Positions 1 to 64,000 of a DNA stretch of 64,000 bases are shown one piece after another. The DNA comes from Tsukamurella spumae (lineage in GTDB: Bacteria > Actinomycetota > Actinomycetes > Mycobacteriales > Mycobacteriaceae). The stretch covers positions 1 through 64,000 of the forward strand of contig NZ_JAAXOQ010000001.1 of the NCBI RefSeq assembly GCF_012396015.1, read 5' to 3'. A program made the position numbers and the translations under genes. Below the pieces are notes generated by a model that was given only the letters and a program-made list of their open reading frames with translations, was not told the origin of the DNA and made no database searches. How positions within the stretch are numbered: the stretch's first letter is position 1; the number at the start of each line of letters is the position of its first letter.

Positions 1-2
1 GC

Positions 3-80
3 CCCGCCCTCGGCACCGGATTCAACTGGGAAGACGGCAACGGCATCCAACACGGATGGGCCGGCCGATCACGCCCCTAA
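3..80 (+). CDS. C-terminal end of an unrecognised protein (partial)
   Basis: An open frame enters from outside the window and stops at TAA 78-80. It encodes about 25 residues with a Gly/Trp/Asn-rich composition (contains GFNWEDGNG and HGWAGR). The tail is too short to assign to a family. A terminator hairpin and the minus-strand tRNA cluster follow, so it is the last gene of its transcript. It could be a chance frame, but codon third positions are G/C rich as in real genes here. Confidence 0.4.
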   Translation, partial: PALGTGFNWEDGNGIQHGWAGRSRP

Positions 81-158
81 CCACCCGGACACGCCGAGAG
101 CCATACACACATTTTGGCCTATAACCCGCCCGGTCTTCCCTAGGTCCTGAAAACGAAG

Positions 159-184
159 AAAACCCCCTGTTACCAGGGGGTTTT
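159..184. terminator. bidirectional hairpin terminator
   Basis: An inverted repeat AAAACCCCCTG / CAGGGGGTTTT with a 4-nt loop (TTAC) is followed by a T-rich run on the plus strand and preceded by an A-rich run. It can end both the plus-strand gene at 3-80 and the minus-strand tRNA cluster that starts beyond it. Confidence 0.75.
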
Positions 185-191
185 CTTTCTG

Positions 192-263
192 TGCGCGATA
201 CTGGGATTGAACCAGTGACCTCTTCCGTGTCAGGGAAGCGCTCTCCCACTGAGCTAATCGCGC
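192..263 (-). tRNA. tRNA-Val(GAC)
   Basis: The minus strand folds as a complete cloverleaf. The acceptor stem is GCGCGAT/ATCGCGC, the anticodon stem CTTCC/GGAAG holds the loop CTGACAC giving anticodon GAC, and the T loop is TTCAATC. CCA is not encoded. It is the 3'-most member of a minus-strand Gly-Cys-Val tRNA cluster. Confidence 0.95.
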
Positions 264-312
264 CTACATGAAGTGGGGCTCAGCCGCTCCATTGCGGAGT
301 GGCTGAGCGTGT

Positions 313-386
313 TGGAGGCGGCGACGGGAATCGAACCCGTGTGCACGGCTTTGCAGGCCGTTGCCTCACCACTCGGCCACACCGCC
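313..386 (-). tRNA. tRNA-Cys(GCA)
   Basis: The minus strand reads as a cloverleaf with acceptor stem GGCGGTG pairing to CGCCGCC, anticodon stem ACGGC/GCCGT and loop CTGCAAA (anticodon GCA). The discriminator base is U, as usual for tRNA-Cys. The next three bases (313-315) encode CCA, unlike the neighbouring tRNAs. Confidence 0.95.
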
Positions 387-403
387 ACGGTAAGCCCACT
401 TCG

Positions 404-476
404 AGCGGATGACGGGATTCGAACCCGCGACCCTCACCTTGGCAAGGTGATGCGCTACCAACTGCGCTACATCCGC
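404..476 (-). tRNA. tRNA-Gly(GCC)
   Basis: The minus strand forms a cloverleaf with acceptor GCGGATG/CATCCGC, anticodon stem TCACC/GGTGA and loop TTGCCAA (anticodon GCC). The discriminator is U and CCA is not encoded. It is the first gene of the Gly-Cys-Val cluster. The 259 bases between it and the divergent tRNA-Val at 736 hold no convincing gene and presumably carry both promoters. Confidence 0.95.
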
Positions 477-735
477 ATTCGACCGAACCGGCGCTCGAAT
501 CGCCTTTCCGGTGCGAGAGAGAACACTACGTGAACATCGCGCGCTCTGCCAAATCGGCAGGTCACCCCATGTTTCGTGCGCAGTCGGTGTGGTTGGAACG
601 CGCCCGAGGCCTCATCGACTTACAGGGTGGAACTGTAATCGCAGGTGGGGCGCCCGATTACCCTTCCGCTCAGCCGTCGTGTTAGTGTTCTCTCTCGTTC
701 GCCTCCCTGGTAACGCGGAGTCGCACGCAGCGTTC

Positions 736-807
736 GGTCCTATGGCTCAGTGGGAGAGCGTCCCCTTCACACGGGGAAGGTCGCTGGTTCGATCCCAGCT
801 AGGACCA
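736..807 (+). tRNA. tRNA-Val(CAC), integration target
   Basis: The cloverleaf has acceptor GGTCCTA/TAGGACC, anticodon stem TCCCC/GGGGA and loop TTCACAC (anticodon CAC). CCA is not encoded. The last 20 bases of this gene and the 7 after it recur exactly at 15597-15623, so an element has inserted at the 3' end and restored the gene with its own copy. The tRNA remains intact. Confidence 0.95.
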
Positions 808-814
808 CCGAGAA
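788..814 (+). repeat. attL core (27-bp direct repeat)
   Basis: The bases from the T-loop TTCGATC through the tRNA 3' end and 7 bases beyond are identical to 15597-15623. After the core the two flanks stay similar for about 40 more bases (one A/G mismatch and one single-base indel), because both carry a version of the tRNA terminator. This is the usual geometry for tyrosine-integrase insertion into a tRNA gene. Confidence 0.88.
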
Positions 815-838
815 ACCGCCTGGTGACAGGCGGTTTTC
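813..838 (+). terminator. tRNA-Val terminator (element copy)
   Basis: A stem AACCGCCTG / CAGGCGGTT with loop GTGA is followed by TTTTCTTC, immediately downstream of tRNA-Val(CAC). A near copy follows attR at 15622-15648. That copy is probably the original chromosomal terminator displaced by the integration. Confidence 0.8.
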
Positions 839-857
839 TTCGTTTCTGGAGCAGTTC

Positions 858-877
858 GCGCACGATGCGCGCACAAT
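858..877 (+). promoter_or_regulatory. putative integrase arm-type sites, left pair
   Basis: Two 9-bp sites, GCGCACGAT (858-866) and GCGCACAAT (869-877), lie in the same orientation with an 11-bp period (one helical turn). The same arrangement, GCGCACAAT twice with an 11-bp period, occurs at 15457-15476 inside the right end. Paired, same-phase sites flanking the core on the element side are what arm-binding sites of tyrosine integrases look like. Binding is inferred. Confidence 0.55.
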
Positions 878-1063
878 CCTCGGCGCGTAGTCCAGGCCTG
901 TGTTGGCTACGGCTGGCAGACTGAGGGCATGCCGCGATCCACGCGCGGCGTACGCGGCCTCACCGCCGCGTACCGGCTCGTGCGGGCTCCCAACGCCGGT
1001 CCGCCTGACCCCCGCCGTGGATGGGGCTGCAGGGGGTGCCGCCGGCAGTTCTAGGAGACTGCC

Positions 1064-1357
1064 GTGCCTACCCCACCCCCTACGCGTCGCCCAGGCGGCG
1101 CCCACCGCATGAGCTGGCGCACGCCCGCGTCGCTCGTCCCGCCCACCATCGCCGGCATCCCCGCGCAGGCGGTCTCGGTCGCCGTCGCCGCTGCGATGCT
1201 CGGCGTCAGCGACCGCAGCATCCGACGGACGATCGATTCCGGTGACCTGCCTGCCCGCAAACTGCCGACGGGTGCCCTGAGCATCCGCATCGCCGATCTC
1301 GACGCGGTCGGTGTGCCTGTGGGGCCGCGGACCGCGATGAAGGGCGGTGCGCGATGA
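1064..1357 (+). CDS. small HTH DNA-binding protein, possible excisionase
   Basis: This 97-aa protein starts with GTG behind a good ribosome site (AGGAG, 6 bases away). Residues ~35-85 form a MerR/excisionase-type helix-turn-helix (VAAAMLGVSDRSIRRTIDSG, then an ARKLP wing and an IADLD segment), as in the HTH_17 group of excisionases and phage regulators. The N-terminus is Pro/Arg rich. It is the first gene inside the left end of the element, and its stop overlaps the next start (ATGA), so the two are co-translated. It could direct excision or repress the following gene; the sequence does not decide between these. Confidence 0.6.
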   Translation: MPTPPPTRRPGGAHRMSWRTPASLVPPTIAGIPAQAVSVAVAAAMLGVSDRSIRRTIDSGDLPARKLPTGALSIRIADLDAVGVPVGPRTAMKGGAR

Positions 1358-2442
1358 CCAAGCCCAGCTACGCGCAGTTCGCCTCCGGCGTCCCCAACGG
1401 TCCTGGCCCCGACGACATCATCGACGTCGAGGTGGTGGACCCCGCGGAGGCGCAGAAGCCGAAGGCCGCGACCGAGCCGAAGCCCGAGCCGGACACGAAG
1501 GCCGAGCCGAAGCCCGACGCGGAGCAGAAGCCGGAGCCCAAGCCCGACACCGCCGACAAGCCCGCGGCGTCGAAGGCCTCGGCGGTCAAGGACATCAACC
1601 AGGTCACATCGAAGGACTCCGCGTCGACGATCGGCAAGTCCTTCGGCAAGGCCTACCTGGAGGCGGCGAAGAGCCCCATCAAGGGCATCCCGGCGATCGT
1701 CAAGGCCGAGTACAAGGCCGGTGCCGCGCTCGGTGACAAGCTCGCGGGGAAGATCGCCGGCGAGGGACTCCTCAAGAGCGCCAGCAAGATCGGCCTCAAG
1801 GCGGCCGGTCGCGCGATCCCGGGCCTCGGCACCGCCATCGGGCTCTACGCCGCCTACAACAGCTTCAAGCGCGGCGACGTCGTCGGTGGCGCACTGAACC
1901 TGGTGAGCGCGATCCCCGGCCCGATCGGATGGGTGGGTCTCGCGGGCGCGATGGTCTGGGATGCGCTCGACCTGGGCGGGAACAAGATCGGGCTGTGGGA
2001 CGAGCCCGACGGCAACTCGACCCACATCCTCCCCGGCTCCGCGAAGGACGTCGCCGGGGCGCGCGACCGGCTCGGCCGCGACGTGCCGGAGATGAGCAAC
2101 ACGATCAGGGAACTCCGAGAGAAGGAGATCACCGTCCGCGCGCTCCGCGAGGGGCTGGACAGCAGCACACCCGTCGGCGAGGCGATGCTGAACCTGTTGA
2201 TCGCCGTCGGCGGGATCGAACTCGCCTACGGGAAGGAGCGCCGCGCCGCGAGCCGCGCCGCCCGCAAGGCCCGCGGCCAGTCGATCGGCCGCCCCAAGGC
2301 CTTGTCCGAGGCGAAGGCCGCGCAGCTGGTGCGACTGGTTCACGCCGGCGAACCGGTGGCGATGGCAGCCGAAGTGTTCGGGATCAGCCGCGCCTCCGCG
2401 TACCGGATCGTGAAGGACGCCGCGCTCGTGGAGTCGGCGTGA
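1354..2442 (+). CDS. chimeric protein: glycine-rich hydrophobic domain fused to serine-resolvase C-terminal half
   Basis: The 362-aa product has three parts. Residues ~30-75 are a Lys/Pro/Glu-rich spacer. Residues ~90-230 are Gly/Ala-rich and hydrophobic, with a helical hairpin around 150-205 (GRAIPGLGTAIGLYAAYNS, IPGPIGWVGLAGAMVW). Residues ~237-358 match the second half of small serine recombinases: the DRLGRD motif (two catalytic arginines), the STPVGEAMLN E-helix region, the GRPKAL linker and a terminal HTH (AAEVFGISRASAYRIVK). The catalytic serine, its adjacent arginine and the whole first half of the catalytic domain are absent, so it cannot act as a recombinase alone. The hydrophobic part resembles pre-toxin segments of polymorphic toxins, but I do not recognise a family. 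It starts with ATG overlapping the upstream stop. It may be a real fusion or the product of a deletion. Confidence 0.7.
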   Translation: MTKPSYAQFASGVPNGPGPDDIIDVEVVDPAEAQKPKAATEPKPEPDTKAEPKPDAEQKPEPKPDTADKPAASKASAVKDINQVTSKDSASTIGKSFGKAYLEAAKSPIKGIPAIVKAEYKAGAALGDKLAGKIAGEGLLKSASKIGLKAAGRAIPGLGTAIGLYAAYNSFKRGDVVGGALNLVSAIPGPIGWVGLAGAMVWDALDLGGNKIGLWDEPDGNSTHILPGSAKDVAGARDRLGRDVPEMSNTIRELREKEITVRALREGLDSSTPVGEAMLNLLIAVGGIELAYGKERRAASRAARKARGQSIGRPKALSEAKAAQLVRLVHAGEPVAMAAEVFGISRASAYRIVKDAALVESA

Positions 2443-3017
2443 ATGTTTAGCCATCCAACGGTGGACGCGGGAGACAACGTCCTCAGGCGATGGCGAGGAG
2501 GCGGGGCCTCGCCGCGAATGAGAGACTCGACCTCTATGTCAGAGAACAGCTGACTTCGCTCTCTGGCGTGCTGCATTTCCCTTTGCTCGATACTTACGGC
2601 AAAGGACTCTGTAACAGGCCACGCCTTCCGTGTTAGAAGATACCATTGAGTGACCGTCGTGGTGCGACCTTTCGGGTCGGCGATGGCAGAAAGGTCGTTC
2701 ACGGGCACCTTACGGTTACTGTGCACGAGGCCGCATTGATGGTCGCCGTCGCATTCCAGGTGAACTATTCCCCTATCGCGATCGGCTCGGAAGTGGTCGA
2801 GCAATACCTTCCCCGCGGCCTCGGGTGAGCTAGGTAGCTCCGCGGTCTGGTGTCCAGTTTCGGACCCTACGTCGATGAACCACTGAGAACCGGTCGTCAC
2901 AGTGGTCAGAAACCTCGCCAGCTCAACAGCTCGCTGCTCAGGTGTATCCGACCCATCCTTGACATCGAAACCGATATTCGGGGATTCCCAAAGAATCCTA
3001 CATCGCTGGTAGCTCAC
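2340..3017 (-). pseudogene. truncated paralogue of the immunity protein
   Basis: The frame starts with GTG at 3017 behind AAGGAG. Residues 1-190 align with the full-length protein at 3280-4128: shared features are a start with a Trp and SPN, ELARFL / ALAQYM, KAWPVTESFAVS / QTWPLTRAYAFS, and STVGWL / ATIGWL. Homology stops at the GWL motif (about 2448). The remaining 35 codons to the stop are simply the antisense of the resolvase-like gene. About 85-90 C-terminal residues of the family are missing. The break falls within a few bases of the stop of the chimeric gene (2442), so the same rearrangement probably cut this gene and brought in the resolvase fragment. Confidence 0.7.
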
Positions 3018-3200
3018 GAGGCGACTCCTTTATCTCTTCCTAAGATGCCCGGGAGAGCAGCCGCCAGAGCTTCCAGTGTGGGCACGGCATCGACTCGAAC
3101 GGCTGTAGACCACGCCGATTCTCGTGTCGCGCACGGCACCTGTTCGCTAGAGTCAGATCACAAATTCATAGGCGTGAGATGCATCGCGCTACATCGCGGG

Positions 3201-3232
3201 CGGCCCCTTGACTCTTAGCAGTCGAGGGGCCG
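3201..3232. terminator. hairpin downstream of the immunity gene
   Basis: A 13-bp stem (CGGCCCCTTGACT / AGTCGAGGGGCCG, one G-T pair) with a 6-base loop lies between the two immunity-like genes. No clear T tract follows on the minus strand, so termination strength is uncertain. The rest of 3018-3279 holds no other visible gene and would carry the promoter of the truncated paralogue. Confidence 0.5.
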
Positions 3233-3279
3233 CTTTCGGCCGCTCCGGTGGTGATCGCTATCGGTGCCGCCGCACCAAA

Positions 3280-4128
3280 CTATGTCGCATTGGTTTGCGC
3301 TTCCAGCGCCGCGACCTGTGCGCGGAGGTCGTCGAGTGTGGGATTGCCGTAGGCGCGGTGTACAGAGTCGGACATTTCGAGGGTGAAGTTGGAAGGTTCT
3401 GCGCCGAGCTGTAACAGCCCGTATCCACTGGCCTCGTCAGGCTGCCAGGTCACTCCCGGCGCGAACTGGCTGGCATCGACCACGTCTTCTATCGGGATGC
3501 GGTCGAGCCACCCGATAGTCGCCACGTTCCTGGTTGTCGGCCTATGCCCTTCACCCTCGGGGAGGCCGCGTTCCATGCGGAGCCGGGCCGCGATCGCCGT
3601 CTGCAGCTTCAGTTCATCGTTCAGGTTTCGGCGTTCCATCGACTTTTGGAGCACTTCTTGAGCCATACTGAACGCGTATGCCCGCGTGAGCGGCCATGTC
3701 TGCTCAGCTTTATTCCACCATGATTTGACTATCTCGCCTGCAGATCCGAGGTCTTCCAATGGAATCTTAAGGTCGACTTGCACATGCCCTTTAGGTGAGT
3801 ACCTGAGCCTTCCTTTTCCGTCGATTTTGAAGAGCATCAATGGGTATCGAAAGCTCTGCTGCAGCTCGAACGCTTGGTTCAGGTAATCCGCAAGTGTGGC
3901 GGCAGTCTCGGTGGGGACCTGCTCTTTGATAGTGCGCTCCTTGCCATTGGAGGCGAGTATGTCGAAGTCGACTCGCCACGTTGACGTTGGCGCCAGGAAC
4001 AACATGTACTGAGCCAGCGCGAGGGCGCGCTCGCCGAGGTTATTGCCGTACCCGTCCATAGTGCCTGACTCGAGGTTCGGGGACGCGCAATAAAAGGTCC
4101 ACCGCGATTCGTATAGTGCCTCACTCAC
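3280..4128 (-). CDS. putative immunity protein (Imm52-like) for the adjacent nuclease toxin
   Basis: This is a 282-aa soluble alpha+beta protein without signal peptide or membrane segment, starting at GTG 4128. It lies 48 bases downstream of the Tox-REase-5-like toxin gene on the same strand. That is the usual immunity position, and Imm52 is the family known to pair with Tox-REase-5 (for example TsiT with TseT in Pseudomonas). The family call rests on this context plus its size and Trp-rich strands (WRVDFDI, WWNKAEQTWPLTRAYAF), not on a profile match. Base composition is clearly lower in GC than the neighbouring core genes, which suggests transfer. A truncated paralogue follows at 2340-3017. 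Its role would be to bind and block the nuclease in the cytoplasm. Confidence 0.6.
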   Translation of the reverse strand: MSEALYESRWTFYCASPNLESGTMDGYGNNLGERALALAQYMLFLAPTSTWRVDFDILASNGKERTIKEQVPTETAATLADYLNQAFELQQSFRYPLMLFKIDGKGRLRYSPKGHVQVDLKIPLEDLGSAGEIVKSWWNKAEQTWPLTRAYAFSMAQEVLQKSMERRNLNDELKLQTAIAARLRMERGLPEGEGHRPTTRNVATIGWLDRIPIEDVVDASQFAPGVTWQPDEASGYGLLQLGAEPSNFTLEMSDSVHRAYGNPTLDDLRAQVAALEAQTNAT

Positions 4129-4176
4129 GCCCGTACCGCCTGTCGATCGATTGCCGCATGCATAGCGTACATCGTA

Positions 4177-6006
4177 TCACCGCTTTCCAAGGTAAGAGGT
4201 CCACTGATCGATGGTTAAGACAGTGATTCGTTCTGCGGCACTGCCGAGCGTTGCGAGGGCGGCCTTAATTCCTGCTTGTGTGGCCGCATTGTTTGTCACC
4301 CACACGAGGCTGATTGATCTGCCGCCGTTCGGTAGGTCGTCCAATGCAGCCAATTGCCGGTTCGCTTGCTTGACTATTCCGTCGAACAATCCCTCCAGCC
4401 ATGGCTTGCCGTCGATATCTGCGAGCGTACCGTTCGGACCGGCGAGGGCGGCGTACCCAGTTCCGAGACTGTTCTTGGCATCGACGAGGGTCTTACCGAG
4501 GCCAGGAATATTGTTGAAGTAGCCGTCGAATTTCACACCGTTGACGTAGTAGCTGTACAGGTACGACACCAGCGTCACTAGCTGTTGGAAGATGCGGGCT
4601 GCCTCCATCGTCGCGGTGTCGGCGGTTCCTTCATTGGTGAAGCGCCATTCGCCGGGGCCTCCGTTGCTGCCCGGTGTCGGTGGCGGCATCGTCGGCTTCG
4701 GCTTCGGCCTGGCAGGCTTCCCCGGTTTCGGCGCTTGACCGCCGCCGCCGTTGCTGGCGCTGGGCGCGGAGCCGGTGCCGGGCCGTGGTGTGGTGCTGGG
4801 GCGTGGTTGTTGGGGGATGACGGGTAGGCCGGTGTCGGGGTCGATGCGGCCGGGTGTGGGTGGTTTGCCGGGGTCGGGCGGTTCGGTCGGGATCGGGACA
4901 ATCGGTGGTCGGGGGCCTCCGGGCAGGGGTGTGTTGGGGGCGGGTTGCCCGGGAGTATTGCCGGGCGCGGGCGTGTTGGGGATGGTCGGCGTTGACGGTG
5001 CCGGAATGATGCCGGGTTGTCCTGGCGGGGGCGGGACGATGACGGGGGCGTCGGGTTGCGGAGTGGTCGGGGTTGTCGGGCTAGGGCTGGTCGATGGCGG
5101 TTTGATCTCTGGTGGTTTGGGCGAGACGCCGGGCGCTGCAGGGGTCGGGGTGGCTGGCGTCGGTGGGGTCTGCCCTGGGCTGCCGCCGCCTGGTGGGATG
5201 TATGCGGGGGGAACCGGTGGGATCGTCGCCGGGGAGGGCGGTGTCCCTTCGTTGGGCTTGTCCTGGTCTTTGTCGCCTTCTTTGGGGGGTGCGCTCGGAG
5301 CGGGGTTTTCCCGGAACCATCCGTCGACGGTATCGCGGATTCGGTCGCCTTGATCTCCGAGCCAATTCGGTAGCTGGCGCGCAACGAAGTCGTAAGTCTC
5401 CTCCCGGTGGGTAGCGGCGTAAAATATACCGACAAGCGCAATGTAGAAAAGGAGGATCGCGAGGATCATCTCGATAATCGCCGCCGCGAGAACGAACGGA
5501 AGGACTACCTGCTTCATCTCGGGCTCGTCGGGCTCGTTCGGCGGTAGCGAGTCACCATGACCTGCGCCTCTCCCAACTCCGCCATTACCGGAGGGGGTGT
5601 CCTCCGACGAATCTTCTCCGCGGGAACTCTGCCCCGGGTTGGAGCCGGAACCTGACGCAGGTGCCTCGTTCTCGCTGGACCCGAGGGCGGGGGTGTTGCC
5701 GGCTGGGGATTGCGGTGAGAAGCTTGGTGTCGTTTCGGTCGGGGCTGCTGGTTCATGCCGAGATGGTGGCGTGGGGTCGATCTGTGTACTTTGGGATTGC
5801 GATGCGGCGTAGGCGGTCTGTGTCGGCGCTTTAAAGGGGTCGGCGAGGATCGGGTTGTTGTTGCCCTCCGGTCGGTCGATGGTCTGAACGAGGTCGCTGC
5901 CGTCGAGCGCGTAGCGGGTGGGGATCCTCTCCCCAGTGGTTACATCGAATGCCCAGGGGGTGTCGAAGCGTTTGACCTGGTTGCCGTCGCGGTCGAAGAC
6001 GGAGCT
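4177..6006 (-). pseudogene. Tox-REase-5-like nuclease toxin, 3' part (interrupted by IS)
   Basis: This frame is open from the IS edge (6006) to 4177, about 610 codons. In order it encodes: a segment with FDRDGNQV, TPWAFDV, IPTRYALDG and LVQTIDRPEG, a module common in secreted actinobacterial proteins; a Ser/Pro-rich linker; a transmembrane stretch beginning at the Met at 5517; a ~220-residue Pro-rich linker; and a C-terminal nuclease domain. Counting from the Met at 5517, the nuclease shows FDG at 330-332, VDAK with the D-x-K at 346-348, and glutamines 384 and 388 (KQANRQ). This is the PD-(D/E)xK pattern of Tox-REase-5. The 5' end lies beyond the IS at 7277-7518. There is no convincing ribosome site before Met 5517, so whether any toxin is still made is unclear. 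Confidence 0.68.
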
Positions 6007-6068
6007 TGACCCGGTTCTCCGGACACCTGATCTGTAGCGTTGTTGCTGCAGGAGAGGAGTCCGTGACT

Positions 6069-6356
6069 ATGCCGAAGCCGAAGCCTGAGGAGTTCCGTCG
6101 CCGGGCGGTGAAATTGGCCCGGGAGGAAGGTGCGTCCGTGGCGCAGGTCGCCAAGGACCTGGGTATCTCCGAATCCGGTTTGCGCAGGTGGATGAGCATC
6201 GATGATGTCGACGCCGGCAGAAAAGAGGGCCTGAGCACCAGCGAACGGGCCGAGCTGGCCCAGTTGCGCCGCGACAAGAAGCGACTGGAGCAGGAGGTGG
6301 AGATCCTCAAACGCGCGAGCGCGTACTTCGCGCGGGAGAACATCCTCCCAAAATGA
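6069..6356 (+). CDS. IS3-family transposase OrfA
   Basis: A 95-aa protein of the transposase_8 type: an N-terminal helix-turn-helix (RRRAVKLAREEG, AKDLGISESGLRRWM) is followed by a leucine-zipper-like helix (LRRDKKRLEQEVEILKRASA). The ATG at 6069 is used here; a GTG at 6063 lies closer to the purine-rich GGAGAGGAG and is an alternative. It binds the IS ends and multimerises. The slippery heptamer CCCAAAA at 6347-6353 directly before the TGA lets ribosomes shift -1 into OrfB. Confidence 0.92.
   Translation: MPKPKPEEFRRRAVKLAREEGASVAQVAKDLGISESGLRRWMSIDDVDAGRKEGLSTSERAELAQLRRDKKRLEQEVEILKRASAYFARENILPK
6347..6353 (+). promoter_or_regulatory. -1 ribosomal frameshift site (CCCAAAA) between orfA and orfB
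   Basis: The heptamer has the X XXY YYZ form in the OrfA frame (codons CCA AAA, then TGA). Slipping back one base gives CCC AAA and continues as ATG ATG TTC in the OrfB frame, making the OrfAB transposase. This is the known expression mode of IS3-family elements. OrfB can also start alone at ATG 6353. Confidence 0.7.
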
Positions 6357-7240
6357 TGTTCTCGCTGGTCCACGAACTGGCCGCAGACGGCATTGCCGTC
6401 GCGGTGGCCTGCGAGAGGCTCGAGGTATCGACGTCCGGCTACTACGACTGGCGGGACCGGCCGGCGTCGGCGCGTGATGAAGCCGATGCGCACTTGGCGG
6501 ACAAGATCCGCGACATCCACGCGCAGTCCCGCAGCTGTTACGGCGCACCGCGAGTGCACGCCGATCTGCGCCTGGCCGGCGGGGAGCGAACGGGCCGCAA
6601 ACGGGTAGCGCGACTGATGCGGATGCTCGGCGTCGCCGGCATCGGAGGATCACGAAAGGTTAAGCGTCACAGACGTGCAGAGGCCGTCTTCGACGATCTA
6701 GTGCAGCGGCAGTTCACAGCCGACGCCCCGGACGAACTCTGGTGCACGGACATCACCGAGCATCCCACCAAGACCGGGAAACTCTACTGCTGCGGCGTCC
6801 TGGACAGCTTCTCGCGCCGCTTGGTCGGATTGTCGATAGCCGATCACATGCGCACCGAGCTGGTCGTCGACGCGCTGCAGTACGCGCTGTGGCGCCGCGA
6901 CCCAGATGGCGAGACAATCGTCCATTCAGATCGTGGAAGTCAGTTCACCTCTTGGGTTTTCGGTGATCGACTGCGTCGGGCGGGGCTGCTCGGATCGATG
7001 GGGCGAGTGGCTTCCAGTGTCGACAACACGATGATGGAATCGTTCTGGTCCACGATGCAACGCGAGCTGCTCGACACCCAAGAATGGGACTCGCCTGAGC
7101 AGCTCGCCTCGGCGATCTTCGAGTGGGTCGAAGCCTGGTACAACCCCCGCCGGCGGCATTCCAGTATCGGATACCTCGCGCCGATCGAGTTCGAGAACCT
7201 CTACTACGAATCCCTGCACGCCACCACACAGGTAGCCTGA
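6353..7240 (+). CDS. IS3-family transposase OrfB (DDE integrase core)
   Basis: A 295-aa protein with HTH_21 near residues 40-100 (SCYGAPRVHADLR) and an rve integrase core. The catalytic triad is visible: Asp in WCTDITE, Asp in HSDRGSQFTS and Glu in DNTMMESFW. The C-terminal YNPRRRHSSIGYLAP motif is typical of the family. It overlaps OrfA by 4 bases and is fused to it through the frameshift site. It catalyses excision and insertion of the element. Confidence 0.95.
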   Translation: MMFSLVHELAADGIAVAVACERLEVSTSGYYDWRDRPASARDEADAHLADKIRDIHAQSRSCYGAPRVHADLRLAGGERTGRKRVARLMRMLGVAGIGGSRKVKRHRRAEAVFDDLVQRQFTADAPDELWCTDITEHPTKTGKLYCCGVLDSFSRRLVGLSIADHMRTELVVDALQYALWRRDPDGETIVHSDRGSQFTSWVFGDRLRRAGLLGSMGRVASSVDNTMMESFWSTMQRELLDTQEWDSPEQLASAIFEWVEAWYNPRRRHSSIGYLAPIEFENLYYESLHATTQVA

Positions 7241-7276
7241 ACACCACCAACCCAAACTGTCCGGGAAACCGGGTCA

Positions 7277-7518
7277 AGCTCCAACCGCTCACCCCAGGCG
7301 TTGAGGTGGGAGACGGCGAACCCGCAGCCGATCAACAGGGCTAGGCCGACGACCAGTCCGGCAGATTTCCGGGCGAGCGCGCGGAGCTCGTCGTTAGCGG
7401 TGGCATCTGTGTTCACGCTGCTCGTCGCAGGTGGTGTCGGCGCAGCCGATGCAGCGCCCGTCTCGGGCGCGGGTCTTGGTTGCTGAACGGGAAGTTGTCG
7501 GGTCTCGTCCGCGGACAT
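7277..7518 (-). pseudogene. toxin gene, 5' part (cut by IS)
   Basis: The gene starts with ATG at 7518 behind AAAGGG. The 80 residues before the IS hold a Pro/Ala-rich N-terminus followed by a transmembrane helix (SAGLVVGLALLIGCGFAVSHL), then NAWGERLEL where the IS begins. After removing the IS and one AGCT copy, the downstream toxin frame is one base out of register. Either an extra indel occurred or the two pieces were not originally adjacent. The topology suggests a membrane-anchored toxin precursor. Confidence 0.6.
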
Positions 7519-7935
7519 GGGCCACCCTTTCGATACACTTACGACATCACGGCACGTCAGGTGGACTATCGTCATCCGCCCGAACCTGACCGTAGCGGAT
7601 ACTCATCGCGTCAACGCACTGCAGATTCGATATCGCCCACCATCTCACCGAGCGTAGATCCCTCGCCGTCCCGCGGCTTTAGTGTGACGCTGGCGAACCA
7701 AACATGCTGGTGTAGTGCACTTTACGGGCTGTCGCTCGATGCGGGGTCGTCGCGGAGTCTGCAGGAGTGTGCGGTTTCAAGCCGTACGTCGACGTCGCAC
7801 GTGGGCAGAATGTTCGACAACTGTGATCGATCTGTTATCTACACGCATTGCAAATTCCGTGTCCACTGTGGTGCTATTGGGGCTGTTGTTACAGATGTGA
7901 CATTGTTGATCGACTTCACCTGGGGAGACCACGAC
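7519..7935. promoter_or_regulatory. divergent promoter region between toxin and porin genes
   Basis: These 417 bases separate the divergently transcribed toxin 5' end and the MspA-like porin gene. No gene is convincing here. The open frame on the plus strand simply runs into the porin and has no ribosome site. The part near 7820-7915 is AT richer than the surroundings and probably holds the porin promoter; I cannot fix -35/-10 boxes with confidence. Confidence 0.35.
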
Positions 7936-8847
7936 ATGCCCACCGCGCCTCGCATCCACCCGTCCCGGCTACCGCGGACGCTGATCGCGCTCTGCGTCGC
8001 TGCGGCCGCGGTCACGCTCGCCGCCGGCCCGGCGGTCGCCGCGCCCGCTCCAGCGCCCAAGCCGACACCCGCAGCGGCGGCTGCTTCGCCGGCTGCAGCT
8101 ACGGTGGCTCCGCCGCCGGCGCCCCTGATGCGCGTGCCCGTTCCCGGGCAGATCCGCACTGGCGAGTTCGCCGACACCAGCCGTGAACTGATCACCCGCG
8201 ACGGCTGGAAGGTCACCGTCTCCAAGTTCGGCGAGAAGCTCGATTCCGTCCCGCCTTTGAACCGATCGCCGCAAAGCTTCGAAGGATTCAGCTCCGTAGG
8301 TGGCGAAGCGAAAATCGAAGCCGCGCACCCCAACGACCCGAAGCTCAAGCCCACCAGTCGAATCAAGTCCGCCACGCTCACCACAGGCGTTCAGGTCGGC
8401 TGTGCCGTGACCGCCGATAGTTTGACTGTGGGTGGGTCGCTGTCGAACGCGACCACAGCCTCGATCACCCCGACCGTGACCGCGTCCGGCACCGTCACCG
8501 GACAGGGCCAAGGCGGCTCGAGCGGCGGCCAAGGCGGTGGCAGCGTCTCCGGCACCGGAACAGGCTCGTTGTCAGGCACCCTGTCGGACACCGTCACCGA
8601 GACCGGCAACATCTCCGGCGTCCTCAAACCCGGTACCACCAAGGACATTCCGTACGCGAAGAAGGCTGTCGTCGGCCCCAACGCCCAGGTCATGTCCCGC
8701 GACATCCGCATCGCTGTCGACAACTGCATTGGCGGCGTCCAGATTCGGACATATGCGACAGTTGCGGTCAGTACCGATGCTACCGACGATACCCTCACCA
8801 CGTTCGGCAAGCCCATCTTCCTGACCCGCCCGGAGCAGAACCGGTAG
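7936..8847 (+). CDS. MspA-family porin-like protein
   Basis: A 303-aa protein starting at ATG behind GGGGAGA. Residues 1-34 are a signal peptide ending in VAA-AP, followed by an Ala/Pro-rich stretch to about 65. The mature part follows the MspA pattern: a DGWKVTVSKFGEKLDSVPPLN segment, then SRIKSATLTTGVQVGC, a beta-rich middle with a Gly/Ser-rich loop (about 190-225), and a C-terminal VDNCIGGVQIRTYATV region. Two cysteines could form a disulfide. MspA proteins are outer-membrane channels of mycolic-acid bacteria. It lies divergent from the nuclease toxin on the same mobile element, so a role in toxin passage or in resistance is conceivable but unproved. Confidence 0.8.
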   Translation: MPTAPRIHPSRLPRTLIALCVAAAAVTLAAGPAVAAPAPAPKPTPAAAAASPAAATVAPPPAPLMRVPVPGQIRTGEFADTSRELITRDGWKVTVSKFGEKLDSVPPLNRSPQSFEGFSSVGGEAKIEAAHPNDPKLKPTSRIKSATLTTGVQVGCAVTADSLTVGGSLSNATTASITPTVTASGTVTGQGQGGSSGGQGGGSVSGTGTGSLSGTLSDTVTETGNISGVLKPGTTKDIPYAKKAVVGPNAQVMSRDIRIAVDNCIGGVQIRTYATVAVSTDATDDTLTTFGKPIFLTRPEQNR

Positions 8848-9038
8848 GGCGCCGATACGTCGCTGAGTATGGCCTCTCAGTTCACGCCCATCCACATCGC
8901 GGATCTCACGACCAAGGACTCACCGCGATCCGCGATGCCGGATCGCCACGATTGCGGCGACGACCGGCAACGGCCACGGGCTGCAGCAAGTGGGCCGCAT
9001 TGCTCGAGAGCGCCTCGCTCGCCCATGCGGCACAGCTA

Positions 9039-9326
9039 GTGTCAGGCGGTGACCGACGAGGAGCCGATCCAGGGTGGGCGGCGCGCCTACCCGATTGGGT
9101 TGAACGTGAACTGGCCCGGCGCCGCGAATACTGGGGCGTGCTTCGTGACGGCGGTGCGATCTCGGCGGCCGAGGAGACCGAAGCGATCCGCCTGAGTCGC
9201 AGGGGTTACCCGAGTAGCCCCGCATCCCCGTGTCAGTGCAGCGAAGCCCGCCACCACCACGGTGAGGGGCTTCGTGTGCGGGGCTTGGTTGAGGCGGCGA
9301 ACCGCTCGACGAGTGCCGCGCGCTGA
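9039..9326 (+). CDS. small hypothetical protein, uncertain
   Basis: From GTG 9039 the frame encodes a charged helical segment (LPDWVERELARRREYWGVL, then GAISAAEETEAIRLSRRG), the style of small actinophage proteins. The last third runs antisense through the end of the mIHF-like gene and through a hairpin (9242-9274), so the true product may be shorter or absent. No ribosome site is clear. The preceding 8848-9038 shows nothing else. Confidence 0.3.
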   Translation: MSGGDRRGADPGWAARLPDWVERELARRREYWGVLRDGGAISAAEETEAIRLSRRGYPSSPASPCQCSEARHHHGEGLRVRGLVEAANRSTSAAR

Positions 9327-9601
9327 CGCTCCCCGAGGCCGGCGACGCGGCGGTTCTCCGCGATCTCCAGCTCGGTCATGATCTCGGCGGCCTTGACCTT
9401 GCCAATCCTAGGCAGTGCCTCGATGAGTGCCTGCACCTTCATCTTCCCGACCGCCGGTTCGTCCGCACGGCGGAGCACGGCGGTGAGAGTGGTCGTACCG
9501 GCCTTCAGATCGGCCTTGATCGCGGCACGTGCAGCGCGGACCGCGGCGGCCTTGGCGAGCGCGTCGGCCCGCTGTTCCGGGGTGAGAGTGGGCAGTGCCA
9601 T
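9233..9601 (-). CDS. mIHF-type integration host factor paralogue
   Basis: A 122-aa protein matching mycobacterial integration host factor over its length: start MALPTLTPEQRADAL, helix ARAAIKADLKAG, VGKMKVQALIEALPRIGKVKA, then EIMTELEIAENRRVAGLG and ERQRAALVERF. The last ~20 residues (Pro/Arg/Trp) are extra and overlap a stem-loop (CGAAGCCC / GGGCTTCG, 9242-9274) that may be its terminator. mIHF is a nucleoid protein and an essential partner of the L5 phage integrase. Chromosomes normally carry one copy next to gmk, which is not here, so this is an additional element-borne copy. It may help assemble the integrase complex. Confidence 0.88.
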   Translation of the reverse strand: MALPTLTPEQRADALAKAAAVRAARAAIKADLKAGTTTLTAVLRRADEPAVGKMKVQALIEALPRIGKVKAAEIMTELEIAENRRVAGLGERQRAALVERFAASTKPRTRSPSPWWWRASLH

Positions 9602-9778
9602 GGGGGTTCCTCCTGGTCGTGGCGAAATCGTGCTTCAATCGCGACCGTAGCCGGATGGGCTGACAGGTGACAACGAGGGCGCGCCGCACCGCGGATGCGC
9701 TCGCTGTCGCGGCCTACCTGACGTCTGCCGCCACCATGGAGCGGCGCACGTGTCGGTGGTCGTCGCTACCCTCCGCCC

Positions 9779-10076
9779 ATGGACCTGTTCGCCGGCGCCC
9801 AGCTCCGCGTCTACGTGCGCGACCTGATCAGCGGTGAGCTCGTCGCCTACCCCGCCGCGGAGTGGCTCGGCGAGTACCCCGTGGGGATCAACTCGGCGAT
9901 CCAGCTGCAGCAGGGCGAGCCTGGGCGGCACCATCGCGATCACCGGAACGCCCGAGCAGGGGCGGGTCACCGTCAACGACGCCGACCGCATCATCATCCT
10001 TGACGAGCAGTGGTGGACTGTCGCGGTCGACGCCGCCGGCAACCCGCTCTCCGAGTCGGCCGGCGATAGGCTCTGA
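9779..10076 (+). pseudogene. small hypothetical gene with a single-base frameshift
   Basis: From ATG 9779 the frame gives LFAGAQLRVYVRDLISGEL and continues to LQQGE, after which it becomes Arg/His nonsense. The frame one base over continues sensibly as GGTIAITGTPEQGRVTVND, then ADRIIILDEQWWTVAV, to the TGA at 10076. Removing one C from the CC at 9920-9921 joins the two into a 98-residue beta-rich protein. A real mutation or a sequencing error would look the same. No function is recognised. Confidence 0.5.
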
Positions 10077-10150
10077 CCATGCGGAACAGGGGCGAGCAAC
10101 GTTAGCCGCCCCAGCCCTGGGTGCGGCGACGTTGTCACAGAGGAGAACCA

Positions 10151-10513
10151 GTGCCTGCACCCACCCTCAGCCGTGTCCAGCTGTTCGCCCCGCCCGACGA
10201 GGCTGAGCAGATCGCCCGGCTCGTCGCCGCGATCATCCAGGCAGAGTCTGTCGTCCGGCCGATGACCCGCCTGGATCAGATCGAGACCCTGCGCTACGAC
10301 TTCACCACCAACGGCATCGGCCTGGAGGTGATGGCAGACTCGCGCGAGCGTGTCCCGAGCCTGCTGCAGTTCGACACCTCTGACCTCGACCCCACGCTCG
10401 AACGGGTTCTCGCAGCTGGATTCTCGGCTCGCACCTGGCCGAGGGAAGGGCAGACCGAGGACGTAGTCGTCGAGGTTGGTGAACTGACCGTCTGCATCAC
10501 CCGCAGCGGGTAG
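10151..10513 (+). CDS. hypothetical protein
   Basis: A 120-aa protein from GTG 10151, preceded by AGAGGAG. It is alpha/beta with an N-terminal helix (PPDEAEQIARLVAAIIQAES) and acidic strands toward the end (TEDVVVEVGELTVCITRSG). No signal peptide or membrane segment is seen. It converges with the broken zinc-ribbon gene on the other strand. No family is recognised. Confidence 0.6.
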   Translation: MPAPTLSRVQLFAPPDEAEQIARLVAAIIQAESVVRPMTRLDQIETLRYDFTTNGIGLEVMADSRERVPSLLQFDTSDLDPTLERVLAAGFSARTWPREGQTEDVVVEVGELTVCITRSG

Positions 10514-10738
10514 AGCTAGGGCCTGGGTGCCGGCGTCGCGATGGTGGCGCCGGCACCTCGTGGTGCTCGATCCGGTCGGCAGGCACCTGCATGGTGTGAC
10601 CGCAGGCGAGGCAGCAGTACGTCCTGTTCCCGGGGATTCCCGGCTCCCACCCGACGAGCACCCGACGAGCACCCGCTTCGGCCCGAACGCTGCGCCGCAG
10701 CTCTCGCAGCGCTGCGGTGATGTCTCAGCCCAGGGCAT
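10497..10738 (-). pseudogene. small zinc-ribbon protein broken by an 11-bp tandem duplication
   Basis: From ATG 10738 (overlapping the TGA of the upstream gene) the frame encodes a CESCG knuckle followed by FGPKRVLVG. A duplicated 11-bp unit at 10649-10670 then shifts the frame. Deleting one unit restores WEPGIPGNRTYCCLACG, then HTMQVPADRIEHHEV, and a stop at 10497, giving a 76-residue protein with two CxxC pairs. Such proteins bind one zinc. The repair agrees exactly in length and gives sensible sequence on both sides. Confidence 0.5.
10649..10676. repeat. 11-bp tandem repeat (2.5 copies)
   Basis: The unit CACCCGACGAG occurs at 10649-10659 and 10660-10670, followed by the partial copy CACCCG. 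It lies inside the zinc-ribbon gene and accounts for its frameshift. Replication slippage could expand or contract it, so the gene may be switchable. Confidence 0.8.
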
Positions 10739-11522
10739 CTGCGAGCCGGTCCCGGTGTGCGGTGAGCTGAGGCATCAGCCACTCGATCGTGCCTTCGGGC
10801 GGGCAGCCGTAACCGGTGAGCCACCGCTCGGCCGCAGCCGCGAGGTCCGCGTCGGTGTCCGTTGCGCTCACCGGCACCCGCTGCGCGACGGCATGTTCGA
10901 GATCGAGCGGCTCGCCGACGGGAACCCACTGCAGCCACACGGCATCGGTGGTCTCCCACGCTCGTATCCGTCCCGGCGTGGGACAGGGCGGGGCGGCGGA
11001 GGGTCTGGGCGCCACCATCGGCGTCGGTGGAGGACCTCCGAGCTCGTGCCGATACTGCTGGAGTCGCTGCCGCCGCCCCGTACGGCGGGAGAGCATCTGC
11101 ACCTCTACGTCGCGGTACTCGCTCGCAGTCCGACGGTCGACGGCCTCGGCGACCAGCGCCGCGATCTCGATGTCGGTGGTCTCCGCGGTGACGACCAGCG
11201 GCAACCAGCGATGGTTCGCCGCTGCCGGCGCAGCTCCGCCACCCTCTACCCAATGCACGTGGTGTGCGCAACTAAATCCGGTTCCGCAGGCATCGCGCTC
11301 CGCAGTGACGGTCGCGGTCCAGCTGGCACGCCATGCGGCGGCCTGGTTCGCCACCGCGTCGCGCAATGCCTGCTCACGTGCAGTCGATGCTGCGTGAATC
11401 GTCTCCTCGATCTCGTCGTCGGTCGAGGTGGCGGTGACACTCAGTGAGGTGGTGCGGGGCACGAGCGAGCCGTCGGGGAGCCAGTGCTGCCAGTGCTCGG
11501 TGAGAGTTCGGGTCTCGGTCAC
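10725..11522 (-). CDS. hypothetical protein of the element
   Basis: A 265-aa protein starting at GTG 11522. It seems to contain two related halves, each with a segment of the form (T/S)-x-T-D-x-(D/E)-(I/L) followed by an Ala-rich helix (residues ~30-50, ~95-115, ~225-240). Its stop overlaps the next start, and its own start overlaps the upstream stop (GTGA), so it belongs to a minus-strand operon 12299-10497. It has no signal peptide or membrane span. No family is recognised. Confidence 0.65.
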   Translation of the reverse strand: MTETRTLTEHWQHWLPDGSLVPRTTSLSVTATSTDDEIEETIHAASTAREQALRDAVANQAAAWRASWTATVTAERDACGTGFSCAHHVHWVEGGGAAPAAANHRWLPLVVTAETTDIEIAALVAEAVDRRTASEYRDVEVQMLSRRTGRRQRLQQYRHELGGPPPTPMVAPRPSAAPPCPTPGRIRAWETTDAVWLQWVPVGEPLDLEHAVAQRVPVSATDTDADLAAAAERWLTGYGCPPEGTIEWLMPQLTAHRDRLADALG

Positions 11523-12013
11523 CGCTTGTCCTCCACGTCCTGGGGCCAGATGGCTCCGTGCTCATCCGCGGCATACCACGCCGCCGCGGTATAGCTGCCG
11601 GACTGCGTGTAGACGGTGCCGCGTCCGCGTAATGCGCTGCCAGAGAGGCGAACCTGTCCACCTGCTACGCCCCAGAGACGCAGCGCCGCGGTGAGGATCT
11701 TCGGCCCCTCCCGGCACCAGTCTTCGATCGGGTAGGTGGTCTCGATCGGCTCGGGCCCGCTGCGTTCGACCAGCACGACGCGGTCGGACTTCTCCGCGAG
11801 CGCTGCGGGGTGCAGCTCGAAGTAGCCAAGGACCTCATCGATGGCCTCGACGAGCTGGTCGAGGGAGCCGGACACCTGCAAGCGCACGGCGTAGGCATCG
11901 TCAGGTGCACCGCGGCGCAGAAGGGACAACACGTCCTCGTGTACCCGCATCATCTCGGCGTCGACCGCATCGAGGAGCTGTCGTCGGCGGCGGTAACCCT
12001 CGGACTCAGCCAC
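11519..12013 (-). CDS. hypothetical protein of the element
   Basis: A 164-aa protein read from GTG 12013, which overlaps the previous gene's stop by 8 bases; the open frame extends upstream but without a ribosome site. The N-terminal half is helical (RRRRQLLDAVDAEMMRVHEDVL, LDQLVEAIDEVLGYFELH) and the C-terminal half is mixed, with GTVYTQSGSYTAAAWY near the end. It lies in the middle of the four-gene minus-strand operon. No family is recognised. Confidence 0.6.
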   Translation of the reverse strand: MAESEGYRRRRQLLDAVDAEMMRVHEDVLSLLRRGAPDDAYAVRLQVSGSLDQLVEAIDEVLGYFELHPAALAEKSDRVVLVERSGPEPIETTYPIEDWCREGPKILTAALRLWGVAGGQVRLSGSALRGRGTVYTQSGSYTAAAWYAADEHGAIWPQDVEDKR

Positions 12014-12299
12014 GATCGGCCTCCATGTCAGTGACGCGCTTCGCCTCCGTGACCGCGGCCTCCACGGCGGTGGTGATCCGAGGCATCCGCTCCGCAATCA
12101 CCGGCGCGGTGAGCGCACCCCGCTCCCGCGTCGGAATCAGGGCGACCAGGAGGGCCTCGACCGCATCGAGCTGCGCTGTGGTCTGCTCGGCGCGCGCGAG
12201 GGAGTGACGGGCCCACGCTGCGTCCACCGGATCCTCGCGGTCCTCGGCGTCGGTAAGCATCTGGCGGAGCTGGGTGATCAGGTCGGTGTCGGAGTCCAT
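12006..12299 (-). CDS. small helical hypothetical protein
   Basis: A 97-aa, all-helical, charged protein from ATG 12299 (MDSDTDLITQLRQMLTDAED; ARAEQTTAQLDAVEALLVAL). It is the first gene of the minus-strand operon and faces the divergent gene at 12434 across a repeat-rich control region. It resembles small phage accessory proteins. No function can be assigned. Confidence 0.55.
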   Translation of the reverse strand: MDSDTDLITQLRQMLTDAEDREDPVDAAWARHSLARAEQTTAQLDAVEALLVALIPTRERGALTAPVIAERMPRITTAVEAAVTEAKRVTDMEADRG

Positions 12300-12433
12300 G
12301 CCGGCAGTATCTCTTGAGCGGCTGACGAGTTCCCCGATGTTCTTGAGCGGCTGCAGGTTCCGATGCATGTGCAACGGGTACGTGCATCGGAAACGCCGTC
12401 GACACTGTCAGCCCGCCGCGCGATGATCAGGGC
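12300..12433. promoter_or_regulatory. divergent control region with direct and inverted repeats
   Basis: Between two diverging element operons there is a 12-bp direct repeat CTTGAGCGGCTG (12313-12324 and 12342-12353, 29-bp period) and an inverted repeat CGATGCATGT / ACGTGCATCG (12361-12370 and 12380-12389, one mismatch). This layout suits an operator for a phage-type regulator acting on both operons. The regulator is not identified. Confidence 0.5.
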
Positions 12434-13360
12434 ATGAGCGACGAGGACGAGTACCCCGAGTTGGCATCGATCCTGCGCAGGTTCCCCGCAGAGTGGGACC
12501 GCTGTATCGGAGTCGGCCCCGGCTGGCACTCGATCCTGATCAAACTCGACGAGGCGCTCGCGGAGGTCGATTCGGACTACACGATCAAGCAGGTCAAGCA
12601 AGAAGCCGGAGACTTGGACTTCCGCTTCGACACCGCTCATGCAGACCGCTACCAGGCGATGCGCGCACTGGTTCGGGCCGCCGAACGGAAGGCGTCGCAC
12701 ATCTGCGAAGAGTGCGGGAAGGTCGGTTCGCTGCACACGTCGCGGGACGGAGCTGTTCGGCGGCTCTGCTCCGCCTGCGCCGCCGCAGCGCAGGAAGGTT
12801 ACGAGGCGGTGAGCAGTGACCTTGAGACCCGTGCGGCTCTTCATCGGGTAGCGATGCAGGCAGCGGCACTGCATCGCACGCTGACCTCGCTGCCGCCGGA
12901 CGCGTCCAGGCGGATCACCAGCGGTGAGATGGACACGCTCTCCCAGCTCGCGTCGCGAGCTCTCTGGGCCTCGACATCGGACCTTCATGAACGCGGCGAG
13001 CACGGGTACGCCGCAGAGGTGGTCGCGCGGGCGCGGGGCGGCGCGGCGGAGGGCATCACCGAGCTGCGACTGGTCACGAACTCGCTCGCCATCAGCGAGC
13101 GGTTCTGGCGTGCGATGTACCCCGACGCAGCGGTGGAACGGGTCGGCGGCGTGCTCCGGATCACGCCGCCGGTCGGACCGGCAATGCTGTACGTGGAGGC
13201 GCTCGCAGCGCATCTGATCACGACCGTGGACATGGAGATCGTCGTGGACGATGGCGCTGCGGATCGACTGCGGGCGGCGGGTTTCGATGTCTCGCGCGAT
13301 GGGCGCTACGTCGTTGACGTCAACGGCACGGACGCGACTGTGCGGATGGAGGGACGATGA
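12434..13360 (+). CDS. phage-associated protein with VKxxxGxLxFRF and CEECG motifs
   Basis: A 308-aa protein. Residues ~15-100 follow a pattern seen in many phage and plasmid proteins: PGWHSILIKLDEALAEVD, then TIKQVKQEAGDLDFRFD, a helix, and ICEECGKVGSL. A second cysteine pair (LCSACAAA) follows at about 115, so a zinc site is likely. The second half (120-308) is helical, then mixed, and unrecognised. The stop overlaps the next start (ATGA). The neighbour at 13357 carries a shortened version of the same N-terminal module. The role is unknown. Confidence 0.65.
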   Translation: MSDEDEYPELASILRRFPAEWDRCIGVGPGWHSILIKLDEALAEVDSDYTIKQVKQEAGDLDFRFDTAHADRYQAMRALVRAAERKASHICEECGKVGSLHTSRDGAVRRLCSACAAAAQEGYEAVSSDLETRAALHRVAMQAAALHRTLTSLPPDASRRITSGEMDTLSQLASRALWASTSDLHERGEHGYAAEVVARARGGAAEGITELRLVTNSLAISERFWRAMYPDAAVERVGGVLRITPPVGPAMLYVEALAAHLITTVDMEIVVDDGAADRLRAAGFDVSRDGRYVVDVNGTDATVRMEGR

Positions 13361-13773
13361 GCGTCGGCAGAGGGTGGCGGCCGCTGGTGGAGGAGCTGCG
13401 GCGGGACCTCGCCGCGGTCGGTGCGGAGCTGATCCAGGCGAGCGAGAAGTACGGAGTGCTGGATGGCGCGATCGAACCGTGGAGCCCTGCCGCGCAGGAA
13501 CTGCTCGATGCGGCGGAGCGGCGCAGCTCCGAGGTCTGCGAGGAATGCGGCCAGCCCGGCCGCGAGGTCACGCTGCCGAGCGGGTGGGTGAAGACGCGCT
13601 GCGAGGGGCACACCGTGACGGAGCGGGATGACAACTACTGGCAGGGCATGAGCAGCGGGATCGAGCGCGGCGAGTACACCCCTGTCGCCCCGGTCGAGCT
13701 TGGACCGGCAGCAGCGATCCAGCAGCGCGAACTTGAGCAGGAGATCGAGCGGATGAACGAGGAGAAGAGGTAG
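13357..13773 (+). CDS. short paralogue of the CEECG-domain protein
   Basis: A 138-aa protein. It starts GRGWRPLVEELRRDLAAV, has KYGVLDGAIEPW where the larger neighbour has the VK-G-L motif, then VCEECGQPG and later RCEGHT, which completes a cysteine set. It looks like a short relative of the N-terminal part of the preceding protein, with a charged C-terminal helix (QQRELEQEIERMNEEKR). It is translationally coupled on both sides (ATGA before, TAGTG after). The function is unknown. Confidence 0.6.
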   Translation: MSVGRGWRPLVEELRRDLAAVGAELIQASEKYGVLDGAIEPWSPAAQELLDAAERRSSEVCEECGQPGREVTLPSGWVKTRCEGHTVTERDDNYWQGMSSGIERGEYTPVAPVELGPAAAIQQRELEQEIERMNEEKR

Positions 13774-14096
13774 TGGCCGTTCCGTGGCCTATCGTCGGCG
13801 TCGAGAGCCGTGGCGGCACCTGGGTGCGGTTGCGCCACGCCGACGGCACGGTGGCGGACCATGACTTCTCCTACCTGCTCGGCGGGGCGGGCGTCTTCCG
13901 GTACCTCACCGGGGAGATGATCCCCGAGGCCGGCATCTGCGATGGGGGCACGGTCGGCTGGGAGACCGATGCCGGCGTAGTGGATCTGGCGCCGGATGCC
14001 CTGTGGGAACACGCCGTGCTCGGCCTCTGCCCGGGTGGCGTCTGCCGCGGATGGACCCCGGCGCACACCGTGTTGGTGCCCCGCGGCGGTCGCTGA
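13773..14096 (+). CDS. DUF2442-like protein
   Basis: A 107-aa protein starting at a GTG that overlaps the upstream TAG. It follows the DUF2442 pattern: WVRLRHADGTVADHDFSYLLGG, then VFRYL, a glycine turn, and WETDAGVVDLAPDALWEH. DUF2442 proteins often occur beside toxin-antitoxin genes and on mobile elements; their biochemical role is not settled. It is the last gene of the plus-strand operon and converges with the integrase. Confidence 0.6.
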   Translation: MAVPWPIVGVESRGGTWVRLRHADGTVADHDFSYLLGGAGVFRYLTGEMIPEAGICDGGTVGWETDAGVVDLAPDALWEHAVLGLCPGGVCRGWTPAHTVLVPRGGR

Positions 14097-14142
14097 CCGT
14101 CACCCCCACACGCTGCGCCAGCCGCGCGGCCGCGCAACTGGG

Positions 14143-15432
14143 TTACTCCTCGATCCCCAGCTCCCTGAGCCGCTCCTGCACTCGCCGTTGAACCTCCGCC
14201 TCGACGGGGTCGATTGCGGCGGCGACCGGCCGCGGGGGAGCGGCGGGCCTGGCAACCGGGGCAGCCTTCGCGCTGATCCGCTCGGCGACCCGGACGTCCG
14301 CCCCCTGTGCCTGGACTATGTACCGCTGCGCGGCGGTGATGGTGCGGTGGCGCAGGCGCGCCATCATCTCGGCGAGCGTCGCGCCGCTCTCCGCCGTGAT
14401 CGTCATCCCGGTTCGACGCAGGTCGTGGTAGGTGAACTGGGCGAGCCCGGCGCTTCGTTTCGCCTTCTGCCACGCATTGTCGAGGGTGCTGGGGTGGAGT
14501 GGTGCCTCCGGATCGGTGCGCGACGGGAACAGCCATGCGCGGGGGTGTTCGGCGACGAAGCGGTCCAGATGCTCCCAGAGCTCCGGCACGATGTGCGGCG
14601 GCACCACCACCGCCTCTTCAATGCCGCTGGCCTTCGAGCCGGTGACGATCAACAGGCTGGGCTCACCTGCTGAGCGGCCGCGGTTCTGCACCAGGTGCCG
14701 CCGGATCCAGAGGCGCACCGTGGGTGCTTTCGGGACGGACGCGGCGGGATCGGTCGCCGCGTCCTGCCGTTGCAGCGCTGTCACCTCGCCGGCACGCAGC
14801 CCGCACCACGCCGCGATGAGAATCCCGGCGCGGTCCTGCTCGGGCATCGCGTCCATCAGAGCGGTGAGCTGCTCCAGGGAGGCGGTCTGAGGCTTCCTCG
14901 CCGCGGAGACAGTGCTCGCGCCCTTGATCCGGAGCGGGTTGGTTCCGATCAGACCGCGGTCCACAGCGTCGTTGAGCATGGCGCGAAGATTCTCGTAGCA
15001 CCGGGCCCGCTGCGTCGGATACTTCGGGCAGCAGCCGCGGTACCACGAGTCGCACAGCTCCCTGGTGAGGTCCGCGAGGGCAGTGTCGCCGAGCACGGGG
15101 TTGATGTGGAGACGGAAGCGGCTCGCGCTGTTGTGACGGTGTGAGTGGCTCTTTAGCGTCGGGATCCACTGCTCCGCGTACTCGGCGACGGTGAGCCGGT
15201 GAGCCTCCGCTGCGGCCTCGGCCTCGGCGTCGAGCCGCGCCTGCTCGGCAGGGCTGACCCAGGTGCCATAGTCGATGGCGACTCGCACCTTGCTCAGCGC
15301 GGCGTCGGCCTGGCGCGCCGTGCCGTAGGTGCCGAGGGGGTACCGCACGCCGTCGGGGCCGGTGTACTGCGCCTGATAGCGCCCGCTCCGCTGCTTCCGT
15401 ACCGTCCCGAAGCCGCGTTTCGCCCGTGCCAT
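14143..15432 (-). CDS. int: tyrosine site-specific integrase
   Basis: A 429-aa phage-type tyrosine recombinase read from ATG 15432 behind GAGGGG; the frame opens further upstream without a better site. The N-terminal arm-binding part contains KQRSGRYQAQYTGPDG, a core-binding SAM-like region spans ~70-170, and the catalytic domain covers ~185-385. Catalytic residues are seen as the first Arg in AAWCGLRAGEVTAL, HxxR in FTYHDLRRTG, His in ARLRHRTITAAQ and the Tyr nucleophile in QRYIV. The C-terminal tail (VEAEVQRRVQERLREL) is coiled. It lies 165 bases from attR, with the repeated GCGCACAAT sites right upstream of its start, so it may regulate itself. Confidence 0.95.
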   Translation of the reverse strand: MARAKRGFGTVRKQRSGRYQAQYTGPDGVRYPLGTYGTARQADAALSKVRVAIDYGTWVSPAEQARLDAEAEAAAEAHRLTVAEYAEQWIPTLKSHSHRHNSASRFRLHINPVLGDTALADLTRELCDSWYRGCCPKYPTQRARCYENLRAMLNDAVDRGLIGTNPLRIKGASTVSAARKPQTASLEQLTALMDAMPEQDRAGILIAAWCGLRAGEVTALQRQDAATDPAASVPKAPTVRLWIRRHLVQNRGRSAGEPSLLIVTGSKASGIEEAVVVPPHIVPELWEHLDRFVAEHPRAWLFPSRTDPEAPLHPSTLDNAWQKAKRSAGLAQFTYHDLRRTGMTITAESGATLAEMMARLRHRTITAAQRYIVQAQGADVRVAERISAKAAPVARPAAPPRPVAAAIDPVEAEVQRRVQERLRELGIEE

Positions 15433-15456
15433 GCCGCCCCTCACCGCAACCGTTCC

Positions 15457-15476
15457 GCGCACAATATGCGCACAAT
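15457..15476 (+). promoter_or_regulatory. putative integrase arm-type sites, right pair
   Basis: GCGCACAAT occurs at 15457-15465 and 15468-15476, same orientation and 11-bp period, matching the left pair at 858-877. It overlaps the upstream region of the integrase gene. Position and duplication suggest integrase binding. Confidence 0.55.
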
Positions 15477-15596
15477 CGGAGTGTAGATCCTGTCAACGCC
15501 TGACCATCGGAGTACCGAGGAGAACGCCGTGAATGCGCAGGTAGACTGCCTATTCGCCCCGGTTGGGTCGATGTGTCCGCGACCTGTACTGTACGT

Positions 15597-15623
15597 TTCG
15601 ATCCCAGCTAGGACCACCGAGAA
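15597..15623 (+). repeat. attR core (27-bp direct repeat)
   Basis: This is an exact copy of 788-814: the 3' end of tRNA-Val(CAC) without the rest of the tRNA. The sequence 5' of it (ACTGTACG) is unrelated to the tRNA body, so this is a fragment, as expected for the distal att site. Confidence 0.88.
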
Positions 15624-15648
15624 GCCGCCTGGTGATCAGGCGGTTTTC
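15622..15648 (+). terminator. displaced tRNA-Val terminator
   Basis: The stem AGCCGCCTG / CAGGCGGTT with a TTTTCTTCG tail is nearly the same as 813-838 (one substitution and one inserted T). It would be the original chromosomal terminator of tRNA-Val(CAC), separated from the tRNA by the element. Confidence 0.6.
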
Positions 15649-15770
15649 TTCGTTTCTGGGGTCGGTCCTGTCACTCGCGATCCACCGCGCCGGGTCACCG
15701 GCCCCATGTGTGAATCCGTTTCTCAAAGTCACCACCCCTGACGTTAGTCGGGAGCACTAATGTTGAAGCC

Positions 15771-16388
15771 ATGGTCAACGAAGAGAAACAACCCGTAGCG
15801 CTGTGGTTCGATCCGGTATGCCCGTGGGCGTGGGGAACGTCCCGATGGCTCACGGAGGTCACCAAGGTGAGACCGATCGACCTGCAGCTGCGCATCATGA
15901 GTCTCTCGGCCCTCAACGAGGGCGGCGATGTGCCGCCCGAGTTCGCGGAGCGCCTGGCCGCCGGGTGGGGTCCGGTTCGGGTGAGCGCGGCGATCGCGCG
16001 CGACCTCGGTCCCGCGAAACTCGCCGACTTCTACACCGCGATCGGAACACTGATCCACCACCAGGGCAAGGACGTCAGCGTCGAGACGATCCGCGCGGCG
16101 CTCGCCGACGCCGGCCTTCCGGAGTCCTACGCCGACGACGCCGCGTCCACCGAACTCGACGATGACATTCGTGCCTCGACCCAGGCGGCTGTCGACGCGG
16201 TGGGCACGGGGACCGGCACCCCGGTGACCGAGGTGAACGGCCGAGCCTTCTCGGGGCCGGTGATCGATTCGTACCCGACGGGCGAGGAGGCCGGAGAGTT
16301 CTTCGACGGGATCGAGCTCACCAGCCGGTTCTCGCACTTCTATGAGTTGCGCCGAGGGCGCGACGGGGAGCCGAACTACAGCAACTGA
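15771..16388 (+). CDS. DsbA-family oxidoreductase, Rv2466c-like (mycothiol-dependent nitroreductase family)
   Basis: A 205-aa thioredoxin-fold protein. The active-site region is WFDPVCPWAWGTSRWL near residues 12-27, matching the Rv2466c/DsbA-like family, which uses mycothiol to reduce nitro compounds and oxidants. The second cysteine of the usual CPWC is replaced by Ala, so a monothiol mechanism is likely. The cis-Pro loop (GTGTPVTEVNG) and the C-terminal helices (SHFYELRRGR) are present. It is cytosolic and the first chromosomal gene after attR. No SigH-type promoter is evident upstream. Confidence 0.8.
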   Translation: MVNEEKQPVALWFDPVCPWAWGTSRWLTEVTKVRPIDLQLRIMSLSALNEGGDVPPEFAERLAAGWGPVRVSAAIARDLGPAKLADFYTAIGTLIHHQGKDVSVETIRAALADAGLPESYADDAASTELDDDIRASTQAAVDAVGTGTGTPVTEVNGRAFSGPVIDSYPTGEEAGEFFDGIELTSRFSHFYELRRGRDGEPNYSN

Positions 16389-16418
16389 CGGATCGCGATC
16401 CCCGCGTCCCCGCGTCGG

Positions 16419-17165
16419 TCAGCGGGCCTGTGCCAGGGCGACCGCGTCGGGGCCGGCGGGGAAGCGCAGCGTGCCCGTGGTGTCGTGCACCGCACGCCAG
16501 ACGGCGCCGGCCACATCCTGGGGAGTGGTGACATCGCCCTGCGCGGTGAAGCCTTCGATGATCGGTGCGGCGAATTCGGAGTAGGCGTCGGGGACCACGT
16601 CGCTGAGATCTCCGGCGTTCGCCGAGAACTGCGTGGTGGGGCAGCCGGGCTGGACGAGCTTCGCCTGGACCCCGAACGGGGCCAGTTCAAGCGCCAGCGA
16701 CGCGGTGAATCCCTCCGTGGCCATCTTGCTCGCCTTGTACATCGCGGTCAGAGGCATGGCCCCGAGGACGACGCTCGAGCTCACGTTGACCACGACACCC
16801 GAGCGCCGCTGCCGGAACTGCGTGATGACGGCCTTGGTCGTCGCCATCACCGCGAACGTGTTCGTTTCGAACAGCTCTCGGGCCTTGTCCATCGACATCG
16901 CCTCGACGACCCCGATCGACCCGATGCCCGCGTTGTTGACCAGGACATCAATGGGTCCGGCCGCAGCGAAGGCCGCTGTCACGCTATCCGGATCCGTCAC
17001 GTCCAGCTGCACGATCCTGATGCGGTCGGAGAGCGGCAGGACGTCCTCGCGCGGCGTGCGCATCGTGGCGACGACCTTCCATCCCTGGGAATGGAAGTGG
17101 AGGGCGGTGGCGAGGCCGTACCCGGAGGATGCTCCGGTGATGAGTATTGTCTTCACGCCACCCAC
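16419..17165 (-). CDS. short-chain dehydrogenase/reductase
   Basis: A 248-aa classical SDR. It has the cofactor motif TGASSGYG near residue 11, an LDVTD acidic loop, NNAG near 85, a Ser in NVSSSVVLG and the YKASK catalytic Tyr/Lys at about 155. The substrate is unknown. The start is GTG 17165 (a second GTG 9 bases further in is possible). It diverges from an AraC-type regulator across a strong palindrome, which suggests regulation by that neighbour. Confidence 0.9.
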   Translation of the reverse strand: MGGVKTILITGASSGYGLATALHFHSQGWKVVATMRTPREDVLPLSDRIRIVQLDVTDPDSVTAAFAAAGPIDVLVNNAGIGSIGVVEAMSMDKARELFETNTFAVMATTKAVITQFRQRRSGVVVNVSSSVVLGAMPLTAMYKASKMATEGFTASLALELAPFGVQAKLVQPGCPTTQFSANAGDLSDVVPDAYSEFAAPIIEGFTAQGDVTTPQDVAGAVWRAVHDTTGTLRFPAGPDAVALAQAR

Positions 17166-17181
17166 GCTAGCCCGGCCGTAT

Positions 17182-17227
17182 CGGACTATCTATAATCAAA
17201 AGTCTCGACTTCATTATCGATAGTCCG
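17182..17227. promoter_or_regulatory. 15-bp inverted repeat operator between SDR and AraC genes
   Basis: CGGACTATCTATAAT (17182-17196) is mirrored by ATTATCGATAGTCCG (17213-17227) with a 16-base spacer and one mismatch. The region is AT rich in a GC-rich genome and lies in the divergent promoter region. It is probably the binding site of the AraC-type protein. Confidence 0.7.
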
Positions 17228-17271
17228 GCTTGAAGTGCAGCCAGCAGGCCGGCGACCGGGTGGGAGACCTC

Positions 17272-18168
17272 GTGACTGATCCTCTGTCTCAGGTGGTGCA
17301 GTTGTTGAGACCCCGCGGCGTGGTCTCCAAGCGGATCTCCGGCGCGGGCGCCTGGGGTGTCCGCTACGCCGCATTCGGTCACCCGGGGTTCGCCGTCGTC
17401 CTGGAGGGAAGCTGTCGCCTGGCAGTAGCGGGCGCTCGCGAGATCATCCTCAACCGGGGAGACTTCGTGCTCCTCCCGGCTACACCGGCGTTCGATCTCT
17501 CCGGCTTCGACGATGTCAATCCCATCCAGGTGGACCCCCGAGGTCTGAGCGGCGATGTGGATGCGGACTATTCAGGCGGTCTCGAGCCGGAGGTCCGCAT
17601 CCTGGGTGGCAGCTTCGTGTTCGATTCGCCTGATACATCCCTTCTGTGCTCGCTCCTGCCTCCGATCGTGCATGTCAGCGGTGTCGAGCGATTCCAACCC
17701 CTCGTCTCCCTGGTGGCGGACGAGGCGGTTCAGGACAGGCCGGGGCGCGATCTGGTGCTGTCGCGACTCGTCGAGATCCTTCTCGTCGAGTCGCTGCGGA
17801 CGGTATCCGCTCCCGAGGCGCCCGTTGGACTGCTGCGTGGCCTGGCCGACCCCAGGATCGCGCCCGCCGTTGGACAGATGCACCAACGGATCGATAAGCC
17901 GTGGACGGTCTCCGAGCTGAGTGAGGTCGCCTCGTTGTCGCGATCGGCGTTCTTCACCAGGTTCACGCGCTGCGTCGGTGTACCCCCGATGGAGTACTTG
18001 ACGGCATGGCGGATGGCGGTGGCGCGTGATCTCCTCCGCCACGAAGACATCGGAGTCGCCGAAGTGGGCAGTCGGGTCGGCTACGGTTCGGCCAGCGCAT
18101 TCAGCACGGCGTTCACCAGGTACACGGGTGAGCCCCCGCGCGCGTACGTCCGCAGATCTGCGGGGTGA
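17272..18168 (+). CDS. AraC-family transcriptional regulator
   Basis: A 298-aa protein read from GTG 17272 behind GGGAGA. The N-terminal cupin-type sensor (AraC-binding-like/cupin_6; GFAVVLEGSCRLAVAG, NRGDFVLLP) covers about 1-190. The C-terminal pair of HTH motifs covers ~200-298: TVSELSEVASLSRSAFFTRF, then VPPMEYLTAWR, and the signature VGYGSASAFSTAFTRYTGEPP. It likely controls the divergent SDR and itself through the 17182-17227 palindrome. The inducer is unknown. Confidence 0.92.
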   Translation: MTDPLSQVVQLLRPRGVVSKRISGAGAWGVRYAAFGHPGFAVVLEGSCRLAVAGAREIILNRGDFVLLPATPAFDLSGFDDVNPIQVDPRGLSGDVDADYSGGLEPEVRILGGSFVFDSPDTSLLCSLLPPIVHVSGVERFQPLVSLVADEAVQDRPGRDLVLSRLVEILLVESLRTVSAPEAPVGLLRGLADPRIAPAVGQMHQRIDKPWTVSELSEVASLSRSAFFTRFTRCVGVPPMEYLTAWRMAVARDLLRHEDIGVAEVGSRVGYGSASAFSTAFTRYTGEPPRAYVRRSAG

Positions 18169-18188
18169 ACCGCGGATCTCAGCGGTGC

Positions 18189-19670
18189 TCAGTCTCGGTC
18201 GGGGCCGTGGTCGGTGGGAATCGGCGGCTCCGGGAGCACGGGGTAGGGGCCGGTGTAGCCGGCGCGCTCCGCCGCCACGCTCGTGACCTTGCCGCGCACC
18301 GCGTACCAACCGCCGATGAGCATCGGGACCAGGGCGACGATCGCGTAGAGGTTCCAGATGTTCTCGTAGCACATCAGCACGACGACGGCAGCGAGGAACG
18401 TGAGCGATGCGTAGCTGCTCCACGGAGAGAACACCTGTCGGAACGTCGGTCGGGTCACGATGCCCTTGTTCGCCCAGCGGTGCAACTGGATCTGGCACAG
18501 CAGGATCATCGCCCACGTCGAGATGATGCCCAGCGCGGACAGGTCCAGCGCGATGTTGAACGCCTCTTCCGGAACCACCATGTTGAGCACCACGCCGAGC
18601 AGCGTCAGACCACCGGTGAGGGCGATGCCACCGAACGGGACACCGTTGCGGTTCATCTTGCCGGTGAATGCAGGGCCGCTGCCGTTGAGCGCCATCGACC
18701 GCAGGATCCGGCCGGTGGAGTACAGGCCGGCGTTGAGGCTGGACAGCGCCGCCGTCAGAACGACCAGGTTCATCACATCGCCCGCGTACGGCACGCCGAT
18801 CTTGGAGAAGAAGGTGACGAACGGGCTGGTCCCCTTGGCGAACTCGGTGTACGGAACGAGCAGGGCGAGCAGGATCAAGGACCCCACGTAGAAGACGGCG
18901 ATCCGGACGATCACGGAGTTGATCGCTCGCGGCATGACCTTCGCGGGCTCCGCGGTCTCGCCCGCCGCGATGCCCACGAGTTCGACTGCCGCGTAGGCGA
19001 AGACGACACCCGAGACGACGATGGCAAGTGGTAGGAAGCCGAGCGGCAGGAGGCCGCCGTTGTCGGCGATGAGCGAGGGGCCGGTGGTGTGGCCGTCGAC
19101 CGGCATCCGGGAGGCGAGGATGACGATGCCGACGACGAGGAAGCCGACCAGCGCCACGACCTTGATGATCGCGGCCCAGAACTCCATCTCGCCGAAGAGT
19201 TTCACGGAGATGATGTTCATCGCCATCACGATCGCCAGCGCGATCAGAGCGATCGTCCACTGCGGTATCGCGCTGAACACACCCCAGTAGTGGACGTACA
19301 GGGCGATCGCGGTCACGTCCACGATGGCGGTCGCCGCCCAGTTGAAGAAGTACAACCATCCGGTGACGAATGCTGTCTTCTCCCCGAAGAATTCGCGTGC
19401 GTACGAGACGAACGACCCGGAGGACGGGCGATGCAGTACGAGTTCTCCGAGTGCTCGCAGGATGAAGAAGACGAAGAGGCCGCACACCGCGTAGACGAGG
19501 AACAATCCGGGACCGGCGTCGTGCAGTCGGCTGCCGGCGCCCATGAACAGGCCGGTACCGATCGCGCCTCCGATCGCGATCATCTGGATCTGACGGGGCT
19601 TCAGGGTCTTGTGGTAGCCCTCCTCCTCATGTGCGAGAACGGAGTTGTCGTAATCAGCTTGTGACGTCAT
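18189..19670 (-). CDS. amino-acid permease (APC superfamily, AnsP/GABA-permease-like)
   Basis: A 493-aa membrane protein with about 12 transmembrane segments. It opens with the family signature [20 protein letters not shown] and has the loop [18 protein letters not shown]. The closest known type is the asparagine/aromatic amino-acid permease group (AnsP, CycA, GabP); the exact substrate cannot be read off. The start is taken at ATG 19670, because the preceding 15 codons lie upstream of the conserved soluble N-terminus. It works as a proton-coupled importer. It is monocistronic and convergent with the AraC gene. Confidence 0.9.
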
Positions 19671-19734
19671 GCCCGGGAACGCTAGGGGCGTGTTGTGACG
19701 AACGTGGTGCCGCAACTGTTACGGCCGCGCTACT

Positions 19735-20613
19735 TCAGGTCGAGGGCCGCGGCTTCACGTCGCGGAGCGTGCGGTGCAGGATCTCTGCGAGTCGGGTGCA
19801 CGTGGGATAGCGATCATCGACTCGCTTGGCCAGTGCCTTGCGGAACACAGCGGTGAGGCTGGCGGGGAGCCACCGTCGAACGGAGTCCGGTGCCGGCGCG
19901 GAGGCGTGGAGATGCGCATGCCTGACGGCGAGCTCCGTGCGGCGCAGGAAGGGAGGCCGGCCGGTGAGGAGCTCGAACGCGGTGGCGGCGAACGCGTAGC
20001 CGTCGGTCTGCGGGAACAGATCCTGCGCGCGCAGCAGTTCCGGTGCGGCGTACGGGAGTGAGAACAACAGGTCACCGTCGTAGAGGACCGTCGCGGGCGG
20101 AACCAGGGGTTGGGCGATCCCGAAATCCGACAGAACGCCGCGTGCGCCGAGCCCGGCGCCCTCGACCAGGATGTTGGCGGGCTTGACATCGCGGTGCAGA
20201 ACTCCGGCTCGGTGGCAGTCGTCGAGGGCGTGCCCGACGTCGACCAGTACGGGGACGATGACGGCGAGATCGGGCTCGACCTCGCCGGGAACGAAGGTCG
20301 TTGCCGCGGCGCCGTCCACGTACTGCAGCGCGATCCACGCGCGCGGATCACCCGGTGTTCCGCCGAGAGGCACGACCGGATCCTCTCCGCAATCGAGGAC
20401 GGCCGCTACATTCGGGCCGGCGACCTTGTCGGTGAGGCGGAACTCGCGCTGGAAGCGGCGATAGGCGTGCCCGCTCGTGTCGGCAGTGCGAAGCAGCTTG
20501 AGCGCCACCGGCTCTTCGCCCGGTCGCTGCGCGAGGAAGACGTCCGCGCTGCCGCCTCGTCCGAGCCGCCGGAGCACCGCGTACCCGGCGACGACGTCTC
20601 CCACGTTCGGCAT
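19735..20613 (-). CDS. soluble Ser/Thr protein kinase
   Basis: A ~292-aa Hanks-type kinase domain with no transmembrane or extracellular part. It has a glycine loop (LGRGGSADVFLA), VALKLL lysine, HRDVKPANILV catalytic loop, SDFGIA and the APELL motif. The C-terminus ends right after the kinase fold, so it is a stand-alone cytosolic kinase, unlike the receptor kinase at 29142. The ATG at 20613 is chosen; a TTG at 20622 is nearer to a GGGGG run. Its substrate and partners are not apparent from the neighbours. Confidence 0.88.
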   Translation of the reverse strand: MPNVGDVVAGYAVLRRLGRGGSADVFLAQRPGEEPVALKLLRTADTSGHAYRRFQREFRLTDKVAGPNVAAVLDCGEDPVVPLGGTPGDPRAWIALQYVDGAAATTFVPGEVEPDLAVIVPVLVDVGHALDDCHRAGVLHRDVKPANILVEGAGLGARGVLSDFGIAQPLVPPATVLYDGDLLFSLPYAAPELLRAQDLFPQTDGYAFAATAFELLTGRPPFLRRTELAVRHAHLHASAPAPDSVRRWLPASLTAVFRKALAKRVDDRYPTCTRLAEILHRTLRDVKPRPST

Positions 20614-20765
20614 AGCGTTCAAAGGCCCCCGACCTTGATGACACCACGGACAGGCGCGTGGCGCACGATCGAGGCCACTATCGCACGGGACGGCGCGCGG
20701 TGCGCCACCGAGCCGATCCGTGTGTATTCCGCCCGCGATCGTGCGGGCGCGATACCGTCACAGGT

Positions 20766-21203
20766 ATGCCGATCAAGCTCGAGAACGTCGCGATCGCGGT
20801 CCGTGATCTGGAAGCGACGATCGCGTTCTTCACGGACCTCGGCCTCACTGTCATCGGACGGCAGACGGTCAGCGGTGAATGGACGGACACCGCCGTCGGG
20901 CTCGACGGCAACCACGCCAAGATCGCGATGCTCGAAACACCCGGCGGCCAAGGTCGTATCGAGTTGTTCGAGTACCTGCATCCGGATGCCATCGAGACCG
21001 AACCCACGCTGCCCAACGAGATCGGGATGCATCGCGTCGCCTTCTCGGTCGATGACCTGGATGAGGCCCTCGCGATCGCGGCGAAGCACGGTTGCCATCC
21101 GCTCCGCGGAGTCGGCACCTACGAGGACGTCTACAGACTCACCTATGTCCGCGGCCCGAGCGGCATCATCGTGATGCTCGCGCAGGAGCTCGGCACGGCC
21201 TGA
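20766..21203 (+). CDS. VOC-family (glyoxalase/dioxygenase fold) protein
   Basis: A 145-aa protein with the paired beta-alpha-beta-beta-beta layout of the vicinal oxygen chelate family (KLENVAIAVRDLEATIAFF at the start; MHRVAFSVDDLDEALAIA in the second half). Likely metal ligands are the Glu in IELFEY and the His in GMHRVAF. The exact reaction is unknown. It is monocistronic, with the start at ATG 20766. Confidence 0.85.
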   Translation: MPIKLENVAIAVRDLEATIAFFTDLGLTVIGRQTVSGEWTDTAVGLDGNHAKIAMLETPGGQGRIELFEYLHPDAIETEPTLPNEIGMHRVAFSVDDLDEALAIAAKHGCHPLRGVGTYEDVYRLTYVRGPSGIIVMLAQELGTA

Positions 21204-21243
21204 CCGGTCCGCGCCGACCCCGGTCACGAGATGATCCGGTCGC

Positions 21244-21585
21244 TCAGCTCCGGTTCAGCGCTGCCGCGCGCGTGATCAGGGCGCGGAAGGCGTCGGCGTC
21301 GAGCGTGTCGGACTCCCGGAGATCGATGGCGCGGCGCGTGCCGGCGTCCAGGCTCGCGTTGAACAGGCCGTCCGGATCCTCGACCGCGGCGCCCTTCGCG
21401 AAGGTCACCTTGACCTTGTCCTTGTACGTCTCGACCGTGCACAGCAGTCCGTCGAGGGAGAACGTCGGCACCCCGTCGGGGTTGGAGGGCTTGCGCCACT
21501 TGGCTTCCTCGACGGTGTCCGGCTCGGCCTCGAGGATCACGGCACGGATCCGTCCGACGGTGCGCTCACGCCAATCGATGCTCAT
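21244..21585 (-). CDS. DUF1801 family protein
   Basis: A 113-aa protein with the DUF1801 pattern: helical N-terminus (RIRAVILEAEPDTVEEAKWR), a strand with VPTFSLDGLLCTVETYKDKVKVTF, then GLFNASLDAGTRRAIDLRE and a C-terminal helix. The family is cytosolic with a YdhG-like fold and unclear function. It converges with the VOC gene; 40 bases separate them. Confidence 0.8.
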   Translation of the reverse strand: MSIDWRERTVGRIRAVILEAEPDTVEEAKWRKPSNPDGVPTFSLDGLLCTVETYKDKVKVTFAKGAAVEDPDGLFNASLDAGTRRAIDLRESDTLDADAFRALITRAAALNRS

Positions 21586-22067
21586 GGTCGAACGGTACGC
21601 CGACGGCGGCCGGGGCGTGCAGCCCCGGCCGTCGTGGGGGCGAACAGATATCAGTGCACGTCGACCGAGGGGGCGTCGGTCACGTGCGGGCCGTTCGAAT
21701 CGACACTCGCAGTGCCGGTGTCGGCTTCCACGCTGCGGGTACTCGCGCCGGCGTTGTCACGGTCATCGCGCGGCAATAGCGATGGCTGTCACACCACAGT
21801 GCTGCCTTTGGATGTCCTGGGAGTTCTGAAGCTATCACCATTTCTCAGCGATACCAATGGTTTCGCCGTCCTTTGTTCACGCTAATTTTATTACCTCGCA
21901 GTAGCGAAAAACACTGTCCACTAATGGAACTCGTTCCACGGTTTGCGATCGAGTGCCACTCGGCAATCGGTGTCTTCCATTCCGTGTCGTGCGGTGAGAA
22001 TGGCGATCGCAATGCGCGGGAAATGGTGGGGGAAGATTTCTGCGATGTCCGTCGGTACGCTGGAGTG
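21586..22067. other. 482-bp intergenic region with an AT-rich stretch
   Basis: No gene is convincing. A minus-strand frame of about 42 codons (stop at 21651-21653, rich in Asp/Thr/Ser) exists but lacks a standard start. The part 21825-21930 is much richer in A+T than the rest of the window (it includes TTTTATTACC) and may contain a promoter or a site for a nucleoid protein. The final 100 bases precede the FhuF-like gene. Confidence 0.4.
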
Positions 22068-22595
22068 ATGGACGACCGTGATGCCGTCGACGCGCTGCGG
22101 CGCGGTATCCGCGCACCCGATCTGCGGGTGGCCGGAATCCTCTACTGGTACGCCCTGTCCGGGGCCCTCGCCCGAGTCGCGATCGCGGGATCGGACGGCG
22201 CCGGCGCGCCCGTCCGGACCGGGGCCGGCGGATGGCCGGAACTGGGGGAGGCGGCACCGTCGGACGACCCGGCCGGCGCGCTGGCGCGTGCCTTCCACCG
22301 CCTGATCCCCGGGATCGCGCAGGCCTGCGGTGCCACGGAACGCTCGCTCTGGGCGATCGGGACGGACTCGATCGCCGCGGCGGCGCTCGCGACGGGGGAG
22401 CCGCGCACCGTCGCCGACCGGATGCTGCGGGCGTGCGGGCCGGACGCCCCGGCCGCGCGGTTCGACGAGGTCCCGGGGCGCGGCACCGTCGTCCGACGGG
22501 GCTCCTGCTGCCTGCTCTACCTGTGCCCCGGGATGGGCAAGTGCCTGAGCTGCCCCCGGCAGACTCCCCAGGAGCGGCGCGCGCGGCTCGCGTGA
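22068..22595 (+). CDS. FhuF-like iron-sulfur protein (siderophore-iron reductase type)
   Basis: A 175-aa protein whose C-terminus carries the FhuF_C signature: RGSCCLLYLCPGMGKCLSCP, with adjacent cysteines and a CxxC pair that hold a [2Fe-2S] cluster. FhuF proteins release iron from ferric siderophores in the cytoplasm. The N-terminal half is helical and variable as usual. The start ATG 22068 has TGGAG just upstream. No clear IdeR/DtxR box is visible. It is located upstream of thrS, probably as its own unit. Confidence 0.8.
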   Translation: MDDRDAVDALRRGIRAPDLRVAGILYWYALSGALARVAIAGSDGAGAPVRTGAGGWPELGEAAPSDDPAGALARAFHRLIPGIAQACGATERSLWAIGTDSIAAAALATGEPRTVADRMLRACGPDAPAARFDEVPGRGTVVRRGSCCLLYLCPGMGKCLSCPRQTPQERRARLA

Positions 22596-22698
22596 GGGTC
22601 GCCTCGCGCGGCGGCCGCACGCCGGGGACCGATAGGATCGATCGGACTGATAACCGCGTGCGGCCAGGTATGCCGCCCGCTACATGACTAGGAGCACT

Positions 22699-24744
22699 GT
22701 GAGCACCACCTTCGTCGTCCCCGCCGGAATCGCGGCCGGGGCAGCCATGCGCGAGCTGGATCTGCCGAACAAGGGCCCCGAGGCGGTCGTGGTCGTCAAG
22801 ACCGCCGACGGCACCCTCAAGGACCTGAGCTGGATCCCCGAGACCGACACCGAGGTCGAGTCCGTCGCGGCGAACACGGAGGACGGGCGCAGTGTGATCC
22901 GCCACTCGGCGGCGCACGTGCTGGCGCAGGCCGTCCAGGACGGCTTCCCGGGCACCAAGCTGGGCATCGGCCCTCCCATCAAGGACGGCTTCTACTACGA
23001 CTTCGACGTCGCCGAGCCCTTCACTCCCGAGGACCTCAAGGGCCTCGAGAAGAAGATGAAGCAGATCATCAAGGCGGGGCAGCGGTTCTCGCGCCGGGTG
23101 TACGCGAGCAAGGACGAGGCCCGCGCCGAACTGGCGGGTGAGCCCTACAAGCTCGAGCTCATCGACGACAAGGGTGCCGCGGACGACAGCGAGGTCATGG
23201 AGGTCGGCGGCGCCGAGCTCACCGCCTACGACAACCTCAATCCCCGTACCGGCGAACGGATCTGGGGCGATCTGTGCCGTGGCCCCCACGTGCCGACCAC
23301 CAAGTACATCCCCGCGGTGAAGCTGACCCGCAGCTCCGCGGCGTACTGGCGCGGCGACCAGAACAACGCCGACCTGCAGCGCGTCTACGGCACCGCGTGG
23401 GAGTCGCCCGAGGCGATGGACGAGTACCTCGAGCTGCTCGCCGAGGCGGAGAAGCGCGATCACCGCAAGCTCGGGGCGGAGCTGGACCTGTTCAGCTTCC
23501 CCGACGAGCTGGGTTCCGGCCTGCCCGTGTTCCACCCCAAGGGCGGGATCATCCGCAAGGAGCTGGAGGAGTACTCGCGGCAGCGGCACATCGACGCCGG
23601 CTACGACTTCGTGAACACTCCGCACCTGACCAAGAGCACGCTCTACGAGGTCTCGGGCCACCTGGACTGGTACAAGGACGGGATGTTCCCGGCCATGCAT
23701 CTCGACGCCGAGTACGACGACGAGGGCAACGTCACCAAGCCGGGCCAGGACTACTACGTCAAGCCGATGAACTGCCCGATGCACAACCTGATCTTCGATG
23801 CCCGCGGTCGTTCGTATCGCGAGCTTCCGCTGCGGCTCTTCGAGTTCGGCTCGGTGTATCGCTACGAGAAGTCCGGCGTGATCCACGGCCTGACCCGCGT
23901 GCGCGGCATGACGCAGGACGATGCCCACATCTACTGCACCAAGGAACAGATGCACGAGGAGCTGACCACGACCCTCGAGTTCGTGCTCTCGCTCCTCAAG
24001 GACTACGGCCTCGACGACTTCTACCTCGAGCTCTCCACCAAGGACCCGCAGAAGTACGTCGGCTCGGACGAGGTGTGGGAGGAGGCGACCAAGACCCTCC
24101 AACAGGTGGCTGAGGCATCCGGTCTCGACCTCGTGCCGGATCCGGGGGGCGCCGCCTTCTACGGCCCGAAGATCTCCGTGCAGGCCAAGGACGCACTCGG
24201 CCGGACCTGGCAGATGTCCACCATCCAGCTGGACTTCAACCTCCCGGAGCGGTTCGAGCTCGAGTACACCGCGCCCGACGGCACCAAGCAACGCCCGGTG
24301 ATGATCCACCGCGCGCTGTTCGGCTCCATCGAGCGCTTCTTCGGCGTGCTCACCGAGCACTACGCCGGGGCCTTCCCCGCTTGGCTCGCGCCGCAGCAGG
24401 TGGTCGGTATCCCGGTGGCGGAGCAGTTCGGCGACCACCTGGAGACGGTCATCCGCGCGCTGAAGAAGCACGGGATCCGCGCCGAGGTCGACCACAGCGA
24501 CGACCGGATGCAGAAGAAGATCCGCAACCACACCACGCAGAAGGTGCCGTTCATGCTGCTCGCAGGCGAGCACGACCGCGACGCCGGAGCGGTCAGCTTC
24601 CGCTTCCGCGACGGCACCCAGGTCAACGAGGTGCCGGTCGACGATGCCGTGCAGCGGATCGTTGACTGGGTGCACGCGCGCCGCAACGAATCCCCGACGG
24701 CCGAGCTCCTGGGCCCGGCGGAGAGCACCGTCGGGACGGCCTGA
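22699..24744 (+). CDS. thrS: threonine-tRNA ligase
   Basis: A 681-aa class II synthetase that charges tRNA-Thr and edits mischarged serine. In order it has a TGS domain (~1-75), an editing domain with [11 protein letters not shown] (zinc/His motif) and FYYDFDV, the catalytic core with [29 protein letters not shown] and [11 protein letters not shown], and the C-terminal anticodon-binding domain ([16 protein letters not shown]). GTG 22699 is chosen because AGGAG lies just before it. It leads the conserved run thrS-HIT-pgsA-patA-pimA known from mycobacteria. Confidence 0.98.
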
Positions 24745-24777
24745 CCGGCACCGAGCGGAGAGGACGGGGAGGAATCG

Positions 24778-25332
24778 ATGATCGACGAGACGGGCGTGCC
24801 CGGCGCGCATCGCGACTTCGGGGTCGGCGACGGCGACGAGACGATCGAGCGGCTGTGGACGCCCTATCGGATGCAGTACCTGGTCGATTCCCCTCCCGTC
24901 CCGGAGGGGAGCACCGCGTTCCTCGAGATCCCCAAGCTCGCGGACGAGGACGGGTTGATCGTGGCCCGGGGCGAGTACTGCTATGTCGTGCTCAACCTGT
25001 TCCCGTACAACCCGGGACACTGCATGGTGGTGCCGTACCGGCAGGTGGCCGAGCTGGAGGACCTCACCGACGAGGAGGCCTTCGAGCTGATCAAGCTCAC
25101 CCAGAGGACCATCCGCGTGATCAAGCGGATCTCGCGGCCGGCGGCGTTCAACGTGGGCTTCAACCTGGGTCGGTCGGGCGGCGGCTCGATCGCCGAGCAC
25201 CTGCACCAGCACATCGTGCCGCGGTGGCCCGGCGATGCGAACTACATCACGGTGCTGTCGGGCACTAAGGTGATGCCGCAGCTGCTGGGACAGACCAGGG
25301 CGCTGATGGCGAAGGCCTGGGAGGAGGTCTAG
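24778..25332 (+). CDS. HIT-family AP4A phosphorylase (Rv2613c-like)
   Basis: A 184-aa HIT protein with the catalytic triad motif HLHQHIVPRW and the FNVGFNLGRSGGGS stretch. The Rv2613c orthologue in M. tuberculosis is a diadenosine tetraphosphate phosphorylase, and both position and length agree. It sits 33 bases after thrS (threonyl-tRNA synthetase is itself an AP4A producer) and 2 bases before pgsA, so one operon is likely. Confidence 0.92.
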   Translation: MIDETGVPGAHRDFGVGDGDETIERLWTPYRMQYLVDSPPVPEGSTAFLEIPKLADEDGLIVARGEYCYVVLNLFPYNPGHCMVVPYRQVAELEDLTDEEAFELIKLTQRTIRVIKRISRPAAFNVGFNLGRSGGGSIAEHLHQHIVPRWPGDANYITVLSGTKVMPQLLGQTRALMAKAWEEV

Positions 25333-25334
25333 GA

Positions 25335-25991
25335 GTGTCGGCGATCTTCAGCCGGGAGGCGGTCTCCAAGGTCACGCACCCGATCGCGAGAGTCCTGATC
25401 AGGACCGGTCTCACGCCGGACGTGGTGACCCTGTTCGGCACGGTCTGCTCCGTCGCCGCCGCGGTGTGGCTCTTCCCCGCGGACCAGCTGTTCTGGGGAA
25501 CCATGATCATCTGGTTCTTCGTCATGTTCGACATGCTCGACGGTGCGATGGCCCGCGTGCGCGGGGGCGGCACCCGGTTCGGGGCATGGCTCGATGCCAC
25601 GTGCGATCGCATCGCCGACGGTGCGATCTTCGCCGGCCTGGCGTGGTGGGCCGTGTTCACCGAGCACAACCGGTACAACCTGCTGGTCGCGACGCTGATC
25701 TGCCTCGTGACCTCGCAGGTGATCAGCTACGCGAAGGCCCGTGCCGAGGCCTCGGGGCTCAAGGGCGACGGTGGCTGGATCGAGCGTCCGGAGCGCCTCA
25801 TCATCGTGCTCGTCGGTGCCGGCTTCACCGGGCTCGGCGTGGGGTGGGCCATCCACGTCGCGATGTGGTTCCTCGCCGCGACCTCGATCGTCACCGTCGT
25901 GCAGCGCGCCGTGAGCGTGCGGCGTTCGCCCGGGGCCACGGATCTGCTGCCGCTCCCGGCGGCCGCGACGCAGGGTGAGGAGGACGCGTGA
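25335..25991 (+). CDS. pgsA: phosphatidylinositol phosphate synthase
   Basis: A 218-aa membrane enzyme of the CDP-alcohol phosphatidyltransferase family. The motif D-x2-DG-x2-AR-x8-G-x3-D-x3-D is complete: MLDGAMARVRGGGTRFGAWL is followed by DATCDRIADG. About five to six hydrophobic helices follow. It makes phosphatidylinositol phosphate from CDP-diacylglycerol and inositol phosphate, the precursor of PI and PIM lipids. The start is GTG behind AGGAG, and the stop overlaps the patA start. Confidence 0.95.
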   Translation: MSAIFSREAVSKVTHPIARVLIRTGLTPDVVTLFGTVCSVAAAVWLFPADQLFWGTMIIWFFVMFDMLDGAMARVRGGGTRFGAWLDATCDRIADGAIFAGLAWWAVFTEHNRYNLLVATLICLVTSQVISYAKARAEASGLKGDGGWIERPERLIIVLVGAGFTGLGVGWAIHVAMWFLAATSIVTVVQRAVSVRRSPGATDLLPLPAAATQGEEDA

Positions 25992-26968
25992 TCGACCCCC
26001 GCGAGGAAGCCGCCGACCTCGCCTATCGCGCCGGCTGGGCCCTGACGAAGCGGATGCCGGAGTCCGCGGCGAAGTTCCTCATCGACGGTGTGGGCGGCCG
26101 TCTCGGCGCGCGCGGCGACAACACGCAATTGCGCAAGAACCTGGCCCGGGTACTCGGGACGACGCCTGACGCCGTCCCGCAGCGCCTCATCGAGGAGTCC
26201 GCGCGGTCCTACGCGAGGTACTGGCGCGAGTCCTTCCGGCTGCCGTCGATGGATCTCGAGCAGCTCGGCGCGACCCTGGACCAGTACGTCGATACGCCGA
26301 GCCTGCACGAGGCGATGGACGCGGGCACGGGCGCGGTGCTCGCCCTCCCGCACAGCGGCAACTGGGACATGGCCGGGGTGTGGCTGGCCCAGAGGTACGG
26401 CCGGTTCGCCACCGTCGCCGAACGACTCAAGCCGGAATCGCTGTTCCGGCGGTTCGTGGAGTACCGCGAATCGCTCGGTTTCGAGATCTTCCCTCTGTCC
26501 GGCGGAGAACAACCGCCCATGCAGGCGCTGGCGCAGCGGCTGCGGGAGGGGCGGCCGATCTGCCTGCTCGGCGAGCGGGATCTGGCGCGCCACGGCGTGC
26601 CGGTGACCTTCTTCGGCGAGCGCACCCGCATGCCCGCCGGGCCGGCCAAGCTGGCCATCGACACCGGCGCGCCGCTGCTGCCCGTGCACTGCTGGTTCGA
26701 GGGCGACGCCTGGGGCTTCACCTCGCAGGACCCGATCGACGTGTCGAAGGGCATCGAGCACGCGACGCAGCAGCTGGCCCACGCCTTCGAGCGGAACATC
26801 GCCGCGCACCCCGCCGACTGGCACATGCTGCAGCCGCTGTGGGAGGCCGACTGGTCGCAGGCGCGCCGGGACCGGATCCTGGGGAGCGACGGGGCGGGCG
26901 GCACCGTCGGGCCCGATGCGCCGGGCGAGGGCACCGAGGTGCCGGGCGAGGGTACCGAGGTGCGTTGA
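25988..26968 (+). CDS. patA: phosphatidylinositol mannoside acyltransferase
   Basis: A 326-aa LpxL/HtrB-like acyltransferase acting on the inner face of the membrane. The HSGNWD motif gives the catalytic His/Asp, and LLGERDLARHGV is typical. It acylates the 6-position of the mannose on PIM. The C-terminus carries a short tandem repeat (PGEGTEV twice). It overlaps pgsA by 4 bases and pimA by 1 base, so the three genes are translationally coupled in one pathway. Confidence 0.94.
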   Translation: MIDPREEAADLAYRAGWALTKRMPESAAKFLIDGVGGRLGARGDNTQLRKNLARVLGTTPDAVPQRLIEESARSYARYWRESFRLPSMDLEQLGATLDQYVDTPSLHEAMDAGTGAVLALPHSGNWDMAGVWLAQRYGRFATVAERLKPESLFRRFVEYRESLGFEIFPLSGGEQPPMQALAQRLREGRPICLLGERDLARHGVPVTFFGERTRMPAGPAKLAIDTGAPLLPVHCWFEGDAWGFTSQDPIDVSKGIEHATQQLAHAFERNIAAHPADWHMLQPLWEADWSQARRDRILGSDGAGGTVGPDAPGEGTEVPGEGTEVR

Positions 26969-28092
26969 TGCGGATCGGGATGATCTGCCCGTACTCGTTC
27001 GATGTCGCGGGCGGGGTGCAGGCGCACGTCGTCGACCTGGCGCGGGTGCTCATCGAGATGGGGCACGAGGTGTCGGTGCTGATGCCCTCGTCGAAGGAGA
27101 CGGTGCTCCCGGACTTCGCCGTCTCGTCGGGCAAGGCCGTCGCGATCCCGTACAACGGGTCGGTGTCGCGACTCTCCTTCGGGCCCAAGGCCTTCGGTCG
27201 TCTCCGCAAGTGGATCAGCAAGGGCGGCTTCGACGTGCTGCACGTGCACGAGCCCAATGCGCCCAGCCTCGGGATGCTCGCGCTGGCGATCGCCGACGGC
27301 CCGATCGTCGCCACCTTCCACACGTCTACGGAGAAGTCGCTCGTGCTCTCGGTGTTCCAGAGCGTGCTGCGTCCCTCGCACGAGAAGATCCGCGGCAAGA
27401 TCGCCGTCTCCGAGCTCGCGCGACGCTGGCAGATGGAATCACTCGGATCGGACGCGATCGAGATCCCCAACGGCGTCGAGGTCTCGCACTTCGCGAACGG
27501 CGATCGGCTACCCGGCTATCCGCGCCCGGGGCGGACGGTGCTCTTCCTCGGCCGCTACGACGAGCCGCGCAAGGGCATGGCCGTCTTCCTCGAGGCGCTG
27601 CCCACGATCGCCCGGGAGCACCCCGATGTCGAGGTCCTCGTCATCGGCCGGGGTGACGAGGAGAAGCTGCTCCGCGAGGCCGGCCCGTACGCGAAGCACC
27701 TGCGACTGCTCGGCGCCGTCACCGATGAGGAGAAGGCCGCCGCGCTCCGCTCCGCCGATGTCTACGTCGCGCCGAACCTCGGTGGCGAGAGCTTCGGCAT
27801 CGTCCTCGTCGAGGCCATGGCCGCCGGTACCGCGGTCGTCGCCAGCGACCTGAACGCCTTCGAACGCGTCCTCGACGGGGGAGAGGCCGGCGTGCTCGTC
27901 CCCGTCGGTGACGGTCCCGCGCTCGGCGCCGCCATCGCCGGGCTGCTGTCCGACGACCTGCGCCGCGCGGAGTTGGTCACGCACGCGTCGGAGGTCGTGT
28001 GGCGGTTCGACTGGTCGGTGGTCGCCCAGCAGGTGATCCGCGTCTACGAGACCGTCGCCGTGCCCGGCGTGGTCGTGACCATCGATGACTGA
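26968..28092 (+). CDS. pimA: phosphatidylinositol alpha-mannosyltransferase
   Basis: A 374-aa GT4 glycosyltransferase that adds the first mannose from GDP-mannose to PI. The N-terminal Rossmann domain has ICPYSFDVAGGVQAHV and the LHVHEPNAPS loop. The C-terminal donor domain has FLGRYDEPRKG, VAPNLGGESFGIVLVEAM and the E-x7-E pattern. The ATG at 26968 overlaps the patA stop. It is a cytosolic, membrane-associated enzyme. Confidence 0.97.
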   Translation: MRIGMICPYSFDVAGGVQAHVVDLARVLIEMGHEVSVLMPSSKETVLPDFAVSSGKAVAIPYNGSVSRLSFGPKAFGRLRKWISKGGFDVLHVHEPNAPSLGMLALAIADGPIVATFHTSTEKSLVLSVFQSVLRPSHEKIRGKIAVSELARRWQMESLGSDAIEIPNGVEVSHFANGDRLPGYPRPGRTVLFLGRYDEPRKGMAVFLEALPTIAREHPDVEVLVIGRGDEEKLLREAGPYAKHLRLLGAVTDEEKAAALRSADVYVAPNLGGESFGIVLVEAMAAGTAVVASDLNAFERVLDGGEAGVLVPVGDGPALGAAIAGLLSDDLRRAELVTHASEVVWRFDWSVVAQQVIRVYETVAVPGVVVTIDD

Positions 28093-28101
28093 GAGGGCCC
28101 C

Positions 28102-29133
28102 GTGCTGTACCTGACCGCCACCACCGTGATCGTCATCGGGCTGATCGTCGTCGCGGTGTTCGTCGTTGCGGCACTGGCGTACCAGACCGCGCACCGACTG
28201 GACCGCCTGCACGTGCGCGTCGACCTGTCGATGCAGGCGCTCGACGCCGCGTTGGCCCGACGGGCCGCCGTCGCCCGGGCGGTCGCGGCGTCGATCCCCG
28301 ACGATGCCGGCCGCGCACTCCGCGCCGCGGCGGACCGCGCCGAGAACGCCGCGCCCGAGGACCGCGAGCCGCGGGAGAACCGGCTCTCGGCCGCCATCGG
28401 CGCCATCGACATCGAGACCCTGCCCCGCTCGCTCGTCGCCGAGATCGCCGACGCCGACACCCGCGTCACGATGGCCCGCAGGTTCCACAACGACGCGGTC
28501 CGCGACACGCGGATGCTGCGCGGCCGCCGCTTCGTGCGCTGGCTGTACCTGGGCGGTACGGCGCCGATGCCGCAGTACTTCGACATCGTCGACCGGGGCG
28601 GCGTGCTCCCCGCCGCGTTGCTCGCGGAGACCGAGGAGCGCCGCGTGTCCGCGCGGGTCATCGTCGTGGACGCCGACGGTGCCGTTCTCCTGGTCCGCGG
28701 CCACGAGCCGGTGCCGGACGGCGAATCGCCGTCCGGACACTGGTGGTTCACGGTCGGCGGCGGTGTCGAACGGGGCGAGGATCTGCGCGCGGCAGCCGCC
28801 CGGGAACTGCTCGAGGAGACGGGGCGCACGCTCGAGCCGTCCGCCTTCGTCGGCCCGCTGTACCGGCGGGAGGCGGTGTTCACCTTCGACGGCGAGGTGA
28901 TCGACTCCGTCGAGTACTTCTTCGCCGTCGCCTGCGAACGGTTCGAGCCGGCACCGTCGGGCTGGACGGACCTGGAGCGGCGCACCCTGGACGAGTTGCG
29001 CTGGTGCAGCGCGGACGACATCCGGGCGCTCGGGGACCCCGTCTACCCCGCGACTCTCGCCGACCTGGTGCCCGACGTGCGGGCCGCGCTGGCGGCAGGA
29101 TCGGCGCCGGACGTTCCGGCCCGCGTCGAATAG
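28102..29133 (+). CDS. membrane-anchored Nudix hydrolase (Rv2609c-like)
   Basis: A 343-aa protein from GTG 28102. Residues 1-28 are a transmembrane helix, ~30-110 is a LemA-like helical stretch (LDRLHVRVDLSMQALDAALA), and ~175-330 is a Nudix domain whose box has GGGVERGED followed by ARELLEETG. The same arrangement is found at the same place in mycobacteria. The substrate is unknown. It is the last member of the pim operon, 9 bases after pimA. Confidence 0.9.
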   Translation: MLYLTATTVIVIGLIVVAVFVVAALAYQTAHRLDRLHVRVDLSMQALDAALARRAAVARAVAASIPDDAGRALRAAADRAENAAPEDREPRENRLSAAIGAIDIETLPRSLVAEIADADTRVTMARRFHNDAVRDTRMLRGRRFVRWLYLGGTAPMPQYFDIVDRGGVLPAALLAETEERRVSARVIVVDADGAVLLVRGHEPVPDGESPSGHWWFTVGGGVERGEDLRAAAARELLEETGRTLEPSAFVGPLYRREAVFTFDGEVIDSVEYFFAVACERFEPAPSGWTDLERRTLDELRWCSADDIRALGDPVYPATLADLVPDVRAALAAGSAPDVPARVE

Positions 29134-29141
29134 GGGGAGAG

Positions 29142-30689
29142 ATGGAACCGAGGGAGATCTCCGGGTACCGGGTGGTGCGCCGCCTGGGCGCAGGCGGGAT
29201 GGGCGAGGTGTTCCTCGTCGAGCACCCGCGGCTGCCGCGACAGGACGCACTCAAACTGCTCGGCCCGCAGTTCGGCGGGGATCCCAACTTCGCCGCGCGG
29301 TTCCTGCGCGAGGCCGACATCCTCGCCGGGCTCCGGCACCCGAACATCGTCACGATCTACGACCGCGGCGAGTTCGAGGACCGGCTGTGGCTGGCGATGG
29401 AGTACGTCGAGGGCGAGGATGCGGCGCAGTACCTGCGAACGCGGGGCCCGCTTGCGCCGTCGACGGTCGCGGACGTGCTCGACCAGGTGGGCAGCGCGCT
29501 GGACTGGGCCTGGACCGAGCGCAAGCTGACGCACCGCGACGTCAAGCCCGGCAACATCCTGCTCGAACCGTCCCGGTCGGGGCGCCCGCCGGTGGTCAAA
29601 CTCGTCGACTTCGGCATCGCCAAGGCCAGCGACGACGCGAGCTCGTTGACCGCGACCGGCGTCGCCGTGGGCACGATGGCCTACCTCGCGCCCGAGGTGA
29701 TCGAGGGCAAGCCGCTCGACAACCGTGCCGATCAGTACTCGCTGGCGTGCACGGCTTTCGAGCTGCTCACCGGCGGTCCGCCGTTCGGGCCCGGGTCGCC
29801 CAGCTCGGTCATGATGGCGCACCTGAGCGCGCCGGTGCCGGATCCGGCGTCGAGGCTCGCCGGGCTGCCGCCGGGGCTGGCCGCGGTCTTCGCCCGGGCG
29901 ATGGCGAAGCAGCCGCGGGACCGCTACGTCGACAACGCCGAGTTCGCCCGCGCGTTCCGGGCCGCGCTCGTCGCCGCGCGGCCGGACGGACGGCCCACCG
30001 TCGGGCCGACGTCACCGCACCGGCCTCCGATGCCCGCGCCCGCCACGACCATCCGCCCGACCCCGCCGCCCACCCCGATCCCCGCCTTCACGCCGCCCCC
30101 GGGCTCGGCTCCGGCGCCGCCCGCGCGGGGGAACGGCCGGGTCATCGGGCTCGCGGCCCTGGTCGCGGTGCTGGTCGTCGCCCTGGCGGCCGTCGGGTAC
30201 CTCGCGTTCGGCCGTTCGGGTTCCGATTCGCCGGCCCCGACGGTGACCGCCATCGCGCCGCCCGGTGGGGCGACGGGCGGGACGACGGAGGCACCGTCGA
30301 CCTCCGGCACGACGACGAGCGCACGCGTCCCGACGGTGCCCGGCACCGACGCCTACGGCTTCCTCGGCAGCCCCGCCCGGTGCGCGGGCGGCGAGACCCT
30401 CGAGCTCGCGCTGCTCACCTCCGGCGCGGGAGCGGGCTCGCGGGTCGTGATCTGCAGCTCGGGCGGCGCGTACACGTATCGAGGAGCGCGCGTGTCGGGC
30501 GACAACAGCGGACTCACGCTGCCGGCGTCGTCCGCGGGATCCGGCTCGTACCGCGCGCGGAACCCGGATGTGAACGGCGAGACCCGCAACGACACCATCT
30601 ACACCGTGAGCGCCGGCGGGCTGGTCATCACCCGCGGCGACGGCCGCTCGGTGGCGTCGGAGCCCGCCCGGTCCGTCTGGACGCGCTGA
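29142..30689 (+). CDS. receptor-type Ser/Thr protein kinase
   Basis: A 515-aa PknB-type kinase. The kinase domain covers 1-270 (LGAGGMGEVFLVEHPRLPRQ, HRDVKPGNILLE, VDFGIAK, LAPEV), followed by a Pro-rich juxtamembrane part (~280-330), one transmembrane helix (VIGLAALVAVLVVALAAVGYLA) and a Ser/Thr-rich extracellular domain of ~160 residues containing two cysteines. It contains no PASTA repeats. The start ATG is behind AGGGGGAG. A remnant of a very similar kinase lies at 56281-56459. It lies close behind the Nudix gene and may share its transcript. Confidence 0.93.
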   Translation: MEPREISGYRVVRRLGAGGMGEVFLVEHPRLPRQDALKLLGPQFGGDPNFAARFLREADILAGLRHPNIVTIYDRGEFEDRLWLAMEYVEGEDAAQYLRTRGPLAPSTVADVLDQVGSALDWAWTERKLTHRDVKPGNILLEPSRSGRPPVVKLVDFGIAKASDDASSLTATGVAVGTMAYLAPEVIEGKPLDNRADQYSLACTAFELLTGGPPFGPGSPSSVMMAHLSAPVPDPASRLAGLPPGLAAVFARAMAKQPRDRYVDNAEFARAFRAALVAARPDGRPTVGPTSPHRPPMPAPATTIRPTPPPTPIPAFTPPPGSAPAPPARGNGRVIGLAALVAVLVVALAAVGYLAFGRSGSDSPAPTVTAIAPPGGATGGTTEAPSTSGTTTSARVPTVPGTDAYGFLGSPARCAGGETLELALLTSGAGAGSRVVICSSGGAYTYRGARVSGDNSGLTLPASSAGSGSYRARNPDVNGETRNDTIYTVSAGGLVITRGDGRSVASEPARSVWTR

Positions 30690-30690
30690 C

Positions 30691-30795
30691 CCCCCGATTC
30701 GTCGCCACCCCACCGAAACGCCACAGCCTCCCCCCGATTCGTCGCAGCCCCACCGAAACGCCCGACGTTCCGGTGGGGCGGCGACGAATCGGGGG
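30691..30795. repeat. three copies of a ~32-bp intergenic repeat (two direct, one inverted)
   Basis: The unit begins CCCCCGATTCGTCGC and continues as NNCCCCACCGAAACGCC. Copies lie at 30691-30722 and 30731-30762 (40-bp period), and a third, inverted copy at 30764-30795. Copies two and three can form a ~30-bp hairpin with almost no loop. It fills the gap between two convergent genes, so it can end both. The unit may be a dispersed element. Confidence 0.8.
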
Positions 30796-30803
30796 CGGAG
30801 CCC

Positions 30804-31523
30804 TCAGTGCGCGGTGATGACGGGGCCGGCCGCCCCGGCTCCGACGGTGACGACGCGGCCGTCGCGGTGCGCAGCCGTGAGCACGCCGCCGGTGTCGCGC
30901 ACGGCCCAGTTCTCCGCCCAGTAGGTGTAGCCGGGCTCCACATCACGGATCGGGACGCCCCAGAAGGCGTGGTCCGGCACCGTCTGCACCTCGATCTCGT
31001 CGTCGTGGAGCATCACGCGCCACCCGTTCCAGCTGACCTCGGGAGACCAGTCGGACACCGGCCGGCGCACGATCACCGGCACCCTCTGCCAGCCGTCCCG
31101 GATATCCCAGATCCCCGGAGGGCAGGCGGGAGCGGCGAAGGCGTCACGTGCGGTCGCCGCGTCTGCGACGACGAACAGCTCGAACGCGTGCGGGTCCTCC
31201 AGGTCCAGCCACCGCGCGTCGATCGAGATGAACCGGCCGGAGTGCTCGATGAAGGTGCCCCCGACGGTGAACATCCAGTCGATCGCCATGTCGACCTCGT
31301 CGGCGGCCGGACGATTGATCGCGAACTTCTCCGTGGACGCGCTGATCCGGGGGAGCATCCCATCCGCGATGTCATCCGCAGTCAGGTACTCGTCCTCGCC
31401 GTCCGGCGACGGCACCAGGGACCAGCGCGTCACGAAGTCCTCGACGGCCTCGGGGGCGAAGCCCGGTCCGACCTGAAGGTCCGTGTCGATGAGGAACGGG
31501 AGCACGCTGACGGTGATGCTCAT
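30804..31523 (-). CDS. hypothetical protein
   Basis: A 239-aa acidic cytosolic protein (no signal, no membrane span). The N-terminal half is mixed alpha/beta ([19 protein letters not shown]), followed by Trp-rich strands ([28 protein letters not shown]) and a C-terminal [11 protein letters not shown] strand. No family is recognised. It is monocistronic and ends next to the triple repeat. The 178 bases between it and pdxS hold promoters for both directions. Confidence 0.7.
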
Positions 31524-31701
31524 GGACGGGGCGTCGCTCTGTGCGAACGGCTACACATGCCGCCACTGTATCGACGATGTCGTGAAGTACATGTCGCCTG
31601 CACTATCGGTGTGTGTCCGCCCCGGCGACCCGGGCTGGGACCGCGCACCGTCATCGGGAATACTGGAGCCTCACATGTCCCAGCTACGAGGAGATCCGTC
31701 A

Positions 31702-32607
<906 letters not shown>

Positions 32608-32704
32608 CGGCATGTCGCCCGCCCGTGGCGGGCGATTCGCGCTAGCGTCGAGGCTGCGCGGGCCGGGGGTACCCGGGAAAGAACTGGAAGCAGTGAGGCG
32701 GAGG

Positions 32705-34060
32705 ATGTCAGACCAAGCAACGGCCAGGGCCGCCGACGGGTACGGGGCACAGACGACCGTGGCGTTGGGCGGATCACGGGTGGAGTCGGCGCCGGTCGCG
32801 CTGCGCGTGCTCGCGTACATCGCGGATCTGTGCGTCGCGTCCACCGTGGTCGCGATCGCCCTGATCGTCGACGTGGCCGCCGGGCTCGAGATGGGCTGGA
32901 TCTTCGTCGGCATCGGCGCGGCGGTCGCGATCGTCGTCTCGATCGTGCTGCACGGTGCGTTCGGCGCCAGCCCGGGCAAGACCCTCGCCGGCCTCAAGGT
33001 CGTCGACGCGGACTCGCACCGCGCCGTCGGGTTCCCCGCCGCGGCCATCCGCTCCGTCGTGTTCAACGTGCTCGCGCCGCTGGTCTACCTGCCGGGCTGG
33101 TCAGTGCTGGCCGACGGTGCGCGGCGCGGCATTCATGAGAAGGCATCCCGCACGACGACGGTCGACGAGGCCGACGTCGCGACGGGCGTCCGCGCCCCGG
33201 CCCCGGCACCGTCGGGCCCGCTGGGCGGCCTGGTGACCGGCGAGCCGGACCGTGGACTCCAGCGCATCCCGACCCCGCTGCCCGAGGAGACCCGGATCGA
33301 CCCGATCGGCGCGGAGGCGGCGACCGAGGTCGTCGAGGTCGACGAGCCGCGCGAGCGCATGGCCCCGCCGGAACTGCCCCCGCTGCCCGACGACGTCCCT
33401 GGCCTGCGCCCGATCCCGCCGCGCTTCGGTCCGCCGCCCACCGATGGCGACGGGCAGCCCGCCGCCTTCCCGCCCGCCGCGGCCTTCGCGCCGCCGCCGC
33501 AGGCGCCCCCGCAGCAGGCCCCGCAGCCGCAGGCACCCCAGGGCCCCGGCCCGCAGCAGCGCCCGAGCCAGCAGTTCCCGCCGGGCCCCGTCGGCCCTTC
33601 GGGACCGGTCGGTCCCTCGGGTCCGGTCGGCCCCGGCGTCCCGGGCGGCGGACGCCCGGCGCCCGCAGGTCGTCCGGCGCCGCAGCAGCCCCGCCCCGCG
33701 GCACCGTCCCCGATCCCGTCGGGTGGCGCACCGATCGTGCTGCGCTTCGACGACGGACACTCGTTGGACGTGCGCGGCGAGGGCATCATCGGCCGCGAGC
33801 CGGTGCTGCCCGCGGGCGCGGACTCGTCCACGGTCGCCAAGCACGTGCTGGTCGACGACACCGCATCGGTGTCCAAGACGCACCTGCTGTTCGGTATCAC
33901 CCGCGGCGAGCTGTGGGTGGAGGACGTGGGCTCGACCAACGGGTCCGCGATCGCCTTCGGTGATTCGTGGACCGAGCTCACGAAGGGAATCAGGTACGCC
34001 GTGGAGAAGGGCAGCGTCGTGCACATGGGTCAGCGCAGTTTCAAGGTGTTCGGCGGATGA
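32705..34060 (+). CDS. RDD-family membrane protein with C-terminal FHA domain
   Basis: A 451-aa protein. Residues ~30-160 form an RDD domain with two to three membrane helices (FVGIGAAVAIVVSIVLHGAFG; ASPGKTLAGLKVVDAD). Residues ~165-335 are a Pro/Gln-rich linker, and ~340-451 form an FHA domain (IIGREPV, then SKTHL and VGSTNGSAI). FHA domains bind phosphothreonine, so it is likely a target or scaffold of the Ser/Thr kinases. The start ATG 32705 is used (a GTG at 32693 is possible). Its stop overlaps the PP2C phosphatase start, which fits a phospho-signalling pair. Confidence 0.88.
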   Translation: MSDQATARAADGYGAQTTVALGGSRVESAPVALRVLAYIADLCVASTVVAIALIVDVAAGLEMGWIFVGIGAAVAIVVSIVLHGAFGASPGKTLAGLKVVDADSHRAVGFPAAAIRSVVFNVLAPLVYLPGWSVLADGARRGIHEKASRTTTVDEADVATGVRAPAPAPSGPLGGLVTGEPDRGLQRIPTPLPEETRIDPIGAEAATEVVEVDEPRERMAPPELPPLPDDVPGLRPIPPRFGPPPTDGDGQPAAFPPAAAFAPPPQAPPQQAPQPQAPQGPGPQQRPSQQFPPGPVGPSGPVGPSGPVGPGVPGGGRPAPAGRPAPQQPRPAAPSPIPSGGAPIVLRFDDGHSLDVRGEGIIGREPVLPAGADSSTVAKHVLVDDTASVSKTHLLFGITRGELWVEDVGSTNGSAIAFGDSWTELTKGIRYAVEKGSVVHMGQRSFKVFGG

Positions 34061-34860
34061 CGGCGGACGAGGGCGAGGCGCGCTCCGAGATCGTCTACGG
34101 GGTGCAGGGCGGCGTGTCCATGAAATGGGTCGCCATCAGCAATCCGGGACGGGTGCGCCTGACCAACGAGGACGGTGCGCTCACCGGCCCGGGCATGTTC
34201 CTGCTGGCGGACGGCATGGGCGGGCACGATGCGGGCGAGGTCGCCTCGGCCGCAGCGCTCGAGGCGCTCGCCGAGGTCTTCGGACCCGAGCCGGCGGAGG
34301 CGCAGGTCGTGATGGAGCAGGTCGTCGACCGGCTGCGCGACGCGCACGCCGCGATCGAGGCGATCGACTCCGAGACCGGCAAGCGCGCCGGAACGACCGT
34401 GACCGGCCTGCTCCTGACCACCTACGAGGGCGTTCCGCACTGGCTGGTCGTCAACATCGGCGATTCGCGGACCTACCGGCTCGCGGAGGGCTACTTCGAG
34501 CAGCTCACCGTCGACCACTCCCAGGTCCAGGAACTGATCAACGGCGGCTTCCTGAGCCCCGAACAGGCGCGGGTCGACCCGCGGCGCAACGTGATCACCC
34601 GCGCGCTCGGCGCCGGGATGGAGCCCGATGCGGACTTCTGGATCGTGCCGGCGCAGCCGCACGAGAAGCTGTTGGTGTGCTCGGACGGCCTCAACGGTGA
34701 GCTCACGGACGACGAGATCCGGCAGATCCTCGACTCGGACGTGCCGATCGACGAATGCGCCGACCAGCTCGTCGCCGCCGCGCTGAACGCCGGCGGCCGC
34801 GACAATGTCACTGTGATCGTGGTCGACGCCACCACGGAACAGACCGATCCGGACTGGTGA
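34057..34860 (+). CDS. PP2C-family Ser/Thr phosphatase
   Basis: A 267-aa PPM phosphatase with the metal-binding motifs in order: RLTNEDG, LLADGMGGHDAGEVAS, GDSRTYRL, VCSDGLNGELTDDEI and GGRDNVTVIVV. It has no membrane segment. The start overlaps the FHA gene by 4 bases, so it probably dephosphorylates the FHA protein or its ligands. It is likely an antagonist of the local kinases. Confidence 0.93.
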   Translation: MTADEGEARSEIVYGVQGGVSMKWVAISNPGRVRLTNEDGALTGPGMFLLADGMGGHDAGEVASAAALEALAEVFGPEPAEAQVVMEQVVDRLRDAHAAIEAIDSETGKRAGTTVTGLLLTTYEGVPHWLVVNIGDSRTYRLAEGYFEQLTVDHSQVQELINGGFLSPEQARVDPRRNVITRALGAGMEPDADFWIVPAQPHEKLLVCSDGLNGELTDDEIRQILDSDVPIDECADQLVAAALNAGGRDNVTVIVVDATTEQTDPDW

Positions 34861-34881
34861 CCTTCAGTAGAGTACGTCCTC

Positions 34882-35706
34882 GTGGCTGACATCGAAGCGC
34901 TGCTGAGTCTCGAACAGATCGACCGCGACATCTTCCGCGGCATTCACGCTCCCTCGGTCCTGGCGCGCACCTTCGGCGGCCAGGTGGCCGGTCAGGCGCT
35001 GCGGTCCGCGATCGGGACGGTCCCGGACGCCATGCAGGTGCATTCGCTGCACGGCTACTTCCTGCGGCCGGGCGATCCGGACGCGGACACAGTCTTCCTC
35101 GTCGACCGGATCCGCGACGGCAGGTCCTTCTGCACGCGGCGCGTCAACGGCGTGCAGAACGGCGAGGCGATCTTCTCCATGTCGGCCTCGTTCCAGCTTC
35201 CCGGGCAGGCGGGGATCGAGCACAGCGACGAGATGCCGCCGACGCCCGCCCCCGAGTCGGTGCCCAGCCCCCGAGAGGATCCGAACGCCACCCGCGAGAG
35301 CCTCGGGCTGTTCGAGGAGTGGAGCAACTGGGACATCCGCATCGTGCCGCAGGAGGAGACCGCGCCCTACGTGGGACGCGCGGTGCACCAGCAGGTCTGG
35401 TTCCGGCACATCGGCCGCCTGCCCGACGATCAGAACGTGCACACCAGCGCGCTCGCCTACATGAGCGACATGACGCTGCTCGGTTCGGCGCGCGTCGCCC
35501 ACCCGGGCGTCGACACGCAGGTGGCCTCCCTGGACCACGCCATGTGGTTCCTGCGCCCGTTCCGGGCCGACGAATGGCTGCTCTACGACCAGACGTCACC
35601 GTCGGCCGGTGGCGGGCGGGCGTTGACCGCCGGGCGGATCTTCGCGCAGGACGGGAACCTCGTGGCGGTCGTCATCCAGGAGGGCCTGCACCGCTTCCGG
35701 CAGTAG
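34882..35706 (+). CDS. tesB: acyl-CoA thioesterase II
   Basis: A 274-aa double hot-dog thioesterase. It has IFRGIHAP and [12 protein letters not shown] in the N-terminal hot dog, [13 protein letters not shown], and [10 protein letters not shown]-like [14 protein letters not shown] in the second, with the catalytic Asp/Thr/Gln region at LDH. It hydrolyses medium/long acyl-CoA in the cytosol. The start is GTG 34882. It sits between the pdx genes, as tesB2 does in mycobacteria. Confidence 0.94.
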
Positions 35707-35725
35707 GGCAATAGGGTGGTTCCCC

Positions 35726-36331
35726 GTGACTGTGCGGATCGGGGTACTGGCCCTCCAGGGTGACGTGCGCGAGCACCGTCAGGCGCTCGAGGCGGTGGGG
35801 GCGCGTACGGCGCTCGTGCGCACGGTGGCGGACCTGGCGGCCGTCGACGGCATCGTCGTCCCGGGCGGCGAGTCGACCACCATGAGCCGGCTGCTCGGCG
35901 TCTTCGACCTGTTCGATCCGCTCCGCGACGCGATCGCCGGCGGCCTTCCGGCCTACGGCTCGTGCGCGGGGATGATCATGCTCGCCTCCGAGGTGCTCGA
36001 CACGAGGCCCGATGCGCGCTGCCTCGGCGCGATCGACATGACGGTGCGCCGGAACGCCTTCGGACGGCAGGTGGACTCCTTCGAGACGGATCTCGAGGTC
36101 GCCGGGATCGACGGTGACCCGGTGCGCGCCGTGTTCATCCGCGCGCCGTGGGTGGAGCGGGTCGGGCCCGGCGTCCAGGTGCTGGCCAGGGTGCCCGACG
36201 ATGCCGGGGCGACTGCGGGTACGGTGGTCGCTGTTCAGCAGGGTGTGACGATGGCCACATCCTTCCATCCCGAGGTCACCGGCGATCTGCGGATCCACCG
36301 GCGCTTCGTGGACATCGTCCGGGGCGCGTGA
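35726..36331 (+). CDS. pdxT: PLP synthase glutaminase subunit PdxT
   Basis: A 201-aa class I glutamine amidotransferase that feeds ammonia to PdxS. It has [22 protein letters not shown], the nucleophile in [12 protein letters not shown], and the His/Glu of SFHPEVT. The start is GTG 35726, 19 bases after tesB. It likely lies in one operon with pdxS, the FHA/PP2C pair and tesB. Confidence 0.97.
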
Positions 36332-36364
36332 CACCGCCGCCGTAGGAGCGAGGGGAGTGGCTTC

Positions 36365-37762
36365 GTGAGCTACATGCCGGTGACCGATTCGATGTTCCTC
36401 ATGGCGGAGTCCCGCGAGCATCCGATGCACGTGGGCGGGCTGCAGCTCTTCACGCCGCCCGAGGACGCGGGCCCCGATTTCGTGCGGTCGGTGGTCGAGA
36501 CGATGCGCGAGCACGTCACGGTCAGTGAGAAGTTCGGCCGCCGGCCCGCCGATCCGGTGGGCATCCTCGGCAACACCTGGTGGTCCGAGGTTGACTCGAT
36601 CGATCTCGAGTACCACGTGCGGCACTCGGCGCTGCCGAAGCCCGGCCGGATCCGCGAGTTGTTCCAGCAGGTGTCGCTGTGGCACGAGACGCTGCTCGAC
36701 CGGCACCGGCCCATGTGGGAGATCCACGTCGTGGAGGGGCTCGAGGACGGCCGGTTCGCCGTGTACTCGAAGGTCCACCACTCGCTGGTCGACGGTGTCT
36801 CCGCGCTGCGGTACATGACCCTGGCGCTGTCGAACGACCCCGACGATCGGGAGGGGCGCGTCGTCTGGCAGCCGGGCCTGGGCCGGCGGCGCAAGCAGGC
36901 ACCGTCGGGCGGGGCGGCGGGGGCCTCGAAGCTCCTGCCCTTCAACCCCCTGAGCGCCGTCAAGCAGGTCGGCGGGCTCACCGGCGAGGTGCTGGGCATG
37001 CTCCCGGCGTCGCTCAAGGTGGCCGGAGCGACGATCCGCGACCACGACTACAAGGCGCCGTTCGAGGCCCCGCACACCATCTTCAACGTGCCGATCGGCG
37101 GCGCCCGGCGGTTCGTCGCGCAGTCCTACTCGCTCGACCGGATCGACGCGGTGCGCGCGGCGGCCGGCGCCACGGTCAACGACATCGTGCTGGCGATGTG
37201 CGGCAGCGCCCTGCGCGGCTACCTGCAGGAGCTGGGCGAGTTGCCCGACCGCTCGCTGACCGCGATGGTGCCGGTGTCCCTGCACAAGGAGGGCGCGGAG
37301 TCCTCGTCGAACGCGGTCGGCGCGGTGATCGCGACACTGGCGACCGATCTGACCGACCCGGCGGCGCGCGTGACGGCGATCCAGGACTCGGTGCGTGCCG
37401 CGCGCAAGGTGATGGGCGAACTGTCGCCGCTGCAGGTGCTGGCGCTGAGCGCGGCGAACATCGCAGGGCTCGCGCCCGGGATGCTGCCGGGGTACCGCGG
37501 CGCCACGCGTCCGCCGTTCAACCTGGTGATCTCGAACGTCCCGGGGCCGCGGGAGGCGATGTACTGGAACGGTGCCCACCTCGACGGCGTGTACCCCGCG
37601 TCCATCGCGTGGGAGGGGCAGGCGGTGAACATCACGATCTGCACGAACAACCGCAACCTGGAGTTCGGCATCACCGCGTGTCGCGCCTCCGTGCCGCACG
37701 TGCAGCGGATGATCCACTACCTCGAGGACGCGTTGACGGAGCTGGAGAAGGCTTTCACGTAA
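36365..37762 (+). CDS. wax ester synthase/diacylglycerol acyltransferase (WS/DGAT)
   Basis: A 465-aa enzyme of the bacterial WS/DGAT family that makes triacylglycerol or wax esters from acyl-CoA. The catalytic HHSLVDG motif lies near residue 138, and the C-terminal region has the conserved NVPGPREAMYWNG. It is membrane-associated. The start is GTG behind a purine-rich region. Its neighbour tesB also uses acyl-CoA. Such enzymes are abundant in mycolic-acid bacteria. Confidence 0.94.
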   Translation: MSYMPVTDSMFLMAESREHPMHVGGLQLFTPPEDAGPDFVRSVVETMREHVTVSEKFGRRPADPVGILGNTWWSEVDSIDLEYHVRHSALPKPGRIRELFQQVSLWHETLLDRHRPMWEIHVVEGLEDGRFAVYSKVHHSLVDGVSALRYMTLALSNDPDDREGRVVWQPGLGRRRKQAPSGGAAGASKLLPFNPLSAVKQVGGLTGEVLGMLPASLKVAGATIRDHDYKAPFEAPHTIFNVPIGGARRFVAQSYSLDRIDAVRAAAGATVNDIVLAMCGSALRGYLQELGELPDRSLTAMVPVSLHKEGAESSSNAVGAVIATLATDLTDPAARVTAIQDSVRAARKVMGELSPLQVLALSAANIAGLAPGMLPGYRGATRPPFNLVISNVPGPREAMYWNGAHLDGVYPASIAWEGQAVNITICTNNRNLEFGITACRASVPHVQRMIHYLEDALTELEKAFT

Positions 37763-37807
37763 ACTCGAAGGGTTGATGCAGCGCACCCGAACGGAATCGA
37801 GGGATCG

Positions 37808-38563
37808 ATGAGCGGCCATTCCAAATGGGCCACCACCAAGCACAAGAAGGCGGGGATCGACGCCAAGCGCGGCAAGCTGTTCGCCAAGCTGATCAAGAAC
37901 ATCGAGGTCGCGGCGCGTACCGGCGGCAGTGATCCCGCGGGCAACCCCACCCTGTTCGACGCCATTCAGAAGGCGAAGAAGTCGTCGGTCCCCAACGACA
38001 ACATCGAGCGCGCGCGCAAGCGCGGCGGCGGCGAGGAGGCGGGCGGCGCCGACTGGCAGACCATCATGTACGAGGGCTACGGGCCCAACGGCGTGGCCGT
38101 GCTCATCGAGTGCCTCACCGACAACCGCAACCGCGCCGCGGGCGAGGTCCGGGTCGCGATGACCCGCAACGGCGGCAACATGGCCGATCCGGGCTCGGTG
38201 TCGTACCTGTTCGCGCGCAAGGGCATCGTCACGCTCGACAAGAACGACCAGTCCGAGGACGACGTGCTCATGGCCGTGCTGGACGCGGGCGCCGAGGAGA
38301 TCAGCGACCTGGGCGAGCAGTTCGAGATCATCGCCGAGCCGACCGATCTGGTCGCCGTGCGCACCGCGCTGCAGGAGGCGGGTTTCGACTACGACTCCGC
38401 CGAGTCGGGCTTCCGCGCGTCGGTCGAGGTCCCCGTCGACGCCGACGGTGCGCGCAAGGTGTTCAAGCTGGTCGACGCGCTGGAGGACAGCGACGACGTG
38501 CAGAACGTGTACACCAATGTCGACATCTCCGACGAGGTCCTGGCGGAGCTCGAGGAGGACTGA
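37808..38563 (+). CDS. YebC/PmpR-family protein
   Basis: A 251-aa protein that begins [20 protein letters not shown] and contains the family landmarks [36 protein letters not shown] and GSVSYLF. Members act as transcriptional regulators or as translation factors that relieve polyproline stalling. It is cytosolic. In mycobacteria it lies in the same place between pdxT and ruvC. Confidence 0.97.
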
Positions 38564-38644
38564 TCGTCCTCGTGGCGGGCACAGGATCGACCTCTCGCAT
38601 CGGGTCCACTGCCCGGTTCTGAAGCGTCAGGATATTCTCAGGTT

Positions 38645-40348
38645 GTGACTCGCACCCGAACGGCGCTGCGCCGTGCCCCGGCATTCGCCCTGGCGGCCGC
38701 CCTGCTGCTCGGCGCGGGCGGGGCCGCCGTCTGGGAGACGGGCCGCGCGGAGACCGTGCACGGGGCCACGGCGATCGGCGTCGACTTCGGTTCCCTGGGC
38801 CGCGACGATGCGACCGCCCGCCTGACGGAGGCGGCCCGCCGCGCGGATGCCGAGCCGGTGACGCTGCGCACCGACAAGGGCACCGTCCGGCTCACGCCCG
38901 CGGAGCTCGGGCTCAGGATGGACGTCCCCGCCACCGTGCAGCGCGCGATCGACCAGCGATCGCCGCTGCGCGACCTGGTGGGATTCGTCAGCGCGCGGCA
39001 TGTGCAGCCGGTTTCCACGGTCGACCGCGCGGTGTTCGACGCGGCGCTGGCCAAGGTGGGCGGCCCGCTCACCGAGGCGGCCGCCGACGGTGCCGTCGTC
39101 TACCGGTCCGGTAGGCCCGTGGCCGTCGAGCCGAAGGCCGGCGACCGGATCGATCCGGCGCACGCCGCGGCGGCCGTCGCCGCCGCCTGGCCGGAGAGCA
39201 CCGACATCGTGCTCCCCACGGAGAAGATGACCCCCACGGTGTCCGCGGACACCGTGCACAAGGTCGCCTCCGGCGCCGCGGCGCAGGCCGTCGCCTCCGA
39301 GGTCGTGCTCCGTCGGGACGGTGCGGGCCAGGTACCCGCGGGCACCGTCGGGCACGTGTCCGCCGCCGACATCGGTACGTTCCTGTCGTTCCGGCCCGAC
39401 GGTGCCGGCAACCTCGCGCCGAAGGTCGACCGGGAGGCCGCGAAGAAGCTGCTCGGCACGCGGCTGGAGTCGGCGGTCGCGAAGCCGAAGGACGCCGGGT
39501 TCAGCGTCTCGGGTGGCACGCCGACCGTGACCGACTCGGTCCCGGGCCGGGAGGTGGTGTGGGACCCCACGATCGACGCGGTGTCCAAGGCCGTGGTCGA
39601 GCAGTCCGCGCAGGGCCGCACGGCGACCGCGCAGTTCAAGACTGTCGAGCCCAAGCTCACCACCGCGCGGGCCAAGGAACTCGGCGTGCGGGAGGTGGTC
39701 AGCGAGTTCTCCACCGGCGGGTTCAGCGACGCCTCCGGTGTGAACATCCGGCGCGTCGCCCAGCAGGTGAACGGCGCGGTGGTCCTGCCCGGGGAGACCT
39801 TCTCGCTCAACGGCTACACCGGCCCTCGCGGCACCGCGCAGGGGTACGTCGAGTCGGGGATCATCAACAACGGACGCCCCGACAAGGCCGTGGGCGGCGG
39901 CATCTCGCAGTTCGCGACCACGCTCTACAACGCCGCGTACTTCGCCGGGCTCGAGGACGTCGGCCACACCGAGCACAGCTACTACATCTCGCGCTACCCG
40001 GAGGCGCGGGAGGCCACGGTCTTCGAGGGCGCGATCGACCTGCAGTTCCGCAACGACACGCCGTACGGCATCGTCATCGAGGCGAGTGGCGGCGCGTCGT
40101 CGGTGTCGGTGCGGATGTGGAGCACCAAGACCCGGGAGGTGTCGTCGAGCACGGGCGCGCGCAGCCTGCCGACCGAGCCGCGCACCATCCGGCTGCCGAA
40201 GGGGCCGCACTGCGTCGCGAGCACCGGCCAGCCGGGCTTCACCACGAGCAACACCCGGACCATCACGGACCTCAAGTCCGGGAACGTGATCTCGCGGCAC
40301 ACCCGCACCGTCAAGTACGACCCGGTGCCGACCGTCATCTGCGAGTAG
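38645..40348 (+). CDS. VanW-family exported protein with peptidoglycan-binding-like domains
   Basis: A 567-aa protein with a signal anchor at 10-30 ([17 protein letters not shown]). Two PG_binding_4-like repeats follow (~75-180 and ~210-310). A VanW domain covers ~350-475 ([22 protein letters not shown] is split by the family's [20 protein letters not shown] region), and a short beta tail with two cysteines ends the protein. It probably acts at the cell wall; the biochemical role of VanW is unknown. The start is GTG. It is convergent with nothing and precedes ruvC by ~100 bases. Confidence 0.88.
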
Positions 40349-40400
40349 CCCGCGTCATCGCGGGTGCGTGTTGGTGCGACGAGGCGGTGCCGGGCTCCGG

Positions 40401-40423
40401 TATGCTCTCGAACAAAGGTTTGA
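40401..40423 (+). promoter_or_regulatory. LexA (SOS) box overlapping the ruvC promoter
   Basis: TCGAAC-AAAG-GTTTGA at 40408-40423 matches the mycobacterial LexA consensus TCGAAC-N4-GTTCGA with one mismatch. It directly follows a -10-like TATGCT (40401-40406) and ends 28 bases before the ruvC ATG. ruvCAB would thus be induced by DNA damage, as known in related bacteria. Confidence 0.75.
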
Positions 40424-40451
40424 GTGTTCGACGGTGCTCGGAGGTGCGGTC

Positions 40452-41039
40452 ATGCGGGTGATGGGGGTGGACCCCGGGCTCACGCGCTGCGGCCTGTCGG
40501 TGGTCGAGACGGGTGTGGGGCGCAAGGTCACCGCGCTCGACGTCGACGTGGTCCGCACGCCGGCCACGATGCCGCTGCCGGAGCGCCTGCTCGCGGTGTG
40601 GACCGCCGCGGAGTTCTGGATGGACACCCACCAGCCGGACGTGATCGCGGTCGAGCGGGTGTTCGCGCAGCACAACGTGTCCACGGCGATGGGAACGGCG
40701 CAGGCCGGCGGCGTCGTCGCGCTGGCGGCCGCGCGCCGGGGGATCGACGTGCATTTCCACACCCCGTCGGAGGTCAAGGCGGCCGTCACGGGCAACGGCA
40801 ACGCGGGCAAGGCCCAGGTCACGGCCATGATCACCCGGATTCTGGGGCTGCAGAAGGCGCCGGAGCCCGCGGACGCCGCCGACGCGCTGGCGCTGGCGGT
40901 CTGCCACAGCTGGCGGGCGCCCATGATCGCGCGGATGGCGGAGGCCGAGCGCGCGGCGGCGGAGCAGAAGAAGGTGTTTCAGCAGCGACTCGCGGCCCAG
41001 CGCCGCGAGGCCAAGAAGGTGACGGGGGGAGTGCGATGA
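40452..41039 (+). CDS. ruvC: Holliday junction resolvase RuvC
   Basis: A 195-aa endonuclease that cuts Holliday junctions as a dimer. It has the acidic residues in [18 protein letters not shown] and [13 protein letters not shown], and [17 protein letters not shown]. The C-terminal Lys/Arg/Gln-rich tail is longer than in E. coli. The start ATG 40452 lies just after the LexA box. Its stop overlaps ruvA (ATGA). Confidence 0.98.
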
Positions 41040-41635
41040 TCGCGTCGCTGCGCGGCGAGGTACGGCACATCGGTCTGGACCACGTGGTGATCGAGTGCGG
41101 CGGCGTGGGCTACAAGGTCCTCGTCGTCCCGAACACCGCCGGCGCGCTGACCAGGGGGAGTGAGGGCTTCCTGCTCACCTCGATGGTGGTCCGGGAGGAC
41201 TCGCAGACGCTGTACGGCTTCACCGACGGCCCGCAGCAGGAGCTGTTCCACCTGCTCCAGACGGTGCAGGGGGTCGGCCCCCGGCTCGCCATGGCGGCGA
41301 TCGCCGTGCTGGACCCGGCGCAGATGCAGACGGCCATCGCCGCCGGCGACCTCAAGACCCTGTGCCTGATCCCCGGCATCGGCAAGCGGGTCGCCGAGCG
41401 GATCCACATCGAGCTCAAGGACAAGGTGTCCGCGGCACCGTCGGACGGCTCCGGCACGGCGGGGTCGACGGTGCCGGTCGGCGGCGTCGCGCAGCAGCTG
41501 ATCGACGCGCTCGAGGGGCTGGGGTTCACGCCGAAGCAGGCCGAGCCGGCGGTGGCCGCCGTCGTCGAGGCGGGTGCGGGCAAGTCGGTCTCCGAACTGC
41601 TGCGCGACGCGCTGAAGTCGCTGGGACGTGGCTGA
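41036..41635 (+). CDS. ruvA: Holliday junction branch-migration protein RuvA
   Basis: A 199-aa protein. It has the N-terminal OB fold ([18 protein letters not shown]), the two helix-hairpin-helix motifs ([29 protein letters not shown]) and the flexible linker plus domain III ([14 protein letters not shown]), which contacts RuvB. It binds four-way junctions as a tetramer. It overlaps both ruvC and ruvB. Confidence 0.98.
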
Positions 41636-42740
41636 GGTGCAATACGACGAGGGCGTCGACGGCGAGTTCGGCAGCGAGTTCGAGGAGGTCGAGGGTGTCA
41701 TGGGCCCGTCGGCCCTCGCCGGTGACGACACCGAGTCGCTGCGGCCGAAGTCCCTCGACGAGTTCATCGGCCAGCCGAAGGTCCGGGAGCAGCTGCAGCT
41801 GGTGCTGCACGGCGCGAAACTCCGCGGCGGCACCCCCGATCACATCCTGCTCTCCGGCCCGCCCGGCCTGGGCAAGACCAGCCTCGCGATGATCATCGCC
41901 GCCGAGCTCGGCACCGCGCTGCGGGTGACCTCGGGCCCGGCGCTCGAGCGCGCCGGCGACCTGGCCGCGATGCTGTCGAACCTGGTCGAGGGCGATGTGC
42001 TGTTCATCGACGAGATCCATCGCATGGCACGCCCCGCCGAGGAGATGCTCTACCTCGCCATGGAGGACTTCCGCGTGGACGTCGTGGTCGGCAAGGGACC
42101 GGGCGCCACGTCCATCCCGCTGGACGTCGCGCCGTTCACCCTGGTCGGCGCCACCACCCGGTCCGGCGCGCTCACCGGCCCGCTGCGCGACCGGTTCGGC
42201 TTCACCGCGCACATGGATTTCTACGAGACCGCCGACCTGGTCCAGGTCATCGAACGGAGCGCGAAGATCCTCGGGATCGCGATCGAGCGGGAGGCCGCAG
42301 CGGAGATCGGCAGCCGCAGCCGCGGCACACCGCGCATCGCGAACCGCCTCCTGCGCCGCGTCCGCGACTTCGCCGATGTCCGCGCCGACGGTGTCGTCAC
42401 CGTCGAGGTGGCGCGCGGGGCGCTCAAGGTCTACGACGTCGACGAGCTGGGCCTCGACCGCCTCGACCGCGCGGTGCTCGGCGCGCTGATCCGCAGTTTC
42501 GGCGGCGGCCCCGTCGGCGTGTCCACGCTCGCCGTCGCGGTCGGCGAGGAGCCGGGCACCGTCGAGGAGGTGTGCGAGCCCTTCCTCGTGCGCGCCGGCA
42601 TGCTCGCCCGCACCCCGCGCGGCCGCGTCGCGACCATGGCCGCCTGGCACCACCTGGGCCTCACCCCGCCCGCGGGGGCCCTCGCCTCCGGCATCGAGGT
42701 GCGCGGGGACTTCGACGCCGGCGACGAGCGCCTCTTCTGA
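41628..42740 (+). CDS. ruvB: Holliday junction helicase RuvB
   Basis: A 370-aa AAA+ motor that drives branch migration. It has Walker [12 protein letters not shown], Walker [10 protein letters not shown], sensor 1 VGATTRSG, the Arg finger region GPLRDRFG, and the C-terminal winged helix ([18 protein letters not shown]). It starts at GTG 41628, 8 bases inside ruvA. The N-terminal ~35 residues are acidic and longer than in most homologues. Confidence 0.98.
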
Positions 42741-42760
42741 GGTGGCGCTGCGCCGCCGTT

Positions 42761-44722
42761 CTACCGCGGTGCGGTCAGGTCGTAGACGGTCGTCCCGTCG
42801 ACGGTGCGCGCGGTGAAGGTCTTCTCCACCCACGCCGTGATCTCCGCCGCCGTACCGGATCCGCGCCCGAAGCCGAACCCTCCGGATTCCGCGAGGAAGT
42901 AGTGGATCTGCCCGTCCGCCACGGACATCTGGAACTGCGCGAGCGTCGGTGACGGGTCGGTGCCGTTGAACCCGCCGATCGGCATGACCGGCCTCCCGGT
43001 CGCCAGCTGCGGGCCGGCCGCGCTGTTCGCGCCGACGGTCGCCGCGATCCAGGTGTAGCGGTCCGCGTCCTGCAGGAGCAGGGACTTCAGCGCCGCGCTC
43101 GGCTCGCTGCCCATGAGGAACGACGGTCCGCCGCGCCCCCGCTCACCGTCGGCGCCCGGACCGGACTGCTCGGCGAACCGTTTCACGAACTCGGGCATGC
43201 CCTGCCCGCCTCGTCCCGGGCCGAAGCCGTGGCCGCTCGACGGTCCGGCGGAGACGATCGCGCCCTGCCGGGGCGTGGCGATCGTCTCGGCGGCGAAGGC
43301 GACCTGCCCGGCGATCCCGGTGACGAGGGCCGCGAGGGTGATGACGCCGACCAGGCCCCGTGCCTGTCGGACCGCGGGCACGAGTGTGGCGAGCAGCGCG
43401 ACCGTCCCGATCGCCGCGGCGGCCGCGATCAGCCAGCGCAGCCACGGATTCCAGTTCGGCGTCTGCACGAGGATGTACCAGCCGGTCGCTCCGGTCGCCG
43501 TGACGGCGAGGGCGCCGGCCACCCGGACCCACGGCCGCGCGCGCTCGCGCCATCCCACGGCGACGCCGATCGCGACCAGCGCGGCGATCGCGGGCGCCAG
43601 CGCGACCGTGTAGTACGCGTGGAAGATACCCGCCATGAGGCTGAAGGTGAGGCCCGTGACCAGGAGCCAGGATCCCCAGGCCAGCACGGCGGCCCGATCG
43701 CCATCGGTGCGTGGCGCGCGGCCGCGTAGCACGAGGACCAGCAGCAGCGCGAGGAGCGCCGCGGGGATCAGCCAGGCGATCTGCCCGGCCTGCTCGGGCT
43801 GGAACATGCGCAGGATGCTGGGATCGCCCCACATGCCGCCGCCCTTGCCGCCGGGGAACTCGAAACCGGAGGGCAGGTCCATCCCGCCCGGCAGGTACGA
43901 CGATGCGTCCCCGCCGCGGCCCGGCACGAGGCTGCCCTTCTCGTTGCCGTTGAGGCGGCCGAGGCCGTTGTAGCCCAGCGTCAGTTCGAGGATCGAGTTG
44001 TGTTGCGAGCCACCGATCCAGGGTCGCGACGCGGCGGGCCACAGCTCGACGGTCAGCAGCCACCAGCCCGCACCGACGACCATCGCGGCGCCCGCGGCGC
44101 ACAGTTGCGCGATGCGCACGGCGATCCGCGGCGGACCGGCGACGAGGTAGGTGAGCGCGAGTCCGGGGACGATCAGCATCACCGCGAGTTGCTTGGTGAG
44201 GAAGCCGAATCCGACGAAGGCGCCGCAGGCGATTAGCCAGCGCCACCGGCCGTCCTCGACCGCGCGGAGCATCGCCCAGGTCGCGGCGATCATCAGGAGC
44301 ACGAGCAGGGCGTCGGGGTTGTTGAACCGGAACATCAGGGCCGCGACGGGGGTCACCGCCAGCAGCAGTCCCGCGAGGAGTCCGGCACCGGGCCCGAACC
44401 GGCGGCGCACCGTCGCGTACAGCAGCGCGACGGACGCGACGCCGAGGAGCGCCTGCGGTATCAGCATCGCCCACGGGTTCACGCCGAAGACGCGGGTGGA
44501 CAGCTCCATCACCCACAGCGAGGCGGGCGGCTTGTCCACGGTGATCGAGTTCGCGGCGTCGGAGCTGCCGAAGAACATCGCCTTCCAGCTCTCGGTGCCG
44601 GCCTGCACCGCCGCGGAGTAGAAGGAGTTCGCCCAGCCCGCCCGGCCGAGGCCCCAGATGTAGGCGACGGCCGTCCCCACGAGGAGGACGGCCAGCACGC
44701 AGCGCTCCTTGAGCCTGGTCAC
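42761..44722 (-). CDS. polyprenol-phosphate-dependent glycosyltransferase (GT39/ArnT-like, YkcB type)
   Basis: A 653-aa integral membrane protein with about 11-12 helices. The first loop has NSFYSAAVQAGTESWKAMFF and the catalytic acidic pair region SITVDKPPASLWVMELSTRVFG, as in the PMT/ArnT group. A large Gly-rich outer loop lies in the middle, and a soluble domain rich in Gly/Arg follows the last helices. It transfers a sugar from a polyprenol carrier to an extracellular target. The start is GTG 44722, overlapping the upstream DPM1-like gene by 4 bases, which would supply the lipid-linked sugar. Confidence 0.85.
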   Translation of the reverse strand: MTRLKERCVLAVLLVGTAVAYIWGLGRAGWANSFYSAAVQAGTESWKAMFFGSSDAANSITVDKPPASLWVMELSTRVFGVNPWAMLIPQALLGVASVALLYATVRRRFGPGAGLLAGLLLAVTPVAALMFRFNNPDALLVLLMIAATWAMLRAVEDGRWRWLIACGAFVGFGFLTKQLAVMLIVPGLALTYLVAGPPRIAVRIAQLCAAGAAMVVGAGWWLLTVELWPAASRPWIGGSQHNSILELTLGYNGLGRLNGNEKGSLVPGRGGDASSYLPGGMDLPSGFEFPGGKGGGMWGDPSILRMFQPEQAGQIAWLIPAALLALLLVLVLRGRAPRTDGDRAAVLAWGSWLLVTGLTFSLMAGIFHAYYTVALAPAIAALVAIGVAVGWRERARPWVRVAGALAVTATGATGWYILVQTPNWNPWLRWLIAAAAAIGTVALLATLVPAVRQARGLVGVITLAALVTGIAGQVAFAAETIATPRQGAIVSAGPSSGHGFGPGRGGQGMPEFVKRFAEQSGPGADGERGRGGPSFLMGSEPSAALKSLLLQDADRYTWIAATVGANSAAGPQLATGRPVMPIGGFNGTDPSPTLAQFQMSVADGQIHYFLAESGGFGFGRGSGTAAEITAWVEKTFTARTVDGTTVYDLTAPR

Positions 44723-45981
44723 GACGCGGCCCCCGAGGTCCGGAAGATCAGGCGCATGCCCAGGAACCGGGTCACCGTCGCGACGAGGTTCGCGACCACG
44801 AGCACCGCCAGCTGGAGTTCTCGGTTCGCGTGGGGCGCGACGTGCGCGAGCGCGACGAGACTGCCCGCGGTGAGCGCCCAGGTGACCAGGAAGACGACGA
44901 GTCCCTGCGCGTGGTGCCGCGCGGCGCCCTCGCGACCGGTCACGCCGAACGTGAAGGAGCGATTCGCGGCGATGTTGCCGACCGCGGTGATGAGCAGCGC
45001 GGTGAAGTTCGCGGCCTGCGCCCCGATCACGGGGTGCAGCAGCAGATACAGCAGCGCGTACGCGACGGTACTCGCGACGCCGACCACGGCGAACCGCGCG
45101 AGCTGGCCCACCATGCCGCGGGGCACCCCGTCGACCTGCGGTTCCTCCCGCCCGAGGGCGCGGCGGACGTCGTCGAGGGGGAGGCTTCCGGTGGCGAGGC
45201 CGCGCCCCACGCGGATCACACCCCGGAGGTCCTTGAGAACGGTGTCGACGATGTCGACCCGGCTGTCGGGGTCGTCCGTCCAATCGACGGGGACCTCGTG
45301 GATGCGCAGGCCCGCGCGCTCGGCGAGCACGAGGAGTTCGGTGTCGAAGAACCACTCGCCGTCCTCGACGAGCGGCAGCAGTTCCCGCGCGACATCGGTG
45401 CGGATCGCCTTGAAGCCGCACTGGGCGTCGGAGAAGCGCACGCGCAGCGCGGTGTGCAACAGCAGGTTGTAGCTGCGGGAGATGAACTCGCGCTTGGGGC
45501 CGCGGACCACCTTCGCGCCGCGTCCCAGGCGGGTGCCGATCGCGAGGTCGCTGTGGCCGGAGAGGAGGGGCGCGACCAACGGGTACAGGGCCTTGAGGTC
45601 GGTCGAGAGGTCGACGTCCATGTACACCAGGACGCGGGCATCGGACTCGGCCCAGACCCGGCGCAGCGCGCGGCCGCGCCCCTTGGCGTCGAGGTGCACC
45701 ACGCGCACGCCGTCGAGCGCGCCGGCCAGAGCGCGGGCGACGGACAGGGTGTCGTCGGTGCTGGCGTTGTCCGCGATGGTGATCCGCGCAGGGATGCCCA
45801 GCGAGCGATCGAGGTAGGCGTGGAGGGTCTCCACGCAGTGCGCGAGGGTGTGGGCCTCGTTGTACACGGGGATCACGATGTCGAGGACGGGCGCGGTACC
45901 CGTCGAGGCGGAGGAGGCGACCATGTCGGCGCGCTCGGGGTCGTCCGTGGCACTCGGGCCCGACGCGATCTCGGTTGTCAT
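44719..45981 (-). CDS. GT2 polyprenol-phosphate glycosyltransferase fused to GtrA domain
   Basis: A 420-aa protein. Residues ~30-260 form a GT2 domain (LDIVIPVYNEAHTLAHCVE, ITIADNASTDDT, VYMDVDLSTDL, DAQCGFKAIR), as in dolichol-phosphate mannosyl/glucosyl synthases. Residues ~285-415 form a GtrA-type four-helix membrane domain (FAVVGVASTVAYALLYLLLH). It would load a sugar onto polyprenol phosphate and help flip it. It is coupled to the GT39 gene downstream, so the two form a two-step glycosylation module (the YkcC/YkcB arrangement). Confidence 0.9.
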   Translation of the reverse strand: MTTEIASGPSATDDPERADMVASSASTGTAPVLDIVIPVYNEAHTLAHCVETLHAYLDRSLGIPARITIADNASTDDTLSVARALAGALDGVRVVHLDAKGRGRALRRVWAESDARVLVYMDVDLSTDLKALYPLVAPLLSGHSDLAIGTRLGRGAKVVRGPKREFISRSYNLLLHTALRVRFSDAQCGFKAIRTDVARELLPLVEDGEWFFDTELLVLAERAGLRIHEVPVDWTDDPDSRVDIVDTVLKDLRGVIRVGRGLATGSLPLDDVRRALGREEPQVDGVPRGMVGQLARFAVVGVASTVAYALLYLLLHPVIGAQAANFTALLITAVGNIAANRSFTFGVTGREGAARHHAQGLVVFLVTWALTAGSLVALAHVAPHANRELQLAVLVVANLVATVTRFLGMRLIFRTSGAAS

Positions 45982-46062
45982 GGCACCGATCGTCGAGTGC
46001 CGCGCTGCCGTGATCCTGTCCTGAGTCTGTGGGGTCGCTGCGAGCGGGATAGATTCGTGGGC

Positions 46063-46641
46063 ATGGACGAGGTGGTGGGGAGACTGTCGGAGGCCGCGCG
46101 CGGCGCCGGCGTCGGTGTGACCGAGCTCAGCGACGGGACCGTCAGTGTCGTGAGCGGCGCGGGCGATGCCGGCGTCGTGGTCGTACCGGACCGGGAGCGG
46201 CGGACCTACCGGCTCGAGGCGCCCCTGCCGATGACGACGGACTCGGGCGTGGTGCACGAGAGCTGGTCGCAGGTGGGCCCCGGCCCGCATGCCGAGGCCG
46301 GCGGATTCGCGGGGAAGCGGTGGACCGGCAGGGTGAGCCTGGCCTACGACCCGAAGACCCGGCAGTGGCTCGCCGATCCCTCCGGCCGGATCGACGAGTT
46401 CGTCCGAAGCGCCCTCGAACCGCACGGTTGGCGGCGCCGGTGGACGCGGACGAACCGATTGACGGTGGCCGCGGTGGTGGGTGCGGTCGTGCTGTTGATC
46501 GCCCTCTGGGTCGGGGTCACGGCCGCGTTCGCCGTCGGACTCCGCTCGACGCTCGCGCCCGGGTGGGTGTGCCTGATCTCGGTGGTGCTGCTCGGCTGGG
46601 GCCTGTTCCTGTTCTGGTGGGGGCAGATCCGCAAACGGTAG
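46063..46641 (+). CDS. hypothetical membrane protein
   Basis: A 192-aa protein. The N-terminal ~125 residues are soluble, rich in beta strands (VSVVSGAGDAGVVVVPDRE; GRVSLAYDPKTRQWLADPSG). Two transmembrane helices (VAAVVGAVVLLIALWVGVTA; LISVVLLGWGLFLFWWG) end the protein. No family is recognised. It diverges from the glycosyltransferase pair; the start is ATG 46063. Confidence 0.7.
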   Translation: MDEVVGRLSEAARGAGVGVTELSDGTVSVVSGAGDAGVVVVPDRERRTYRLEAPLPMTTDSGVVHESWSQVGPGPHAEAGGFAGKRWTGRVSLAYDPKTRQWLADPSGRIDEFVRSALEPHGWRRRWTRTNRLTVAAVVGAVVLLIALWVGVTAAFAVGLRSTLAPGWVCLISVVLLGWGLFLFWWGQIRKR

Positions 46642-46677
46642 CGCGGCGCCGCGAGGTCACCGATCGGCGCGCGGGGC

Positions 46678-47100
46678 TCAGGACAGGGCGGTGACGCCCA
46701 AGGCGATGAGTACGCCGACCTTGAGCAGCTCGACGCCGATGTAGGCGAAGTGCAGGTTGTGCTTGGGCATCTCCTCGGAGATCGCGTGGGTCGCGGCGTC
46801 ACCGATCACCCGGCGGTCCATGACGCGGCGCAGCACCACGCAGGCCAGGAGGGCGAGCGCCGCCGACACGAACAGGACGACGGTGACGGCGCGATGCGGT
46901 CCCGTGGCGAGCGCGATCGCGATGCCGAGTGCCAGCGCCGCCTCGCACGCGTTGAGGGCGCGGAACACCAGCCTGCCGATCCCCACTCCGAGCGGGACCG
47001 TGATTCCGGGGGCGCGGAACTTGATCGGGGCCTCGAGGAACGAGATGGCGAGGATCATCCCGAGCCAGACGAAGGTCAGTGCGGCGGCGACGGCGTTCAC
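46678..47100 (-). CDS. small four-helix membrane protein
   Basis: A 140-aa protein with four hydrophobic helices, resembling DUF4149-type proteins: the first helix is VAAALTFVWLGMILAISFLE followed by APIKFRAPGI, and the last is FAYIGVELLKVGVLIALGV. The function is unknown. It lies 1 base from the next minus-strand gene upstream and is probably co-transcribed with it. Confidence 0.75.
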   Translation of the reverse strand: MNAVAAALTFVWLGMILAISFLEAPIKFRAPGITVPLGVGIGRLVFRALNACEAALALGIAIALATGPHRAVTVVLFVSAALALLACVVLRRVMDRRVIGDAATHAISEEMPKHNLHFAYIGVELLKVGVLIALGVTALS

Positions 47101-47101
47101 G

Positions 47102-47851
47102 TCAGCGCTCCACCCGGTCGCCGATCGAGGCGCGCAGCCCGGCGAGATCGGGCACGGAGTGCAGCCGCGGGTGCTCGCTCTTGGTGAGCGCCGCCCCGGG
47201 GCACTTCGGGGTGCTGGTGCCGTCCGCGGAGATCGACGCGACCTTCTTGCCGGTGGCGGCCTCGTACAGGGTGCCGGTGAACCGGCCCTGGTACAGCGGG
47301 AGCGAGCCGTCGCTGAACGTGCAGTCCGTCAGCTTCGGTCCGGACTCGACCTTGTCGAGGCAGGCGACGAGCTGTACCGTCTTCGCCTCGCGCGGCTGCC
47401 ACTGGACCGGCGCGGAGTAGTCGACGCGCACCTCGTCGAGGCCCACGTCGTCGGCCTTCGCGAAGACCACCACCGGGTGCGGGGCGGCACCGTCGAAAGG
47501 CGCGGCATCGCGGTAGAAGGTCGGCGTCGTATCGCACAGGTCGCGCAGCTGATACGTGGCGGTCAGCTCCTTGGTGGCGGCCTTCGGCACCCAGAACATC
47601 CAGTAGGCCGAGTACGCGACCCCGAGCGCCAGGACCAGCGCCGTCGCGACCAGTGCGCGCTTCTGGGTGGGCGAGTACGGCGCCGGAGAGCCGCCGTTCG
47701 CCTTCCGGCGGCGCCCGGACACGATGAGCCACGCCAGTGGCGCGAGGGCGACGATCGCCAGGATCACGCCGGGGACGTAGCCGCCCTTCTGAAACGCGAG
47801 GAACGAGAACACGCCCGCTCCGAGTACGACGAGGAACAACAGCCTGAACAT
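47102..47851 (-). CDS. hypothetical membrane-anchored protein
   Basis: A 249-aa protein with two N-terminal membrane helices (FRLLFLVVLGAGVFSFLAF; VPGVILAIVALAPLAWLIV) and a third at ~70-90. A ~150-residue soluble part with four cysteines follows (TYQLRDLCDT, LVACLDKVE, DCTFSDG, PKCPGAAL). The cysteines suggest an exported, oxidised domain. No family is recognised. Confidence 0.7.
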   Translation of the reverse strand: MFRLLFLVVLGAGVFSFLAFQKGGYVPGVILAIVALAPLAWLIVSGRRRKANGGSPAPYSPTQKRALVATALVLALGVAYSAYWMFWVPKAATKELTATYQLRDLCDTTPTFYRDAAPFDGAAPHPVVVFAKADDVGLDEVRVDYSAPVQWQPREAKTVQLVACLDKVESGPKLTDCTFSDGSLPLYQGRFTGTLYEAATGKKVASISADGTSTPKCPGAALTKSEHPRLHSVPDLAGLRASIGDRVER

Positions 47852-48019
47852 TCTCCCCGGACCTCCCCTTGTTCGATCCGCGAAGGATAACGCACTGTGG
47901 CGACCGCGTTTCGACCGCGATCGCGATCACGGTGACCTGCGGCGACGGGTTCGCCAGCCGCTTGTTGTCAGTCGGTCCCGCTAGGGTTCGGGAGGACGAG
48001 CGATCAGGGGGCGGATGCG

Positions 48020-50128
48020 ATGACGGAGACCAGGCTCACCGGCGTGCGGGCGGATCGGGCGCGGCAGGTGATCGAGGCCCTCGCCGGGCCCGGGGCGGCG
48101 CTGCGCGCCGACCAGGAGACGGCGGTCGCTGCGCTGCTGGAACCCGCGGCGCGGGTCCTCGTCGTGCAGGCCACGGGGTGGGGCAAGTCGGCGGTGTACT
48201 GGGTCGCCACCGCGCTGCTCCGGGCGGAGGGCGCGGGGCCCGCGCTCATCGTCTCGCCGCTGCTCTCGCTCATGCGCGACCAGGTGGCGGCGGCGGAGCG
48301 GGCGGGGCTGCGGGCCGCCACGCTGAACTCGTCGAACTTCGAGGAGTGGAACACGATCGAGGCGGCGCTCGCCGCGGGGGAGATCGACGTGCTGCTGGTC
48401 TCGCCGGAGCGGCTGGCGAACCCCTCCTTCGGGCGGCGCGTGCTCTCGGCGCTGGAGGGATCACTCGGGCTGCTGGTGATCGACGAGGCGCATGCCGTGT
48501 CCGACTGGGGCCACGACTTCCGGCCCGACTACCGCCGCGTCTCCGACGTGTTGACCAGGCTCCACCCGCAGACCCCGGTGCTCGCGACCACGGCCACCGC
48601 GAACGCCCGCGTGACCGCGGACGTGGCGGCGCAGCTCGGCAGCGCGACGCTCGTCCTGCGCGGCCCCCTGGCGCGTCGATCGCTGCAGCTCAACGTTCTC
48701 CCGGCGCTCGCGCCGATCACCCGGTACGCCTGGGTGGCCCGGCATCTGCCGGACCTGCCGGGCTCGGGCATCGTCTACGCGCTGACGGTGGCCGACGCGG
48801 AGCGCCTGGTGGACGGCATCCGCGCGGTGCACGGCCCGGGGTACCCGGTGGCCGCGTACACCGGCAAGCTCGACCCGGATACCCGGGCGCGGCTCGAGGA
48901 CGCGTTGCGCGCCAACGAGATCAAGGCCCTCGTCGCCACCTCCGCGCTCGGCATGGGCTTCGACAAGCCGGACCTGGGCTTCGTCGTGCACGTGGGCTCG
49001 CCGCCGTCCCCCGTCTCGTACTACCAGCAGGTGGGCCGCGCCGGGCGCGCGATCGACCACGCCGTCGTCGCGCTGCTGCCGTCGGAATCCGATGCGGGCG
49101 TGTGGGATTACTTCGCCACCGCGACGATTCCGGACCCGCAGCAGATGGATCGGGTGCTCGGGGCGCTGGCCGACGAACAGACGGGGGAGGGGCAGTCGGC
49201 GATCGCCCTGGAGGCCGCCACCGGCATCCGCCGCACCCGCATCGATCTCATGCTCAAGCAGCTCGCGGTCGACGGTGCGGTGGAGCGGGTGGAGGGCGGC
49301 TACCGCGCGACCGGTGCGCCCTGGCACTACGACGGTGCCCACTACGACGGGATCGTCGCGACCCGGCGCCGCGAGGCCGACATCATGCGGGCCTACACGC
49401 GCGGCGAGCGGTGCCTGATGCAGCTGCTCACCGAGTCCCTGGACGACCCCGAGGCGGCGCCGTGCGGTCGCTGCTCGGTATGTCTGGGGCACGTCCCCGA
49501 CGGCCTGGGGGAGCCGGTCCCGGCCGATGTCACCCGGTCGGTCGCGGGCGCGTTGCGCTCGCAGAGCCAGGTGCTCGAGCCGCGGAAGATGTGGCCGGGC
49601 GGGGTGTCCGGCCGTAAGGGGCGCATCCAGCCCGACCTCGCCGCGGAGCCCGGTCGGGTGCTGGTGTTCGCGGACGCGCCGGAGTGGACGGGCACCGTCG
49701 GCGCGGCGCGGTCGGGGGATGCGCAGGCGATCGACGACCTCGCGGGTGCGGCCGTCGCGGCGCTGTCGCGGTGGCGGGACCAGTGGCGCGCGCGGCCCGA
49801 GGTCGTGGCCTCGCTGCAGCTCACCGACCGCCCCGCGCCGGTCGAGCCCGTGGCCGACCGGATCGCCGAGGTGGGCCGGCTCGACCGCGTCACGCTGCCG
49901 GTCCCGCGCGGGCCGGCGCCCGGACGGGACGCCTCCGGCGCGCAGGAGGCCGCGCACTGGCTCGACGCCGTCACGGTCGGTGCCGCGGCGAATTCGGTGC
50001 GCGGCAGGTCGGTGCTGCTCGTGGTCGACGAGTCGGGGACGGGCTGGGCGGTCACCGTCGCGGCCGCGCGGTTGCGGGAGGCCGGCGCCGCCGTCGTGCT
50101 GCCGCTGGTGGTGCACCGTCCCGCCTGA
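48020..50128 (+). CDS. recQ: RecQ-family ATP-dependent DNA helicase with C-terminal PRTase-like domain
   Basis: A 702-aa superfamily 2 helicase that unwinds DNA 3'-5'. It has Walker A VVQATGWGKSAVYW, DEAHAVSDWGHDFRPDY, motif III TTATAN, motif V/VI ATSALGMGFDKPDLG and QQVGRAGR, and a zinc-binding CGRCSVC near 480. The last ~180 residues (~DRVTLPVPRGPAPGRDASGA to VLLVVDESGTGWAVTVAA) resemble a phosphoribosyltransferase fold, a fusion seen in actinobacterial RecQ-like proteins. There is no classical HRDC domain. The start is ATG 48020. Confidence 0.9.
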   Translation: MTETRLTGVRADRARQVIEALAGPGAALRADQETAVAALLEPAARVLVVQATGWGKSAVYWVATALLRAEGAGPALIVSPLLSLMRDQVAAAERAGLRAATLNSSNFEEWNTIEAALAAGEIDVLLVSPERLANPSFGRRVLSALEGSLGLLVIDEAHAVSDWGHDFRPDYRRVSDVLTRLHPQTPVLATTATANARVTADVAAQLGSATLVLRGPLARRSLQLNVLPALAPITRYAWVARHLPDLPGSGIVYALTVADAERLVDGIRAVHGPGYPVAAYTGKLDPDTRARLEDALRANEIKALVATSALGMGFDKPDLGFVVHVGSPPSPVSYYQQVGRAGRAIDHAVVALLPSESDAGVWDYFATATIPDPQQMDRVLGALADEQTGEGQSAIALEAATGIRRTRIDLMLKQLAVDGAVERVEGGYRATGAPWHYDGAHYDGIVATRRREADIMRAYTRGERCLMQLLTESLDDPEAAPCGRCSVCLGHVPDGLGEPVPADVTRSVAGALRSQSQVLEPRKMWPGGVSGRKGRIQPDLAAEPGRVLVFADAPEWTGTVGAARSGDAQAIDDLAGAAVAALSRWRDQWRARPEVVASLQLTDRPAPVEPVADRIAEVGRLDRVTLPVPRGPAPGRDASGAQEAAHWLDAVTVGAAANSVRGRSVLLVVDESGTGWAVTVAAARLREAGAAVVLPLVVHRPA

Positions 50129-50230
50129 CCGGGCCGAGATGTGGAACACTGGAGCACTGAGTGCTGTCCGCGACCCGGGCGGCCGCCGCCGCGGAGCGTC
50201 CGCGAACCCGACCCGAAGGATCGATCAATC

Positions 50231-50566
50231 ATGGGCCAACTGCTGCTGCCCCTCCTGCTAGTCCTCATGCTCGTCTTCATGTTCTTCCAGTTCCGCAAGC
50301 AGAAGAAGCAGATGAGCGAGACCGCGGCGATGCAGGAGAGCCTCACCACCGGCACCAAGGTCATGACCAGCACCGGCCTGTACGGCACCGTCGTCGGCCT
50401 CGGTGAGGACACGATCGACCTGGAGATCGCGCCCGGCGTCACCACCACCTGGGTGCGTCGCGCCATCGCCAAGGTCCTGACCCCCGAGGAGCTCGACGCC
50501 CCGGCGATCGAGACCATCACCGACGAGCCCGAGGTCGACCTCGACAAGCGCTCCGAGGACCGCTGA
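50231..50566 (+). CDS. yajC: preprotein translocase subunit YajC
   Basis: A 111-aa protein with one N-terminal membrane helix (LLLPLLLVLMLVFMFFQF), a basic stop (RKQKKQ) and the YajC domain (LTTGTKVMTSTGLYGTVV). It associates with SecDF. It is followed by a hairpin and secD, as in most actinobacteria. Confidence 0.96.
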   Translation: MGQLLLPLLLVLMLVFMFFQFRKQKKQMSETAAMQESLTTGTKVMTSTGLYGTVVGLGEDTIDLEIAPGVTTTWVRRAIAKVLTPEELDAPAIETITDEPEVDLDKRSEDR

Positions 50567-50593
50567 CCCGCATCCGTCATCACCGACGAAGGT

Positions 50594-50613
50594 CTCCGGC
50601 GTGCAGCGCCGGA
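50594..50613 (+). terminator. hairpin between yajC and secD
   Basis: A stem of CTCCGGCG / CGCCGGAG with a short TGCA loop is followed by GCTTTC. It is too weak in T residues to be a strong terminator, so it may attenuate or process the yajC-secDF transcript. Confidence 0.5.
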
Positions 50614-50646
50614 GGCTTTCACCACGCCGAGGAGTCGTAACCGCCC

Positions 50647-52206
50647 GTGGCCAGGAATACATCGAGCAGCGACAGTAACGAGTCGCGGCTCCTCATCGCC
50701 TTCGGCGTGATTTTGCTCGTGGTCTTCGGGCTGGTGTTCTTCACCGGTGACCACAAGCCCGTGCCCAAGCTGGGCATCGATCTGCAGGGCGGCACCACCG
50801 TCACCCTGCAGGCCGTGACGCCGGACGGGCAGCCGCCGAAGTCCGATCAGATGGAGCAGGCGCGCGACATTCTCAACAAGCGCGTCAACGGGCTCGGTGT
50901 CTCCGGTTCCGAGGTCAAGATCAACGGCAGCAACCTGATCATCACGGTGCCCGGCACCGACGGTGACCAGGCCCGCACCCTCGGGCAGACCGCGCAGCTC
51001 AAGGTGCGCCCGGTGCTGGGCACGCCGCAGCCCGCGGCCGCGGTGAACACCCCGCTCCCGGATCTCGCGGACCCCGCCGCCGCGAAGAAGGCGATCGACG
51101 AGGCGCGGGCCACGCGCCAGTCGACCGACCCCGAGGTGCAGAAGAAGGCCATCGCCGCGCTTAACTGCGCCTGGCCGTCGGACCCGATCGCGGGCAACGA
51201 CGACCCGGCCAAGCCGCTGATCACCTGCGATCGCCCGGATCCCGCGGACCCGACCAAGCCGCGCATGGTGTACACCCTCGGCCCCGCGATCATCGACGGC
51301 CAGTCGATCAAGAACGCGTCCTCCGGGATCCCGCAGAACCAGGCGCAGTACGTGGTCACTCTGGAGTTCACCGGGGACGCGTCCAAGGTCTGGGCGGACT
51401 TCACCGCGAAGAACGTCGGCAAGCAGGCCGCGTTCGTGCTCGACTCCCAGGTGATCACCGCGCCGAACATCAACGGCCCGATTCAGGGCGGACAGACCCA
51501 GATCACCGGCAGCTTCACGCAGCGGAGCGCCGCGGATCTCGCCGGCGTGCTCAAGTACGGCTCGCTGCCGCTGTCCTTCAAGGCGGGCACCGCGCAGACC
51601 GTCAGCGCCACCCTCGGTTTCGAGTCGCTGCGGGCCGGCCTGATCGCCGGCTTGATCGGCCTCGCCCTGGTGCTGGTGTACGCGCTGATCTACTACCGCG
51701 CCCTCGGCGTCCTGGTCGGGCTCTCGCTCGCCATGTCCATCGCGCTGATCTACGGTCTCCTCGTGCTGCTGGGCCGGTGGATCGGCTACTCGCTGGACCT
51801 GGCGGGTATCGCCGGCATCATCATCGGCATCGGCATGACCGCGGACTCCTTCGTCGTCTACTTCGAACGCATTAAGGACGAGATCCGCGAGGGCCGAAGT
51901 TTCCGGTCCGCGGTACCGCGCGGCTGGGCCAGTGCGCGGCGCACGATCTGGACCGGCAACGCCGTCTCGCTGCTCTCGGCCGTCGTCCTGTACGCGCTGG
52001 CCGTCGGCGACGTGCGCGGCTTCGCCTTCACCCTCGGCCTGTCGACCGCGCTCGACATCGTGATCGTGTTCCTGTTGACCCATCCGCTCGTGCACTTCGC
52101 GTCGAAGACGGAGTTCTTCGCGAAGCCGTCGATGAACGGCCTCGGTGCCGTCGCCGCGATCGGCCGTGAGCGCAAGCGCGCCGCCGCAACCACCGGGGAG
52201 GCGTGA
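50647..52206 (+). CDS. secD: protein translocase subunit SecD
   Basis: A 519-aa membrane protein of the RND type that uses the proton gradient to help pull proteins through SecYEG. It has a first helix (LLIAFGVILLVVFGLVFF), the D1 motif LGIDLQGGTTVTLQ, a long periplasmic region with an Ala-rich insert, and five C-terminal helices with IIIGIGMTADSFVVYFERIKDE. The start is GTG. It is followed at once by secF. Confidence 0.97.
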   Translation: MARNTSSSDSNESRLLIAFGVILLVVFGLVFFTGDHKPVPKLGIDLQGGTTVTLQAVTPDGQPPKSDQMEQARDILNKRVNGLGVSGSEVKINGSNLIITVPGTDGDQARTLGQTAQLKVRPVLGTPQPAAAVNTPLPDLADPAAAKKAIDEARATRQSTDPEVQKKAIAALNCAWPSDPIAGNDDPAKPLITCDRPDPADPTKPRMVYTLGPAIIDGQSIKNASSGIPQNQAQYVVTLEFTGDASKVWADFTAKNVGKQAAFVLDSQVITAPNINGPIQGGQTQITGSFTQRSAADLAGVLKYGSLPLSFKAGTAQTVSATLGFESLRAGLIAGLIGLALVLVYALIYYRALGVLVGLSLAMSIALIYGLLVLLGRWIGYSLDLAGIAGIIIGIGMTADSFVVYFERIKDEIREGRSFRSAVPRGWASARRTIWTGNAVSLLSAVVLYALAVGDVRGFAFTLGLSTALDIVIVFLLTHPLVHFASKTEFFAKPSMNGLGAVAAIGRERKRAAATTGEA

Positions 52207-52208
52207 GC

Positions 52209-53336
52209 ATGACCGACATCGTCACCGAGAACGAGAAGAAGGCGTCCTTCTTCAGCAAGCTCTACACCGGCACGGGTGCGTTCGACATCGTGGGACACCG
52301 GCGCAAGTACTACTTCGTGACCGGCCTGATCATCGTCGTCGCGATACTGGGCATCCTGATCCCCGGCTTCAAGTTCAGCATCGACTTCGAGGGCGGCACG
52401 CAGGTGTCGTTCCCCGTCGGCAACGCGCAGGTCGACACGGCCAAGGTCCGCGAGACGGTCCGCAGCGCGACGGGCGTCGAGCCGTCGGCCGTGCAGACCG
52501 CCGGCACGGGAGCCGCCGCGACCTACCAGGTCTCGCTGTCCGAGCTGGACAACGACCAGATCACCAAGGCCCGCGAGGCGCTGTTCGAGGCCTTCCGTCC
52601 CCCGGGGCGCGACGGTTCGCCGTCCCCGAACAGCATCAGCTTCTCGGGCGTCAGCTCCACCTGGGGCGACCAGATCACCCAGCGCGGACTGCTCGCTCTC
52701 GTGGTGTTCCTGGTGATCGTGACCATCTACATCGCGGTCCGATTCCGCGAGTGGGACATGGCGCTCGCCGCGCTCGCCTCGCTGTTCTTCGACGTGATCG
52801 TCACCGCGGGCTTCTACGCCTGGTCCGGCTTCGAGGTGAGCCCGGCCACCGTCATCGGCCTGCTCACGATCCTCGGCTTCTCCCTGTACGACACGGTGGT
52901 CGTGTTCGACAAGGTCGACGAGAACGTGCGCGGCGTGCTGCACACCAACCGGCGTACCTACGGCGAACAGGCGAACCTCGCCGTGAACCAGACCCTGATG
53001 CGCTCGATCAACACCACCGTGATCTCGGCCCTGCCGATCATCTCGCTGATGGTGGTCGCGGCCTGGCTGCTGGGCGTCGGCACGCTGATGGACCTGGGCC
53101 TCATCCAGCTGGTCGGCGTCGTGGTCGGCGCGTACTCGTCCGTGTTCTTCGCCGCCCCGCTCCTCGTCTCGCTCAAGGAGCGCCGGCCCGAGTACAAGGC
53201 GCACACCGCCAAGGTGCTGGCCCGGCGGGCGAAGATCGCCGCCGGCGAGGATCTCGCCGCCGAAGCTGCGGCGACGGTGCAGCTCGACCGGGCGCCCGCG
53301 CGGCCGCAGACCAAGCGGGCCCGGCGTCGTGACTGA
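52209..53336 (+). CDS. secF: protein translocase subunit SecF
   Basis: A 375-aa membrane partner of SecD. It has the first helix ([19 protein letters not shown]), [15 protein letters not shown], and the conserved [21 protein letters not shown] 52209 is preferred to GTG 52203, because GGGGAGG lies 8 bases before the ATG. Its end overlaps the apt start by 8 bases. Confidence 0.96.
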
Positions 53337-53904
53337 CACACCCGGCAGCACCGAGGCGGCGCGCGCCGTCGCCGAGCACACCCGCCACGTCGCGGACTTC
53401 CCCGAGCCCGGGGTCGTCTTCGCCGACCTCACGCCCGTGTTCGCCGACGGTGCCGCCCTCGCCGCCGTCATCGCCGGCCTGGCCGAGGCGGGCCGGGGTC
53501 CGGACGGCGCGGCTGCCGTCGACCTCGTGGCGGGCCTCGACGCGCGCGGCTTCCTCCTGGGATCGGGTGTCGCGTTGGCGCTGGGTGTGGGCACCCTCGC
53601 GGTGCGCAAGGCGGGCAAGCTGCCGCCGCCCGTGCTGCGCGAGGAGTACCAGCTCGAGTACGGCACCGCCGCGCTGGAGATCCCCGCCGGTGGGATCGCG
53701 TTGCAGGGCAAGCGGATCCTGATCGTCGACGACGTGCTCGCCACCGGCGGCACCGTGTCCGCGGCGGTCGCCCTGTTGCGTCGCGCGGGCGCGGTCGTCG
53801 ACCGCGTATCCGTCGTCCTCGAGCTCGAGGCGCTCGGCGGACGCGCGCGGCTGGGCCAATTGCCCGGCGGACCCATCGCGGTTTCGACGATCTCGGTAGG
53901 CTGA
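53329..53904 (+). CDS. apt: adenine phosphoribosyltransferase
   Basis: A 191-aa type I PRTase that converts adenine and PRPP to AMP. It has [37 protein letters not shown] and the PRPP loop [13 protein letters not shown]. The start is GTG inside the end of secF. The order secDF-apt-rel is conserved in actinobacteria. Confidence 0.96.
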
Positions 53905-53944
53905 ATCCCTAGTCCACTCACGACGAGGTCGACGGGGAGGCACC

Positions 53945-56278
53945 ATGTCGCTGCAGTCTCAGGGGCCCGACGCCGCGGAGGCGGGGCGGTCCGCCGGCCC
54001 GTCCGGCGCGGAGACGACGGGGTCCACCACGCGTCGCGTGCGTGCCCGCCTGGCCCGCAGGATGACGGGGACCCGCAACCACGTGCGGCCGGTGCTCGAG
54101 CCGCTGGTGGCGCTGCACCGCGAGGTGTACCCGAAGGCGGACGTCGCGCTCATCGAGCGCGCCTACGACGTGGCGGAGCAGCGGCACGCGGACCAGATGC
54201 GCAAGTCGGGCGACCCGTACATCACGCACCCGCTGGCGGTCGCGACGATCCTCGCCGAACTGGGTATGGACACCACGACCATCGTCGCCGCGCTGCTGCA
54301 CGACACGGTCGAGGACACCGGCTACAGCCTCGAACAGCTCACCGCGGACTTCGGTTCGGAGGTCGCGCACCTGGTGGACGGGGTCACCAAGCTCGACAAG
54401 GTGGCCCTCGGTAACGCCGCCGAGGCGGAGACCATCCGCAAGATGATCATCGCCATGGCGCGCGACCCCCGCGTGCTGGTGATCAAGGTCGCGGACCGCC
54501 TGCACAACATGCGCACCATGCGCTTCCTCCCGCCGGAGAAGCAGGCCCGCAAGGCCCGCGAGACCCTCGAGGTGATCGCCCCGCTCGCGCACCGCCTCGG
54601 CATGGCCACGGTCAAGTGGGAGCTCGAGGACCTCGCGTTCGCCATCCTCCATCCCAAGAAGTACGACGAGATCGTGCGGCTCGTCGCGGACCGGGCACCG
54701 TCGAGGGACACGTATCTCGCGGCCGTGCGCGCGGAGATCAACGGCGCCCTGAGCGCGCAGCGGATCGTCGCCGATGTGCAGGGCCGGCCCAAGCACTACT
54801 GGTCGATCTATCAGAAGATGATCGTCAAGGGCCGCGACTTCGACGACATCCACGATCTGGTCGGCGTGCGGATCCTGTGCGACGAGGTGCGGGACTGCTA
54901 CGCCGCAGTGGGCGTGGTGCATTCGCTGTGGCAGCCCATGGCGGGCCGGTTCAAGGACTACATCGCGCAGCCGCGGTACGGGGTCTACCAGTCGCTGCAC
55001 ACCACGGTGATCGGGCCCGAGGGCAAGCCCCTCGAGGTGCAGATCCGTACCCGGGAGATGCACCGGACCGCCGAGTTCGGCATCGCGGCGCACTGGCGTT
55101 ACAAGGAGACCAAGGGACGCAGCGGGGGCGGTGCGAAGGGCTCGGACCTGGCCGAGGTCGACGACATGGCCTGGATGCGCCAGCTACTCGACTGGCAGCG
55201 GGAGGCGGCGGACCCGGGGGAGTTCCTGGAATCGCTGCGCTACGACCTGGCGGTCAAGGAGATCTTCGTCTTCACCCCGAAGGGCGATGTGGTCACCCTC
55301 CCGGCCGGGTCGACGCCGGTCGACTTCGCCTACGCGGTGCACACCGAGGTGGGACACCGGTGCATCGGTGCCCGGGTCAACGGCCGGCTGGTCGCGCTGG
55401 AGCGCAAGCTCGAGAACGGCGAGGTCGTCGAGGTGTTCACCAGCAAGGCCGAGAACGCGGGGCCGTCGCGCGACTGGCAGTCCTTCGTGGTCTCCCCGCG
55501 GGCGAAGGCCAAGATCCGGCAGTGGTTCGCCAAGGAGCGCCGCGAGGAGGCGCTCGAGAACGGGCGCGACGCGATCGCCAAGGAGGTGCGCCGCTCGGGC
55601 CTGCCGCTGCAGCGCCTGACCAACGCCGAGTCGATGGCGGGCATCGCCAAGGAGCTGCGGTACGCGGACGTCTCCGCGCTGTACACGGCCGTCGGCGAGC
55701 ACCAGGTCTCCGCGCACACCGTGGTTCAGCGGATGCTGGAGCAGCTCGGTGGGATCGAGGAGGCGACCGAGGAACTGGCCGAGCGCAACACCCCGTCGAC
55801 CTTCGCGGGCCCGACGGCGGCCTCCGATGTCGGCGTGCTCGTCACCGATCAGCCGGGCGTGCTCGCGAAGCTCGCCAAGTGCTGCACGCCGGTGCCGGGC
55901 GACGAGATCGTCGGCTTCGTCACCCGCGGGGGCGGGGTGAGCGTGCATCGCACCGACTGCACCAATGTCGCGGAGCTGCGCAAGGAGCCGGAACGCTTCC
56001 TCGACGTCAAGTGGGCGCCGTCCGCGTCGTCGGTGTTCCTGGTGGCGATCCAGGTGGAGGCGCTGGACCGGCACCGGCTGCTCTCGGACGTGACGAAGGT
56101 GCTCGCCGACGAGAAGGTGAACATCCTCTCCGCGTCGGTCACCACCTCGCGCGACCGGGTCGCGGTGTCGCGCTTCACTTTCGAGATGGGCGACCCGAAG
56201 CACCTCGGGCACGTGCTCAACGTGGTGCGGAACGTGGAGGGCGTCTACGACGTCTACCGGGTGACCTCCGCCCAGTGA
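53945..56278 (+). CDS. relA: bifunctional (p)ppGpp synthetase/hydrolase Rel
   Basis: A 777-aa long RelA/SpoT homologue, the stringent-response enzyme. It has the HD hydrolase ([23 protein letters not shown]), the RLHNMRTM helix, the synthetase with [20 protein letters not shown] and [10 protein letters not shown], the TGS domain ([20 protein letters not shown]), the zinc-finger/helical region with [12 protein letters not shown] and a C-terminal ACT domain. The hydrolase His/Asp residues are intact. It is preceded by apt and the secDF operon. Confidence 0.98.
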
Positions 56279-56280
56279 CC

Positions 56281-56459
56281 GCGGCTCGGGCGAGAGACGA
56301 CCCCGCTCCCGAGCAGCTTCAGCGCATCGTGCCGCGGTAGGCGCGGATGGTGGACGAGGTACACACCTCGCCCATGCCACCCGCGCCCAGCCGGCGCAGG
56401 ACGGTGTAGCCGCCGATCGTGGCCTGCGGGCCGGTGGACCCGGACGGCGGCTCCGTCAT
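56281..56459 (-). pseudogene. remnant of a Ser/Thr protein kinase gene (N-terminal fragment)
   Basis: The start ATG 56459 lies one base after the stop of the cyclophilin gene. The frame encodes [17 protein letters not shown], then shifts by one base. In the new frame it continues YLVHHPRLPRHDALKLLG and ends in unrelated sequence right at the rel stop. This matches the first ~50 residues of the kinase at 29142 ([27 protein letters not shown]). About 90% of the kinase is gone, so it is a decayed, deleted copy. It would have been co-transcribed with the cyclophilin gene. Confidence 0.8.
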
Positions 56460-56460
56460 G

Positions 56461-57588
56461 TCAGGAGGCGAGCGCCATGCTGGTGATGGTCACCGGCTCC
56501 TTGGGCTTGCCGTCGGTCACCGGCGCGGCGGGGGTCGCGGCCGGCTCACCGTCGTTGGGTGCGATGCCCTTAGCGGCGATCTGCTTGAGCAGGGTGAGGC
56601 CGGCGTCGTCCATCTTCCCGATGACGGCGTAGTTGGGCGGCAGCGTCGAGTCCTTGTAGACGAGGAAGAACTGGCTGGCACCGGTGTTCGACACGCCGGC
56701 CGATCCGGACTGCGGATCCGCCTGCTGGTTGGCGTTCGCAACAGCGATCGTCCCCGCAGGGTAGATCGACGTGCCCGTGCCGCCCGTCATGGGGTTCGCG
56801 GGCGATGCGACCTTGAGGAACGAGGGGTTCTCATCGGGCGAGGTCCACCCCGGACCGCCGACGCCGGAGCCTGAGGGGTCGCCGCACTGCAGCACGAAGA
56901 GCCCACTGGCGGCCGTCGGGGAGCCGCCGGTCTCGCGCACGCACGGGGTGTTGTCGAAGTACTTGGCCGCGATGAGCGTGGCGAAGGTCTCGACGTTGCA
57001 CGGCGCCTTCGATCGGTCCAGCTCGAATCCGATTGGACCGGAGTTGGTGGTCAACGTGCCGGTCAGGGTGCCGGAGTTAGGTACATCCGTGCCGCTCGGC
57101 TTGCTCACGGTCTTGTTGCGCGCGGTCAGCTTGTCGATATCGGGGAGTGCCTTCTCGGTCCGAGCGACCTGGCGCTCGAGCTTGTCGGTCTGCTCCGAGA
57201 ACGCCTTGATCTGCGCCTCGCCGGCGGTCTTCTGATCGCCGGTCATGGTGGCGAGCTGCTTCTGCGCATCGGTCACCTGCGTTCGCCGTGCCGCGATCTG
57301 CTGCTTCTGCGCGGGCAGGTTCTTGTGCGTGTCCGCGACGGGATCACGATCTTGGAAGTCGCAGGTGACGTGCTCCGACTTGAACTTGTTCTCGGCCGCC
57401 ACTCGCAGGGGCCCGCGCGGGCCCTGCGGCAGCCAGATGTAGCAACCGGCGGCGACGAGCGCGACGACGACCACGCCGGCGATCGCACCGGCCTTGATCT
57501 TGCGCTTGCGCGCGTCTGCTTCACGCCGCTCGTTCTGCTTGGCGAGCTTCTCGCGCGCTGCCTGACGGCGTTCCTCATTGCTCGGCAC
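56461..57588 (-). CDS. ppiB: membrane-anchored cyclophilin-type peptidyl-prolyl isomerase (Rv2582/PpiB-like)
   Basis: A 375-aa protein. It has a charged N-terminus (EERRQAAREKLAKQNERREA), one membrane helix (~35-55), a coiled-coil stretch (~95-150), and a cyclophilin domain (~175-340) with TNSGPIGFELD, NVETFATL and GASQFFLVYKDS. The last 30 residues are Pro/Ala rich. It assists folding of exported proteins. A truncated kinase gene follows at 1-base distance. Position between rel and the MBL-fold gene is as in mycobacteria. Confidence 0.93.
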   Translation of the reverse strand: MPSNEERRQAAREKLAKQNERREADARKRKIKAGAIAGVVVVALVAAGCYIWLPQGPRGPLRVAAENKFKSEHVTCDFQDRDPVADTHKNLPAQKQQIAARRTQVTDAQKQLATMTGDQKTAGEAQIKAFSEQTDKLERQVARTEKALPDIDKLTARNKTVSKPSGTDVPNSGTLTGTLTTNSGPIGFELDRSKAPCNVETFATLIAAKYFDNTPCVRETGGSPTAASGLFVLQCGDPSGSGVGGPGWTSPDENPSFLKVASPANPMTGGTGTSIYPAGTIAVANANQQADPQSGSAGVSNTGASQFFLVYKDSTLPPNYAVIGKMDDAGLTLLKQIAAKGIAPNDGEPAATPAAPVTDGKPKEPVTITSMALAS

Positions 57589-57696
57589 GGTGTGACGACC
57601 TCCTCATTACCGACATCCGGCTGGCACAACTGATCGCCAAGTCTGCCAGTTAAACCTGATGGATGCCGCCACCGGGTCTGGTGCCACAATGGAAGG

Positions 57697-58434
57697 ATGC
57701 TGATCACCGGATTCCCGGCGGGGGTGTTCCAGACCAACTGCTACGTCGTCGCAGCGGGTCCGGGCGCCGACGCCGTCGTCATCGACCCCGGTCAGGACGC
57801 CGTGGGGCCGCTCAAGCAGCTCTTGGCGGAGCACCGCCTCAATCCCGTGGCGGTGCTGCTCACCCACGGTCACCTCGATCACACGTGGACGGCGCAGCCC
57901 TTCGCGGACGAGTACGGCATCCCCGTCTACATCCACGACGAGGACCGGCCGATGCTCGCCGACCCCGCCGTCGGCATCGGCGCCGCCCTCGGCGCGATGA
58001 TCGGGGGCCAGGAGTTCGTCGAGCCGCAGAAGGTCGTCGAACTCGTCGACGGTGAGCCGGTGGAGCTCGCCGGGATCACCTTCGGCGTGGACCACGCGCC
58101 GGGCCACTCCGCGGGGTCGATCGTGTTCACCGTCGCCGCCCCGGCGGTCGACGGTGACGGCGCCCCCGTCGAGGGCGAGTCGGTCACCGTGGCGCTCGCG
58201 GGCGACGTGCTCTTCCAGGGCTCCATCGGGCGCACCGATCTGCCGGGCGGCAGCCACGAGCGGCTCCTGCGCTCGATCGCCGAGAAGCTGCTGCCCCTGC
58301 GGGACGACACCGTCGTCCTGCCCGGGCACGGCCCGGCCACCACCATCGGTCGGGAGCGGGCGTCGAACCCGTTCCTGCAGGGCCTCACCGGCACGCAGAC
58401 GCCGGGTGAGCGGAAAGGACGATTCGGACTGTGA
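57697..58434 (+). CDS. metallo-beta-lactamase-fold hydrolase (glyoxalase II type)
   Basis: A 245-aa protein with the two-metal site: THGHLDHTW, the His in APGHSAGS, the Asp in [15 protein letters not shown], and the His in [10 protein letters not shown]. It is related to hydroxyacylglutathione hydrolases and may act on mycothiol adducts. The stop overlaps the hisS start (58431-58434), so the genes are coupled as in mycobacteria. Confidence 0.93.
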
Positions 58435-59747
58435 GCGCCGGTAGCTTCCAGGCTCCCAAGGGCATTCCCGACTACATCCCGGTCCCGTCGGGGGAGAAGA
58501 ACAGCTCCGCCGATTTCCTCGCCGTGCGCACCGCGCTGCTGCGGGCGACCGCCGAGGCGGGGTACGGCTACATCGAGCTGCCGATCTTCGAGGACACCAC
58601 GCTCTTCGCGCGCGGTGTGGGCGAGTCGACCGATGTGGTGGCGAAGGAGATGTACACCTTCGCCGACCGCGGCGACCGATCGGTCACGCTGCGCCCCGAG
58701 GGCACGGCGGGCGTCGTGCGCGCCGTCCTGCAGCACGGCCTCGATCGCGGCCAACTGCCCGTCAAGGCCGCCTACGCGGGGCCGTTCTTCCGCTACGAGC
58801 GTCCCCAGGAGGGCCGCTACCGGCAGCTGCAGCAGGTCGGCATCGAGGCCATCGGCGTGGACGATCCGGCACTGGACGCCGAGGTGATCGCGGTCGCCGA
58901 CCGCGCCTACCGCAGCGTCGGACTCGACGGCTTCCGCCTGGAGATCTCCTCGCTGGGCGACGCGACCTGCCGCCCGCAGTACCGGGAGAAGCTGCAGGAG
59001 TTCCTCTTCGCGCTCGACCTGGACGAGGAGACGCGGCGCCGCGCCGAGATCAACCCGCTGCGCGTGCTCGACGACAAGCGTCCCGAGGTGCGGGCCATGA
59101 CGGCCGACGCGCCGCTCATGATCGACAGCCTGACGCCGGAGCCGAAAGAGCACTTCGAGAAGGTGCTCGGCTACCTCGACGCGCTCGGAGTGCCGTACGT
59201 GGTGAACCCGCGGCTCGTGCGTGGTCTCGACTACTACACCAAGACCTGCTTCGAGTTCGTCCACGACGGCCTGGGCGCGCAGTCCGGCATCGGCGGCGGC
59301 GGCCGGTACGACGGCCTCGTCGAGCAGCTGGGCGGCCGCGAGGGCGTGACGGGAGTGGGCTTCGGGCTCGGCGTGGACCGCACGCTCCTGGCGCTCGCCG
59401 CGGAGGGCAAGCGCGCACCGTCGGCGCCCCGGGTCACGGCCTTCGGCGTCCCACTCGGCGACGCGGCGCGCGATGCGATGGTGCCGCTGCTGGGCCGCCT
59501 GCGGGCCGCCGGAGTGCGGTCCGACATGGCCTACGGCAACCGCGCCATGAAGGGCGCCATGAAGGCCGCGGACCGATCGGGCGCCCGATTCGCCCTGATC
59601 CTGGGCGATTCGGAGCTCGAGCAGGGCGTCGTGATGCTCAAGGATCTGGCGAAGGGCGAACAACGGGCCGTGCCGATCGATACCGTCGTGGACGTGATCG
59701 TCACCCAGAGCGCCGAGCGCGTCGAGAGCCCCGAGAGTTCCGGGTAG
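58431..59747 (+). CDS. hisS: histidine-tRNA ligase
   Basis: A 438-aa class II synthetase. It has GIPDYIP at the N-terminus, motif 2 [19 protein letters not shown], the HisA motifs [15 protein letters not shown] and [14 protein letters not shown], motif 3 [10 protein letters not shown] and the C-terminal anticodon-binding domain. The GTG at 58431 overlaps the MBL gene stop. The MBL gene, hisS and the membrane gene at 59755 form one run. Confidence 0.98.
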
Positions 59748-59754
59748 CACGCCC

Positions 59755-60447
59755 ATGTCCTCGAGTCCTGCCGAGCCCGGCGCCCGCGACCCGCGGGAGC
59801 TGAGCGCGGAGGACGCCGTCGATGTGGACCTCATCCCGCCGCGGGTGGTGCTGCCCAAGGTCCGCCGCGCGCTGGCCTTCGGGCTCGCGGTGACGGTGCT
59901 GATCGGGCTGGTCACGGCCGTGCTGGCGGGTCCGCTCTGGGGAACGGCCGTACTGATCGCCGGAGCGGCGCCCGGCGTCGGAGGCTACCTCGGGGTCGCC
60001 CGACGGCGGGTCAGCCTGGACCATCGCGTGCTCACCCGCCGCACCCTGCGGACCGTTCGGGTGAACCTGATGGACGCCGAGGAGGTCGATCTCGTCGCCG
60101 AGGTCGCGAAGCTGGCCCAGGTGTCCTTGCGCCTGCGGCAGGGGCGGACGACGGTGCGCCTCCCGATCGCGCTGTACGACGCGCCGGGGCGCGGGCGCGT
60201 GCGGGGCCGGGAGCTGCCGATGCTGGGCACGCGCCGGCTGGCCGAGGCGCTGGAACGCAATCGCCGGCCGGAGGTCGGCGATATCGCGCGGGTGCTCGCG
60301 GAGCAGGCGCGCGCCCAGTCCACGTCGACGCCGATGCGGGACCGGCCGCTGTTCCGCGCCGCGGGGATCGCGCGGGAGCTCGGCGGCGGCGAGGAGCTGG
60401 TGTTCTCCGCCGACGAGGTCGAGGAGATCGCCCGACCGTTCTGGTAG
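59755..60447 (+). CDS. hypothetical membrane protein
   Basis: A 230-aa protein with a charged N-terminus, two close helices (~42-90, LAFGLAVTVLIGLVTAVLAG; GTAVLIAGAAPGVGGYLGVA) and a cytosolic C-terminal part (~95-230) that is helical and basic. No family is recognised. It starts 7 bases after hisS, so it is probably co-transcribed. Confidence 0.75.
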   Translation: MSSSPAEPGARDPRELSAEDAVDVDLIPPRVVLPKVRRALAFGLAVTVLIGLVTAVLAGPLWGTAVLIAGAAPGVGGYLGVARRRVSLDHRVLTRRTLRTVRVNLMDAEEVDLVAEVAKLAQVSLRLRQGRTTVRLPIALYDAPGRGRVRGRELPMLGTRRLAEALERNRRPEVGDIARVLAEQARAQSTSTPMRDRPLFRAAGIARELGGGEELVFSADEVEEIARPFW

Positions 60448-60476
60448 CGACGCGCTGTTCGAATGCTTGACTCGAC

Positions 60477-60493
60477 TCGAACGACGTGTTCGA
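60477..60493 (+). promoter_or_regulatory. LexA-like palindrome upstream of the radical SAM gene
   Basis: TCGAAC (60477-60482) and GTTCGA (60488-60493) are perfect LexA half-sites, but the spacer is 5 bases (GACGT) instead of the usual 4. It lies 8 bases before the GTG start of a gene whose M. tuberculosis counterpart (Rv2578c) has been reported as SOS regulated. Whether the extra spacer base allows LexA binding is unclear. Confidence 0.5.
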
Positions 60494-60501
60494 CTGTTCG
60501 T

Positions 60502-61545
60502 GTGCGATGGAATGGTCAGTTGTTGGGCGAGGGCTCCGCCGAAGCGGGGTCGGGGGTGCGCGCGCTGCCGGGCCTGGAGGGCTACGGGCGCACGGTCACG
60601 ACGCCGGAGTTCGAGGGGATCACCTTCCACGAGGTGCTGTGCAAGAGCGCGCTCAACAAGCTTCCCGAGTCCTCGGCGATGCCCTTCACCTGGACGATCA
60701 ATCCGTATCGCGGCTGCACTCATGCGTGCACGTACTGCTTCGCCCGCTCGAGCCACGAGTACCTCGAGTTCGATGCGGGTGGTGATTTCGACAGCCAGAT
60801 CGTCGTCAAGACCAATCTGGTCTCGGTGCTCAAGAAGGAGCTCCGCCGGTCCTCGTGGCACGGCGATCCGGTGGCGCTCGGGACGAACACGGATCCGTAT
60901 CAGCGGGCCGAGGGGCGGTACCGGCTCATGCCGGGCGTGATCGGCGCGCTCGCGGGCGCAGGGTCGCCGATCTCGATCCTCACGAAGGGCACGTTGCTGC
61001 GGCGCGACCTGCCGCTACTGGTCACCGCGGCGACCACCGTGCCCGTGCAGCTGTCGGTCTCGCTCGCGCTCCTCGATCCGGCGTTGCAGCGCTCGCTCGA
61101 GCCGGGTGCGCCGAAGCCCGAGGCGCGGCTCGAGCTCATCCGGGCGATCGCGGAGGCGGGCTTCGACTGCCACGTGATGGTCGCGCCGGTCGTTCCGTAC
61201 CTGACGGACGACGCCGCCTCGCTGCGCGCCCTCATCGCCGCACTCGCGGACGCGGGGGCGGCGAGCGCCTCGGTCATGGCGCTGAACCTGACCGGGCGGT
61301 ACCGGGATTGGTTCCTGGGCTGGCTGTCCGAGAATCACCCCATGCTGGTGCGGCGCTACCGCCAGCTCTACGGATCCACCGGACGGGTGTCCGCCGACTA
61401 TCGCGCCCATCTGCGCGCCCGCGTCACCCCGATGCTCGAGGAGCACGGGCTCGTCCGGGCGGAGGATCCGTACGTCAGTCCACCGCCGCGCGCGCCCCGG
61501 ATCCGCGGGTCCGCGGCTCCGGACCTGCAGGAATCGCTGTTCTGA
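60502..61545 (+). CDS. radical SAM protein (Rv2578c-like, SplB-related)
   Basis: A ~347-aa protein with the cluster motif [10 protein letters not shown] (CxxxCxxC) near residue 75, in the sequence [17 protein letters not shown]. It has the GTNTDPYQ and SILTKGTLL segments found in the SplB-like Rv2578c family. It likely acts in DNA repair, as the family is damage induced in mycobacteria, but the reaction is not known. GTG 60502 is chosen; the open frame extends to 60463. Confidence 0.88.
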
Positions 61546-61599
61546 CGAGGCCTCACGTCCGACCGCTACGGCGGCGCCTCGGGCGCCTCATCCGGCCGT

Positions 61600-61620
61600 T
61601 AATGGAAATGGTTACTATTA
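61600..61620 (+). promoter_or_regulatory. Zur-like palindrome upstream of the COG0523 gene
   Basis: The 21-bp site TAATGGAAATGG-TTACTATTA is an imperfect palindrome in a locally AT-rich patch only 6 bases before the ATG. It resembles actinobacterial zinc-uptake-regulator boxes (AT-rich, TAATG...CATTA type). The downstream gene is a common Zur target, which supports the reading. Confidence 0.5.
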
Positions 61621-61625
61621 GCGGC

Positions 61626-62780
61626 ATGGAACCCGAATCCCCGCTCCCCGTCACCGTCCTGTCCGGCTTCCTCGGCGCCGGCAAGACCACCCTGCTCAAC
61701 CACCTGCTCGCCAACCGCGACGGGCTGCGCATCGCGGTGATCGTCAACGACATGAGCGAGGTGAACGTCGACGCGTCCCTCGTCGGCCTCGGCGGTTTCG
61801 ACCGGACGCAGGAGAAGCTCGTCGAGCTCAGCAACGGCTGCATCTGCTGCACGCTGCGGGAGGACCTCGTCGACGCCGTGGGCGCCATCGCGCGCCAGCG
61901 CACGCCCGACGGCGGGCCGCGCTTCGACCATCTGGTCATCGAGTCCACCGGCATCTCCGAGCCCATGCCCGTCGCGGCGACCTTCGACTGGACCTTCGAC
62001 GACGGGACCCGGCTCGGCGACATCGCCGCGCTGGACACCATGGTCACCGTCGTCGACGCGAGCACCTTCCTCGGCGAGATCGCGCGGGGACAGAGCCTCG
62101 CGCGCCGCGGGCTCGGCGCCGCCCCCGGTGACGAGAGGTCCATCGCCGACCTGCTCGTCGACCAGGTCGAATTCGCCGACGTGGTGCTCCTGAGCAAGCT
62201 CGACCTGGTGTCCGCGGCCGCGGGTGGGGCCGTCGAGGCGGCCGTGCGCAGGCTCAATCCGCGCGCCCGCGTCAGTCCGCTTCCGCGGGGCGAGATCGCG
62301 CTGTCCGAGGTGATCGGGACCGGCCTGTTCGACCACGACGCCGCGGCCTCGGTCGCGGGCTGGGACGACGAGGTGATCGGCGGACACGTCCCCGAGACGG
62401 AGGAGTACGGGATCTCGTCGACGACCTACCGCGCCGATCGCCCGTTCCACCCGCAGCGGCTCCTCGAGTCGCTGGCCGAGGTCCGGGCGGTGCTGCGCAG
62501 CAAGGGGTTCTGCTGGATCGCGAGCCGTCCCGACCTCGTCGGCGTCTGGTCGCAGGCGGGCCCGAACCTCACGATCGAGCCCGCGGCCTACTGGTCGCAG
62601 GTCGACGGTGCGCCGCAGCAGGAGCTGGTCTTCATCGGCGTGCGGCTCGACGCCGCCACGATGCACGGGCTGCTCGACCGCGCCCTACTCACCGATGACG
62701 AGGTCGCGGAGGGCCCGGCGGCGTGGGTGGACTACCCGGACCGGCTACCGGCGTGGAACGTGCCGGCGCACCGTCATTGA
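61626..62780 (+). CDS. COG0523 (CobW/YciC-like) GTPase, putative zinc metallochaperone
   Basis: A 384-aa G3E-family P-loop GTPase. It has Walker [14 protein letters not shown], the metal-binding [11 protein letters not shown], the ESTGISEP motif and SKLD, and the C-terminal CobW_C domain (~280-370, [12 protein letters not shown]). COG0523 proteins carry zinc to client proteins when zinc is scarce. The Zur-like site just upstream suits that. Its 3' end overlaps the convergent glpD by 7 bases. Confidence 0.88.
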
Positions 62781-64000
62781 CCGTCGAGGGCGGACCTCGC
62801 GGCGTCCGCGGCCGCCTCGGCGACGCCGGGGATCAGGGAGAGGCGCGTGCGACGCTCGAGCAGGTCGGCGGTCGTGACCGCGCCTTCGGCCAGCGCGCCG
62901 AAGACGAGCTCCGCGCCCGTGACCGCCGTGCCGTCCGCGACCGGACGGGCCAGCGCCGGGTCGGCGCCGCCGAGCGCGACGACGGCCGGCGCCTCGGTGC
63001 CGTAGGCGCGGACGAGCCGCTCGGGCGCGGCGATCCGGCGTAGGCCGTGCCGCGGGGCCGCGCCGACGAGCGGCAGGGTCCGCGTGGTGCACGGACCGGC
63101 GGAGAGCCCCGACGTGGCGAGCGCGGCGTCGACGGTGTCCTGCGCCATCCGCCGGTAGGTGGTGAGCTTGCCGCCGACGACCGTCACGAGGCCGTCGTCG
63201 CGGGTGAGCACCGCGTGCTTGCGGGAGACGTCCGCGGTCCGACCCGCGCCCGAATCGAGGAGCGGGCGCAGGCCGGCGAAGGTGCCCACCACGTCCTCGT
63301 GGGTCAACGGGGTGCCGAGGGCGAGACTCACCGTCGCGAGCAGGAAGTCGATCTCGTCGTCCGACGGTGTCGGGACCTCCGGCAGCGGACCGTCGACCTC
63401 CTCGTCCGTGAGGCCCACGTACACGCGCCCATCGGGCTGCGGCAGGGCGAAGACGTACCGGCCGAACGAGCCGGGGACGGGCACCGTCAGGCCCGCGGTG
63501 AGCCCGCCGAAGCTCGCCTGCCGGAACACCAGGTGGGTGCCGCGGCTGGGCCGCAGGGTGACAGCGGCGTCGACGGTGCCGGCCCAGACACCGGTCGCGT
63601 TGACGACGGTCTTGGCGCGCAGCGTGATCGCGTCTCCGGACAGCTCATCGGTGAGCACGGCACCGGTGCCCGTGACCTGCGAGGCGGCGCAGTGCGTGAG
63701 AATCGTCGCGCCGTGTGCCGCGGCGGTGCGAGCGATACCGACGGTCAGTCGCGCGTCGTCGGTGAGCTGGCCGTCCCAGTTCAGCAGGCCGCCGCGCAGC
63801 CCCGTCCGTTTCACGGTGGGCGCCATCGCGATCACCTCGGTGGGGGAGATGCGCCGGGACCGGGCGAGCTCGGAGCCGGGGGTGCGGGCGGCGATCCGCA
63901 GTGCGTCGCCGGCGAGGAAGCCGACGCGGGTGAGCGCGGCGTCCCTGCGGGAGACGCCGTCGAGGAGGGGCACCACCTGGGGCAGCGGGCGGGTCAGGTG
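62774..64000 (-). CDS. glpD: aerobic glycerol-3-phosphate dehydrogenase, C-terminal part (partial)
   Basis: The gene enters from beyond the window and stops at 62774. The visible ~408 residues are the substrate-binding/FAD domain and the C-terminal helical domain of a GlpD-like flavoenzyme: [53 protein letters not shown] and [18 protein letters not shown]. It oxidises glycerol 3-phosphate to dihydroxyacetone phosphate at the membrane. The N-terminal FAD-binding GxGxxG is outside the window. Confidence 0.93.

What the first reader, a model, noticed from the sequence alone, without database searches (positions are those of the whole stretch)
3280..7518. Nuclease toxin / immunity module on a tRNA-integrated element, disabled by an IS
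A membrane-anchored protein with a Pro-rich stalk and a C-terminal PD-(D/E)xK nuclease (FDG, D-x-K, then a KQANRQ helix) is followed by a candidate Imm52-like gene. Tox-REase-5/Imm52 pairs are known from type VI and polymorphic-toxin systems. A membrane-anchored version in a mycolic-acid bacterium, carried on an integrative element beside an MspA-like porin, is not one I recognise. An IS3-type insertion has split the toxin, so the immunity gene may persist alone as protection against siblings that carry the intact toxin.
Basis: partly seen in the sequence, partly recalled or inferred. Interest (0 to 1): 0.72.

Follow-up and report, generated by a model that had tools for sequence, protein, structure and literature searches.

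The report
Broken copy of porin-linked toxin operon
This stretch holds the damaged remains of what looks like a bacterial weapon (a nuclease-like toxin with antidote genes) whose uninterrupted relatives in other mycolic-acid bacteria often sit beside a gene for one particular kind of outer-membrane pore, which hints at an undescribed way for these bacteria to deliver toxins.

Summary
The toxin/immunity observation holds, but the anatomy differs. Window 4177-6000(-) is the 3' part of a polymorphic toxin. Its tip is a distant Tox-REase-5 nuclease: four relatives match PF15648 above cut-off, the window itself does not. The adjacent immunity gene (3280-4128) is not Imm52 by the tests run. A second, truncated immunity gene (2448-3017) is 82% identical to another genome's immunity protein. 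The IS3 element (6001-7282) did not split the toxin: beyond it (7283-7518) lies part of a separate small two-TM gene. About 2.7 kb is missing relative to an uninterrupted paralogue in the same genome, and no target duplication flanks the IS.

The larger find is the family. In Tsukamurella, Rhodococcus plasmids and unnamed genera of the same family, toxins with related N-termini and swapped tips (16 tip clusters in 23 toxins) often lie beside a two-TM protein and an MspA-family porin. MspA is listed within 6 kb of 33 of 61 module hits (0.9 expected); the 34 toxin-linked MspA proteins compared share one clade. I propose an MspA-linked polymorphic toxin system in which the porin is outer-membrane conduit or receptor; that role is inferred. 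My seven literature searches found no description.

The parts
788..814 (+). attL-like copy: 3' end of tRNA-Val (tRNA 736-809)
   Evidence: 27-bp exact repeat with 15597-15623; tRNA
15597..15623 (+). attR-like copy of the tRNA-Val 3' end
14143..15462 (-). tyrosine-integrase-like ORF next to attR (named from the sequence by recall, not scanned)
   Evidence: ORF
1354..2442 (+). chimeric ORF whose C-terminal part is the C-terminal half of a serine resolvase; it abuts the truncated immunity gene
   Evidence: Resolvase PF00239 residues 237-309, HTH_7 312-354
2448..3017 (-). second immunity gene, 3'-truncated; 82% identical over 190 aa to the immunity protein of the G005 toxin locus
   Evidence: about 317 bp of L007 absent at its 3' end
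3280..4128 (-). adjacent (presumed cognate) immunity gene, 282 aa
   Evidence: 34%/30% identical to the ORFs in the same position in G013/G005
4177..4650 (-). toxin tip: Tox-REase-5-like nuclease domain (NGVKFDG, VDAK, KQANRQ, VWV)
4651..5403 (-). Pro-rich linker; includes a stretch 93% identical in DNA to L007 just upstream of the divergent tip (4742-4877)
5404..5517 (-). hydrophobic segment between the module and the Pro-rich linker (MKQVVLP...FYAATHR)
   Evidence: hydropathy
5836..6000 (-). remainder of the conserved 'PWAYD..PT.Y..LVQ..ILADP' module (its upstream part is missing)
6001..7282 (+). IS3-family element with imperfect terminal inverted repeats starting GGAGCTTGACCCGG; no flanking direct repeat
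7283..7518 (-). 5' part of the small two-TM protein gene (partner gene), cut at the IS
8098..8847 (+). MspA-family porin gene of the toxin-linked clade, divergent from the toxin operon

Best explanation
The region is a broken copy of an MspA-linked polymorphic toxin operon. In most uninterrupted Tsukamurella copies the set is: MspA-family porin, small two-TM protein, a protein with a weak HTH match and a C-terminal TM, large toxin (three N-terminal hydrophobic helices, a long Pro/Gly/Gln-rich stalk, often a conserved ILADP module, and an exchangeable C-terminal tip), then one or more immunity genes. Shown by sequence: gene set, tip exchange, the MspA link, and that the window copy lacks, relative to the paralogous locus of the same genome, the 3' end of the two-TM gene, the HTH-like gene and about the first 450 toxin codons, with an IS3 at the junction. 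Inferred: the toxin is anchored in the inner membrane; the stalk crosses the wall and reaches the outside through, or together with, the MspA-type pore; the tip is passed into a neighbouring cell and cuts nucleic acid unless the cognate immunity protein is present. In the window the weapon is disarmed while the immunity ORFs stay open (one full, one truncated), which could still protect against siblings.
For: Uninterrupted relatives with the REase-5-like tip and an immunity ORF directly downstream in G005 and G013. Paralogous locus in the same genome, G000:C38, with a WHH tip (PF14414 E 3.8e-14) and two SUKH-1 immunity genes. Tip exchange: 23 toxins fall into 16 tip clusters, while a 99-residue N-terminal anchor stretch of 14 Tsukamurella toxins is 70-96% identical. 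MspA listed within 6 kb of 33 of 61 module hits (window included) against 0.88 expected; outside the genus 23 of 47. The 34 toxin-linked MspA proteins compared lie in one clade (98/96) that also holds 2 of the 19 unlinked rows and both rows of unknown status. The two-TM proteins of Tsukamurella and of the other genera are homologous (hhalign probability 98.1, E 8.6e-14). Three Rhodococcus plasmid records annotated by others show in a row: MspA family porin / hypothetical / hypothetical / large protein (one named TNT) / hypothetical. Missing segment: window 7283-8863 aligns to L068 4169-2588 and window 5837-6004 to L068 7004-6840.
Against: No experiment; the role of MspA is inferred from genetic linkage alone. 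28 of 61 module hits have no listed MspA within 6 kb (the MspA list was cut off by the tool, and some module hits are weak), and 5 of the 18 Tsukamurella loci mapped besides the window have neither MspA nor the two-TM gene in the stretch read (L008, L077, L078, L079, L113). The ILADP module is not specific to the system: it occurs in other members of the class (36 of 394 genomes) and was not found in some toxins (L007, L008). The MspA rows of the tree were chosen by me, not drawn at random. The HTH matches of the third gene are below the curated cut-offs. The window immunity protein has no recognised family. No structure could be predicted.
Confidence: 0.72

Rival explanations
1. The linked MspA is the receptor or entry pore on target kin (or a toxin-release factor) rather than the producer's export conduit; linkage keeps toxin and receptor type matched.
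For: Linkage and the separate clade fit equally well; kin-specific receptors are known for contact-dependent inhibition (recalled).
Against: The porin travels with a two-TM partner and, in the nine loci read outside Tsukamurella (L080-L082, L116-L118, L163-L165), lies upstream of the toxin in the same direction, which looks more like an export set.
Confidence: 0.3
2. The toxins are ordinary type VII (ESX) substrates and MspA is a hitch-hiking neighbour on mobile islands.
For: Prophage-borne polymorphic toxins with Tox-REase-5 or TNT tips in M. abscessus carry WXG100 domains (PMC8092301, passages read); two relatives of the tip, L012 and L014, have weak, below-cut-off WXG100 matches.
Against: None of the ten toxins of this family scanned has a WXG100 match in Pfam at E<=0.01; those examined have N-terminal hydrophobic helices or a signal-like segment; the linkage recurs on large contigs and on plasmids in several genera with changing gene order and orientation.
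Confidence: 0.15
3. The IS3 inserted simply into a fused toxin gene whose N-terminus is the 7283-7518 piece.
For: Both pieces are on the same strand, either side of the IS.
Against: The piece ends inside a small gene found whole elsewhere in the genome and genus; uninterrupted toxins start with another N-terminus; the five IS ends read outside the window share GGAGCTTGACC with both window ends, leaving window flanks GAC and AAC with no duplication.
Confidence: 0.05
4. The tips act on eukaryotic hosts or amoebae rather than on bacteria.
For: Tsukamurella species can be opportunistic pathogens (recalled); one plasmid tip is annotated TNT.
Against: Adjacent immunity genes (SUKH, Imm52, window family) and an orphan immunity fragment point to bacterial targets.
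Confidence: 0.07

Closest known systems
Polymorphic toxin systems (Zhang et al. 2012, PMC3482391; passages read)
   Same: Constant N-terminus, exchangeable C-terminal tips (Tox-REase-5, Tox-WHH), downstream immunity genes
   Different: 'MspA' does not occur in the 300,000 of 357,715 characters held; no MspA-based trafficking class in the passages read
Tox-REase-5 (PF15648) with Imm52 (PF15579)
   Same: Tip motifs; a relative of the same architecture (L080) has a REase-5-like tip (E 0.0026, below cut-off) followed directly by Imm52 (E 3.2e-11)
   Different: The window tip itself does not reach PF15648; its immunity protein is not Imm52 by sequence
M. abscessus prophage toxin-immunity cassettes (PMC8092301, passages read)
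   Same: Mycolic-acid hosts, integrated elements, tips including Tox-REase-5, TNT and Endo-NS2
   Different: Those carry WXG100 domains and WXG100 partners for type VII secretion, none found here; the one mention of MspA in that paper is a porin gene on plasmids
CDI / two-partner secretion (CdiB/CdiA)
   Same: Works-like analogy only: an outer-membrane beta-barrel encoded beside a long toxin with an exchangeable tip (part recalled, part PMC3482391 passages)
   Different: MspA, not a TpsB-type barrel; no Pfam match to such domains in ten toxins scanned; mycolate envelope
MspA porins
   Same: PF09203, E 3.5e-41 in the window
   Different: Toxin-linked copies form their own clade, apart from 17 of the 19 unlinked MspA rows compared

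Membership tests
Tox-REase-5 (PF15648) | Pfam gathering score | tested here: not met
   No hit for the window tip at E<=1; siblings L007/L008 score 21.3/21.8 against 25
Tox-REase-5 (PF15648) | Homology to bona fide members | tested here: met
   HMM of four PF15648-positive relatives finds it at E 1.4e-12
Tox-REase-5 (PF15648) | Motif order Y, FDG, EAK, Y, Q, W (as listed in PMC3482391) | tested here: met
   Y34, FDG41-43, DAK57-59 (D for E), Y66, Q99, W117
Tox-REase-5 (PF15648) | Restriction endonuclease fold | not testable with these tools
   Structure prediction switched off
Imm52 (PF15579) | Pfam match | tested here: not met
   No Imm52 hit for 3280-4128 or 2340-3017 at E<=1
Imm52 (PF15579) | Profile similarity to an Imm52 protein of the same system | tested here: not met
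   hhalign probability 0.2 against L080:7755-8471
Polymorphic toxin system | Constant N-terminus with exchangeable tips | tested here: met
   16 tip clusters in 23 toxins; 99-residue anchor 70-96% identical in 14
Polymorphic toxin system | Immunity gene directly downstream | tested here: met
   SUKH-1 after WHH tip, Imm52 after REase-5-like tip; window-type ORF in G005, G013; protection itself not tested
Type VII (WXG100) toxin | N-terminal WXG100/LXG domain | tested here: not met
   No such match at E<=0.01 in ten toxins; the window toxin's own N-terminus is missing
MspA | PF09203 gathering score | tested here: met
   141.5 bits against 22.9
IS3 | IS3 transposase model, terminal inverted repeats | tested here: met
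   NF033516 E 1.9e-91; imperfect inverted repeats, first 16 bp identical
IS3 | Target-site duplication of a simple insertion | tested here: not met
   Flanks GAC and AAC

The most novel reading that the evidence does not exclude
A sub-clade of MspA porins, with a small two-TM inner-membrane partner, is the dedicated mycomembrane translocator of a large family of membrane-anchored polymorphic toxins: a two-partner-like delivery system specific to mycolic-acid bacteria. It would show how a defined protein crosses the mycomembrane.
Probability: 0.38. Interest if true: 0.9.

Novelty: new variant of a known kind. Interest (0 to 1): 0.7.

Why it matters
How proteins cross the outer (mycolic-acid) membrane of these bacteria is largely open (recalled). 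A toxin family whose genes recur beside one clade of MspA-type pores and one small membrane partner gives a compact, testable candidate, and suggests that antibacterial polymorphic toxins in mycolic-acid bacteria need not be type VII substrates. The window adds a snapshot of decay: toxin disarmed at an IS junction, one immunity gene whole, a second one left as a remnant.

Tried and rejected
Tried, led nowhere: direct Pfam, NCBIfam and PHROG scans of the window tip and immunity gene; phage collection for the tip (no match); plasmid collection for the Tsukamurella anchor (no match); genome-contig scan with the module alignment (alignment not conserved enough; the anchor alignment was used instead).

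Rejected: an AGCT target duplication at the IS, my first reading, because the other copies carry the same GGAGCT end. The weak G007 hit (L006/L009) was not counted: the frames there show no anchor, module or tip by eye; G007's locus is L077. The idea that the ILADP module defines the system was dropped.

Rows dropped or chosen before counts: in the co-localisation count 137 listed MspA rows were transcribed out of 228 matches in all; the tool cut its list, and the few listed rows that I left out lie, by eye, on contigs without a module hit. The 6-kb limit was my choice. The 61 module hits include the window. For the MspA tree I fetched 40 MspA stretches and used 16 from loci already held; they are not a random draw. 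One unlinked row (L119) was not recovered; L124 and L157 were labelled unknown, and both fell inside the linked clade. 'Unlinked' means no module hit listed nearby; neighbours were read only for L134 and L135. The 22 toxins compared with the window were those I could delimit; L075, L079, L110, L114 and L165 were left out as broken or uncertain.

Literature: seven searches, read as listings; passages of PMC3482391 and PMC8092301. None of this described an MspA-linked toxin family; the library holds open-licence papers only.
Full report
What is there. On the minus strand, reading from right to left, the window has: the 5' part of a small gene (7518-7283), an IS3 element (7282-6001), an open frame of 607 codons followed by its stop (6000-4177), a 282-codon ORF (4128-3280) and a further ORF (3017-2340) whose homologous part ends at 2448. 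To the right, on the plus strand, is an MspA-family porin (8098-8847; PF09203 E 3.5e-41). The whole lies between two copies of a 27-bp repeat of the tRNA-Val 3' end (788-814 and 15597-15623), with an integrase-like ORF (named by recall) beside the second. The genus is Tsukamurella: same-genus genomes in the set have contigs of the same lengths as named Tsukamurella contigs that hold the same loci (269294, 143026, 406251, 339279 and 3203785 bases).

The tip. The last 157 codons carry NGVKFDG, VDAK, KQANRQ and VWV. Pfam gives no hit for the window itself. A family-wide search found the tip in 7 of 401 genomes, own included. Four of these relatives, from other genera, match Tox-REase-5 above cut-off (L012 1.2e-13, L013 4.6e-12, L014 1.8e-14, L015 1.5e-09), and the two closest, in G005 and G013, match just below it (21.3 and 21.8 bits against 25). 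A model built only from the four positive relatives picks this frame out of 774 open stretches of the window at E 1.4e-12, the next at 1.3. Profile comparison with the tip of another genus (L080) gives hhalign probability 97.7. So it is a distant member by homology, though it fails the Pfam score.

The immunity genes. The product of 3280-4128 is 34% and 30% identical to the ORFs that directly follow the toxins of G013 and G005. It is not Imm52 by Pfam or by profile comparison with an Imm52 protein (probability 0.2). The second window gene (2448-3017) is 82% identical over 190 residues to the G005 immunity protein but only 24% identical to its neighbour. It lacks its 3' end; about 317 bp present in L007 are absent at that point. 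Together with a linker stretch that is 93% identical in DNA to L007 just upstream of a tip only 44% identical in protein, this fits replacement of an older tip/immunity pair, with the old immunity gene left behind. That history is inference.

The IS junction. The piece at 7283-7518 is not the toxin's start. It is 85% identical over 80 residues to a gene of about 115 codons elsewhere in the same genome (G000:C38); 9 of 16 genus genomes searched, own included, have a match, one of them (G003) weak only. These genes encode two hydrophobic helices. The five IS ends read outside the window and both window ends begin GGAGCTTGACC, so the IS is 6001-7282 and its flanks, GAC and AAC, are not a duplication. 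By alignment with the uninterrupted paralogous locus in the same genome, window 7283-8863 corresponds to L068 4169-2588 and window 5837-6004 to L068 7004-6840, so about 2.7 kb present there is absent here: the end of the two-TM gene, the HTH-like/TM gene and roughly the first 450 codons of the toxin. I read this as an IS-associated deletion.

The family. Most Tsukamurella loci keep the same gene set with changing order and orientation: MspA divergent from the rest (L007, L068-L071), all in one direction (L074, L075), or the toxin divergent from the other three (L072, L073, L076). Of the 18 loci with the toxin anchor mapped besides the window, 13 have MspA (in L110 a partial match) and 12 the two-TM gene in the stretch read; five (L008, L077, L078, L079, L113) have neither, although stretch length and contig ends limit this. 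The third gene's HTH matches are weak and below the curated cut-offs; it ends in a hydrophobic helix. Tips differ: WHH (PF14414 E 3.8e-14), nonspecific endonuclease (PF13930 E 1.3e-19, L082), REase-5-like, a tip annotated TNT by others; 7 of the 10 toxins scanned gave no Pfam match at E<=0.01. In 23 toxins I found 16 tip clusters, whereas a 99-residue anchor stretch of 14 Tsukamurella toxins is 70-96% identical, median 84.

The MspA link. A search with the stretch around the ILADP module (window 5446-6000) gave 61 hits in 41 of 401 genomes. MspA is listed within 6 kb of 33 of them (window included); 0.88 would be expected from the number of MspA genes per genome. Outside the genus it is 23 of 47. 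These are lower bounds, because the MspA list was cut off. Against this, 28 of 61 have no listed MspA nearby. Three Rhodococcus plasmid records, annotated by others, show MspA family porin, two hypothetical proteins, the large protein and a further hypothetical protein in a row. In a tree of 55 MspA proteins, chosen by me, the 34 toxin-linked ones fall in one clade (98/96) with two rows of unknown status and two labelled unlinked; 17 of 19 unlinked rows lie outside. The two exceptions sit beside a 317- or 356-codon secreted-protein-like ORF without a recognisable tip. Several long branches are present and the root is a midpoint. The two-TM proteins of Tsukamurella and of the other genera are homologous (probability 98.1, E 8.6e-14).

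The module alone is not diagnostic. It occurs in 36 of 394 genomes across the class, and was not found in some toxins (L007, L008).

How it most likely works. Three N-terminal hydrophobic helices (or a signal-like segment in L080) hold the toxin in the inner membrane (topology inferred). The long low-complexity stalk could span the wall. A pore of the MspA type is the natural candidate for passage through, or display at, the mycolic-acid membrane; MspA is an octameric outer-membrane pore in M. smegmatis (recalled). The two-TM protein would be the inner-membrane partner, and the HTH-like/TM protein a membrane-bound regulator; both roles are guesses from anatomy. The hydrophobic segment between module and linker in the window, and the different one in G005/G013 (by eye), may help the tip cross the target's membrane (inference). 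The rival that MspA is the receptor on kin fits the linkage nearly as well.

Novelty. Polymorphic toxins, Tox-REase-5, MspA and orphan immunity are all known. I found no account of an MspA-linked toxin family in seven full-text searches (listings) or in the passages read of two papers. The M. abscessus prophage toxins with a Tox-REase-5 tip use WXG100 domains; none of ten toxins scanned here has such a match at E<=0.01. I file it as a new variant of a known kind.

Noticed in passing
window 1354-2442(+): A 362-codon ORF fuses an N-terminal part with KPEP-like repeats to the C-terminal half of a serine resolvase; full-length resolvase-like ORFs lie near the related loci L007 and L068, so this looks like a recombination chimera.
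   Followed up: partly
L075 and L079 (G005): Two further toxin loci of this family look broken by transposable elements: in L079 IS3-like ORFs lie between the toxin body and a tip-like ORF; in L075 a transposase-like ORF abuts the truncated toxin end and the same IS3-like pair follows (ORFs named by eye, not scanned). With the window that is 3 of 19 Tsukamurella loci.
   Followed up: partly
L083 4698-5522(-) (G014): An immunity gene of the window family stands without a recognisable toxin beside it; the tip search found no match in G014: an orphan immunity gene.
   Followed up: partly
L081 10399-11001(+): An Imm52 gene (E 1.6e-09) lies downstream of a toxin whose tip looks HNH-like by eye (no Pfam match), a probable orphan; 86% identical to the Imm52 after the REase-5-like tip in L080.
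   Followed up: no
G000:C22:56262-56516: The own genome has a third hit of the ILADP module in a 1470-codon open frame, not examined; a similar one is in G009:C22:248168.
   Followed up: no
L162 2555-4210(-) (G014): An MspA gene and a two-TM-like gene stand beside a 551-codon protein with a different TM-rich N-terminus and no recognised tip; may be a further branch of the system.
   Followed up: no
L159, L160: MspA genes of the toxin-linked clade next to a 317- or 356-codon secreted-protein-like ORF that begins like the toxins (PAERCE..) but has no recognisable toxin tip.
   Followed up: no
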